Below, one piece after another: positions 1-47,075 of a stretch of 47,075 nt of DNA; position 1 is the first letter of the stretch; each line of letters starts with the position of its first letter. Source of the DNA: a virus; the IMG/VR virus record IMGVR_UViG_3300028025_005268, positions 1-47,075 of that record. One strand, 5' to 3'. The notes beneath the pieces were generated by a model. The model saw only the letters and a list, made by a program, of their open reading frames with translations, was not told the DNA's origin and ran no database searches. The position numbers were made by a program, and so were the translations under genes.

Positions 1-58
1 ACCTACCCGAGATATACTATTAGTTGGTAATTTTATTAAAAAATTAATGTAAATAATT

Positions 59-88
59 AAACCGGATTTTGTAATTCGGTTTTTTTTA
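59..88 (+). terminator. Rho-independent terminator of the gene upstream of the window
   Basis: An 8-bp stem (ACCGGATT at 61-68 with AATTCGGT at 73-80, one G-T wobble) and a four-base loop are followed by a run of seven T. It would end transcription of the gene lying left of the window. Its loop and 3' arm are shared with the promoter of the next gene. Confidence 0.75.
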
Positions 89-98
89 TTTATATTTG
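68..98 (+). promoter_or_regulatory. Bacteroidota-type promoter for the replication operon
   Basis: TTTG at 68-71, a spacer of exactly 19 bases, then TATATTTG at 91-98. This is a full match to the Bacteroidota -33/-7 consensus TTTG-N19-21-TAnnTTTG. The start codon at 123 would have a leader of roughly 15-20 bases. The -33 element sits in the loop and 3' side of the terminator hairpin at 59-88. Confidence 0.75.
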
Positions 99-122
99 AC
101 CTATAACTAAAATTTATTTATT

Positions 123-998
123 ATGTCTACATTTGACGCAGTACTGGCGCAGTACGAGAAAAACAAGAACGCCGCAAGCGGCAACGCAAATCGTGTGTCC
201 TCAGAGGACCGTATGAAGAAGTATTTCACCACCGTATTACCGAAAGGTTCTAAAGGTGAGGAAAAACGTATTCGTATTCTACCTACAAAAGATGGTTCAT
301 CACCATTTGTTGAGGTATACTTCCACGAAGTACAAGTGGATGGAAAATGGGTAAAATTATATGACCCTAAACAAGAAGGAAAACGTTCTCCATTAAATGA
401 AATTTATGAAGAATTAATGATGACAGGTGTTGAAGCTGACCGTGAGTTAGCAAGAACATATCGTTCTCGTAAATTCTACATTGTTAAAGTTATCGACCGT
501 GATAATGAAAACGACGGTGTTAAGTTTTGGAGATTCAAGCACAATGCTAAAGGAGACGGTATCTTGGATAAGATTATCCCCATCTTCCGTAATAAAGGTG
601 ACATCACAAGTGTAACTGAAGGTCGTGACTTAATCTTATCATTAGCCCTAACTAAGGCTGGTACAGGTAAAGAATACACAACTATCAATTCAGTCATTCC
701 TGAAGACAAAGGACCATTACATGTTGATGAGAACATCGGAAACACTTGGGTTAATGATGAATTAACTTGGTCTGATGTTTATTCTAAGAAAGGTGAAGAC
801 TACTTAGATATGGTCGCAAAAGGTGAAACACCTCGTTGGGACTCTAATTTAGGTAAGTGGGCTTCTAACACAACAGGTGAAGAAAACTTCACTCCACAAT
901 CTCCATCGGCACCTCAGGCACCGGCACCATCGGTACCAACACCTGCGCTTGTTGACCCACAGGCGGATGATGATATCGATGAAGAGTTACCATTCTAA
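123..998 (+). CDS. gp32-like single-stranded DNA-binding protein
   Basis: This 291-residue protein is likely the phage single-strand binding protein. It would coat template DNA at the fork and recruit the recombinase, helicase and nucleases encoded just downstream. What is visible: a basic N-terminal region, an OB-fold-like core (about residues 30-210) with the gp32-like stretch FYIVKVIDRDNENDGVKFWRF, a Pro/Ala/Ser-rich linker (about 255-280), and an acidic tail ending DDDIDEELPF. Such acidic tails in gp32 and bacterial SSB bind partner proteins. T4 gp32 has a zinc site (His/Cys cluster) in the core; this protein contains no cysteine at all, so that site is absent. It is the first gene after a strong promoter and is followed by its own hairpin terminator, which fits a product needed in large amounts. 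The family call rests on layout, composition and synteny rather than a long identity. Confidence 0.8.
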   Translation: MSTFDAVLAQYEKNKNAASGNANRVSSEDRMKKYFTTVLPKGSKGEEKRIRILPTKDGSSPFVEVYFHEVQVDGKWVKLYDPKQEGKRSPLNEIYEELMMTGVEADRELARTYRSRKFYIVKVIDRDNENDGVKFWRFKHNAKGDGILDKIIPIFRNKGDITSVTEGRDLILSLALTKAGTGKEYTTINSVIPEDKGPLHVDENIGNTWVNDELTWSDVYSKKGEDYLDMVAKGETPRWDSNLGKWASNTTGEENFTPQSPSAPQAPAPSVPTPALVDPQADDDIDEELPF

Positions 999-1004
999 TA
1001 TCAC

Positions 1005-1035
1005 GGGGTGGTATAACAACCACCCCATTTTTTTT
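1005..1035 (+). terminator. Rho-independent terminator between gp32-like gene and uvsX
   Basis: GGGGTGG (1005-1011) pairs with CCACCCC (1020-1026) around an 8-base loop, followed by A and eight T. The hairpin lies only 14 bases before the uvsX start. Partial read-through would allow high expression of the single-strand binding protein and lower expression of the rest of the operon. Confidence 0.85.
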
Positions 1036-1049
1036 AAACAAACAAATAC

Positions 1050-2090
1050 ATGGGAATTAAAAAACAAGATTTTTCAAGCATTGAGAGTGTTGTAAACAAA
1101 TACTCGACAAAAACTACGTATAAGGCTGACAGGTTCTTAGACTTAGGTGATGCTTTCTTGGATGCAACTGGTATTCCAGGTCCCGCTATTGGTCATATCA
1201 ATATGTTGTTAGGACATTCAGATACAGGTAAGACAACTGCATTATTAGGTGCTGCTGCTGATGGTGTCAAAAAAGGAATGTTACCTGTGTTTATTATCAC
1301 AGAACAAAAGTTTGATTTTGAGCACGCAAGGATTATGGGTATTCCTGTTGAACAAGAAGTAGACCCTGAGACGGGTGAAGTAACCTATTCAGGTCCGTAC
1401 ATTTTCAAGAACGATTTTGATTACATCGAACAAATCACAGATTTTATGAATGATTTGATGGATGCTCAAGATAAAGGTAACATACCATACGATTTATTAT
1501 TCCTTTGGGATTCCGTGGGTTCTGTACCTTGTAAGATGACATACGAAGGTAAAGGTGGTAAACAACACAATGCTGCGGCGTTAGCTGACAAAATTGGTAT
1601 GGGCATCAACCAACGTATTTCGGGTTCTCGTCGTTCTGAGAAACCACATACAAATACATTAATTATTGTTAATCAACCATGGGTTGAGTTACCTGACAAT
1701 ATCTATGGACAACCAAAGATTAAAGCAAAAGGCGGTGAGGCGATTTATTTGAACTCAACATTAGTTTTCTTATTTGGTAATCAAAAGAACGCGGGTACCA
1801 CTAAAATACCTATCACAAAAAACAAAAGAACAATTAGTGTGGCTACGAGAAGTAAAATCTCCGTAATGAAAAACCATGTTAATGGTATTGCGTTTGCTGA
1901 CGGTAAGATTATGGTCACACCACACGGTTTCTTGAGAGCAAAAGAAACGGCTGAAGAAAAGATTTCACGTGAACAATATGTTAAGGATAATTTAGATTAT
2001 ATTAGCAAGTTGTTTGGTGAGAAAGTATCTGACTTGAAAGACATCAAATTTGAAGATGTATTAGATGCCACAGATTCAGACGAAGAATAG
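1050..2090 (+). CDS. uvsX: UvsX/RecA-like recombinase
   Basis: This 346-residue RecA-superfamily ATPase would form filaments on single-stranded DNA and catalyse strand exchange for recombination-dependent replication. The Walker A loop GHSDTGKT is at residues 55-62 and the Walker B strand LLFLWDS at about 149-155. The C-terminal core contains the region LIIVNQPW...KIKAKGGEAIYLNSTLVFLFG, which corresponds to the DNA-binding loop and following strand of UvsX/RecA. The length is close to T4 UvsX (about 390) and bacterial RecA. It lies between gp32-like and RNase H-like genes, a T4-type replication setting. The acidic C-terminus (DATDSDEE) is typical of RecA-like proteins. Start chosen at the ATG just after the upstream terminator. 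Confidence 0.92.
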   Translation: MGIKKQDFSSIESVVNKYSTKTTYKADRFLDLGDAFLDATGIPGPAIGHINMLLGHSDTGKTTALLGAAADGVKKGMLPVFIITEQKFDFEHARIMGIPVEQEVDPETGEVTYSGPYIFKNDFDYIEQITDFMNDLMDAQDKGNIPYDLLFLWDSVGSVPCKMTYEGKGGKQHNAAALADKIGMGINQRISGSRRSEKPHTNTLIIVNQPWVELPDNIYGQPKIKAKGGEAIYLNSTLVFLFGNQKNAGTTKIPITKNKRTISVATRSKISVMKNHVNGIAFADGKIMVTPHGFLRAKETAEEKISREQYVKDNLDYISKLFGEKVSDLKDIKFEDVLDATDSDEE

Positions 2091-2113
2091 TTTCACATTT
2101 TAAATTAAAACAA

Positions 2114-3133
2114 ATGTCCGTTTTACTTGTCGACGGTGACAATTTATTAACAATCGGATTTTACGGGTGTAAAAATTTCTTTTATAAGGGAAACCATATT
2201 GGGGGAATATATCATTTCCTCAATACCCTTAGGAAGTCATTTGAAATCTATCGTTTGGACAAAATCGTAGTTTTTTGGGATGGTAAGGAAGGTTCTCAAT
2301 CAAGAAGAAAACTATATCATCTATACAAAGAGAATCGTAAAAGTCGTTTACGTTCAGAAGAAGAGTTAAACTCTTACAATTACCAAAGAGACAGAATCAA
2401 ACAATACCTTGAGGAGTTATACGTTCGTCAAGGTGAGTATGAATACTGTGAGACCGACGATTGTATTGCTTACTACTCAAAGAACTCTCCAAATGAGAAT
2501 ATGATTGTTTATTCTTCAGACGGAGATTTAACACAACTCGTTTCAGAGAACACACAAATTTATAACCCATCACATCATAAACTTTACAACGCAAAGGATA
2601 CTATTATGTACCAACATGAGGAAGTATTAATTGAAAATGTAAAAGTTATTAAGATGTTATGCGGTGATTCTTCGGATAATATTTCGGGTATCAAAAATAT
2701 GGGCATTAAAAGATTGATTTCTTTATTTCCTGAGATACAAACCAAACAACTCTCTTTAGATGACATTATCAAAAAAGGTAATGAAATTTTTGAACAGGAT
2801 AAAAATAACAAACTTATAACAAACCTTTTAACTGGTGTTACCAAACATGGAGTTTTCGGTGATGAGTTTTTTGAGATTAACAATAAAATTGTTAACTTAG
2901 ATGAACCAATTCTAACTGAAGAAGCTAAGGAGGGTATACACCAATTAATTGTGGAAATTCTTGACCAAGAAGGTAGGTCATATAAAAACGCAATTAGATT
3001 AATGACAGAAGATGGGATTAATAATATTCTACCAAAGTCTGATGATGCGTTTGCCAATTTCCTAAACCCATTCCTTCGATTAACCAGAAAAGAAAAAAAT
3101 AAAAGAATTATTAAAATTAAAAACTATGAGTAA
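2114..3133 (+). CDS. RNase H / FEN-type 5'-3' exonuclease
   Basis: This 339-residue 5' nuclease resembles T4 RNase H, which removes RNA primers and flap structures from lagging-strand fragments. The metal-binding acidic residues of the PIN/FEN fold appear in order: D7 (LLVDGDN), D56 (VVFWDG), E113/D115/D116 (ETDDCIAYY), D136/D138 (SSDGDLTQLV) and D185/D188 (GDSSDNISGI). The last cluster leads into the helix-hairpin-helix GIKNMGIKRLI that contacts DNA. The length is close to T4 RNase H (305). The 3' end overlaps the next start by 8 bases, so the two are probably translationally coupled. Its position next to the single-strand binding protein, recombinase and helicase supports a role in lagging-strand maturation. 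Confidence 0.88.
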   Translation: MSVLLVDGDNLLTIGFYGCKNFFYKGNHIGGIYHFLNTLRKSFEIYRLDKIVVFWDGKEGSQSRRKLYHLYKENRKSRLRSEEELNSYNYQRDRIKQYLEELYVRQGEYEYCETDDCIAYYSKNSPNENMIVYSSDGDLTQLVSENTQIYNPSHHKLYNAKDTIMYQHEEVLIENVKVIKMLCGDSSDNISGIKNMGIKRLISLFPEIQTKQLSLDDIIKKGNEIFEQDKNNKLITNLLTGVTKHGVFGDEFFEINNKIVNLDEPILTEEAKEGIHQLIVEILDQEGRSYKNAIRLMTEDGINNILPKSDDAFANFLNPFLRLTRKEKNKRIIKIKNYE

Positions 3134-3572
3134 CGAACAATCAATTACTAAATTCGAGTTCTTATTAACGTTAGAAAAGAACATCGTTTGCCAAAGATTT
3201 TTTAATGTAGTAGACCACAATCCTAAAGCTCGCCGTTCTATGGACATCTATTACTATGTAAAAAATATTTGTGAAGAAATTACTGAAGATTTAAAAATAA
3301 AAAGTTCGGATTATCTATGTGAAAATCAGAATTTTTTTCAATCTTCGGACTATGTGGAAGAAATTTCAGAGAAAGATAAAGAACACTTTTTACTACAAAT
3401 AAAGTTGGGTGAAGATGTATTTATTGAAAGAGTATTTCCGGCGTATTACTATCATCCAAAGGTTAGATATACGGTAGATATTCGTCCAAAATTGAAAAGA
3501 ATGTTAGGTAATCTAACAGATATTTTATCATCTGACGAATTGGAAACAACTTATTTACATTACCAACTTTAA
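3126..3572 (+). CDS. Small unknown protein in the replication operon
   Basis: A 148-residue protein that I do not recognise. It is rich in charged and aromatic residues, has two scattered cysteines, and shows no membrane segment or signal peptide. It overlaps the RNase H-like gene by 8 bases and precedes the helicase by 18, so it is co-transcribed with both. The sequence has two similar-looking parts: FFNVVDHNPKARRSMDIYYY near residues 25-44 and FPAYYYHPKVRYTVDIRPKL near 104-123, which may be an internal duplication. In T4-like phages small genes near the helicase include the loader gp59, but I see no specific signature and do not assign that function. Confidence 0.75.
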   Translation: MSNEQSITKFEFLLTLEKNIVCQRFFNVVDHNPKARRSMDIYYYVKNICEEITEDLKIKSSDYLCENQNFFQSSDYVEEISEKDKEHFLLQIKLGEDVFIERVFPAYYYHPKVRYTVDIRPKLKRMLGNLTDILSSDELETTYLHYQL

Positions 3573-3590
3573 AAATTTATTATTATTACT

Positions 3591-4970
3591 ATGGAAGAAA
3601 GAAATTTTGGGCATCTAGGGTTTTCCTTTCAACAATCGTTGATTAAAGCAATTATTGAGGATAGGAAATACGGAGAGACGATTATTGATGTGTTAGAAAC
3701 AAAGTTTTTTGATAATAACTCCTTTAGGTACATTATCGAAAACATAAAGGAGTTACATACCAAGTATAATAAAATTCCTATCTATGAAACTTTGGGTCAG
3801 AAAATTATTTCAGAATCAAGTAGTGAGGGTGCTTCAAGAGTACACCTTGATACTTTGGACGAAATAAAAAACAACGAAAAAGATTTTGAATTTGTTAAGG
3901 ACAGAGCTTTAAATTTCTGTAAACAACAAAACCTTAAGAAAGAATTAAAGTTAGTAACTAACATTATTGAGAACGGTAACTTTGAAGAGTATTCTAAAAT
4001 TGAGAACATCATTCAAAAGGCGTTACAAGTTGGTGTAACGGGTGATGATGCTACGGATGTTTTCCATGATATTGAGGCGGCTTTAGAAAAAGATTATCGT
4101 TTACCAATTCCTACAGGTATTGCGGGTGTCGACAATCTTTTAAAAGGTGGTTTAGGTCGTGGAGAATTGGGTATTGTTTTGGCACCAACTGGTACGGGTA
4201 AAACAACATTGTTAACTAAATTCGCAAACACCGCTTATAATTTAGACTACAATGTTTTACAAATCTTCTTTGAGGATAATGTTGGCAACATTAAAAGAAA
4301 ACACTATACTATTTGGACAGGTATTGAACCGGACGAACAACCCGAAAATAGAGAAGAGGTAATTGAAAAAGTTAAAGAGGCACAATCTCGTTCAACAGGT
4401 AATCTTAAAATGATTAAAGTTGCTAGTGATAGTTTAACAATATCAGACATCAAAGCTAAGATTCGTAAACTCACCTCAGAAGGATTTAAAACGGATTTAT
4501 TAGTTCTTGATTATGTGGATTGTATTTCGTCCGAGAAATCAACTAACGGTGAAGAATGGAAAGGGGAAGGTTCTATTATGAGAAGTTTAGAGGGTATGAC
4601 AACTGAGTTTGATATGGCTATTTGGACAGCAACACAAGGTAGTCGCGATTCAATCTCATCTGAGGTTGTAACAAGTGACCAAATGGGTGGAAGTATTAAG
4701 AAAGCACAAATTGCCCACGTAATCTTATCTATCGCTAAAACGTTAGAACAGAAAGAACATGATTTAGCAACCTTAACACTACTTAAATCTCGTATTGGTA
4801 AAGACGGTGTTATTTTCCAAAACTGTAAGTTTGATAATAAGATGTTAATCATCGATACAGATTCTCAAAACACATTACTTGGTTTTGAAGAACAAAAAGT
4901 AGAACAGAGAGCCAGTCGTGCTGCTGATTTATACAAAAGAAGACAAGAAAGAGAAAACCAAACAATTTAA
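3591..4970 (+). CDS. Replicative DNA helicase, gp41/DnaB type
   Basis: This 459-residue hexameric 5'-3' helicase would unwind DNA at the fork and work with the primase encoded at 38862. An all-helical N-terminal domain (about 1-170) precedes the RecA-like motor. The motor starts [23 protein letters not shown], a typical DnaB/gp41 entry, with Walker A APTGTGKT at 198-205 and Walker [10 protein letters not shown] at about 302-310. A later stretch, [10 protein letters not shown] followed by [19 protein letters not shown], matches the DnaB-family sensor and DNA-loop region. The length fits gp41 (475). It lies between an unknown small gene and the ribonucleotide reductase genes, whose start is only 4 bases beyond its stop. 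Confidence 0.92.
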
Positions 4971-4974
4971 ATTT

Positions 4975-5952
4975 ATGAAAGAAAAAATATTACAAGACAA
5001 CCCAGGACGGTTTGTCCTCTTCCCTATCGAACATAACGATATTTGGAAATACTATAAACAACAAGAAGCGTGTTTTTGGACTGCTGAAGAAATCGATTTG
5101 GCTCAAGATATTCAAGATTGGGATAACAAGTTGAACGATGACGAGAAGCACTTTGTAAAACACATTCTAGCATTCTTTGCCGCGTCTGATGGTATTGTTA
5201 ATGAAAACATCGCATTAAATTTTGTGAATGAAGTACAATACACTGAAGCAAAAATGTTTTACGGTTTTCAAATCATGATGGAGAACATTCATAGTGAAAC
5301 ATATTCGTTATTAATTGATTCTTACATTAAAGATAAGACAGAACAATTAAACCTATTCAATGCTATTGAAACTATTCCGGCAATCAAAAAGAAAGCTGAA
5401 TGGGCATTAAGATGGATTGAAAATGGAACATTTACCGAACGTTTAATTGCGTTTGCCGCAGTTGAAGGTATCTTCTTCTCAGGTTCATTCTGTTCAATCT
5501 TTTGGTTGAAAAAACGTGGATTAATGCCGGGTTTAACTTTTTCAAATGAATTAATTTCTCGTGATGAGGGAATGCACTGTGACTTTGCTTGTCATTTATT
5601 TAATAATCATATTGAGAATAAATTAACTGAGTCACAGATTAAAGAAATTATTGTTAGTGCTTTAGCCATTGAAAAAGAATTTATCTTGGAAGCGTTACCA
5701 GTTCGTTTAATTGGTATGAATGCGGACTTGATGTCACAATATCTTGAGTTTGTAACTGATAGATTATTAACGGCATTGGGATGTTCAAAGGTTTACAATT
5801 CAGAAAATCCTTTCGATTTTATGCAGAACATCGCATTACAAGGTAAAACAAACTTCTTTGAGAAACGTGTTGCGGAATATCAAAAAGCGGGTGTAAACAA
5901 TAAAAGTGATGAAAGTATTGAAGATGCTTTTAGTGGAGATTTAGATTTTTAA
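4975..5952 (+). CDS. nrdB: Ribonucleoside-diphosphate reductase small subunit, class Ia
   Basis: This is the beta subunit that holds the di-iron centre and tyrosyl radical needed by NrdA. The 325-residue protein keeps every expected ligand: D41 (AEEID), E103 and H106 ([10 protein letters not shown]), radical Tyr Y110, E164 (AAVEGIFF), E198 and H201 (RDEGMH). I start it at ATG 4975 ([10 protein letters not shown]). An in-frame upstream start at 4918 lies inside the helicase gene and would add 19 lysine-rich residues not seen in this family. It lies 4 bases after the helicase stop and 4 bases before nrdA. Supplying deoxynucleotides independently of the host is common in large phages. Confidence 0.95.
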
Positions 5953-5956
5953 AAAT

Positions 5957-8380
5957 ATGAAAGTAAAAAAACGCGACGGTTCCCTTGAGGAAATGAGATA
6001 TGACAAGATTACTAAACGGATTAGTATTTTATGTCACGATTTAAATATGGAATACATTGACCCTACCTATGTTACATTAAAAGTAACACAAGGTATCTAC
6101 GATGGTATTACAACAATTGAATTAGATAAGTTAGCGGCAGAGACTGCGGTTGCCATGACCACAACTCACCCTGATTATTCTAAGTTGGCCGGTAGAATTG
6201 AAGTATCAAGTCTACACAAGTCAACACCAAAGAAGTTTTCACAGTGTATCAAAGAATTACATTCATTCATTGAACCAAGAACAGGAAAACAATCATCATT
6301 AATCGATACACAATTATATAAGTTTGTTCTTGAAAATAGAGAAACTATTGATGCTGCGATTAATATGGAAAGAGATTTTGATTTCGATTATTTCGGTATC
6401 AAAACTTTAGAACGTTCATACCTTTTAAAGATTGGACAAAAAATTGTAGAGAGACCACAATACCTTTATATGAGAGTCGCGTTAGGTATTAGTAACTTTA
6501 ATCTCGAAGAAGGATTAAAAATTTATGATGACTTATCCCAGCATTATTACACACATGCGACACCAACGCTGTTTAATGCCGGCACGCCAAGACCTCAAAT
6601 GTCTTCATGTTTCTTAATTGGTAACAAAGGTGACGATATTGACGGATTGTTTAATACGTTAGGTGATGTGGCAAAGATTTCTAAGTGGGCTGGTGGTATT
6701 GGATTACACGTACACGATGTTCGTGCTAAAGGTTCTTATATTAAGGGGACTGGTGGAGAATCTGACGGTCTATTACCTATGATGAAGACTTACAATGAAG
6801 TCGCTCGTTGGATTAACCAAGGTGGTAAACGTAAAGGTTCATTTGCGGTATACTTGGAACCGTGGCACGCTGATGTTGTTGAATTTATTGAATTAAGAAA
6901 AAATCACGGTAAGGAAGAATTACGTGCTCGTGATTTGTTCTTAGCTTTATGGACACCCGATTTATTTATGAAACGTGTAGAAGAGGATGGTAATTGGACG
7001 TTGTTCTCACCTGATGAAGCACCGGGTTTATCTGATGTATATGATACACCGGAAGAAAAGAAATTCACTGAATTATACGAATCATATGAACAACAGGGTT
7101 TAGGTCGCAAAACAATTAAGGCAAGAAAGTTGATGGATGATATATTAACGGCACAGATTGAGACCGGCGTCCCTTATATGTTATACAAAGATGCTGCGAA
7201 CTATAAATCAAATCAAAAGAATTTAGGTACCATTAAGTCTTCCAACTTATGTACTGAAATTATTGAATATAGTTCACCAACCGAACAAGCGGTTTGTAAT
7301 TTAGCCTCAATAGCTTTACCAAAGTATATTGTTGACGGACAATTTGACCATCAATTATTATATGATGCGACATATCAAATTGTTAAAAACTTAAACAATG
7401 TAATTGATTTAAACTTCTACCCTACGGAAGAAACTAAATTTTCAAACTTTAAACATAGACCGGTTGGTTTAGGTGTTCAGGGTTTAGCGGATGTTTTCTG
7501 TATCTTAGGATTACCATTTGAATCTGATGACGCGGACAAATTACAAACCGACATTTTTGAAACAATTTATTTCTCTGCGTTAACATCATCTAAAGATTTG
7601 GCAAAAAGACACGGAGCATACGAATCAATTGATGGTTCACCAATTTCACAAGGTATCTTTCAATATCAAATGTGGGGTAAAACTGATGAAGATACTTCAG
7701 GTCGTTGGGATTGGAAATCATTACGTAAAGAGGTTGTTAACAACGGTGTAAGAAACTCATTATTAGTGGCACCGATGCCAACAGCATCTACCGCACAAAT
7801 CTTGGGTAACAACGAATGTTTTGAACCATTTACAACAAACCTATACGCAAGAAGAACATTAGGTGGTGAGTTCGTAGTAATTAACCAACACTTAGTAAAG
7901 GATTTGTTGAAATTCGATTTATGGAATGAGGAGATTAAGAATAAAATCATTATGGAAAATGGTTCTATCCAAAACATCCCTGAGATTCCTACTGAATTGA
8001 AAGAAATCTATAAGACAGTGTGGGAGATGTCACAAAAGAAAATATTAAACATGGCAGCTAATCGTAGTGTTTATATTGACCAATCTCAATCAATGAACTT
8101 GTTTATCAGTGGTGTAAACAAAGCTAAGTTATTGGCAGCACACTTACACGGATGGAAATTAGGTTTAAAAACTGGTATGTACTACCTACGTTCAACATCT
8201 GCGGTTGATGCGATGAAAGGATTAGGTATCGACACATCCACAGTTAAACCTGTAGAAACTCCACCCGTTTATTCAACACCAACTAATAATTCGTTAATTA
8301 GTGAAAGTACACCCGAAGTTGAGATGACAATTGAACGACCATCCGATTCACCATTTGAGTGTGAGGGATGTGGTTCCTGA
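5957..8380 (+). CDS. nrdA: Ribonucleoside-diphosphate reductase large subunit, class Ia
   Basis: The 807-residue alpha subunit reduces ribonucleoside diphosphates to deoxy forms. An N-terminal ATP-cone (about 1-90, starting VKKRDGSLEEMRYDKI) indicates allosteric control by ATP/dATP. Active-site residues are present: C218 (MSSCFL), C432 and E434 (NLCTEI), C447 (AVCNLAS), the radical-transfer tyrosines Y742-Y743 (GMYYLRS), and the C-terminal CxxC pair C802/C805 (ECEGCGS) that is re-reduced by thioredoxin or glutaredoxin. The length and motif order match complete E. coli-type NrdA (761), with no inserted intron or intein. It is the last gene of the operon and is followed at once by a strong terminator. 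Confidence 0.96.
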   Translation: MKVKKRDGSLEEMRYDKITKRISILCHDLNMEYIDPTYVTLKVTQGIYDGITTIELDKLAAETAVAMTTTHPDYSKLAGRIEVSSLHKSTPKKFSQCIKELHSFIEPRTGKQSSLIDTQLYKFVLENRETIDAAINMERDFDFDYFGIKTLERSYLLKIGQKIVERPQYLYMRVALGISNFNLEEGLKIYDDLSQHYYTHATPTLFNAGTPRPQMSSCFLIGNKGDDIDGLFNTLGDVAKISKWAGGIGLHVHDVRAKGSYIKGTGGESDGLLPMMKTYNEVARWINQGGKRKGSFAVYLEPWHADVVEFIELRKNHGKEELRARDLFLALWTPDLFMKRVEEDGNWTLFSPDEAPGLSDVYDTPEEKKFTELYESYEQQGLGRKTIKARKLMDDILTAQIETGVPYMLYKDAANYKSNQKNLGTIKSSNLCTEIIEYSSPTEQAVCNLASIALPKYIVDGQFDHQLLYDATYQIVKNLNNVIDLNFYPTEETKFSNFKHRPVGLGVQGLADVFCILGLPFESDDADKLQTDIFETIYFSALTSSKDLAKRHGAYESIDGSPISQGIFQYQMWGKTDEDTSGRWDWKSLRKEVVNNGVRNSLLVAPMPTASTAQILGNNECFEPFTTNLYARRTLGGEFVVINQHLVKDLLKFDLWNEEIKNKIIMENGSIQNIPEIPTELKEIYKTVWEMSQKKILNMAANRSVYIDQSQSMNLFISGVNKAKLLAAHLHGWKLGLKTGMYYLRSTSAVDAMKGLGIDTSTVKPVETPPVYSTPTNNSLISESTPEVEMTIERPSDSPFECEGCGS

Positions 8381-8404
8381 TAAATAATAATACACCAAAA
8401 TAAT

Positions 8405-8432
8405 AAAATCCCAACTTCGGTTGGGATTTTTT
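8405..8432 (+). terminator. Strong Rho-independent terminator after nrdA
   Basis: AAAATCCCAAC (8405-8415) pairs perfectly with GTTGGGATTTT (8420-8430) around a TTCG tetraloop, and the T-tract continues to 8432. It marks the boundary between the replication operon and the tail module. Confidence 0.92.
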
Positions 8433-8456
8433 ATTTATTACCATTTCTATATTGTT

Positions 8457-8470
8457 TATATTTATAGGTA
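8457..8470 (+). promoter_or_regulatory. Promoter-like TATATTTA element before the gp25 gene
   Basis: TATATTTATAGGTA ends at the A of the start codon at 8470. TATATTTA (8457-8464) fits the Bacteroidota -7 element, but at the expected -33 position there is TTTA rather than TTTG. If it is a promoter, the transcript would be nearly leaderless. It directly follows a terminator, so a new start of transcription is expected here. Confidence 0.5.
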
Positions 8471-8922
8471 TGGCAGTAAAATATGGAATAGATTTCCCTT
8501 TTAGAGATAGTGGTGAAGGTAGTTATGTAAAAATGACTGTTACACCTGAAAGAGAAATACGTGCTAATTTAATTCATTTACTATTAACTAAAAGAGGTAG
8601 TCGTTATTTTTTACCTGACTTTGGTACAAGATTATATCAATTTATATTTGACCAAAATGATGCGGTCACATTTGGATTAATAGAGGAAGAAATTAGAGAA
8701 TCGGTAAAAAAATATATACCAAACTTGGACATAACAAGTCTTAAAGTTATGTCGGCGGAAGATGACCCTGATACAATTAGAACATTTAACGTTGATGAAG
8801 ATGAGAGATTATTTAGAGTTAGCGACTTCTCAACTAGACCATATACTGCGGTGGTTAAAATAGAATACACAGTTAATAACGGAGCATTTACATCTTCGGA
8901 TTTTGTAATTATCAACATTTAA
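8470..8922 (+). CDS. Baseplate wedge protein, gp25/GPW family
   Basis: The 150-residue protein belongs to the gp25-like lysozyme-fold wedge subunits found in contractile tails (T4 gp25, P2 gpW). They sit at the baseplate-sheath junction and start sheath assembly. Family signatures are the N-terminal GIDFPFRDS, the helix REIRANLIHLLLTKRGSRYF, and the LPDFGTRLYQFIFD motif at about residues 51-64. I use ATG 8470 (MAVKYGIDF) rather than the in-frame ATG at 8452, which would add six residues and lies in the promoter-like region. The gp6-type gene follows after a single base, the same order as in T4-like phages. Confidence 0.9.
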   Translation: MAVKYGIDFPFRDSGEGSYVKMTVTPEREIRANLIHLLLTKRGSRYFLPDFGTRLYQFIFDQNDAVTFGLIEEEIRESVKKYIPNLDITSLKVMSAEDDPDTIRTFNVDEDERLFRVSDFSTRPYTAVVKIEYTVNNGAFTSSDFVIINI

Positions 8923-8923
8923 A

Positions 8924-10756
8924 ATGGCAAAAAAAATATCATACGCAACAAGAGACTTTGCGGGATTAAGACAAGAATTAGTAAACCTAACAAAAGAATA
9001 TTATCCTGATTTAGTAAAAAATACTAATGATGCGTCTATATTCTCAGTATTATTAGATTTAAATGCTGCCGTTGCTGATAACTTACACTACCACATTGAT
9101 AGAGTTTGGCAAGAAACAATGTTAGATTTTGCCCAACAAAGACAATCATTATTTCACATTGCTAAAACATATGGAATAAAGATACCCGGTAATAGACCAT
9201 CGGTTGCTTTATGTGATTTCTCTATTAACGTACCCGTTCGTGGTGATAAAGAAGATGAGAGATATCTTGGAGTTTTAAAAGCGGGTGCTCAAGTCTCAGG
9301 TGCCGGTCAAATATTTGAAACATTAGAAGATATTGATTTTGGTAGTCCATTTAACAGTAAGGGAGAGCCGAATAGATTAAAGATACCTAACCTTGACACC
9401 AATAATAAGTTAATTTCATATACAATTACTAAGAGAGATGCGGTAGCCAACGGTGCCACAAGAATTTATAGAAGGGTTATTAATGAGGTTGACCAAAAAC
9501 CATTTTTTAAAATCTATCTTCCTGAACAAAATGTATTAGGTATTACTTCAGTTATTCATAAAGAAGGAACATCGTTCGGGACTAATCCAACAACCGCGGA
9601 GTTCGAATCGACAACAAATAAATGGTATGAAGTAAAAACATTAATTGACGATAAAATATTTCAACCTGACCCAACTGCCGCATCTGATAAAGATAATTTT
9701 AAAGCAGGAAAATATATTTCAGTTAAAAATAAATTTGTAACTGAAACAACACCTGAAAGTTTCTTCTCATTAACATTTGGTTCGGGAACGGTTGACCCAC
9801 TAGATAATTTAGACAACTATATTAACGGTTCAATGAAAGTTAATTTAGGTAGTTATCTAAATAATATGTCGTTAGGAACAATACCTAAAGCTAATACAAC
9901 ATTATTCATAAAGTATCGTATTGGTGGAGGTAAAGATTCTAATTTAGGTGTGAGTGTTATTACGAATGTCGATAATGTTGAATTTAATATAAATGGACCA
10001 TTATCCTCAATCAATACACAAGTTGAACAATCACTTAGAGTTACTAATGTAACACCTGCAGTGGGTGGTGCTGACCAACCAACTATTGAAGAATTAAGAA
10101 ACATGATAGCATACAATTTTGCGGCGCAAGACAGAGCAGTAACATTGAATGACTACAAATCGTTGATTGAAACAATGCCATCAACATATGGAGCTCCGTC
10201 TAAAGTAAATGTAATGGAAGAAGATAATAAGGTTAAAATTAAATTATTATCTTATGATGAGAACGGAAATCTAACTGATACTGTATCCAACACATTGAAA
10301 AATAACATTTTAGGTTATCTTTCTGAATACAGGATGATTAATGACTATATTGACATTACGAGTGGTGAAGTTATTGATTTAGGATTAGAAATAGATTTGG
10401 TTACGGATAAAAATTCAACAACAACTGAGATTATTAAAACAACAATACAAGATGTTATTAGTTTTTTTGCTATAGAGAAACGTAAAATGGGTGACCCTTT
10501 ATTTGTTGGTGATTTAATGAAAGTAATTGGTAATGTTAGTGGTGTTGTTAACGTTGTTGATGTACGTGTATTTGGTAAAACCGGTGGAAATTACTCATCT
10601 TCAGAAGTTTCCCAAACATATAAAAACGCGGCAACTAAAGAGATACTACAATCTGACATGACAATCTACATGAAATCTAATCAAATATATCAAATTAGAT
10701 TCCCAAATGTGGATATTAAAGTTAGAACCAAAACTTCAGGAACGACTACATTCTAA
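8924..10756 (+). CDS. Baseplate wedge protein, gp6/baseplate J family
   Basis: This 610-residue protein resembles T4 gp6 (660), which forms the inner ring of the baseplate by dimerising between wedges. Visible signatures are the N-terminal segment ATRDFAGLRQELVNLTKEYY and the following stretch with DASIFSVLLDLNAAVADNL, and, at about residues 380-430, QPTIEELRNMIAYNFAAQDRAVTLNDYKSLI, which is characteristic of gp6/baseplate J proteins. The C-terminal third (KMGDPLFVGDLMKVIGNVSGVVNVVDVRV) also fits that family. It lies one base after the gp25-like gene. The long Ser/Thr-rich middle is more variable. Confidence 0.88.
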   Translation: MAKKISYATRDFAGLRQELVNLTKEYYPDLVKNTNDASIFSVLLDLNAAVADNLHYHIDRVWQETMLDFAQQRQSLFHIAKTYGIKIPGNRPSVALCDFSINVPVRGDKEDERYLGVLKAGAQVSGAGQIFETLEDIDFGSPFNSKGEPNRLKIPNLDTNNKLISYTITKRDAVANGATRIYRRVINEVDQKPFFKIYLPEQNVLGITSVIHKEGTSFGTNPTTAEFESTTNKWYEVKTLIDDKIFQPDPTAASDKDNFKAGKYISVKNKFVTETTPESFFSLTFGSGTVDPLDNLDNYINGSMKVNLGSYLNNMSLGTIPKANTTLFIKYRIGGGKDSNLGVSVITNVDNVEFNINGPLSSINTQVEQSLRVTNVTPAVGGADQPTIEELRNMIAYNFAAQDRAVTLNDYKSLIETMPSTYGAPSKVNVMEEDNKVKIKLLSYDENGNLTDTVSNTLKNNILGYLSEYRMINDYIDITSGEVIDLGLEIDLVTDKNSTTTEIIKTTIQDVISFFAIEKRKMGDPLFVGDLMKVIGNVSGVVNVVDVRVFGKTGGNYSSSEVSQTYKNAATKEILQSDMTIYMKSNQIYQIRFPNVDIKVRTKTSGTTTF

Positions 10757-10770
10757 AATGTTTTTTCTTT

Positions 10771-10806
10771 ATAATAGTAGAAAATCGTAAGCTTTCTATT
10801 TATTAT
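10771..10806 (+). other. Imperfect inverted repeat before the 1311-residue structural gene
   Basis: ATAATAGTAGAAA (10771-10783) is nearly complementary to TTTCTATTTATTAT (10793-10806). The long A/T-rich hairpin ends four bases before the start codon at 10810. No T-tract follows, so it is not an ordinary terminator. It could be an RNA-processing or translation-control hairpin, or chance in A/T-rich sequence. Confidence 0.35.
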
Positions 10807-10809
10807 AGT

Positions 10810-13800
10810 ATGGTACAAAAACATAGAATTTCCACTAATATCGGTAAGGACCAAAAAGTCACGGTTGAATTAAATCAGGACTACGATTTCCTTGAGATTT
10901 TATCTTTAAAATTTACACAACAAGAGGCGTATACATCAATTTGTGCCGACTACGGTGTTGTTTGTGGTAGAATTACCGCAAATAACGGACTAGGTATTCC
11001 CAATGCTCGCGTTTCAATATTTGTACCATTGACTGATGAGGATTCCGAAGACCCTGTTATTAGTGCTCTTTATCCCTATACATCCATAAGTGTTAAAGAC
11101 GATAACAATTATCGATATAATTTATTACCATCAAGAAAACAACACGGTGGACACGAACCAACAGGTACTTTTCCTGACCAAAGAGATGTTTTAACAAGAG
11201 AAGAAGTATTAGAGGTGTATGAAAAATATTATAAGTACACAGTTAAAACAAACACCGCAGGTGACTTTATGATTTGGGGAGTTCCTCCGGGTGAACAAAC
11301 TATCCATGTTGATTTAGACCTTTCAGATATTAGTTGTTTTTCATTAAGACCCGATGATTTTATTAGAAAGGGTACAGGTTTAGATGAATTTAAATCGGCA
11401 TATGAATTTAAATCATCAGATGACATTGATTCACTACCACAAATTGTAACGTTTGATAAAATTATTCAAGTATACCCATTTTGGGGTAATGCTGACATTT
11501 GTGAATTAGGTATATCAAGAGTTGATTTTGATTTATCAGAAAAAGGAATTAAGATTGAGCCAATGGCTTATTTTATTGGGTCAATTTACACAGACACGGA
11601 GGGTAACCAAGTAAGTAAAGGATGTACACCTGGAAATCTTGAAGGTGGTAAATGTTCATTAACAACAGGTGAGGCAACAATTGAAGCTATCAGATTTAAA
11701 AACGCAAGAGATACACAAAATAGACCAATACTTGAAGAATATAAAGTAAAGGAGGATGTAAATGAAGACGGTTCATTTGTTTTACCATTACCGATGAACA
11801 TGGAATATCTTTACACCAATGAATATGGTGAAAATGAAATTACAAATGACCCAAACAAAGGTGTTCCAACATCATCATGTTATCGTTTTAGAATAACGAT
11901 GAAAAACACACAAAGTAATGGTGACAATAGTATGGGGTCATATTTGGTACCCAACATTAAAGAATATTTAAACGAAGACACCGATTTATCATACAACTTT
12001 TCACTTAATTGGGAAGATTATCCAACAGGCTCAACCACGGGCGATGTAGTTTTTTACAACGAAAATGGTTCATATTATCCTAAAGATTACTTTTATCGAT
12101 TAAACTATAATAAAGTTTATACGATGTCATCTTTTATGGGTTCATATTTTAGTGCCAGCGGATTAGGTACACACACCTATCTTGGTTTAAAAGACATTTC
12201 ACCAAAAAAAGAGGATGATTGTGAAAGTTCAATTGTAACACCGCCGGCAAACTGGGGAATGATGAATATCAATTTTTCCATTTTATTGGCAATAACACTT
12301 AATATTTTTGAACGAATAATTTATCAAGCGTTTATGTATGCGATTGAGGTTTTAATTTTACCATTTCAATTTCTTTATGAAATTATATTCCCACTTAGTG
12401 ATTGGACATTTGGTTGGATTGATGATTGGCAACCTTTTAAAGAATTTGATGACTTAATTATTGAACCACTACAAAGATTTGGAACAATAAGATTAGGTGT
12501 AACAATTTATCCCGAATGTGTGACATGTAATAATGTGAACGGTGAGGATGTTACGGTCGAACCACCCCCTGCTGTCACATCTCCAACCGATATATATACA
12601 CTTGTTAAAACTGGTATATTATATCCAAGTAGTGCTTATGAGGGTAACTCAACAAATAATATCACTGACCCAAATCCCGACCAAAAAAAATTATATTTAA
12701 CGATACCAAATGGAGTTTATCCACCACCAACAAACAACGCCGGTGAACCATCATGGGCTACTGTAGTTCAAAATCCCGCAAAATATCATATAGTGATTAA
12801 CAATGTCGGTTTTGGTAACACGTTGAGTGTTAATACATACACACATACGGCAAATGACCCATATGATACTGGTACATACTATTCTACACCAAATACGGCT
12901 TATGATTGGACCACACCAAGTAACAATACAAACTCCCCATTATCGTATAAATTATATGATAAAACACAAACACCCATAGGTGCGAATCCCGGCGGTGCCA
13001 CTATTAATGGGGAATCATTACCATCAGGTTGTTCACAATATATGACTGTCTATGATGAAAATATAGTTGCTCAGACATATTGTAGAGATAGTTTTAATGT
13101 TCCATATGATAGTTTACTAACTTCAGATTTACAAACCGGAACAAGTTGTAGTGGTGGTAAAAATCCATCCGGTCAAGTAATTTATTCTCGAACTGGAAAT
13201 CATTGTAGAACTTGTGAAACAAAAACAGGTTATTCCGAATTTAGAAACGGTTTATTTAGAATTATACCGGCAGCTGATAAATATAACTGGCAGGCAAACT
13301 TTCAGGCAATTGATGAATATTGTAGAAGAAAACTTGTTGGTAAGCTATTCTGTGAGGGGTGGATTAACTATTCATTCTTAGATAACTGGTTATCCGGCTC
13401 ATTATATTTCTTTAAATTCGGTTCAAGAGTTAGATGGGATAATGAGGCTGAATTGGATTTAAATGTCTATTGGACATCGTATTGTGAAGATTTAGTTTAT
13501 TTCAAAGGAGGTTCAATATCTAATCCAGATAAAAGATTTTACTACCGTTCAACACCATATAATAACATAACCGGCGAATATAGTTCCTTAAAACTCGGTA
13601 CGTTAGCACACCCAACAACAATGGTTGATTTGGGACCAAGAGATGAATTTATAAAAGAAATCTGTATTGACCCTAAAATGGACCCAAATTGTTCTGTATC
13701 AAGAAATATTGGTGCGACATCATATAAAGACCATAAAGAAATGTTGGGTTTATATATAAACTATAAAATGGACATTTTAGGCTCACAGGGGGATTTTTAT

Positions 13801-14745
13801 AGATTTGTTAGAAACGATGGATTTGATGCTAAATTACCGTTTAAGATGCAAGGTCAGATTTTAAACGGTGATATTTTACAATTAATGTCAATGAACAATG
13901 AAGTTGGTATTCATGGTTTTGATTTACAAGATAAAAGATATGAGGTATATAATCCAATTATTTTAGACCCTGAAAATTATCCTGACTATTTTAAGGCTGA
14001 TGATGGTAGTGCCAATGGTCCGTTAGCGATTAATCTTAAATTAGATGAGGCGGATGGTTATAGAACCAGAGTTTGTATTAATGAACCAGGTAGATTAACT
14101 GAATCATCACAAGAAGTTCCATTCTATTATTGGAATAAACATGGAACAGGATTTGGTTTAGGTGTCGACCAATCTTGGGATTATAATACAATTGTTAAAC
14201 AACCATTACAAGGGATGGTTAATCCTTATACTAATCGATACAAATATAATGGAGACACGTCACATCCATACATGTTATTACCAATGACTAACGAATTTGA
14301 TGGTGAAATCATTAAATTAAACGCCGTTTCAGTACCAAGAACAAACGTTGTTTTTGATTATGAACATTTAAACACAGATTCAAATGGTTTTTTAACATCA
14401 ACATTAGACGGTACCCATCAAAACTATAACATGCAGGAAGAAGGGTTTACATTCTTATATATCACTGGAGGCGATGGTACCATAACGGGAGCAACTGCCG
14501 GTAAGTTATATGTTAGAAAAGGAGACGCATCATCGACAAGTGGTTCAGGTAATTGGGCAACACCAATTGATTGGGACAATACTATTGATTATATAATATT
14601 ACCAACAAGTTCCAACTACGCGGGTACAAAACAAATCCTATCAACACCATTCTTATTTTATTTTGGGATAAAACCGGGTAAAACCGCAATTGATAAATTT
14701 ATACAAAGATTTGGACCTAAAGGTGCATTTACATCGGCAGAATAA
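10810..14745 (+). CDS. Very large tail/baseplate structural protein with carboxypeptidase-regulatory-like domain and hydrophobic hairpin
   Basis: A 1311-residue protein directly after the gp25 and gp6 homologues, the position held by gp7 in T4-like phages. I cannot show gp7 homology by sequence. Residues about 45-75 (CGRITANNGLGIPNARVSIFVPL) look like a beta-sandwich of the carboxypeptidase-regulatory type, followed at about 150 by NTAGDFMIWGVPPGEQTIHV, the usual end of such a domain. Residues about 485-530 form a striking hydrophobic block (FSILLAITLNIFERIIYQAF, then a stretch ending LPFQFLYEIIFPL), enough for two membrane-spanning helices. The C-terminal two thirds is Tyr/Asn/Gly-rich with many cysteines (for example CSGG, CRTCETKTGY, CRRKLVGKLFCEGW). 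Its stop overlaps the next start by one base (TAATG). A role as a wedge or membrane-interacting baseplate component is an inference. Confidence 0.75.
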   Translation: MVQKHRISTNIGKDQKVTVELNQDYDFLEILSLKFTQQEAYTSICADYGVVCGRITANNGLGIPNARVSIFVPLTDEDSEDPVISALYPYTSISVKDDNNYRYNLLPSRKQHGGHEPTGTFPDQRDVLTREEVLEVYEKYYKYTVKTNTAGDFMIWGVPPGEQTIHVDLDLSDISCFSLRPDDFIRKGTGLDEFKSAYEFKSSDDIDSLPQIVTFDKIIQVYPFWGNADICELGISRVDFDLSEKGIKIEPMAYFIGSIYTDTEGNQVSKGCTPGNLEGGKCSLTTGEATIEAIRFKNARDTQNRPILEEYKVKEDVNEDGSFVLPLPMNMEYLYTNEYGENEITNDPNKGVPTSSCYRFRITMKNTQSNGDNSMGSYLVPNIKEYLNEDTDLSYNFSLNWEDYPTGSTTGDVVFYNENGSYYPKDYFYRLNYNKVYTMSSFMGSYFSASGLGTHTYLGLKDISPKKEDDCESSIVTPPANWGMMNINFSILLAITLNIFERIIYQAFMYAIEVLILPFQFLYEIIFPLSDWTFGWIDDWQPFKEFDDLIIEPLQRFGTIRLGVTIYPECVTCNNVNGEDVTVEPPPAVTSPTDIYTLVKTGILYPSSAYEGNSTNNITDPNPDQKKLYLTIPNGVYPPPTNNAGEPSWATVVQNPAKYHIVINNVGFGNTLSVNTYTHTANDPYDTGTYYSTPNTAYDWTTPSNNTNSPLSYKLYDKTQTPIGANPGGATINGESLPSGCSQYMTVYDENIVAQTYCRDSFNVPYDSLLTSDLQTGTSCSGGKNPSGQVIYSRTGNHCRTCETKTGYSEFRNGLFRIIPAADKYNWQANFQAIDEYCRRKLVGKLFCEGWINYSFLDNWLSGSLYFFKFGSRVRWDNEAELDLNVYWTSYCEDLVYFKGGSISNPDKRFYYRSTPYNNITGEYSSLKLGTLAHPTTMVDLGPRDEFIKEICIDPKMDPNCSVSRNIGATSYKDHKEMLGLYINYKMDILGSQGDFYRFVRNDGFDAKLPFKMQGQILNGDILQLMSMNNEVGIHGFDLQDKRYEVYNPIILDPENYPDYFKADDGSANGPLAINLKLDEADGYRTRVCINEPGRLTESSQEVPFYYWNKHGTGFGLGVDQSWDYNTIVKQPLQGMVNPYTNRYKYNGDTSHPYMLLPMTNEFDGEIIKLNAVSVPRTNVVFDYEHLNTDSNGFLTSTLDGTHQNYNMQEEGFTFLYITGGDGTITGATAGKLYVRKGDASSTSGSGNWATPIDWDNTIDYIILPTSSNYAGTKQILSTPFLFYFGIKPGKTAIDKFIQRFGPKGAFTSAE

Positions 14746-16523
14746 TGGAAGAAAAAAAAGAAATATTATTACCAAGTAAACGATACGCAAATGCGGAGGA
14801 ACAAGAACTGAATCTAAAGTTAGAACTTGAAAGTTCGGAATCGTTGTTAAGAATTGGTGATAGAGATATCATATTAGATATTGCCAAACTTTATGACAAA
14901 GAAAGAAACAATAGTACAAACTATAAGATTTACGGTAAAATGAAAATGATTTTCCGTAACATGTATAGTGGTGTTACAGAATATCCATACTTGGAAGAAA
15001 GGTTATATCTCGTTGGTGACGGTTCAGATAATAATTTTAATGGTTTCATACCATACGATGAGTTTGCGTTTCTAAGAAGAGATTTATATCGTGAATACAC
15101 GGTACCGGGTTCAGGCTCAGTATTGGGTGGTTCAAATAGTACACCAACAATCGCAAAATCAGGTTCAACAGAACACACAACAATAACCACAATGACCGCA
15201 CCGTATCATAATTGGAACGTCTATTTAAGTTATGTATCGGGACAGGATAGTTCATATCCAATGAAATATACACTTTCGGGTAATACCAATAACGTATATA
15301 GTTTTACTGCTGGTAATGGTATACCATTTAGAGTTACAGATACGGGTAATTCATACGTTTTAACAAGTCCCGTACCGCACGGTATCAGTGTGGGTGAGTA
15401 TATCGTTATTTCAGGTGGTACGATAGTAAATTATGGTGAAACAAAGGACAACACGTTCTATGTTAATAGTGTGGGTAATGAAACGTATAACTCAGAAAAG
15501 TATGTGATAACGTTACTTAAAACGCAATTCAAACAAGGGTTGAGTATAAGTGGTGTTGTATTGGGTAAGAGATGTTTAAATGTAAATAACATTTCAGGAA
15601 CGACCTCAACATATTACGTCCATAAACATACATTATTAACCGGACCATCTGATTATATTTTAGATAATGTTGGGTTTGAAAGTCCGATATGGGAGGATGA
15701 AAAGAAAATGTTACTTGAAAATAGTGCGGGTGTTAATGATGTCGTAGTTGAAAGAAATAGAATGGAATCTGTTCTGTTTGATTTCAAAGAACCACTAGTG
15801 TTATCGGGACTAACTAACAATCTAAACTATACCCCAACAGAAGTATATGTAACTACAGTTTTTAGAAATGGTAATGGATATTTTAATTACCCACCAAAAA
15901 CTGGTTATAAATTTAATTTTCACGATAGTTGGGTTGATAAACATTTTGACGGAAATACCTCACAGGAATCTGAATTTACCAAAGGAACCTTTACTCGTGG
16001 AGATATAACATTTACTAGTGGTAACACATTATCGATTGGTGATGTGATTAATGGTGCGTTTGTTGAATATAATAGAAAAGAAATGAAGGAGAGAATTATT
16101 AGTGAGTCATATCACAAAATAACCAATCCAACTGACATATTTAATTTTGGTCAAACTAATCCACTTTATTATTCGGGGGCAAGTATAACTAACCCAATTG
16201 GTTTATATTATCAACCACACAATAGAGTAAAACTAAGGGAGTTATCACCATATATGGAAATGGCAAAAACGAATGACATTTACAACTTACCTGAAAATAC
16301 AATCTACGATAAGGATGAGGATGTGTGGAGATGGAGAGATTTATACGACCACGGTTATATTGACCCTGACGGTTACGGAACTAATTTTCCGTTTGCCAAC
16401 GGTATTCATTATGTTAAGACAGATGTTAATTTCTATTTAAGAAACGAAAAACAATACATCAACAAACAAGATGGTTTGATTGATTTTAATACAAGAGCAA
16501 AAAATAATAATTTACTTTGTTAA
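14745..16523 (+). CDS. Tail structural protein, function unknown
   Basis: A 592-residue protein whose start overlaps the stop of the 1311-residue protein by one base and whose stop lies 1 base before the next start, so it belongs to one structural operon. It is beta-rich, with frequent Gly/Thr/Asn and few cysteines and no signal peptide. A segment at about residues 200-265, PVPHGISVGEYIVISGG followed by NTFYVNSVGNETYNSEKYVITL, looks like a small beta-domain common in phage tail proteins. The C-terminal part (GLYYQPHNRVKLRELSPYME, then VWRWRDLYDHGYIDPDGYG) is aromatic-rich. I cannot name the family. A baseplate or tail-associated role is inferred from neighbours. Confidence 0.7.
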   Translation: MEEKKEILLPSKRYANAEEQELNLKLELESSESLLRIGDRDIILDIAKLYDKERNNSTNYKIYGKMKMIFRNMYSGVTEYPYLEERLYLVGDGSDNNFNGFIPYDEFAFLRRDLYREYTVPGSGSVLGGSNSTPTIAKSGSTEHTTITTMTAPYHNWNVYLSYVSGQDSSYPMKYTLSGNTNNVYSFTAGNGIPFRVTDTGNSYVLTSPVPHGISVGEYIVISGGTIVNYGETKDNTFYVNSVGNETYNSEKYVITLLKTQFKQGLSISGVVLGKRCLNVNNISGTTSTYYVHKHTLLTGPSDYILDNVGFESPIWEDEKKMLLENSAGVNDVVVERNRMESVLFDFKEPLVLSGLTNNLNYTPTEVYVTTVFRNGNGYFNYPPKTGYKFNFHDSWVDKHFDGNTSQESEFTKGTFTRGDITFTSGNTLSIGDVINGAFVEYNRKEMKERIISESYHKITNPTDIFNFGQTNPLYYSGASITNPIGLYYQPHNRVKLRELSPYMEMAKTNDIYNLPENTIYDKDEDVWRWRDLYDHGYIDPDGYGTNFPFANGIHYVKTDVNFYLRNEKQYINKQDGLIDFNTRAKNNNLLC

Positions 16524-16524
16524 A

Positions 16525-18051
16525 ATGGATATTTTAAGAAAATCGGGAGATTACAACATTATAATAAATCAAAACACCGACTTCCAAACAAATTTAGGTT
16601 GGGAAGAAGGTATGAATTTATTTGAGGAAGAGGTATTAGATACTATCATTAACCCCACCGATAATTACGAAACCGTAAGATATATCCACGAACCATATTC
16701 TGGATTGACATCAAACAGCAATGAAACACAATGTGACATTTGGTTTAAGTTCTATTTTATAGACGCTAATACAAGTTATAATAATGGTTTAGACTACAAT
16801 TTGGTTGGAATCTCTCCAAAAGAAAATGCGTTGATGACAAAACAATCAACAAAAAGTTTTTTTAGATTAGAGTTTTTTAAAACACCAAATGACCAACCAC
16901 CAACAAGATTAAATAGAAAGTTTGTATTCGCAAGAAACCTATCGTTACCTGTGGGTGAAAAGTTTTATTATACCACACTTAAACAGAATATACACGTACC
17001 TGTTTTTATGGGGTCAAACTATAAAAATAAAGAAAACATGTATTTGTTTTGGTTTCAAGACGATTCAGTATTAAGTGATTCAACACTAAGTGGTAATACA
17101 TTTTATATGACCGCCAAGTTCTATAACGGTGTGGATGGTTCTATTGTTGATTTTACAAATTCAAGATTGTTAAACACAACCGAAGTTTCAGAATTTGAGG
17201 ACCTTTATTATAAGGTGATAATTAATAAAAGTAATTATTCATATAAAATGTACCACTACACGGGTGGTACGGTTAGTGAAAGTGATAGGGTTGGAAATGG
17301 AATAACAAACTCAATTAATTTTTATGAAAAGGGTGGAGAATTGGCACCACCACCTACACCTACACCAGCACCACCTACACCAACTTCTACACCACCATCA
17401 CCATCACCAACACCACCGGCCCCATCACCGTCACCGTCGGCACCTAATAATTCAGGTGACCCAACATATGAAGTTTCGGTAAATAGAACCGAAATAGATG
17501 AAACAGGACCAAATAATTCGGTTACCGTTACGGTTACCACAACAAATGTGGCAAATGGTACTGTACTTTATTGGGATTTAGCGGTGGGGTCAAGTATAAT
17601 ATTAAATCTTCCACCTGTATCTGATTTTACGGGTGAAACATATACCGTTACGATAAACAATAATCAAGGGTCATTTACACTTACTGCCATTGAAGATTTT
17701 AGAACCGAAGGTCCTGGTGCTTTTGAAGCATTTGCCATCGACATTAAAACAGGTAATACTGCGGGAACCATAGTCGCAACAACACCACAACTAAAACTCT
17801 ATGACACCTCAAAAGACCCTGAAATATTCACATATTATGATGTACGAAATTGTGATTCAGGAACTACAGGTTTGGTGATGAGATATCCGGGACCCGATAA
17901 TTTAGATGCGGGTGTATATGTTATTTCCGACCCATTATTTAATCCACAACAAGTGGGTATTATATATAGAATAATTGGTGTTAGTACACAAACAATATTT
18001 ACACTATACTATAAAGAGGAAGTGGAGGCACCTTCAGGTGGATGTAACTAA
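16525..18051 (+). CDS. Tail protein with Pro-rich linker, Calx-beta-like domain and cysteine module
   Basis: A 508-residue protein. I start it at ATG 16525 (MDILRKSGDY), just after the previous stop; an in-frame ATG at 16480 lies inside the previous gene. The N-terminal 270 residues are an unrecognised structural domain. A Pro/Ser/Thr-only linker (about 272-308) follows, then a Calx-beta-like domain (about 313-420): EVSVNRTEIDETG, the phrase VANGTVLYWDL, then FRTEGPGAFEAFAI. The C-terminal module (about 424-490; YYDVRNCDSGTTGLVMRYPG...) recurs in the 1477-residue protein next door (YYNVQRCDD...VIKYNGPDN). The domain set points to a surface-exposed adhesive tail protein. The phage role is inferred. 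Confidence 0.75.
   Translation: MDILRKSGDYNIIINQNTDFQTNLGWEEGMNLFEEEVLDTIINPTDNYETVRYIHEPYSGLTSNSNETQCDIWFKFYFIDANTSYNNGLDYNLVGISPKENALMTKQSTKSFFRLEFFKTPNDQPPTRLNRKFVFARNLSLPVGEKFYYTTLKQNIHVPVFMGSNYKNKENMYLFWFQDDSVLSDSTLSGNTFYMTAKFYNGVDGSIVDFTNSRLLNTTEVSEFEDLYYKVIINKSNYSYKMYHYTGGTVSESDRVGNGITNSINFYEKGGELAPPPTPTPAPPTPTSTPPSPSPTPPAPSPSPSAPNNSGDPTYEVSVNRTEIDETGPNNSVTVTVTTTNVANGTVLYWDLAVGSSIILNLPPVSDFTGETYTVTINNNQGSFTLTAIEDFRTEGPGAFEAFAIDIKTGNTAGTIVATTPQLKLYDTSKDPEIFTYYDVRNCDSGTTGLVMRYPGPDNLDAGVYVISDPLFNPQQVGIIYRIIGVSTQTIFTLYYKEEVEAPSGGCN
17344..17450 (+). repeat. Pro/Thr/Ser-rich linker repeat
   Basis: Tandem CCA/ACA/TCA-type codons encode a PTPTPAPPTPTSTPP-like linker inside the 508-residue tail protein. 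It is the shortest of the low-complexity stalks in this window and is richer in Pro, Ser and Ala than the others. Confidence 0.85.
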
Positions 18052-18098
18052 TAAAATATTCAATATAAAAACATTAAAAGGATATTTAAAATATATAG

Positions 18099-21000
18099 AT
18101 GAAAAAAAATAAGTACACCATCAGGCGTAAAAACATTGCACAAGTAAGACTGGTATCTTTGACCGGTAGGACTTGGTACGACTCTGGTGATAATCTTATT
18201 GATTGGACAGATTTAACCGATTCTGGCGTTGTTTATAACGTTGTGGTGTACAATATTTCGGGTGGTGATGTACCCGAAGGTTATTATAGATGGAGTAACC
18301 CAACAACAAATAGTTGGAATCTTATAAGTGGTTCCGAGTCCTACATCAATTCACAAATTTACGATGACCAACAAATACCTCTTTACTTAGAATCATCTAT
18401 AGACGAGATGGGTTCTATGGTGGCATTTGATGGTAAAATTGCTTTATTAGATGTTGAGTTAAATGCCAATTTTACTTATGACGTAAATTGTAATAATGTT
18501 GTCATAACAAATACCACAAATTCTAAAAAATTAAAGGGTATCAATGACATAAGTTTTACTGTTTATTGGGGTGACGGCTCAACTTCACAAATAGGGCTTG
18601 ATGGATTTTGTACGGGTGTCGATTGTCATAAGGTGTCAAAAAGTTTTAGTATTGGAGGACCAAAAAATATTAAAATTAATTTTGATGCTCCTTGGTCAAA
18701 CAATACTTTAACCAAAAGTTTATTAATTGATTGCGGCTCAACACCAACTCCAACACCTACTAATACAGTTACACCAACCGTTACCGCAACACCAACACCG
18801 ACACCAACATTAAGTACAACCCAAACCCCAACACCTACTCCAACACCCACACCAACAACAAGTAAAACTGGTACACCTACACCCACACCTACGCCTACAC
18901 CGACAACGACAAAAACTCCAACACCAACCCCAACATTAACAAGAACACCAACACTTACCGCAACTCAAACAGTTACACCAACGTTAACTAGAACATTACC
19001 TAGTACCGATACGCCAACACCTACACTTACACCTACACTTACACCAACTCAGACTCCAACCACCACCCCTACAACAACACCAACACTAACGCAGACCGAA
19101 ACGGGTACACCAACCCCAACGCCAACATTAACGTTAACTCAAACAGAATCAAGTACACCAACACCTACCGCAACTCAAACACTTACACCTACTCAAACCG
19201 AGACTGGTACACCAACACCTACGCCAACATTAACTCAGACTGAGACTGGTACACCGACCCCTACCGCAACTCAAACACTTACACCTACTCAAACAGAGTC
19301 AAGTACTCCTACACCGACACCAACATTAACTCAAACTGAGACTGGTACACCGACACCGACACCAACATTAACTCAAACTGAGACCAGTACCCCTACGCCA
19401 ACATTAACTCAAACTGAGACTAGTACTCCTACGCCAACATTAACTCAGACTGAGACTAGCACTCCTACACCAACGTTAACTCAAACTGAAACTAATACAC
19501 CAACACCTACACCAACATTAACTCAAACTGAAACTAGTACTCCTACACCGACATTAACTCAAACTGAAACTAATACACCAACCCCAACACCGACATTAAC
19601 TCAAACTGAAACTAATACACCAACTCCTACACTGACTCAAACTGAGACCAACACCCCTACGCCAACATTAACTCAGACTGAGACTAGCACCCCTACGCCA
19701 ACATTAACGCAGACTGAGACTGGTACACCGACACCGACACCAACATTAACACAGACTGAAACAAGCACCCCTACGCCAACATTAACTCAGACTGAGACTG
19801 GTACACCAACCCCTACGTTAACACAAACACTAACTCAAACTGAGACAAGTACACCAACCACAACACCTACATTAACACCAACATTAACTCAAACTGAGAC
19901 TAATACTCCAACACCTACACCAACTTTAACACCTACCCCAACTGCTTCCGACCCGTTAGACGAAAGTTATTATTATATTTCGACAGATAGTAATAGTGTA
20001 TGTTACGGTTTAGATAATCAAATTTTTAAAGTCTATGATGCTGATGGTATATTAGTAAATGGGGAGCTTTTACATGAAGATTTAAATGGAATAAATAAAT
20101 GGACAATAACTGAGTTACAAAATTTATTTACGCCAACATCAACAGCAACAACGTTTTATATCATAAAAGTAGGTGGTGGAAATGTACTTACGGTTACTGA
20201 TAGTGGTAATGGGGATTCAATAGTATCTGATAGTCAACCATGTGCCACATCAACACCTACCCCTACGTTAACACCTACGTTAACACAAACATTAACAAAT
20301 ACCCCAACACCTACGCCAACATTAACTCAAACTGAGACTAGCACCCCTACACCTACATTAACTCAAACATTAACTCAGACCGTTACTCAAACACTTACTG
20401 AGACACCAACTAATACACCAACATTAACTCAAACACTTACTGAGACGCCAACTAATACACCAACGTTAACACCTACCTTAACTCAAACATTAACGCAGAC
20501 TGAGACTGGTACACCAACACCTACCCCTACGTTAACACCTACATTAACGCAAACTTTAACAAATACACCTACGTTAACACAAACATTAACTCAGACACCA
20601 ACATTAACTCAAACATTAACTCAGACGTTAACTCAAACTCCTACGTTAACACCAACAATTACGGATTATCTTAATGCGTCACCATATTGTATAAGAGATA
20701 ATGTTAATGATGCGTGTTTCAATTGTCAAACAACAAATATTTTAATATTTGACGCGGCTGCACCGTTAGTTGTTGGTGAATTTCTATATACTGCGGCTGA
20801 AGGTAATGGTAAATGGGGAATATTGGATTTACAAATTTTATTATCAAGTTCGGCAACAACATTCTATTTGAGTGGGCCTAATTTGAGTGACGTGTTAATT
20901 ATAACCGAATATGGTGTAACGGGTGATGCTTACGTATCGGGTGTTGCGAATTGTCCAACATCAACCCCAACACCAACTTTAACACAAACACCAACAATCA

Positions 21001-22532
21001 GTGTCACCGCAACAGCCACACAAACACCTACGGTTAGTGTTACTAACACCCCAACACCAACACCTACAGTTAGTGTTACGGCAACCCTCACCCCAACACC
21101 TACACCAACCCTCACCCCAACAACAACACCAAATTGTGATATAAGTTGTGGAATAACTGAAATACCAATTCCTTCAATTACCTATTACAATGTACAAAGG
21201 TGTGATGACCAATACACACCTGAAGATGAATCATTCTATACTGGTGTCATAAAATATAACGGACCTGATAATTTTGGTCCCGAGTACGGTCAAATTGTAA
21301 GAAGTGATAATGGTAATTGTTATACAATTATTGGTTTAACTCTTTTATCACCAGAAAGTTCAGGAACAATTATCATGGAGTTCTCAACATGTAGTGAATG
21401 TACAGTTCCACCACCATCTAGTACACCAACACCAACAACAACACAAACACTTACACCAACTCAAACATTGACGCAAACTGTTACAAGTACTGTAACATCT
21501 ACACCCACACCTACACCAACAATAAGTGTGACGGCAACATCCAGTCCAACCCCTACAACCACACCAACTAATACAGTTACCGCAACAAATGCACCAACTC
21601 CAACAATCACACCAACTATAACACCTACCACAACTTTCCCTGACTTTAGTTGTGGTCCGGAACCAATTTTTAGATACGTATCAACATTCTGTTGTGAATT
21701 AGACCCTTTATTAAAAGAGGCGGTTTATGTGAACAATTATGATGGTTACAGTGATAAATTAAGATTTTTCAGAAATTTCGCCTATAGTGTAAATATTTTT
21801 AATCTGTTAGGTCAAAAACTTGTCGGAACACTTGATTATTACTATAATACATACAGTTTAAATAATTTATCACCATATACATATTTTGTTCAATATGACG
21901 GTGGTTGTAACCCAAGAAATTCATACGCAAATAATATACAATGGTTAGGGGACAATTCAATTGGTCAATTTGTTGAATCACCATTCTTATATTCGACAAG
22001 TTCAAACAACAACGATTTATTAAATAGTAATAATCAAGTGGTTTGGTTGGGATACGATATCGCTCAAACTAACATAGCAAATGGAGCACCATTAGTTGTA
22101 GGTAGTCGATTATATTTATGGACAACAGTGTATCAACACTCTGCTGGAGCTTATATAATACCATCTGCCGGTTATTACTTATTACCAAACGGAAACAAAT
22201 ATACAGTTGATGCTGACGGATATGTTACAGCAATAGATGTGGGAATTGTAACATTTGTTGATTTTTCAGGTCAACCTAATGTGATTGGTGAAACTAACAA
22301 AATATACTATAAATTACAATCATCACGTAATCCTAGATTGTATAGAACACCAATTAAAGAAACCTATATGTTAATGGGTATATCTATAAGTCAACCGGTT
22401 ACCACTAATGGTTGTTATCGATTTGTTGCCGATAACGGTGCGTATATTCAAGGAAGAGTTATTTCAGTAACCAATACAGGAATAAATACATATAACATAA
22501 CATTAGATAAATGGGGTTGTGGTGGACAATAA
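18099..22532 (+). CDS. Giant Thr/Pro-stalk tail fibre-like protein
   Basis: A 1477-residue protein built as beads on a string. Residues 1-214 form an N-terminal domain with a PKD-like phrase (ISFTVYWGDGSTSQIG). Stalk 1 (about 215-615) is made of TPTPTLTQTETS-type 12-residue repeats. Bead 1 (about 616-716) has the phrase WTITELQNLF then ATTFYIIKVGGG. Stalk 2 (718-854) leads to bead 2 (855-950), with WGILDLQILLSSSATTFYLSG, a diverged copy of bead 1. Stalk 3 (953-1011) leads to bead 3 (1012-1104), with YYNVQRCDD, shared with the 508-residue protein. Stalk 4 (1105-1181) leads to a 295-residue cysteine-containing C-terminal domain. There is no signal peptide or membrane segment. Its position in the tail module suggests a long surface fibre or decoration. 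Thr-rich stalks could be glycosylated, but nothing in the sequence proves this. Confidence 0.8.
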   Translation: MKKNKYTIRRKNIAQVRLVSLTGRTWYDSGDNLIDWTDLTDSGVVYNVVVYNISGGDVPEGYYRWSNPTTNSWNLISGSESYINSQIYDDQQIPLYLESSIDEMGSMVAFDGKIALLDVELNANFTYDVNCNNVVITNTTNSKKLKGINDISFTVYWGDGSTSQIGLDGFCTGVDCHKVSKSFSIGGPKNIKINFDAPWSNNTLTKSLLIDCGSTPTPTPTNTVTPTVTATPTPTPTLSTTQTPTPTPTPTPTTSKTGTPTPTPTPTPTTTKTPTPTPTLTRTPTLTATQTVTPTLTRTLPSTDTPTPTLTPTLTPTQTPTTTPTTTPTLTQTETGTPTPTPTLTLTQTESSTPTPTATQTLTPTQTETGTPTPTPTLTQTETGTPTPTATQTLTPTQTESSTPTPTPTLTQTETGTPTPTPTLTQTETSTPTPTLTQTETSTPTPTLTQTETSTPTPTLTQTETNTPTPTPTLTQTETSTPTPTLTQTETNTPTPTPTLTQTETNTPTPTLTQTETNTPTPTLTQTETSTPTPTLTQTETGTPTPTPTLTQTETSTPTPTLTQTETGTPTPTLTQTLTQTETSTPTTTPTLTPTLTQTETNTPTPTPTLTPTPTASDPLDESYYYISTDSNSVCYGLDNQIFKVYDADGILVNGELLHEDLNGINKWTITELQNLFTPTSTATTFYIIKVGGGNVLTVTDSGNGDSIVSDSQPCATSTPTPTLTPTLTQTLTNTPTPTPTLTQTETSTPTPTLTQTLTQTVTQTLTETPTNTPTLTQTLTETPTNTPTLTPTLTQTLTQTETGTPTPTPTLTPTLTQTLTNTPTLTQTLTQTPTLTQTLTQTLTQTPTLTPTITDYLNASPYCIRDNVNDACFNCQTTNILIFDAAAPLVVGEFLYTAAEGNGKWGILDLQILLSSSATTFYLSGPNLSDVLIITEYGVTGDAYVSGVANCPTSTPTPTLTQTPTISVTATATQTPTVSVTNTPTPTPTVSVTATLTPTPTPTLTPTTTPNCDISCGITEIPIPSITYYNVQRCDDQYTPEDESFYTGVIKYNGPDNFGPEYGQIVRSDNGNCYTIIGLTLLSPESSGTIIMEFSTCSECTVPPPSSTPTPTTTQTLTPTQTLTQTVTSTVTSTPTPTPTISVTATSSPTPTTTPTNTVTATNAPTPTITPTITPTTTFPDFSCGPEPIFRYVSTFCCELDPLLKEAVYVNNYDGYSDKLRFFRNFAYSVNIFNLLGQKLVGTLDYYYNTYSLNNLSPYTYFVQYDGGCNPRNSYANNIQWLGDNSIGQFVESPFLYSTSSNNNDLLNSNNQVVWLGYDIAQTNIANGAPLVVGSRLYLWTTVYQHSAGAYIIPSAGYYLLPNGNKYTVDADGYVTAIDVGIVTFVDFSGQPNVIGETNKIYYKLQSSRNPRLYRTPIKETYMLMGISISQPVTTNGCYRFVADNGAYIQGRVISVTNTGINTYNITLDKWGCGGQ
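18741..19944 (+). repeat. Thr/Pro stalk 1: tandem 36-base repeats (1.2 kb)
   Basis: Tandem repeats encode TPTPTLTQTETS/G/N units of 10-14 residues. The protein repeat is nearly constant while Thr and Pro codons vary from copy to copy (ACA, ACG, ACT, ACC; CCA, CCT, CCC, CCG). The + strand is very poor in G. Confidence 0.95.
20250..20662 (+). repeat. Thr/Pro stalk 2
   Basis: [11 protein letters not shown]- and LTETPTNTPT-type repeats between beads 1 and 2 of the 1477-residue protein. Here the Glu of stalk 1 is mostly replaced by Leu ([11 protein letters not shown]), the form that dominates in the 814-residue protein. Confidence 0.92.
20955..21130 (+). repeat. Thr/Pro stalk 3
   Basis: Short stalk of [19 protein letters not shown] type between beads 2 and 3. 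The ISVTAT/VSVTNT variant also occurs at the start of the stalk in the 814-residue protein. Confidence 0.9.
21411..21640 (+). repeat. Thr/Pro stalk 4
   Basis: Stalk of [20 protein letters not shown] and [16 protein letters not shown] type that joins bead 3 to the C-terminal domain of the 1477-residue protein. Confidence 0.9.
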
Positions 22533-22563
22533 AAAATGGAAAAATATTTAATATAAAAGAATA

Positions 22564-25008
22564 ATGGCAAGATATTTTAATGTTAAACTTCAAGTTGGTT
22601 CGGCTGTTGGTCCGTACAATATATACTATGACGATTTATCGAACATAGCAACATTGTACTATGAGAACACGCCGGCAACAGGATTAACATTAGAACAATT
22701 AACGTTTTATGATGGAGTTATGGTTTCCATCCCAAATAATAGTACATTAGTTATTGTAAAAAACGTAAATCCCACATGTGGTAATGATGTTTCTATTCCA
22801 ATACCAACACCTACCCCGACCCCAACACCTACAATAAGTGTAACAGCAACAAATACACCAACGTTAACACAAACATTAACTCAGACGTTAACTCAAACCC
22901 CTACGTTAACACCTACATTAACGCAAACTTTAACAAATACACCAACGTTAACACAAACTTTAACGAATACACCAACGTTAACCCCTACAAATACGCCAAC
23001 ATTAACAAATACACCAACGTTAACACAAACGTTAACCAACACCCCTACATTAACTCAGACGTTAACTCAAACATTAACTAATACCCCAACAACAACACAA
23101 ACGTTAACACCAACAAATACTCCAACATTAACACAAACGTTAACTAATACTCCTACATTAACGCAAACGTTAACGCAAACGTTAACCAATACACCAACGT
23201 TAACACAAACTTTAACGCAAACTTTAACAAACACACCTACGTTAACACCAACAAATACACCAACGTTGACACCTACATTAACGCAAACGTTAACCAATAC
23301 GCCAACGTTAACACAAACTTTAACACAAACGTTAACGAATACACCTACAAATACCCCAACATTAACACCAACAAACACACCTACATTAACAAAAACTTTA
23401 ACAAACACACCTACGTTAACACCAACAAATACACCAACGTTAACAAATACACCAACACCAAGCACACCAATACGTCAATTACTCGGGTTACATTATGCGA
23501 CAACTTCTAATGAGTCTTGTTATGGACCTTACACTTTTAGTGATTTATATTGGCAAGGTGCTTTAGGAACACCCCAAGTTAATGATGTGGTTTATTCTCA
23601 AGCTAATATATCGTCAACGTATTGGGCTCCAATAGGTTATTATTCAACAGGTAATAGTGTTTATACAGTTGGTTCAAATGGTGTGGTAACCGCGATAGGT
23701 GTTTGTCCAACATCAACCCCAACTCCAACACAAACACCAACACGTACATCAACACCTACCCCGACACCTACAAGAACATTAACACCAACACCAACATCAC
23801 CACCAACATATTCAGTTACACCAGCATTTTCAAATGTTAATGAAGGTGACAGTTTAACATTTAATGTTAACACTAGTCGTGTTGCTAATGGAACCACACT
23901 TTATTGGACAATAAATTTCAACGGTTCATCTAATTCAAGTGATTTTGGTTCAACAAGTGGTAGCTTTACAATTAATAGTAATGCGGGTAGTTTCAGTGTT
24001 TCTCTTAATGCGGACCAAGTAACTGAAGGTTCCGAATCATTCTTTGTGTATGTTAGAACGGATAGTACCGGTGGTAATATTGTGGCTACGTCAAGTACGG
24101 TAACAATTAATGATACATCAACATATCCTGCGGTTAGTATAACATATACTTTAGACTGTGTTGGAACATCAAATACTTCCGGTAGATTTAGAGTTACAGC
24201 TGTTTCAGGTGGAAATGGTGGACCATATGAGGTGTCATATAATAATGGATACACTTGGTATTCATGGACAAACTCATCATTCCAAATAGATAATTTACAA
24301 GATAATGTTTATGATATAAAAGCGAAAGACAGTATCGGTAACGTATCGGCAACATATACACAGACTCTAAATTGTTATGTTACACCAACACAAACACCAA
24401 CAAACACACCAACACGTACCGCTACCGCAACACCAACACAAACCACAACGGCACAACCAACACCAACACCAACCGCAACATCTGTTGGATTTACAGTGTC
24501 AACCACTAACCCAACATGTCCAAATGGAACGGGTAGTGCGGTTGTTTCAAATCCGGTTGGTGGTTCAGGTTCACCATACTATGTTAAGATAGATGATGGG
24601 GCATATACACAATATACCGGAGCAATAACATATTACCCATCAAGCGGTGGCCACACAATTTATGTTAAAGATAGTAATGGTGGTGTTTCTTCTAAAGGAA
24701 TCTCATTAACGGGACCTACGGCGTTTGGATGGACAACATATGTAACAACTGCGGACCCGGGTATCGATAACGGTTCAATTTCAATTTCATCAAATGGAGG
24801 AACAGGAATTAGGAATCACCAACTTTATTTAGACACATCTGGAGATTACGGTTCGGGATATGATGGTCAATGGTTTGAATCAAGACAAAGTGGTTATATA
24901 GCCATAAATGAATCTTTTTCATTTGATTATTTATATGCGGGTAACTATTACATCCTTATTACAGACATAGACGGATGTCAGGTTTACACTGAATACTTTG
25001 TGGTATAA
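22564..25008 (+). CDS. Thr/Pro-stalk tail fibre-like protein with Calx-beta and SprB-like domains
   Basis: An 814-residue modular protein. Residues 1-78 ([20 protein letters not shown]...) resemble the N-terminus of the 927-residue protein at 33144 and may attach the protein to the tail. A Thr/Pro stalk (79-302) is followed by a small bead (303-381, with [14 protein letters not shown]), stalk 2 (382-416), and a Calx-beta-like domain (417-520; [39 protein letters not shown]). Next come an SprB-like domain (521-605; [32 protein letters not shown]), stalk 3 (606-639) and two more SprB-like domains (640-719, 720-814; [20 protein letters not shown], and [20 protein letters not shown]). SprB repeats are known from Bacteroidota gliding adhesins. 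Their use here for binding the host surface is inferred. Confidence 0.8.
22801..23470 (+). repeat. Thr/Pro stalk of the 814-residue protein (670 bases)
   Basis: Dense tandem units encode [18 protein letters not shown]. The DNA is a mosaic of ACGTTAAC, ACATTAAC and CAAACGTTAAC-like blocks, with GTTAAC palindromes recurring many times. G on the + strand occurs almost only in ACG Thr codons. Confidence 0.95.
23707..23812 (+). repeat. Short Thr/Pro stalk before the Calx-beta-like domain
   Basis: Encodes about 35 residues of [20 protein letters not shown] type in the 814-residue protein, between a small bead and the Calx-beta-like domain. Arg replaces some Thr. Confidence 0.88.
24381..24484 (+). 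repeat. Short Thr/Pro stalk between SprB-like domains
   Basis: Encodes about 34 residues of [20 protein letters not shown] type between the first and second SprB-like domains of the 814-residue protein. Confidence 0.88.
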
Positions 25009-25049
25009 CATTTATTTGTAGTATTTTATTCTTTATATTAACTCAAATA

Positions 25050-25074
25050 TATTCTAAGGATATTTACTAGAATA
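25050..25074 (+). other. Inverted repeat in the leader of the 188-residue tail gene
   Basis: TATTCTA (25050-25056) and TAGAATA (25068-25074) form a perfect 7-bp inverted repeat around an 11-base spacer, 11 bases before the start codon at 25086. There is no T-tract. It is a possible RNA hairpin or operator in a 77-base gap that otherwise shows nothing clear. Confidence 0.3.
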
Positions 25075-25085
25075 GATTAATTTTT

Positions 25086-25652
25086 ATGCCTGATTTCGGA
25101 ACATTAACATTTAACGTACCATTACCAAACGAAAGTGGGGAACAAGACTATTTGAATTATTATGATTCAGGTCTTTATGACGATTTAACGGTACAAGGAC
25201 AATCCCCAACTTATCCATATACGGGTAACACTGCATTTACTTATTACGCTATTGGTGGAAGCCGTATCCAAGAAAAGAAAAAATACGGTGTAAATGAATA
25301 TAATGGTGTAACAACTGGAACGGATGAGAACGGTGATTATAGTGGATACACTTTTACATATACAGGTGAAACTATGACAGGTGAAACATTAACCTATCGT
25401 GATTATTCAAATGGTTACACCATGATTACGGGTAAAACACATGGTTTTAAAAAAGAAGAAATAGTGAATTATATACTAACAAGAAATGAACATTTCCTTG
25501 GTTTTGTTGATGAACCTAGAGTTTATTCTGACGTTTTTGTAGAACGTGGTAAACAAGGTGTTATGGAATTAAACCTAAGATTGGGTGAAGTTGATAATAT
25601 GGGCGAGTTAAGTAACTACGGAAATGGATATTTTAAAGTGAGAAAACAATAA
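25086..25652 (+). CDS. Tail module protein of unknown function
   Basis: A 188-residue protein without a recognisable family. It is Gly/Tyr/Thr-rich in the N-terminal two thirds (YTGNTAFTYYAIGGSRIQEK, then YTFTYTGETMTGETLTYRDY) and more charged at the end, where HFLGFVDEPRVYSDVFVERG is followed by a short amphipathic stretch. There are no cysteines, signal peptide or membrane segment. It stands alone after a 77-base gap and is followed by a 27-base A/T-rich gap before the 307-residue gene. The short, non-repetitive make-up suggests a baseplate or tail connector rather than a fibre. That is inference from position only. Confidence 0.7.
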   Translation: MPDFGTLTFNVPLPNESGEQDYLNYYDSGLYDDLTVQGQSPTYPYTGNTAFTYYAIGGSRIQEKKKYGVNEYNGVTTGTDENGDYSGYTFTYTGETMTGETLTYRDYSNGYTMITGKTHGFKKEEIVNYILTRNEHFLGFVDEPRVYSDVFVERGKQGVMELNLRLGEVDNMGELSNYGNGYFKVRKQ

Positions 25653-25656
25653 GATT

Positions 25657-25671
25657 TATATTTATAAAATA
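25657..25671 (+). promoter_or_regulatory. Promoter-like element TATATTTATAAAATA
   Basis: The 15-base sequence TATATTTATAAAATA lies 8 bases before the start codon at 25680. It is almost identical to elements at 29493 and 35955. It resembles a Bacteroidota -7 element (TATATTTA) and also a T4-type late box (TATAAATA), but no -33 TTTG is present. Confidence 0.5.
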
Positions 25672-25679
25672 AAGAAAAA

Positions 25680-26603
25680 ATGGCAGTAGGTTCATATGGT
25701 ATAGTTAGACCGGCAGACGTGTCACCTGCAGATGTTGAGGTGTTCTATCACTACACATCAAGTAGAGTGGCTACCGCAACTCCAATACTAAAAAAATTAG
25801 AATCAACAGATGTGTTAACACCAGTTTATCACACCGCTGATACAACAACTAACACTGATGCTCAGGAAAATGAGATATTGGGTGGATTATATAATTTAAA
25901 ACTAAGTGCGACGGATTTTGCTAACTTAGGTATCTACACTTTACATATTAGACCAAAACAAATTAGAACTTCTATTATGGATTGTGGTGTTTTGGCATCT
26001 TTACCATCCGTTAGAGGATTAGTAATTGACATTAATAACGTACCTGCCGAGGACAGAAATAAATTTACACCGCAAGGGTTGGTGGGTTATCGTGTTGAAT
26101 ATATCAGTACAGCCGACGGTAAGAGTAAAGTACCGAATATGTATAGAGTTGTGACATCGTCATTCTATTGTACACCATTAGTATCTAATTTAACCAATAC
26201 AACAGATAAAGCAATTAGATATCAATATACTGACCAAACAAGTAATTTTCTATTTTTAACAATAACACCATCATCTTCACCATCAAGTAGACCAAACGTT
26301 GTTCCATTCATTGGGCAACCGGGGCAAAAGATTATTATTACAAATACTTTTGTTAACCCAACAACAGTTGAAATTGATATGGTTGAACATGACGCATCTA
26401 CATTAGCACACGCATTGTACGGTAATCAAACCAAGGCAATTACTCCGGGTATTTACACTATCTACGATGAGGATAACAATATCTACAAACAATACAACCT
26501 ATACGAAATTAAAGATGAGTTTAGCGAGACATTGTACGAGGTACGTGAGGAGAGAACGGATATTGATGAAACATTAAATTACGATAACATTACCACAGTA
26601 TAA
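25680..26603 (+). CDS. Tail module structural protein, function unknown
   Basis: A 307-residue protein with mixed alpha/beta character. Its start MAVGSYGIVRPADVSPADVE and the later phrases GIYTLHIRPKQIRTSIMDCG and RGLVIDINNV suggest a compact domain (about 1-165). A beta-rich part follows (YRVVTSSFYCTPLVSNLTN, NFLFLTITPS). The C-terminus (GIYTIYDEDNNIYKQYNLYE, then REERTDIDETLNYDNITT) is acidic. I recognise no named family. Its stop overlaps the start of the 958-residue gene by one base (TAATG), so the two are likely made together and may interact. A baseplate role is inferred. Confidence 0.72.
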   Translation: MAVGSYGIVRPADVSPADVEVFYHYTSSRVATATPILKKLESTDVLTPVYHTADTTTNTDAQENEILGGLYNLKLSATDFANLGIYTLHIRPKQIRTSIMDCGVLASLPSVRGLVIDINNVPAEDRNKFTPQGLVGYRVEYISTADGKSKVPNMYRVVTSSFYCTPLVSNLTNTTDKAIRYQYTDQTSNFLFLTITPSSSPSSRPNVVPFIGQPGQKIIITNTFVNPTTVEIDMVEHDASTLAHALYGNQTKAITPGIYTIYDEDNNIYKQYNLYEIKDEFSETLYEVREERTDIDETLNYDNITTV

Positions 26604-29479
26604 TGGCAAAATATACAAAAGTCCCAAGTCAAGTTCGTAGTGGAGTAGAAACGTTTAGTGATAACTTAGTCGGTGTACAAATAACCGATGGTAGTAGTCA
26701 ATTAACTAATACTACATTCACGATTGATAGGGTTTTAGCTGAAAAAGATAGTAAAACCTTTTCGTCTAAACCATTCTCGGACTTTTTAACATTGGATACG
26801 TTAGATGAGGAGACAAACGCTCCAACAACATCTTCAAGCACATCTAAAAAAGAAACTATTAAATTTAAGGGTGCTATTGATGATGCTGGTAAATCTTTAT
26901 ATGGTTCATTAAGACAAAGAATTGGTGTATCTATTGGACGTATCATTGAAAAGTTTCCGGCATCGATATTAGTTGATAATACAACAATTGCTAAGATATC
27001 TAACTATACTGCGGAAAATATTTCATATGATGTTGTTAAAAAAACCACAACATTTACATTACAAGATTCATTAATTTACAACCCATTCGATATTGTTCTT
27101 AGTAAACCTGAAACAAATACTATTGTTCCAACGAACAATCAGATAAGAAATTTCTATTCGTCATTTAAAAGTTATACTGTACTTTATAGTGGAATTACTT
27201 ACGACATCATTAGTTATACACAACCTGATAGTGACGGTCTGATTAATTTTAAAGTTAAAGGTAACCCATTCAGCGGTGTGACTGAAATATCTGATAATTT
27301 TATTATTAGACCAAACGACGGAATAGTTGAGGAATTTTATAAAGGTCTTGATGATGTCGAATCACTTTTATTAAATAGAGAAACAAGTCCAAAATATACT
27401 GCCAAGTTTAAGGTACCAAGAGATAGTTACAATAACTCAACGACAGATATTGTTGGAGTAGAAGTAAGTTGGCCAATAGCGAGAGATGGATGGAATATTC
27501 AGATTATTGGTTTAGAATATGAAAGATACATTGATGAATTAAATTCATTGGCCGACGAAATTGATGATTATAAATCAAACATCGTAGTTAGATTCTTAAC
27601 AGCACCACAATTGTTTGAATTTGATAGTGAAGATAAGAAAGCTGAGTCAATATTTCAATTGTATGGTCAGTCTTTTGACAGTGTAAAAAAATATATCGAT
27701 AACATCGCTTACATGAGACATGTAAGTTATGATGGTATTAAGAATTTACCCGACGCTTTATTAAAAAATTTATCACAGAATTTAGGTTTGAGTACTGTTA
27801 ATTTATTTGATGAGAAATCTTTTAATGACACTTTATACACAAGACAAGATAGTACATATGGTGGGATTTCAGTTGGTAAAAATCTAATTGAATCGGAATA
27901 CGAATTTTATAGAAGATTATTAATCAATCTTTCGGGAATATACAAATCAAAAGGTACACGCAAATCTTTAGAATTCTTTTTGAAATTCTTAGGTGCTCCG
28001 GAACCAATGATTAAGATTAACGAATATGTGTACGATGTAAGTAAGTTACCAAATAAATCAACATTAGAAGATGATTTATATGACGTAATAAACGGAATAA
28101 AAACCGACTATGTAATTACAGGTATAACACAATCATCAACAGGTGTTTCATATAGTGGAGGTACTGTCACATCATCAAGTACATTAACAAGAGATGAATA
28201 TCCAATTGATGAAAATGGTTTACCAAGAAAAGTAACTAATCTTAGTTCGGACATATTCTTCCAAAAAGGTGCTGGTTGGTATGATATGACTTTAGACCAT
28301 AGGTCTTCATTAGAAATTGATTTAGAAAATTCACAGTTAACAGGTAGAATAAAATACACGAAAACCAAGAACAAGGCGTACACTTACGGTGAAGATTATT
28401 ATGATAACTTCAGAAAATTCCCAAGTTTAGACTACGGTTTTGAAATAACACCAAGAATTGACAATGTAAAGACAAGTAATTTGTTAGTCGAAACCGATTC
28501 AAAATTAATTCTAAACAGAAAAAATATATCTGTTAATCTATCACCCTCACAAACAATTGACTACGACATTTGGAGACAGTCAAGAAATTTAGAATTAAAT
28601 TTTGGAACGTTACCCATTCAATCAAATTACAGTTTTGCGGAATATATGGATAATGTTTTATCTAAAACTATTATCAATTCAAGTACGGTTAAATATGATA
28701 GAAACTATATACGTCTTGAAGATGTATACACTTCATATGTTAATGATACGGGTTTCACATCCTATGATTTTATTTCATTAAATGAATATGTAAACACAAT
28801 GAGTCCATATTGGACACAGGTTATAGAACAATTTGTACCATCAACAACTTTGTGGACTGGCGGTAATGTAATTGAAAACGGTAAGTTTGGACGTTCAAAA
28901 TATCGTCACATTAAACCATGTCAAATATTCGAAATGGTGGATGATATATATCCTAACTTCCAAGAAGTTGTGGAAAGTCAACCCGACAATAACATTTTTA
29001 AATTTTACCCAACTTTAATTATTGATGGTATAAACTATAGTGGCTCAACACATTACGCCACTATGAGTGGAACAACAAATACATCCACATCTGCTAGTTT
29101 AGATACACCTGATTATGATAAATTAAAAGAATTATGGTTAACCGCATTAGAGGGGTTAATTGATGATTTAACGGTAACTATTGATAGTGTTGGTAAAAAC
29201 ACAATTTATGGTAACAGTATAGGGTTTGCGGGCATAACTGGTACAACAACTGCACCTATGTTATCATATGAATTTTTTATTAATGAATACGGTGTTGAAA
29301 AAATTAAATTTAAATCGTACAAATATGGACCAACTTATTGTACGGTGTTGAAAAAATTTGATTTTGGATTCACCACGGTATATAGTAACTACGTTATCGA
29401 TTGTAATTTCTCAGGTGCTTCCGCAGATTTCATAGATGATTGTAGATTTAGTGGGGCAAGTGCGGTTTATAGTAGTTAA
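26603..29479 (+). CDS. Large baseplate/tail protein, function unknown
   Basis: A 958-residue protein coupled to the preceding gene by a one-base overlap. At residues about 436-470 it carries YEFYRRLLINLSGIYKSKGT followed by RKSLEFFLKFLGAPEP. This helix-turn pattern resembles the core of phage tail protein I / baseplate-hub-linked proteins, where a ...KGT...LE..L...G signature is usual. The N-terminal 330 residues are beta-rich, and the middle contains the acidic helix YERYIDELNSLADEIDDYKS. The C-terminus ends with two copies of DCxFSGASA (VIDCNFSGASADFIDDCRFSGASA), an unusual terminal repeat. There is no membrane segment. The length and context suggest a central baseplate component. I cannot name its T4 counterpart. 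Confidence 0.72.
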   Translation: MAKYTKVPSQVRSGVETFSDNLVGVQITDGSSQLTNTTFTIDRVLAEKDSKTFSSKPFSDFLTLDTLDEETNAPTTSSSTSKKETIKFKGAIDDAGKSLYGSLRQRIGVSIGRIIEKFPASILVDNTTIAKISNYTAENISYDVVKKTTTFTLQDSLIYNPFDIVLSKPETNTIVPTNNQIRNFYSSFKSYTVLYSGITYDIISYTQPDSDGLINFKVKGNPFSGVTEISDNFIIRPNDGIVEEFYKGLDDVESLLLNRETSPKYTAKFKVPRDSYNNSTTDIVGVEVSWPIARDGWNIQIIGLEYERYIDELNSLADEIDDYKSNIVVRFLTAPQLFEFDSEDKKAESIFQLYGQSFDSVKKYIDNIAYMRHVSYDGIKNLPDALLKNLSQNLGLSTVNLFDEKSFNDTLYTRQDSTYGGISVGKNLIESEYEFYRRLLINLSGIYKSKGTRKSLEFFLKFLGAPEPMIKINEYVYDVSKLPNKSTLEDDLYDVINGIKTDYVITGITQSSTGVSYSGGTVTSSSTLTRDEYPIDENGLPRKVTNLSSDIFFQKGAGWYDMTLDHRSSLEIDLENSQLTGRIKYTKTKNKAYTYGEDYYDNFRKFPSLDYGFEITPRIDNVKTSNLLVETDSKLILNRKNISVNLSPSQTIDYDIWRQSRNLELNFGTLPIQSNYSFAEYMDNVLSKTIINSSTVKYDRNYIRLEDVYTSYVNDTGFTSYDFISLNEYVNTMSPYWTQVIEQFVPSTTLWTGGNVIENGKFGRSKYRHIKPCQIFEMVDDIYPNFQEVVESQPDNNIFKFYPTLIIDGINYSGSTHYATMSGTTNTSTSASLDTPDYDKLKELWLTALEGLIDDLTVTIDSVGKNTIYGNSIGFAGITGTTTAPMLSYEFFINEYGVEKIKFKSYKYGPTYCTVLKKFDFGFTTVYSNYVIDCNFSGASADFIDDCRFSGASAVYSS

Positions 29480-29492
29480 ATAAAATTAAACA

Positions 29493-29507
29493 AATATTTA
29501 TAAAATA
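29493..29507 (+). promoter_or_regulatory. Promoter-like element AATATTTATAAAATA
   Basis: The element runs into the start codon of the 340-residue fibre gene: its last A is the A of ATG 29507. One base differs from the copy at 25657 and two from the copy at 35955. Confidence 0.5.
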
Positions 29508-30529
29508 TGTCATTTTCAGCAACAATAACATTAGGAGTAGTAGGAACATCGATAACATCTGTGAAGATTTTATCATGCGGAACGGACAGTGGATGTTCCG
29601 GAGGTGACCAAGTTTTAGGGTATGAAAACGTACCCATTTCATCATTCCCATTACAGGTTTACAATATACCTAACGATACACAGTATTTAAAAATTGTTTC
29701 ACTTGGGGAATGTACGGCATCACAATGCGTCTCAATTGGTTTAATACCTACCAAAACCCCAACCCCAACACCAACACCTACCAAAACCCCAACTCCAACC
29801 ACAACACCAACTCCTACAATTACATTAACTCAAACGGTAACTAATACACCACCTGCTTTGACACAAACAGGTACACCACCGGCTTTAACTCTTACACCTA
29901 CAATTACACCGACTCTTACACAGACTATCACACCTACAATCACACCTACAATCACACCAACAAGAAGTAATACACCGACGCCAACACCAACAACCAGTGG
30001 TACGGCAACACCTACTCCAACTCCTACACTTACATTAACACCAACCCAACCATTGGCAGCGTCGTATTTATTCTACTCCGCTGCGGGTATTAGTGGGGCG
30101 AATGGTGATTGGGTTACCTTTACTGATACAACAACAACATTTAAATATAATAGTTTAACTGAGGATTTTGAAACATATATTGGTAGAAGAATATCTTCAA
30201 GTGATAGAATACAAACTTACACCCACCATGTTTGTACCGACAAAGATACAGTAACATATAGTTTAAATTATGTTCATAAAGCCGGACAAACCGGTAGTGC
30301 TCAAACCGCCATCGGGGCAATATTTGCTCATCCGGTATCTATGGGGACTATAGTGGATTTTAAAGATGTTACAACAAATCAAACTTACCAACCAATACCA
30401 ATTGGTGGTAGAACAACAAACGGAACCGACTTTAAAATTGGTTCGGTCTATTATAGATTATATAGATTTTTAAATAATCAACCGACAGGTACTAATAATT
30501 TTACCCTTAAAGTAACAACTTGTTCATAA
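29507..30529 (+). CDS. Thr/Pro-stalk tail fibre-like protein (340 residues)
   Basis: A three-part protein. The N-terminal domain (1-80) has [20 protein letters not shown] then [20 protein letters not shown]. Its layout (short beta-strands, then NDTxxLxIV, then a Cys) resembles the N-termini of the 814- and 927-residue proteins. A Thr/Pro stalk follows (about 81-181; [20 protein letters not shown], with [12 protein letters not shown]). The C-terminal domain (182-340) is beta-rich with two cysteines ([17 protein letters not shown], and LKVTTCS at the very end). It is probably an alternative or additional fibre using the same attachment scheme. The function is inferred from architecture. Confidence 0.75.
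29746..30054 (+). repeat. Thr/Pro stalk of the 340-residue protein
   Basis: Tandem units of [33 protein letters not shown] and [12 protein letters not shown] type. The ITPT form is specific to this gene, and Lys and Ala occur here more than in the other stalks. Confidence 0.92.
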
Positions 30530-30555
30530 AATTAAATAATAAAATAAAATAAAAT

Positions 30556-31893
30556 ATGTCAGTATTACCATTAAATTCAGGTGGACCAATAATTGGAGGA
30601 GCGATATCTACCGCAAATGAACAATCAGTATTCGGTACCCACATATCACATTTAGGTATTGGTGGTTTAGTAGAATTACCAACAATTGAATATAGAAACA
30701 CTATTCCTGTTGATGCTACAATGAATAATGATGGATTATCTTGTGGAAGAAGAAAATTAGGTATGGTTGTCTATGTTATTAATGAAAAAAAATACTATCA
30801 ACTAAGACCTAAAATTTCAGATACTGAAGTCACATACACACAATGGACAGGTTATACCGGAGCAGAAAAAATTGTTTTATTGGACCCATTACAAACTGAA
30901 GTTTATGATGAAATAACAGATACAATTCTTTCGGGTAGTGGTGATGCTGATGATGCTTGGGTTGAGGTTTTTAATTTTGTAAACACCCCAACACTAACAA
31001 TTAATAATAATACTGATAATTATATTTTCGCATCAAGTGGAACCGCTGACACAATTGAAGGTCAAAGCGGTTTAACTTGGAATGGAACAACGTTATCGGT
31101 TAGTGGTGACACAAATACCTCGGGTGAATCATATATGGCATCTGCCACGGTTAGAGATTTAACACAAAATAGAGTTGTGGTGGCTGGTGTTGACGGGGCT
31201 TTGACCAATTATACTGGTTTAACATTTGATAACACAACACTGTCAACAACAAAAGATTTTAATGTTGACGGTAATTCAACTTTAGCTACTGTAACCGTTG
31301 AAAATTTAACACAAAATAGAGTTGTGGTGGCCGGAGTTAGTGGAGCTTTAATTGATTATAGTGGTTTAACATTCAACAATACCACATTAATCACAACTAA
31401 AAATGTTGAGATTGGTGGTACGTTAGATGTAAATGGAGAATCCACGTTGGCATCTGCTACGGTAGAAGATTTAACACAAAATAGAATTTTGGTTGCGGGT
31501 TCGGGAGGTTCATTAGTTGATTATAGTGGTTTGACATTTGATAACACAACATTAAGAACAACAAAAAATGCCGAAGTTGGTGGAACATTAACGGTAACAG
31601 GTAACACCACAGCAAACGCTTTTTATCAATCATCAAGTAGAACATTAAAAACAAATATAGAGAAATTAGAAATATCAGGTTTAGATTTACTTAGTCAAGT
31701 TAATGTTGTAAAATTCAATTACCTAAATGATTTAGAAAACAAACGAATAGGTTTCATTGCTGAAGACACACCAATTGAATTATCAACAAAGGAACAAAAT
31801 GTAATGGACACAAACTCAAGTATTGGTTTATTAATTAAGGCAGTACAAGAGTTAAGTGATAAAGTAAAAGAATTAGAGTCAAGACTTAAATAA
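30556..31893 (+). CDS. Tail fibre with S74-type C-terminal chaperone domain
   Basis: A 445-residue fibre. An N-terminal head (about 1-150) is followed by a shaft with three copies of a 49-55-residue repeat, each containing the phrase DLTQNRVVVAG then LTFDNTTL (copies begin near DNA 31147, 31294 and 31459). The C-terminus (about 358-445) matches the intramolecular chaperone domain of endosialidase-type fibres (peptidase S74). SSRTLKTNIEKL corresponds to the S-x-x-x-[LI]-K signature with the catalytic Ser/Lys. Next come the phrase VVKFNYLNDLENKRIGFIAE and a final coiled coil (LLIKAVQELSDKVKELESRL). Such domains fold the trimeric fibre and then cut themselves off. The stop overlaps the next start by one base. 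Confidence 0.88.
   Translation: MSVLPLNSGGPIIGGAISTANEQSVFGTHISHLGIGGLVELPTIEYRNTIPVDATMNNDGLSCGRRKLGMVVYVINEKKYYQLRPKISDTEVTYTQWTGYTGAEKIVLLDPLQTEVYDEITDTILSGSGDADDAWVEVFNFVNTPTLTINNNTDNYIFASSGTADTIEGQSGLTWNGTTLSVSGDTNTSGESYMASATVRDLTQNRVVVAGVDGALTNYTGLTFDNTTLSTTKDFNVDGNSTLATVTVENLTQNRVVVAGVSGALIDYSGLTFNNTTLITTKNVEIGGTLDVNGESTLASATVEDLTQNRILVAGSGGSLVDYSGLTFDNTTLRTTKNAEVGGTLTVTGNTTANAFYQSSSRTLKTNIEKLEISGLDLLSQVNVVKFNYLNDLENKRIGFIAEDTPIELSTKEQNVMDTNSSIGLLIKAVQELSDKVKELESRLK
31147..31560 (+). repeat. Three shaft repeats in the S74 fibre gene
   Basis: Three units starting at 31147, 31294 and 31459 each encode a version of V(R/E)(D/N)LTQNR(V/I)(V/L)VAG followed by a Y-[ST]-GLTF-[DN]-NTTL segment. 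Spacing is 147 and 165 bases. The DNA identity between copies is high, suggesting recent duplication. Confidence 0.9.
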
Positions 31894-33131
31894 TGACAAA
31901 ACAAACGGGTTATTTGGTAACGTGGAATGAAATGTCAACAATGGGAGCAACACCTGTTGAACAAACAACTGCACCCACTGGTGATAAAATTGTTACTAAA
32001 TCCGAATCTACCGATTATTATCAATGGGATGAAAAATATCTTTTATCATATAATAACAATCAATGCCCACCATATGAGGCGTTCGTACCTGTAGTAAACT
32101 TAGTGACTGTTACATACTCATCAAGCGCTGTGGGTGGACCCGATTGTTACATTGATAATAATGGTACACATTATAATGGTCTACAAGAGTGGTTAATGGG
32201 TTGGGATAGAATAATAGTATCTGGAGACGTACAACCCGAAAACGGAACTATTGCCATTTATGCTAGAGATGGTGAAGAATTCACCGCTAAGTCATATGTT
32301 GATGGAAGATATTCCACATGGGGAGATTACACAGGTTGTACCACCACTGTCGAAGTTTATGAAAATAATATACTTTTAACAGGTAGTTCATTATCTTTTA
32401 CCAATATAAATCGTCCAGACGATTCAGATTGGAGAGTTGAAACAGAAGTAAAATTTACACCAATTTACGGTAGAACTTATGAAATTAGAACATACAATCA
32501 TGATTTAATTGGACCTTTAGATTGTGATTTTACCGCAACATTTACACCATATACGTTAAGTGAAACCACTCAAAAACCACCATCGGCCACTGATTATGGC
32601 AGTTTGTTGTTAGACATATTTGGTTCGAGTAATATTGACAAATATAGATTAATTAACATCACATCAGAAACTTCAGAATTTGGTGACTTTGTTACGGTAT
32701 CCGAAACAACAAGTGAGAGGAGAATACCATCAACGGCAACTACCATACAGCAAACTGACATGACCGGACCGTTAGGAATTTCAAGTAATTTTTATAGATT
32801 TGGTATTAATATTGCTTTAATGATGGAAAAATACCCAAGTGTCAATCTTTTTTCATTTAGAATAGTAATGAAAAGAAAGGCTTCGGAAACGGGAAACATG
32901 GCGGTGGCATTCACATATGGTAAAAAAGTTAATTCACTAGTACAATTAATACCAGCTGCGGGAGGTATTGATTTTTATGCACCAACACATGGTAACGATG
33001 GTCGCTCCGAATTTCCAGATGCCGGTTCAATAACCGTTCAGGCATTAAATTCTGATACGTATTATGCAGCAGCTAGAATTGAATATAATAAATCTGCCAA
33101 TACTTTTGTGATTATTAGTGAAGGAGTTTAA
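31893..33131 (+). CDS. Tail module protein, function unknown (412 residues)
   Basis: A 412-residue protein coupled to the S74 fibre gene by a one-base overlap (TAATG). Beta-strand-like stretches dominate: GDVQPENGTIAIYARDGEEF, then STWGDYTGCTTTVEVYENNI, and FRIVMKRKASETGNMAVAFT. Three or four cysteines are present. There is no signal peptide, membrane segment or known enzyme motif that I can see. Because it directly follows a fibre gene it could be a fibre partner, an adhesin tip or a fibre-assembly factor. Nothing in the sequence decides between these. Confidence 0.68.
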   Translation: MTKQTGYLVTWNEMSTMGATPVEQTTAPTGDKIVTKSESTDYYQWDEKYLLSYNNNQCPPYEAFVPVVNLVTVTYSSSAVGGPDCYIDNNGTHYNGLQEWLMGWDRIIVSGDVQPENGTIAIYARDGEEFTAKSYVDGRYSTWGDYTGCTTTVEVYENNILLTGSSLSFTNINRPDDSDWRVETEVKFTPIYGRTYEIRTYNHDLIGPLDCDFTATFTPYTLSETTQKPPSATDYGSLLLDIFGSSNIDKYRLINITSETSEFGDFVTVSETTSERRIPSTATTIQQTDMTGPLGISSNFYRFGINIALMMEKYPSVNLFSFRIVMKRKASETGNMAVAFTYGKKVNSLVQLIPAAGGIDFYAPTHGNDGRSEFPDAGSITVQALNSDTYYAAARIEYNKSANTFVIISEGV

Positions 33132-33143
33132 AAAATATAAAAA

Positions 33144-35927
33144 ATGTCAATATATTATAAAGTAAAAATAGATTCGGGAACCGCTGCTGGACCATACACA
33201 ATTTATCATACTCAGATAAATTCGTCAAATATTGCGACGTTATATAGTAATGCCCAACCGGCGGTAAACGTAACGTATACATCACTAAATTCGGGTGACG
33301 GAGTTTTAGTAATTGTACCGGACAATACAACAAGAGTAATTCTTTATAATCAAGAGTGTGACACATACGAAGATAATTTAGTAACATATAATATATCGGC
33401 AGCCTCATCTAATGTTAATGAGGGAAGTAGTATAACATTAAATGTCACAACTAGAAATGTACCTAATAATACTGTACTTTATTGGACAATTAATTATAAC
33501 AGCTCATCAAGTGACCCCGACTTTTTTACTGCGGTAACTGGTACAACTACAATAGTTAATAAAGTAAGTACATTTAGTGTTTCATTGGAATCCGATTTGG
33601 CGACAGAAGGTTCCGAAACTTTTTATGTTGAATTAAGAACCGGTAGTTTAACGGGTACCATTGTCGATAGTACGGATGTAATCACAATAAATGATACGTC
33701 AAGATATTATTATTACTTGGTTAAACAAACATATAACTGTGAACCAATTGGTAATCCATATGCATATTATAAAGTACAATCCGATTATGGTGAAAATAAA
33801 CTTGTTAAAGTCAATGGTGTTGGAGACAATATGTACTTAATGCGCAATGAATTTAATCAAAACAACGGTGATAATGTGGCGTTTGTTGATGTTACAAATT
33901 GTGTTAAAGGAACACCAACATATAGTATAACCGCATCGACAAACACTATAAGTGAAGGTGGGACTGTAACATTTGCGATTAACACCACATATGTAATGGA
34001 TGGTACAAGACTTTATTGGAAAATTAATTACAATAATTCATCATCAAGTAACGATTTCAGCTTTACGGACGGTACTTTCGTAATCAGTAATGGTTCGGGT
34101 AGTGTTAGTACAGCTATTGTTAATGACTTACAAACAGAAGGTGCTGAAACATTCTATGCGGAATTAAGAAAGGAAAGTATTAATGGTGCGATTCTTGCCA
34201 CTTCGGGAGTTATAACAATTAATGATACATCAACGTCACCACCAACATACGCTATCTCAACACCATCTAGTGTTAATGAAGGTTCGACAGCAAACTTTAA
34301 TGTTACAACAACAAATGTGGCTAACGGAACTATTCTTTATTGGAGGGTATTATTTAACGGTGAAACGGATAGTAATGACTTTACATCAAATATTGGAACT
34401 GTTACAATTAATAATAATTCGGGATTAATTGGTGTGGGTATAAGAAATGATAACACAACCGAAGGGTTAGAATCTTTTAAAGTAGAATTGAGAACAGATA
34501 GTATACGTGGTGACATTAAAGCAACATCTAACGATGTTACGATTAATGATACATCAATATATCCTACTGTTGAATTTACATATTCACAAACTTGTATTGG
34601 TACATCAAACACATCAGGACGTGTTACATTTACAAATGTTACGGGAGGAAGTGGTGGACCATATGAAGTGACAATTAACGGAACGAATTGGTATAGTTGG
34701 ACTGGTAGTTCATTTAGAATTGATGGTATTGCTGACGGTACGCATAATTTACGTGCTAGAGATAATATTTTTAATTACTCGGCAATATCAACTATAACGG
34801 TTGATTGTTATAGAGCACCTATATATTCAATTGCGGCTGTAGGAGGTGTAACCAGTGTTAATGAGTCTAGCGCAATATCGTTTGCGGTTAGTACAACATA
34901 TGTCCCTAACGGAACCACACTTTATTGGTCTATAGATACGAATAATTCAACATCGGCAAGTGATTTTAATCCAACTAGTGGTAGTGTAACTGTTAATAAT
35001 GGTTCAGGAACGATTAGTATTGGTATAATTGGAGATAATTTAACTGAAGGCCCACAAACATTTAGAGCACAATTAAGAACCGGTAGTGTATCAGGAAATA
35101 TCGTAGCCACTTCGGGAGTTATAACAATTAATGATACTTCAATCAATACCGTACCTAATTGGCAGTACGCTGGATTTACGACATGTGTTTCATGTCAAAA
35201 TGTTACAGTTTATAAAGATGAAAATCCTAATTCAACAACTTATAATTACTATCGAATAGGTACAGATGGTAGTGCACAACCTAATCAACCAACTGGAATT
35301 CCTTGTAACACAAGTGCGGTTTGGGAAAATAATGGAAGTTATGGTTGTTACGGAACATGTGGTAAGTATTATGTACAAACTGATACAAATCCATGTTCTA
35401 TCACTTCTCAATCCACTAGACAAGGAGATTTGGTTCCTGGTGAAAGTAATTCAACATTTTGCTATAATGGGTCTAACTGTTGTGGACAATCAACAACACC
35501 TAATTGGGTAAATTCAGGGTCACCGTATTGTCAAAATGGGTATCAATATCAATTAAAAACTGACAATAATCCATGCTCATCAACACATACGGCAACGGAT
35601 GCGGTTCCAACTGGTGATAACTCACAATGTTGGCAATTATCTGACGTTTATTATACATCATGTGCCAACGCAAACTCTGCATCTGAACCATATCAATCAT
35701 ACGTGTTAAATGGTACTTACAAATACACAACCTATAATGTTTCAGGAAATTGGGAAAATCTTGGAACATTTATGACAGGCGATTGGTTTTTTGTTGATTC
35801 AACGGGGGCACATAGGAGAACATTCTATAGTGGTGATAATTTAGAATTATTAGGAACAATTGTTACTACAGACTTAAGTGAATGTACAACCGGTGGAGGA
35901 GGAACAGACCCTGAACAATTAGGTTAA
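33144..35927 (+). CDS. Multi-domain Calx-beta/SprB-like adhesin of the tail
   Basis: A 927-residue protein. Residues 1-80 (YYKVKIDSGTAAGPYTIYHT, with GDGVLVIVPDNTTRVILYN) match the N-terminus of the 814-residue protein. Calx-beta-like domains follow at about 81-190, 256-365, 370-470 and 556-665. Each contains the pattern NEGS, a V.NGT.LYW phrase, TEG.E(T/S)F, and ends in ITINDTS. An SprB-like domain (about 471-555; [20 protein letters not shown]) is a close relative of the one in the 814-residue protein. Residues about 666-927 are cysteine-rich, with repeated NPCS motifs (QTDTNPCSITSQSTR; KTDNNPCSSTHTAT) and CYGTCGKYY. Here the Thr/Pro stalks are replaced by folded Calx-beta domains. It is likely a receptor-binding fibre, and calcium binding is possible but unproven. 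Confidence 0.8.
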   Translation: MSIYYKVKIDSGTAAGPYTIYHTQINSSNIATLYSNAQPAVNVTYTSLNSGDGVLVIVPDNTTRVILYNQECDTYEDNLVTYNISAASSNVNEGSSITLNVTTRNVPNNTVLYWTINYNSSSSDPDFFTAVTGTTTIVNKVSTFSVSLESDLATEGSETFYVELRTGSLTGTIVDSTDVITINDTSRYYYYLVKQTYNCEPIGNPYAYYKVQSDYGENKLVKVNGVGDNMYLMRNEFNQNNGDNVAFVDVTNCVKGTPTYSITASTNTISEGGTVTFAINTTYVMDGTRLYWKINYNNSSSSNDFSFTDGTFVISNGSGSVSTAIVNDLQTEGAETFYAELRKESINGAILATSGVITINDTSTSPPTYAISTPSSVNEGSTANFNVTTTNVANGTILYWRVLFNGETDSNDFTSNIGTVTINNNSGLIGVGIRNDNTTEGLESFKVELRTDSIRGDIKATSNDVTINDTSIYPTVEFTYSQTCIGTSNTSGRVTFTNVTGGSGGPYEVTINGTNWYSWTGSSFRIDGIADGTHNLRARDNIFNYSAISTITVDCYRAPIYSIAAVGGVTSVNESSAISFAVSTTYVPNGTTLYWSIDTNNSTSASDFNPTSGSVTVNNGSGTISIGIIGDNLTEGPQTFRAQLRTGSVSGNIVATSGVITINDTSINTVPNWQYAGFTTCVSCQNVTVYKDENPNSTTYNYYRIGTDGSAQPNQPTGIPCNTSAVWENNGSYGCYGTCGKYYVQTDTNPCSITSQSTRQGDLVPGESNSTFCYNGSNCCGQSTTPNWVNSGSPYCQNGYQYQLKTDNNPCSSTHTATDAVPTGDNSQCWQLSDVYYTSCANANSASEPYQSYVLNGTYKYTTYNVSGNWENLGTFMTGDWFFVDSTGAHRRTFYSGDNLELLGTIVTTDLSECTTGGGGTDPEQLG

Positions 35928-35954
35928 TATAACGATAACAAAAAAATTAAAATT

Positions 35955-35969
35955 AATATTTATAACATA
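35955..35969 (+). promoter_or_regulatory. Promoter-like element AATATTTATAACATA
   Basis: The element abuts the 695-residue gene: its last A is the A of the start codon at 35969. It is the third near-identical copy after 25657 and 29493. Confidence 0.5.
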
Positions 35970-38056
35970 TGAGTTTCTTAGACGGTAATAATTCAGAGTA
36001 TCTTTCAGCAAGATTAACCCAAAAGGGAAGAAGAGCAATTGCGAATGGTGATTTTAAAATCAGTTATTTCTCAATCGGTGATTCTGAATTTGTATACACT
36101 ACCCCTTTTTCGGCAATAACAGGTGACCCAATTGATGGCATAAATCACCAAGGTGTATTAGCACCTTTGGATAAAGATTCACAAATTAAATATCCACTGT
36201 TGTTTGATAACACAAACACAACACAATATGGCATACCTGTGACGGGAACAACAACCGAAACCTTAAGAAATACCATGGGACCCGCTGGCTTTGTTTCGGC
36301 TTATGATTTTGATAACGACGAGGCAACTGTTGTATGTTTAAATAATACGGTTAATTTCTTAAAAATATCAGGAGGTACAACTTTATATGTTGATATAATT
36401 TCAGGAACAACTTATAGTGGTTCTGAATTTATCACACTATCCTTTGATGGAATGAATGGTGATATCATTACGGGAAATACAAACTCACAAATTTATAAAT
36501 TAGTTAGTGTATCAGGAATTACAAGTGAATTAGAATTACTAACACTCGATAGACCATTACCAAACTTAACAGGTTTAACGGGTGTTGCTCACGTTATATC
36601 AAATAAATGTGATATTGAATTCCCTCCGGGTGATGTTGATATGACATGTTTACCAATCTTACCCGAAACTACTGAACAACACAACCCGTGGACATTAAAT
36701 GTTATATGGTCACAAAAACCTATTGGTTTTGATACCGGAGGTGATGATGAAAGTTTATCAGGTTTCACAAGTAGTAAATATATTTCAACAAAGGAATTTT
36801 TAGGTTATCAAACGACAGGTCAAACACATACCACGACAACGGGAACTTTGTTGTCTAAACCGACATCGTATGTTAATTCATTTGGTGAAGAAATAGAAGT
36901 AAAGTCGACAGAACAAAAATCAATTGCTTTAGTACACTATTCTGAAATTGGTGATATCGTAAATGACCCAGATAGATTCTTTAAGTATGATGACTATATT
37001 AGTATGTTATCAGGTAACACAATAACACCTGACGATACGGATGATTATGAATACTTCCAAGTGTACCTACCATACTTACAATATCATAGAAATACAGGTA
37101 CAACTATTGGTACTATATTCAGTGCCGATACTCAAAACAAATTGGTTAAGTCGGTTGTAAATGAAAATTTCACATTAACATATAGAGATTTGTTAGATGA
37201 GAATGGTATCAAAGTAGGTAAAATTTTCACAGAAAAGAAAATAATTGTATTTGATGATGAAGAAATTGTTGCGGCATTAGATTATAAGTCAAATAGAACA
37301 TATACATTACCCGCACCAAAAGTTGGTTCAATACCAACAGATACAAGCGGTGCGAATTCAGTAATGGAGGGAACAACTGGACAAACATTATGGGTAACAT
37401 ATATGTTTGCTTATGAGGACGATAATCAATTAAATGGATTACCATGTAATTACTATACTAAAATTACCGGAACAACAACACCATCTAACGTAACGGTTAA
37501 ATTTAACGGAGGATTTCAATTTATGAAAACTTCAATTGATGATGTTAAAACTGGTTTTATTGCGAATAAATTCTTCATATTAACACAAATGGTAGACAAC
37601 GGAGAATTACCGACACCAAGTAATTGGGAGGCGATTAATTTCACAACAGAGGCGGGTGGAGACGGTACCGAATTATTAGACCCAACTAATTTAACAGGTG
37701 TTACATTTACAATCAATAAAATCAAATACGATGATGGGTCATCGTTTGATATTGAAAACTTTATTGGATTAGTACCAAACGAACCGTCTACCTTACCACA
37801 ATTTGGTGATGAACAACCATTTCCAGGTAGTGTTAAATTGGTAAGAGCATCCGATATTGTTGAAATGAATTTCTTAATTAATTTACCAACAGGAAAATTC
37901 TCAACGTCACAAAATAAAACGTACACATCGGGTGATGCCAAAATTACTGAAGTTGCTTTATTGAATGATAGTAAAGAAACTATGGTAATGGCTAAGACGG
38001 CAAAACCAATAAGAAGAGTAGGAACACAAGTATTTGCGGTAAAATTAGACTTCTAA
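35969..38056 (+). CDS. Tail structural protein with conserved LTxKGRRAIANG N-terminus
   Basis: A 695-residue protein, the last gene of the tail module. Its N-terminus (SEYLSARLTQKGRRAIANGD, then FKISYFSIGDSEFVY) has the form LT..GR..ia.G.f.i.yf.iGDse.y, a pattern I associate with conserved phage tail/structural proteins in T4-like genomes. The rest is beta-rich and Thr/Gly-rich, with an acidic middle. The C-terminal part (GSVKLVRASDIVEMNFLINL, then AKITEVALLNDSKETMVMAK) resembles the end of fibre- or baseplate-attached proteins that report on tail state, but that is not a firm match. It is not the sheath: no sheath-type core motifs were seen. Function unassigned. Confidence 0.7.
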   Translation: MSFLDGNNSEYLSARLTQKGRRAIANGDFKISYFSIGDSEFVYTTPFSAITGDPIDGINHQGVLAPLDKDSQIKYPLLFDNTNTTQYGIPVTGTTTETLRNTMGPAGFVSAYDFDNDEATVVCLNNTVNFLKISGGTTLYVDIISGTTYSGSEFITLSFDGMNGDIITGNTNSQIYKLVSVSGITSELELLTLDRPLPNLTGLTGVAHVISNKCDIEFPPGDVDMTCLPILPETTEQHNPWTLNVIWSQKPIGFDTGGDDESLSGFTSSKYISTKEFLGYQTTGQTHTTTTGTLLSKPTSYVNSFGEEIEVKSTEQKSIALVHYSEIGDIVNDPDRFFKYDDYISMLSGNTITPDDTDDYEYFQVYLPYLQYHRNTGTTIGTIFSADTQNKLVKSVVNENFTLTYRDLLDENGIKVGKIFTEKKIIVFDDEEIVAALDYKSNRTYTLPAPKVGSIPTDTSGANSVMEGTTGQTLWVTYMFAYEDDNQLNGLPCNYYTKITGTTTPSNVTVKFNGGFQFMKTSIDDVKTGFIANKFFILTQMVDNGELPTPSNWEAINFTTEAGGDGTELLDPTNLTGVTFTINKIKYDDGSSFDIENFIGLVPNEPSTLPQFGDEQPFPGSVKLVRASDIVEMNFLINLPTGKFSTSQNKTYTSGDAKITEVALLNDSKETMVMAKTAKPIRRVGTQVFAVKLDF

Positions 38057-38095
38057 GACTTTACAATTCATATTTTATTATTTAATATAGTTTAT

Positions 38096-38710
38096 ATGAA
38101 TAAAAAAATACTTGAATCGGCTAAAATTCTTGGTTTAGATATCAGTACAAAGACCATTGGGTTTGCGTTATTTGATATTTCGGGGTCAAAGTTATTGGAG
38201 TTAACACACTTTTCTCCAAAAATTAAACCACAACCCGAAGACAAAATAGAAGAATTAATTAAGAAGGCAGATGCGTTTAAAAAACACATTGAAAACTATA
38301 AAGGAATGGGTATTACTCGTGTCATTATAGAAGAGCCACTACTTCAATCTAATAATATCTACACAATTGGTACGTTATTACGTTACAACACTTTAATTCT
38401 TAAAGTATGTTATGACGCATTAGGAATCTTACCAACATTTATCTCCACATATAACTCAAGAAAATTTGCGTTTCCCGATTTGGTCGGTCCAAATGACAAA
38501 GGACGAAATGTATTATTTGGGGGATACCCAAAAGATATTGATAAGAAACACGTTATATGGGAACACGTTAATGAGGTTTGTCCTGACATCAATTGGTTAT
38601 ATGGAAAGACAGGAAATTTAAAGAAAGAAAATTATGACATGGCGGATGCTGCATGTTGTGTTATTGGATATGTAAATATGATAAAAGATTTAGAAAAAAG
38701 TAGTAAATAA
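38096..38710 (+). CDS. RuvC-like Holliday-junction resolvase
   Basis: A 204-residue endonuclease of the RNase H-fold RuvC type, which would cut four-way junctions formed during recombination and replication before packaging. The catalytic acidic residues are in the expected order and context: D15 (ILGLDISTKTIGFALFD), E79/E80 (RVIIEEPLL), and D181/D184 near the C-terminus (YDMADAACCVIGY). The length is close to RuvC (173) and to other phage RuvC-like enzymes. T4 itself uses an unrelated resolvase (gp49), so this is a functional substitution. It follows the tail module after a 39-base gap and precedes the small-RNA locus. Confidence 0.87.
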   Translation: MNKKILESAKILGLDISTKTIGFALFDISGSKLLELTHFSPKIKPQPEDKIEELIKKADAFKKHIENYKGMGITRVIIEEPLLQSNNIYTIGTLLRYNTLILKVCYDALGILPTFISTYNSRKFAFPDLVGPNDKGRNVLFGGYPKDIDKKHVIWEHVNEVCPDINWLYGKTGNLKKENYDMADAACCVIGYVNMIKDLEKSSK

Positions 38711-38711
38711 C

Positions 38712-38742
38712 TTTGTTTTCTTAATTATTTTATTTATATTTA
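38712..38742 (+). promoter_or_regulatory. Bacteroidota-type promoter of the small RNA locus
   Basis: TTTG at 38712-38715, a 19-base spacer (beginning TTTTCTTAATT), and TATATTTA at 38735-38742. The start of transcription is expected near 38748. The spacer shares its first eleven bases with the promoter at 42096, so it is more than a chance match. Confidence 0.78.
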
Positions 38743-38747
38743 ATAAT

Positions 38748-38819
38748 GTAGGTCGGGAATGTAGCAATACATTCTTGGTTGGTAGGGAGTCGGGGTGGTG
38801 TTCGACTCCCATTTTTTTG
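38748..38819 (+). ncRNA. Candidate phage small RNA, two hairpins
   Basis: An unannotated transcript of about 70 bases is predicted between its own promoter (38712-38742) and a terminator. Hairpin 1 is GAATGTA-GCAA-TACATTC (38757-38774), a perfect 7-bp stem with a GNRA-type loop. A single-stranded linker TTGGTTGGTA follows, then hairpin 2/terminator (38785-38810). No start codon with a sensible reading frame uses the interval: the in-frame ORF that crosses it has no Bacteroidota-like or primase-like content until ATG 38862. A tRNA is excluded because the TTCGACTCC stretch has no matching T-stem, and there is no acceptor or anticodon arm. Function unknown; a regulatory or host-targeting RNA is inference. 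Confidence 0.65.
38785..38818 (+). terminator. Terminator of the candidate small RNA
   Basis: GGGAGTCG (38785-38792) pairs perfectly with CGACTCCC (38803-38810) around a 10-base loop, followed by A and seven T (38812-38818). It is one of the strongest terminators in the window and stands before, not after, the primase gene. Confidence 0.88.
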
Positions 38820-38849
38820 TCTAAATTTTTTTATTCACAATTTTTTATG

Positions 38850-38857
38850 TATCTTTC
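38850..38857 (+). promoter_or_regulatory. Weak -7-like element before the primase gene
   Basis: TATCTTTC lies five bases before the start codon at 38862, a one-base mismatch to TAnnTTTG. The -33 position is T-rich but lacks G. Because a strong terminator ends just upstream, the primase group needs a new promoter and this is the best candidate. Confidence 0.4.
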
Positions 38858-38861
38858 GGTC

Positions 38862-39806
38862 ATGACTGACCAAAAAGTAGATTATACCCCCGTTATTGAT
38901 ATTCTTGAGGATATTTTGGGAAATCCAAAACTCCACAACGATTACAAAGGACAAATTTCTTTTGATTGTCCGGTTTGTTCATATGATATTAAGGAATTAG
39001 ACCACGGTGATGGTAAAGGAAACCTTGAAATTAACTATAAAGAGAATGTCTTTAAATGCTGGTCGTGTTCAGAAACACATGGAACTCACGGTTCACTTTA
39101 TAAGTTAATTAAACAACACGGTAATCCTAAACATCTAAAGAATTATCTAATTCTTAGACCGGATGAGGACGGTGATTCACCAAAACGAGTATATCAACAA
39201 GTTAGATTACCCAAAGAGTACATTAGATTTAAGGATGTAAGTAGAGGAATGAGTTTAACACCTCAATTCAAACAAGCATATAACTATATTAGGAAACGTA
39301 ACATCACAGACGAGATGTGTGATAGATACAACATAGGTTTTTGTCTTGACGGTGATTACGGAAATAGAATTATCATTCCATCATATGATGAATATGGTAA
39401 ACTTAACTACTTTATTGCTCGTTCGTATCTAACATACACCAAATTAAAATATAAGAATCCCGAAGTACAGAAGGAGATTATCATATTTAATGAGAAGTTG
39501 ATTAATTGGAATGAAAAGATATACATTGTTGAAGGTGCGTTTGATAGTATATTCATACCAAACTCAATACCAATGTTAGGTAAGTTTATGTCAGACCATT
39601 TATTTAATAAACTGTATGACCAAGCAAAAGGTGGGTTAACAATTGTATTAGACCCCGACGCGTGGAATGATGCTGAACGATTATATCATAGAATTAACTG
39701 TGGTAAATTAATGGGTAAGGTAAACATTGTAAAATTAGAGGGTGACAAAGATATTGCGGACTTGGCTGGCAATTTAAGTGATTACAGAGAAAAACAATTA
39801 GACTAA
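38862..39806 (+). CDS. DnaG-type DNA primase
   Basis: A 314-residue primase that would make RNA primers for the gp41-like helicase. It has a zinc-ribbon (C36-P-V-C39 and C66-W-S-C69, the second in FKCWSCSETHG) and a TOPRIM catalytic domain: E224 in IYIVEGAFDSI and D264/D266 in IVLDPDAWNDA. The core phrase YNIGFCLDGDYGNRIIIPSY is typical of DnaG and T4 gp61. I choose ATG 38862 (MTDQKVDYTP). The in-frame ATG at 38775 lies inside the small-RNA terminator and would add 29 unrelated residues. It starts a recombination/replication operon: nuclease, gp47, gp46. Confidence 0.9.
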   Translation: MTDQKVDYTPVIDILEDILGNPKLHNDYKGQISFDCPVCSYDIKELDHGDGKGNLEINYKENVFKCWSCSETHGTHGSLYKLIKQHGNPKHLKNYLILRPDEDGDSPKRVYQQVRLPKEYIRFKDVSRGMSLTPQFKQAYNYIRKRNITDEMCDRYNIGFCLDGDYGNRIIIPSYDEYGKLNYFIARSYLTYTKLKYKNPEVQKEIIIFNEKLINWNEKIYIVEGAFDSIFIPNSIPMLGKFMSDHLFNKLYDQAKGGLTIVLDPDAWNDAERLYHRINCGKLMGKVNIVKLEGDKDIADLAGNLSDYREKQLD

Positions 39807-39807
39807 T

Positions 39808-40665
39808 ATGAATTTAGGAGACATCTCATTAGAGATTAGAGAAGCGTTGGAAGAAAGAAGGAAACAATTAGAATTGTCCTTTATTGAAGAAGACCACATT
39901 TATTACATGAGAGACCTTAATGGTGAAATAAAAAGTAATTTCCCATCGGTATCAAAACTTATTTCAAAGTTTCACAAACACTTTGATTCGGAAGGTAAGG
40001 CATTACAAATGTGTAAAGGTGACCCTGAAGGTGCTAAAGAATTGTTAGCGGAATGGAGACTTGCCGGTGACCTGTCTACTAATATGGGTAGTCGTGTTCA
40101 CTTTGAATTAGAGACCGATACCATCGGTAGATTTGGTGGTTATAAGGATGTTAGACAACCAATATTTGACATCAATGAGGAACAACAACGTAAGAGTGAT
40201 GCGATGATTACTGCGGGTAAGGAGTTTCTTGATTTAATGTTAGAACGTGGTGCTGTGTTGTTAGACACTGAGATGGTATTGGGTGACCCCGAAGAAGGTT
40301 ACACTGGCCAACCCGATAAGGTATGGTTAATGATGAACAGACAAAAGACTGATTATGGTTTGGTTATTACCGATTGGAAAACAAATAAACCAAAGAATTT
40401 TGAAGTTCAATACTACACCGGTAGATTGTACCCACCATTTGGTGATTATCACGATAATGCTTTGGGTCACTATTACTTACAACTACCCTTATATGGTAGG
40501 TTGATATTAAAAATGTTACAAGGTACCAAATTTAATAATACAAAATTAATGGGTAGTGTCATTGTTCTTTTAAAAGATAATAGTACATTTGAGGAGTTCA
40601 AAGTACCAAAAGAAATAAGTGACACCATATTAACCATGGATTTAAAAAAATACATTAAACGATGA
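39808..40665 (+). CDS. PD-(D/E)XK nuclease, Cas4/RecB-like
   Basis: A 285-residue exonuclease-like protein. The RecB/Cas4-type active site is visible in order: H98 (GSRVHFELE), E155 (LLDTEMVLGD), D170 (YTGQPDKVW), D189-x-K191 (VITDWKTNK) and Q225 (HYYLQLPLYG). No Cys cluster for an iron-sulphur site is present, so it is not a full Cas4. It lies 1 base after the primase stop and overlaps the gp47-like gene by four bases (ATGA). That places it with the recombination enzymes, probably in DNA end processing or repair. Exact substrate unknown. Confidence 0.85.
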   Translation: MNLGDISLEIREALEERRKQLELSFIEEDHIYYMRDLNGEIKSNFPSVSKLISKFHKHFDSEGKALQMCKGDPEGAKELLAEWRLAGDLSTNMGSRVHFELETDTIGRFGGYKDVRQPIFDINEEQQRKSDAMITAGKEFLDLMLERGAVLLDTEMVLGDPEEGYTGQPDKVWLMMNRQKTDYGLVITDWKTNKPKNFEVQYYTGRLYPPFGDYHDNALGHYYLQLPLYGRLILKMLQGTKFNNTKLMGSVIVLLKDNSTFEEFKVPKEISDTILTMDLKKYIKR

Positions 40666-41480
40666 TTAAAAGAATAGTACATATTGCTGACATTCACATT
40701 AGAACTTTTCAATACCACGAATTGTATAGGGCTCAATTCCAAAAACTAATTGATGAATTAAAGGTTCAATATCAAGGTTGGGTTAATGAAGGTCTTACTT
40801 GGGATAATATTCGTGTTGTCGTTGCTGGTGACATTGCACACCAAAAGATTAATATCTCAAACGAACAGTTGATGTTAACCAGTTGGTTTCTAAAACAATT
40901 AGGTGAGTTTGGTAGGGTGGTAATCATTCCGGGTAACCACGACTTCTTAGAGAACAACACACAACGTTTAGACAGTATTACACCAATTGTGGAATTGTTA
41001 TATGATGAACCAATCTATTACTATAAAGATAGTGGAGTATATCCCGATGAGAATATCAATTGGGTAGTATACTCATTATATCAACATAACACGAAACCCG
41101 AATATGTGAAGGAAGATGGTAAGTTCCACGTTGGATTATTCCACGGACCAATCCAAGGACTGTCAACCGATTTAGGTTTTGAGTTTGAAGATGCTTACGA
41201 TAGATTAAACTTTGTGGATTTAGATTTATTATTATGTGGTGACATTCATAAAAGACAACAATTCACATTACCGGGTGGAGGTAAAGCCATTATGGTCGGA
41301 AGTTTAATCCAACAAAATTTTGGTGAGACGGTGAAACATCATGGTTACGGTATATATAATATGGAGACCGATGGGTATACGTTTCACGATTTACCAAACG
41401 AACAACCATTTCTTCATTTCAACATAAACGATATAACTGATATTGAAGATGGTAAAGAAGTACACGTTAACCTTGGATAA
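40662..41480 (+). CDS. gp47-like Mre11/SbcD nuclease subunit
   Basis: A 272-residue metallophosphatase nuclease that pairs with the gp46-like ATPase encoded at 43040 to process DNA ends for recombination. The metal-binding motifs are present: D10/H12 (HIADIHIR), GDIAH at 56-60, GNHD at 91-94 (IIPGNHDFLE), the HVGLFHG histidines, and LLLCGDIHKRQ. It is shorter than T4 gp47 (339), mainly missing the C-terminal region. The start overlaps the nuclease stop by four bases. Its last 32 bases overlap the KEVPVEV-repeat gene. In T4, gp47 and gp46 lie close together; here three small genes separate them. Confidence 0.92.
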   Translation: MIKRIVHIADIHIRTFQYHELYRAQFQKLIDELKVQYQGWVNEGLTWDNIRVVVAGDIAHQKINISNEQLMLTSWFLKQLGEFGRVVIIPGNHDFLENNTQRLDSITPIVELLYDEPIYYYKDSGVYPDENINWVVYSLYQHNTKPEYVKEDGKFHVGLFHGPIQGLSTDLGFEFEDAYDRLNFVDLDLLLCGDIHKRQQFTLPGGGKAIMVGSLIQQNFGETVKHHGYGIYNMETDGYTFHDLPNEQPFLHFNINDITDIEDGKEVHVNLG

Positions 41481-42093
41481 AGAATTCGTTCAATATTGTG
41501 AACTGAATGATATACAAGATATAGATAAGAAAGCTAAAGAAACATTTAATCGGGGATTTACCATTTTAAAATATGGTGAGACCCCATCTAACTTAAAAGG
41601 AAAGGAGGTTATAGTTGAAAAAGAAGTCATCAAAGAAATCATTAAAGAAGTCCCCGTCGACAGAATCGTCGAGAAGACCATTGAAATCGAGGTTGAAAAG
41701 CTGGTGGAAGTACCAGTTGAAGTGTTTAGAGAAGTTATTAAAGAGGTACCGGTCGAAGTAATCAAAGAGGTTATTAAGGAAGTCACGGTTGAAGTTGAGG
41801 TCATTAAAGAAGTACAAGTGGAAGGTAAGACCAAAACAAAGACCGTGGTAAAAGAAGTACCTGTTGAAATAATTAAGGAAATTATTAAAGAGGTTCCGGT
41901 CGAAGTAATTAAAGAAGTTAAGGTAGAGGTTATAAAAGAAATCGTCAAAATAGACGAAACTGAAATTATTCGTTTAAAAGAACTTAATAAAAAATTACAA
42001 GATGAGTTGGATAAGATAACTGAAAGTCTTGAAAAACTTAATAAAGGAAAGTACATGAAGAATAGTGATTTAAATTCACTTTATGACGAGTAG
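41449..42093 (+). CDS. KEVPVEV-repeat protein
   Basis: A 214-residue protein made mostly of Val/Glu/Lys/Ile repeats. A short head (MVKKYTLTLDKEFVQYCELN) is followed by tandem KEVPVEVIKEV-type units (about residues 48-165) and a helical tail rich in Leu/Lys/Glu (IIRLKELNKKLQDELDKITE). The repeat alternates hydrophobic and charged residues and may form a long beta-rich or fibrous structure; the tail looks like a coiled coil. Such repeats are seen in several large T4-like phages, but I know no function. The start ATG 41449 lies inside the end of gp47; a TTG two codons earlier is less likely. It is placed between gp47 and gp46, so a structural or scaffolding role for that complex is possible but unsupported. 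Confidence 0.75.
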   Translation: MVKKYTLTLDKEFVQYCELNDIQDIDKKAKETFNRGFTILKYGETPSNLKGKEVIVEKEVIKEIIKEVPVDRIVEKTIEIEVEKLVEVPVEVFREVIKEVPVEVIKEVIKEVTVEVEVIKEVQVEGKTKTKTVVKEVPVEIIKEIIKEVPVEVIKEVKVEVIKEIVKIDETEIIRLKELNKKLQDELDKITESLEKLNKGKYMKNSDLNSLYDE

Positions 42094-42095
42094 AT

Positions 42096-42126
42096 TTTGT
42101 TTTCTTAATTTTTTTACCTATATTTT
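42096..42126 (+). promoter_or_regulatory. Bacteroidota-type promoter, same family as the small RNA promoter
   Basis: TTTG at 42096-42099, a 19-base spacer starting TTTTCTTAATT, and TATATTTT at 42119-42126. The start codon of the downstream membrane-protein gene is at 42130, within the expected start of transcription, so the mRNA would be leaderless or nearly so. Confidence 0.75.
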
Positions 42127-42129
42127 AAT

Positions 42130-42444
42130 ATGGAATTAATTATTTTTTGGATTTTAGCGGGTTATGGAATGACCTCTATCCTCGTTTGGGGCTCTATCTT
42201 TGAAGGAGCGCGCAATTTTATAAAGAAACACTCTAAGTTTTTTGGTGACCTTATATCGTGTACATTATGTACTGCAACATGGGTTGGTTTCTTTATGTCA
42301 ATTACATTAGGTGGTTTAGTTAACACCTATGTGGAAGTTGAAATGATACCTTTTACCATATTTTTTGATGGAATGTTCGTCGCAGGAGCCGTTTGGGCGA
42401 TAAACGCAATCGTCGAATTTTTCGAGGAGAGTAGAATCAAATAA
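42130..42444 (+). CDS. Small membrane protein, DUF1360-like
   Basis: A 104-residue integral membrane protein. Three hydrophobic segments are visible, at about residues 1-20 (MELIIFWILAGYGMTSILVW), 48-64 and 79-96. Between the first two lies LISCTLCTATWVGFFMS: C44-x2-C47 followed by TATW-x-G, a signature of the DUF1360 family found in phages and bacteria. The function of that family is unknown. It begins 4 bases after its own promoter and is followed 6 bases later by an unknown protein. A role in modifying the host inner membrane is a guess. Confidence 0.78.
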   Translation: MELIIFWILAGYGMTSILVWGSIFEGARNFIKKHSKFFGDLISCTLCTATWVGFFMSITLGGLVNTYVEVEMIPFTIFFDGMFVAGAVWAINAIVEFFEESRIK

Positions 42445-42450
42445 TTCATT

Positions 42451-43065
42451 ATGTCTAAATTACAAGGATATAATGCCGACGGGACAAAAATAAATTTTAA
42501 AGATTTACCCGTTAGATTAGCGGTTATACATTTTGCTAAAGAGGCGTTAGGTTACAATGTAATCTCAAATAGTAACGATGATTATAAAATTGATTTAATA
42601 TCGGAAAATGGAGATTGTCCCGACATTGAGTGTGAAAGAAGTAACTGTACCACCGAAGATTATTGGACAAACAAAAATTACTCACAATTTTTACATAATG
42701 CAACCCCAAGTATTAAATTTAAAACACTTAACTTTCAAGGTCGAAAAGAACATTATTGGCAAGAAGGTGACCATTACTATACCAGAGGGAAACATGCTGG
42801 TAAATTTTGGTATACAGAACATAATCATTTGACAAATCTTTTTGTAAGAACGACCTTTAATTTTACACAATTTATGGTGATAAGACCTGAGGTAATAAGA
42901 GATGAAAGTAAAGTACTTAGAGCCTGGAAACAACCAACAACAATACATAAAAATGAACCGGAACCTTGGTTAGGGTTTAGATATCAAGATGTCGAAACTT
43001 GGAATTTTAAAAACGGAATTTACTCATTAGATAAAAGATATGAATCACAACAATCCATTCATTAA
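42451..43065 (+). CDS. Unknown protein, possible PD-(D/E)XK-like fold
   Basis: A 204-residue protein. The stretch YKIDLISENGDCPDIECERS (about residues 46-65) has the D...(D/E)xE layout seen in some restriction-like nucleases, and it is followed by a Trp/Tyr/His-rich part (EHYWQEGDHYYTRGKHAGKF). This gives only weak evidence for a nuclease fold. Five cysteines occur, two in the pattern C-x-R-S-N-C. There is no signal peptide or membrane segment. It follows the membrane-protein gene by 6 bases and overlaps the gp46-like gene by 26 bases, so it is co-transcribed with that gene. Function unassigned. Confidence 0.72.
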   Translation: MSKLQGYNADGTKINFKDLPVRLAVIHFAKEALGYNVISNSNDDYKIDLISENGDCPDIECERSNCTTEDYWTNKNYSQFLHNATPSIKFKTLNFQGRKEHYWQEGDHYYTRGKHAGKFWYTEHNHLTNLFVRTTFNFTQFMVIRPEVIRDESKVLRAWKQPTTIHKNEPEPWLGFRYQDVETWNFKNGIYSLDKRYESQQSIH

Positions 43066-45382
43066 ATTAACGTGGACGGACACTGCGGAAAATTTCACAC
43101 CTGAAAAAATCAGGAGAGTTAAAACGTATTTCCAAAACAAATACAACACTAACTCCGTACAAATTATCACAAAGACCACCACAAATGTTGAGAACACTCA
43201 ATTACAGTCTTTGGATGTGTCGGACAACATTCTTGATAATCAATACCAAAAGAACCTGATGAAAGATTTCATTAAGGAAAATTCTATTGGTGTTAAATGG
43301 GAATTAATCGATAGATTAGATAATAGAGTAAACGGTGAAATTGAAAAACAAAATGAAAACAAAGTACGATATAACAAATGGTTTATCAAAAAAGTCGAAT
43401 TTTCTAATTTTCTATCTTTCGGTGATAATAATGTTATTGACTTTACTAATTTGGATGGAATATCAGTTGTTGAGTCCACACCTAAAAACTTTGGTGGAAA
43501 ATCTACCTCAACGGTAGACCTTTTAATGTTCTTATTTTTCAATTCAACCACAAAGACTAAGACTAATGCTGAAATCTTTAACAGATTCACAGATAAAGAC
43601 GAGGTAAGTGTTACTGGTGAAATCACTATTGATGGTGGTGACTATGTTATTGAAAGAAAGACATTGAGAAAAAAATCAAAGTCGGGAGATTACACAGTTA
43701 CCAACAAGTTAGAGTTCTACAAACGTAAGGAAGATGGGACAATTGAAAACTTATCGGGTGAACAACGTAGAGAAACTGAAGATTTTATCGCCTCAGCTAT
43801 CGGTACCGAGGAAGATTTCTTATCGACCATCTTAACAACCGGTTATAACTTAGAAGAATTAATTGAATCTAAACCAACCGCTCGTGGACAAATTCTAACT
43901 AAATTTATGGGATTAGAAAGTCTCAAAGAGAAAGAAGAAGTTGCTAAAGGTATCTATAATGATTGGAGTAAGAAATTAATTTCAAACACTTATAATGTTA
44001 CTCAGTTAGAAATTGACAATGAGACATATAAAGAAAGTATTACTAATTCTGAAGAACAACTAATCGTTTTAGCTGATGAACTAGATGTACTTACTAAAAC
44101 ATTAAAGGGTTTAGAGGACAAAAAGGATGAGTTATTAAGTTCAAGAAATAATAATATCGATAGAGATTTAATAAACACCAATCCCGTACAACTTCAAAAC
44201 GATATTGAAGATTTAAAAAAGAAACAAAAATTAAGTCAAGCGGGTGTTGATAATACTATCGTAGTTGAGCCGACCAATTATTATTTAGAGGAAGAACATA
44301 ACTCGGTTAAAAATCAATTAAGTACATTATTAGTTGATGATAAAATTGATTTTGACGCAATTGGAAGAAATGAAAAACTAATCAAACAATTTGAGGAAGG
44401 TTCAATATGTCCAACATGTAATAGACCACTTGAAGACGTTGACCATACCGATGAGATTAATAAGATTAAAGAATTAATTGAGGAGTTAAAAGAGAAACGT
44501 AAAAATCGCGTAGATTTAATGGGTGAATTGAATACAAAGGATGGTCACTTTAAAACATTAAAAGCGGAGTTTGATTTATATGAAAGAAACAAATTAATCA
44601 AAGCTCGTTACGAATTAGAAGTTGAACAAAAACAAGTTGAAATCGATGGTAAACAACTAAAAATTGATAACTACGAAAATAACAAGAAAAAACTCGAGGA
44701 CAATCAAAAAATTGATGCCGAAGTGGTTGCCGTAAGAACTAAAATTGAAACGGCAAATGCGAATATTAGAATAAATGGTACTAATACGGAAAGACACAAT
44801 AATAACATTTCCAACATGAAAGAAAAAATCACCACCAATTTAGAATTAATTGGTAAGATTAAATCTGAGGAAGAGTTGATGGCGGTATTTAAAGTTTATT
44901 TAACTATCTACGGTAAGAATGGTATCGCTAAAATTATTATGAAAAATATGATTCCGTTGATTAACCAAGAACTGTATCACTTATTAACTGATAGTTGCCA
45001 TTTCATTTTAGAATTATCAATCAACGATAAGAATGAAGTTGAGTTCATTATGATTGATAGTGAAAGTCGTGTTGTAAAACCACTTAATGCCGGTTCAGGT
45101 TATGAAAGAACAATTTCGTCATTAGCACTTCGTAGTGTATTGACTAAAATCTCGTCACTACCAAAACCTAACATCGTTGTAATGGACGAAGTCTTTGGCA
45201 AAATTGCGGATGAAAACCTTGAAATGGTTGGTGAATTTTTTAAGAAGATTAAAAATTACTTTGAACATATTATCGTTATTTCTCATAATCCATTGATTCG
45301 TAACTGGTCAGATAATTTGATTATGATTAAGAAAGATGAGAACGTCTCGTCAATTGATTTTATCACAACAAAAATTTCGTAG
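43040..45382 (+). CDS. gp46-like Rad50/SbcC ATPase with N-terminal extension
   Basis: A 780-residue SMC-like ATPase that works with the gp47-like nuclease at DNA ends. The canonical domain starts at about residue 114 (WFIKKVEFSNFLSFGDNNVI), so a 110-residue extension precedes it. The Walker A region reads STPKNFGGKST (146-156), with Pro where the first Gly of GxxxxGKS/T is usual. A coiled coil spans about 320-620, with the zinc-hook C457-P-T-C460 at its turn (EEGSICPTCNRPL). The signature region is LNAGSGYERTISSLALR (about 684-700) and Walker B is VVMDEVFGKI with D716/E717. The start overlaps the previous gene by 26 bases; the next in-frame Met is residue 74. Confidence 0.92.
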   Translation: MNHNNPFIKLTWTDTAENFTPEKIRRVKTYFQNKYNTNSVQIITKTTTNVENTQLQSLDVSDNILDNQYQKNLMKDFIKENSIGVKWELIDRLDNRVNGEIEKQNENKVRYNKWFIKKVEFSNFLSFGDNNVIDFTNLDGISVVESTPKNFGGKSTSTVDLLMFLFFNSTTKTKTNAEIFNRFTDKDEVSVTGEITIDGGDYVIERKTLRKKSKSGDYTVTNKLEFYKRKEDGTIENLSGEQRRETEDFIASAIGTEEDFLSTILTTGYNLEELIESKPTARGQILTKFMGLESLKEKEEVAKGIYNDWSKKLISNTYNVTQLEIDNETYKESITNSEEQLIVLADELDVLTKTLKGLEDKKDELLSSRNNNIDRDLINTNPVQLQNDIEDLKKKQKLSQAGVDNTIVVEPTNYYLEEEHNSVKNQLSTLLVDDKIDFDAIGRNEKLIKQFEEGSICPTCNRPLEDVDHTDEINKIKELIEELKEKRKNRVDLMGELNTKDGHFKTLKAEFDLYERNKLIKARYELEVEQKQVEIDGKQLKIDNYENNKKKLEDNQKIDAEVVAVRTKIETANANIRINGTNTERHNNNISNMKEKITTNLELIGKIKSEEELMAVFKVYLTIYGKNGIAKIIMKNMIPLINQELYHLLTDSCHFILELSINDKNEVEFIMIDSESRVVKPLNAGSGYERTISSLALRSVLTKISSLPKPNIVVMDEVFGKIADENLEMVGEFFKKIKNYFEHIIVISHNPLIRNWSDNLIMIKKDENVSSIDFITTKIS

Positions 45383-45397
45383 TTTCGATTTTTTTAC

Positions 45398-45405
45398 TAT
45401 CTTTG
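45398..45405 (+). promoter_or_regulatory. -7-like TATCTTTG before the ClpP-like gene
   Basis: TATCTTTG matches TAnnTTTG exactly and lies 19 bases before ATG 45425. At the -33 position the sequence is TTTC followed by G, a partial match. It is a plausible separate promoter for the protease and downstream genes. Confidence 0.5.
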
Positions 45406-45424
45406 TTACCTAAATAATAAATAT

Positions 45425-46096
45425 ATGACACCGAAAGAATTAAATAGTTTTGGTCTATACGCTAAAGACCACGGAATCAATTCATTAGACCTACATAGGT
45501 TCAACACTAACATTGAAAGTAGTATGACCCCATATATTCTTGAAGAAAGAAGTATGAATGTTACCGTGATGGATGTGTTCTCACGTTTGATGATGGAACG
45601 TATTATTTGGGTGGCAGGACCGGTAGATGACCGTATGTCCACCGTAGTTCAAGCACAGTTGATGTTCTTGGATAGTCTCGATAACAATGACATCACAATG
45701 CATATTGACTCACCAGGAGGAAGTGTGAAGTCAGGATTATCAATGGTCGATGTGATGGATTATATCAAATCAGATATCCGTACTATTAATACAGGTATGG
45801 CGGCTTCAATGGGTTCAGTTCTATTAGGTGCCGGTACCAAAGGTAAAAGAGGTTCATTAAGATTCTCACGTACAATGTTACACCAATCATCAGGTGGTGC
45901 CGGTGGTAATATCCAAGATGCTCGTATCACATTTGCTGAATGGGAAAAAATCAACGATACATTATTTGAACTGTTAGGTGGATACTGCGGTAAAGATGCT
46001 GAAACTGTTAAAAACGACGCAAGTCGAGATTTATGGTTAGGGGCCGATGAAGCATTGGCATATGGTATTATCGATGAGATAGTTAAGAGAAAATAA
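45425..46096 (+). CDS. ClpP-like serine protease
   Basis: A 223-residue protease of the ClpP fold. The catalytic triad is complete: S128 in INTGMAASMGS, H153 in RTMLHQSSGG, and D202 in ASRDLWLGADEALAYG. The oxyanion-loop phrase IDSPGGSVKSG is at about 95-104. The length is close to bacterial ClpP (about 200), with a 40-residue N-terminal stretch that is longer than usual. No Clp ATPase is encoded in the window. Phage ClpP-like enzymes may serve as prohead proteases or work with host ATPases. Here no head genes are near, so a host-directed or regulatory role is also possible. Confidence 0.93.
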   Translation: MTPKELNSFGLYAKDHGINSLDLHRFNTNIESSMTPYILEERSMNVTVMDVFSRLMMERIIWVAGPVDDRMSTVVQAQLMFLDSLDNNDITMHIDSPGGSVKSGLSMVDVMDYIKSDIRTINTGMAASMGSVLLGAGTKGKRGSLRFSRTMLHQSSGGAGGNIQDARITFAEWEKINDTLFELLGGYCGKDAETVKNDASRDLWLGADEALAYGIIDEIVKRK

Positions 46097-46099
46097 GAT

Positions 46100-46119
46100 A
46101 AGGGGACAAAAGTCCCCTT
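46100..46119 (+). terminator. Hairpin after the ClpP-like gene, no T-tract
   Basis: AAGGGGAC and GTCCCCTT form a perfect 8-bp stem around an AAAA loop four bases after the clpP stop. CATCAT follows instead of a T-run, so it may be an attenuator or RNA-stabilising hairpin rather than a full terminator. Confidence 0.55.
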
Positions 46120-46144
46120 CATCATATTTATATATAAAATAGAT

Positions 46145-46804
46145 ATGATGAATATTTTAAAACTCGACATCAAAACAATAGTCCTAATTATATTAGCATG
46201 TATTGTTGCGTATTACTACTTTAAGGATAGTGGTGGTGATACACCCGGTGATATTGTAAGTGTTAACGGTAAAAAATATGAACTATTAAGCCATAAGGTA
46301 GATACGTTTATTGTGGACCATTATAAAACTAAGATAGTTAAGGGTGATGACATTTATCACGAAACTGTAGTTGAAAAAAATGTCGAGGTACCCGTACTAA
46401 CTAAAGTAGATACATTAACAATCCTTAGAGATTTTTATAAAAAAGTTATTTATAAAGATTCATTAAAATTAGATAACGATTTAGGAACAATTTCAATCAC
46501 CGATACAATTTATAAAAATAAGATATTGGGTAGAAAATGGAACGCATATCTTAAAGAGAGAACCGTTAAAGAAACTACAATCGTTAAAGAATTACCAAAG
46601 AATCAAGTATATTGGGGATTCAATGGAGGGTTTAATAAAGAAGATGTTGTTAGTAACGTATCTGCCGGTTTAATATTAAAAACAAAGAAAGATAAGTTAG
46701 TACAACTTAACTTAGGGGTAGCAAACAACACAACACCATCGGGTAACAAATTAACACCATATGTGGGTGTTGGTATGTATTGGAAAATTAGAATTAAAAA
46801 ATAG
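46145..46804 (+). CDS. Membrane-anchored protein with beta-rich C-terminus
   Basis: A 219-residue protein. Residues 9-28 (IKTIVLIILACIVAYYYF) are a membrane anchor. ILAC (16-19) could be a lipobox, but the residues after Cys are hydrophobic, so a simple transmembrane anchor is more likely. A Val/Lys/Thr-rich periplasmic-like stalk follows (about 40-150; DTFIVDHYKTKIVKGDDIYH, with VEVPVLTKVDTLT). The last 65 residues look like paired beta-strands with alternating hydrophobics (QVYWGFNGGF, VSAGLILK, LVQLNLGVANN) ending LTPYVGVGMYWKI, reminiscent of outer-membrane beta-hairpins. This layout would suit an envelope-spanning protein such as a spanin, but no lysis cassette is visible, so the function is open. 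Confidence 0.75.
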   Translation: MMNILKLDIKTIVLIILACIVAYYYFKDSGGDTPGDIVSVNGKKYELLSHKVDTFIVDHYKTKIVKGDDIYHETVVEKNVEVPVLTKVDTLTILRDFYKKVIYKDSLKLDNDLGTISITDTIYKNKILGRKWNAYLKERTVKETTIVKELPKNQVYWGFNGGFNKEDVVSNVSAGLILKTKKDKLVQLNLGVANNTTPSGNKLTPYVGVGMYWKIRIKK

Positions 46805-46810
46805 ATTAAC

Positions 46811-47075
46811 ATGAATACATATATTTTATTTATTTTCGGAATGTTTGAGGACCACGAAGATATTGAATATTTTTGTATGGACATCATCGGTGAAATGACA
46901 TGTGTGAGCTCAGTTAGATACGTAATAGAGAACTCACAAAACGTTATAGTAATATTTGATTCAGATAAAGATATGTCAGTAATATCAAAAGATATGTTTG
47001 ACACATTAAAGAATGATAATGTTAAATTCTATTTTATTTTTGAAAGAAACAATCTTATTAGTGCACACGTACCAC
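46811..47075 (+). CDS. Unknown gene cut by the right edge of the window
   Basis: An open frame starts at ATG 46811, six bases after the previous stop, and stays open for 88 codons to the last base. It begins MNTYILFIFGMFEDHEDIEY and continues with an alpha/beta pattern (YVIENSQNVIVIFDSDKDMS, then FYFIFERNN). The strand-helix alternation suggests a small cytoplasmic alpha/beta protein. No family is recognised, and the stop lies outside the window. Confidence 0.65.
   Translation, partial: MNTYILFIFGMFEDHEDIEYFCMDIIGEMTCVSSVRYVIENSQNVIVIFDSDKDMSVISKDMFDTLKNDNVKFYFIFERNNLISAHVP

Follow-up and report, generated by a model that had tools for sequence, protein, structure and literature searches.

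The window analysed here is the whole 47,075-base virus record IMGVR_UViG_3300028025_005268. Its genes are distantly T4-like and encode a single-strand binding protein, a UvsX-like recombinase, a DnaB-like helicase, a ribonucleotide reductase, an SbcCD-like nuclease and a head maturation protease. The locus under study lies on the plus strand between a gene for a RuvC-like resolvase (38096-38710; phrog_159, 1e-06) and a gene for a DNA primase (38862-39806; phrog_47, 1.5e-38), which starts with the ATG at 38862 (MTDQKVDY). The closest primase among phage records was that of Flavobacterium phage immuto (33% identity), itself T4-like (gp20, gp23), and the phages bearing the RNA described below are a clade of large T4-like phages. 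Of 18 related records, 8 encoded the ribosomal protein bS21 (PF01165), among them a close relative of 269 kb; the records harboring both this gene and the RNA were G001, G002, G003, G004, G005, G010, G015 and G022. Carriage of bS21 fits the published freshwater bS21 phages, which are predicted to infect Bacteroidetes (PMC9723584), without proving membership of that group. Given the T4-like genes, the primase nearest to that of immuto and the bS21 shared with the freshwater phages, the host is probably a member of the Bacteroidota.

The original prediction had placed at 38712-38819 a near-perfect promoter, a GNRA-loop hairpin, a G/T-rich linker and a strong terminator, and all of these elements are present in the sequence. 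The candidate small RNA, delimited by covariance model and alignment, spans about 68 nt of the plus strand (38750-38818, with a predicted start at 38747-38750), and covariance model R1 matched the window at 38749-38816 with 79.6 bits, the window copy itself being one of its training sequences. Helix I, supported by covariation (38755-38776; arms 38755-38763 and 38768-38776), is capped by a GCAA tetraloop (38764-38767) and extended by weaker pairs between 38751-38754 and 38777-38780. The linker GUUGGU (38778-38783) contains the GUUGG invariant in the alignment and a GGU predicted to be unpaired. Helix II (38785-38810), recovered both by terminator prediction and by covariation, is an intrinsic terminator stem-loop displaying the invariant loop GUGGUG (38795-38800) and followed by a U-tract of seven T (38812-38818). 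A G+C-rich stem-loop followed by a U-tract is what characterizes intrinsic terminators, while an invariant loop goes beyond the features of that family. The locus folded at -28.5 kcal/mol (z -4.24), and none of 200 shuffled sequences was equally stable.

Two of the predicted elements changed shape on closer inspection. The linker TTGGTTGGTA is present, but it forms mostly the 3' side of the extended helix I and leaves mainly GGU unpaired (RNAalifold). The loop described as 10 bases long comprises 6 to 10 nt depending on wobble closure, and its invariant part is GUGGUG (UGGUG across all relatives read). The region had been described as devoid of sensible coding content, and coding is indeed unlikely: because the primase frame does not stay open through the hairpin in 15 of 63 relatives, and the distance to the primase ranges from 23 to 58 nt, the RNA region is not an N-terminal extension of the primase.

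The promoter consists of a -33 element TTTG (38712-38715), a 19-nt spacer and a -7 element TATATTTA (38735-38742), both elements on the plus strand. The -7 element resembles the sigma-A consensus of Flavobacterium psychrophilum, TAnnTTTG at -12 to -5 (PMC9723704). The promoter described as near-perfect is thus close to the Flavobacterium consensus but no match to sigma-70 of E. coli, as the scan listed no sigma-70 promoter at the site and the promoter is of Bacteroidota type instead. Among 55 distinct upstream regions, a TATA(T/C)TT box occurred 51 times, 13-16 nt ahead of the conserved start of the RNA. Besides its sequence, the -33 element is supported by the enrichment of CTTTGT, with other 6-mers, around starts in the window phage and three relatives, and by a T-rich block conserved at -38 to -35 upstream of 55 distinct RNA copies. 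A second -7-like element, TATCTTTC (38850-38857, plus strand), lies just before the primase start, and with a loose pattern 22 of the 23 relatives with a placeable primase ATG showed such a box in the 30 nt before it (in 32 more relatives the ATG could not be placed automatically). Since -7-like boxes precede the primase ATG, the sequence suggests that the primase is transcribed separately from the RNA. Like phage trans-acting sRNAs, and as far as sequence features can tell, the RNA would be transcribed from its own promoter and end at its own terminator. Another copy of the promoter-like stretch (TTTTG...TATATTTTAAT) was found in the window at 42096-42130, directly before the ORF at 42130, which suggests a shared phage promoter class.

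The RNA unit was found in 77 of 80 resolvase-anchored IMG/VR relatives, and the three loci without it (L008, L014 and L032) were apparently cut by contig ends before the RNA was complete. Upstream of the primase, it was present in 66 of 67 distinct regions, 63 of them by a strict rule (terminator hairpin with a UGGUG loop) and three read by eye (L401, L425 and L431), in which the RNA was recognised despite imperfect stems or an N. The exception was L354, whose primase is 50% identical. In L025, L053 and L058 a gene is inserted after the resolvase and the RNA unit still adjoins the primase. No RNA was found upstream of the primase in immuto and Mel-JY01, where plain terminators stand instead.

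Searches with the covariance model returned about one strong match per record where the RNA was present, across 26 related records. Most recognised phage copies scored 35 to 91 bits, while 396 genomes of one flavobacterial order gave no convincing match under stricter filters (best 31.7 bits), a search that weak bacterial relatives could escape, as low scores under this model are also seen for the most divergent phage copies. The bacterial matches were treated as chance, a score of this size being able to arise randomly in 396 genomes; two of them, with GUUGGU and GUGGUG, were short terminators after small genes and lacked helix I. Flavobacterial terminators with UUUAGUUGGU and a GUGGUG loop, again without helix I, were located at L486:1501-1550 and at L487:543-640 and 1501-1549, following a repeated family of small genes; their likeness to the phage RNA is curious and probably due to chance. 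When the hits of loose IUPAC scans over viral and bacterial contigs were scored with the covariance model, most proved to be chance matches. A partial model match of 25.7 bits at L443:2670-2740 (G001:36169-36239, minus strand) combines a GUAGAAAUAC hairpin with a GGUUGG linker, has GAAA on its terminator in place of the UGGUG loop, and is possibly a paralogue or a chance match. Rfam 15 gave no match at the gathering threshold in the window and 13 relatives, and only sub-threshold noise at relaxed thresholds.

A two-hairpin RNA structure on the plus strand is kept by compensatory change at one conserved locus. In an alignment of 38 sequences, 96.2% of the paired cells were standard pairs and 15 of 18 pairs had changed on both sides (6 of the 9 core pairs of helix I and all 9 pairs of helix II). 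The covariation score reached 0.742, against 0.185 for shuffled alignments and 0.08-0.28 with the partners slid. Fitch parsimony on a resolvase tree counted 97 two-sided changes (helix I, 27; helix II, 70) against 17 breaks, counts that recombination could inflate as the tree is built from one gene. Compensatory substitutions beyond controls are the hallmark of a structured non-coding RNA. The original prediction of a self-contained small RNA locus, which was to stand or fall with hairpins maintained in this way among relatives, is thereby strongly supported, and the two-hairpin RNA is almost certainly a working RNA.

Parts of the RNA hardly varied. Pairs 7-33 and 8-32 of helix I form a tandem G-U in all but one cell and are never G-C or A-U, which is unusual for a plain stem. 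These two near-invariant wobbles account for 73 of the 111 paired cells occupied by G-U; because G-U pairs would become C-A mismatches on the opposite strand, they favor an RNA of the plus strand over a DNA element. The linker GUUGG (columns 35-39) and the loop GUGGUG (columns 53-58) underwent no change on the tree across the 38 sequences, so that the loop and the linker, singled out originally as possible seed regions, are indeed the most constrained parts of the RNA. Even L344, L350, L422, L431 and others, the most divergent relatives, kept UGGUG in the terminator loop although their two stems had been rebuilt. Other terminators in three relatives carried unrelated and varied loops, and among the terminators of these relatives UGGUG stood in the loop of this one only. 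The terminator with a CCACCA loop in G008 had no counterpart in the terminators identified in G001 or G002.

These features are best explained, with a fair probability, by a separately transcribed, trans-acting phage sRNA of about 68 nt whose terminator loop would be the contact site. The host sigma-A RNA polymerase would transcribe the RNA from its own promoter and stop at its own terminator, apart from the primase, and the product would act in trans. Helix I would stabilise the 5' end, while helix II would both end the transcript and serve as a scaffold displaying UGGUG, through which a conserved partner may be recognised. Because the loop stays constant across diverged phages while the rest drifts, the partner is expected to be equally constant, and a conserved protein of phage or host, or a conserved host RNA, would be likelier than a fast-changing phage mRNA. 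Between short loop (kissing) pairing and protein binding, pairing is slightly preferred. Against a trans-acting sRNA, the invariant core of five bases is short for an antisense seed, and the constant position before the primase could mean a role in cis.

The target tests also weigh against it. The loop complement ACACCA was rarer in phage start regions (339 per million) than in gene bodies (1155 per million), a depletion that does not support simple antisense blocking of phage starts; of the seed-region proposal, the constraint on loop and linker stands, but an antisense role for them gains no support from phage starts. Within coding sequences, ACACCA was enriched in RNA-bearing phages (z 2.4 to 7.3) and not in immuto (z -1.6). 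As this enrichment is modest, exceeded by that of many unrelated 6-mers and confounded by codon context, it was set aside as support. Binding to the anti-Shine-Dalgarno sequence was rejected, since the invariant loop U faces a U in what we take to be the 16S tail, ACACCUCC; that tail pairs with GGUGU, and with the variants GGUGC and UUGGUGU the pairing spans only four or five bases. The 3' end of many tRNAs (those with C72-A73) reads CACCA, to which UGGUG is complementary; this five-base match could be chance, and tRNA ends gave no support as a target. A bolder version, which we regard as a long shot, is that the UGGUG loop binds near-universally conserved host translation or RNA machinery (e.g., a component of the ribosome or the CCA ends of tRNAs) and so complements the phage bS21 in host takeover, and that the RNA represents a new sRNA family of T4-like and jumbo Bacteroidota phages.

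A variant of the trans-acting reading, in which the RNA works not through base pairing but as a decoy, cofactor or guide that binds a protein of the phage or the host, is a serious possibility that we rate somewhat below an even chance. UGGUG, together with the GGU of the linker and the tandem G-U pairs, would make up the protein site. An invariant loop on a freely varying stem is what such a site would look like, the two G-U pairs of helix I are never replaced by G-C or A-U (one cell is broken), the five-base invariant core likewise suits a protein site, and no base-pairing target was found at phage starts or in coding sequence. The display of the loop on a hairpin, however, suits kissing pairing equally well.

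The position of the RNA directly upstream of the primase in 66 of 67 distinct regions (at 23-58 nt where measured), kept even when genes are inserted upstream, would also agree with a cis-acting attenuator or leader of the primase operon, that is, a regulated terminator whose read-through sets the primase level. This is unlikely, as no competing (antiterminator) pairing appeared in the consensus fold, the sequence of helix II is freely replaced, the stem is strong and its U-tract long, and 22 of the 23 relatives in which the primase ATG was located have a promoter-like box between it and the terminator.

An ordinary 3' end of the resolvase transcript, made of a terminator and a stabilising hairpin, would account for an RNA that begins shortly past the resolvase stop codon and for the plain terminators before the primase in immuto and Mel-JY01, but is very improbable: a conserved promoter box separates the stop codon from the RNA, the RNA is retained when another gene becomes the upstream neighbour, and nothing would oblige a plain terminator to conserve the letters of its loop, which vary in the other terminators of three relatives. 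Equally improbable is a DNA-level element (a replication origin or a hairpin for primase loading) or a transcript priming replication through an R-loop, as at T4 origins, for although the locus adjoins the primase in an AT-rich intergenic spot and gives a G-rich transcript, the abundant G-U pairs point to RNA pairing, a strong terminator would be odd for a primer and the conserved loop letters would be left unexplained.

Returning to the trans-acting sRNA, several known RNAs share some of its features. Phage T4 produces the stable small RNAs C and D, which are non-coding and of unclear function; they are likewise small RNAs of a T4-type phage, but are longer and lie elsewhere, in a tRNA cluster. 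BTncRNA_FopS (RF04319), an sRNA of Bacteroidetes, similarly ends with a hairpin and then a U-rich end, and membership of this family was rejected (12.7 bits versus a gathering score of 56). In T-box riboswitches, UGGN pairs with the CCA end of a tRNA, which the complementarity between UGGUG and CACCA resembles, whereas the phage RNA has no T-box match in Rfam and no antiterminator, and is not a leader. Phage regulatory sRNAs (reviewed in PMC12197685) are likewise short, with their own promoter and intrinsic terminator, features that are predicted here; no description of one was found for these phages or with the present structure.

A literature search, covering sources other than subscription journals and preprints, found no description of the RNA, which appears to be undescribed so far; within this literature, sRNAs of Bacteroidota phages are nearly undescribed, as the original prediction had stated. 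The RNA combines strong evolutionary evidence of structure with about one copy per genome, and its invariant loop provides a precise, testable candidate contact site. The carrier phages resemble published phages that are transcriptionally active in lakes, and the RNA can be sought in existing metatranscriptomes.

A second structured-RNA candidate was observed in the same and in other phages (L456:~551, minus strand; L460:~2446, plus strand; L490-L544). It gave no Rfam match and no tRNA or tmRNA call. Its layout comprises one or more hairpins, a conserved TTAGGACCGGG and a terminator following it, whose stem is capped by the loop GAATTCGCTACTC, and it was matched by 55 IMG/VR stretches, with two copies on one contig (L500).
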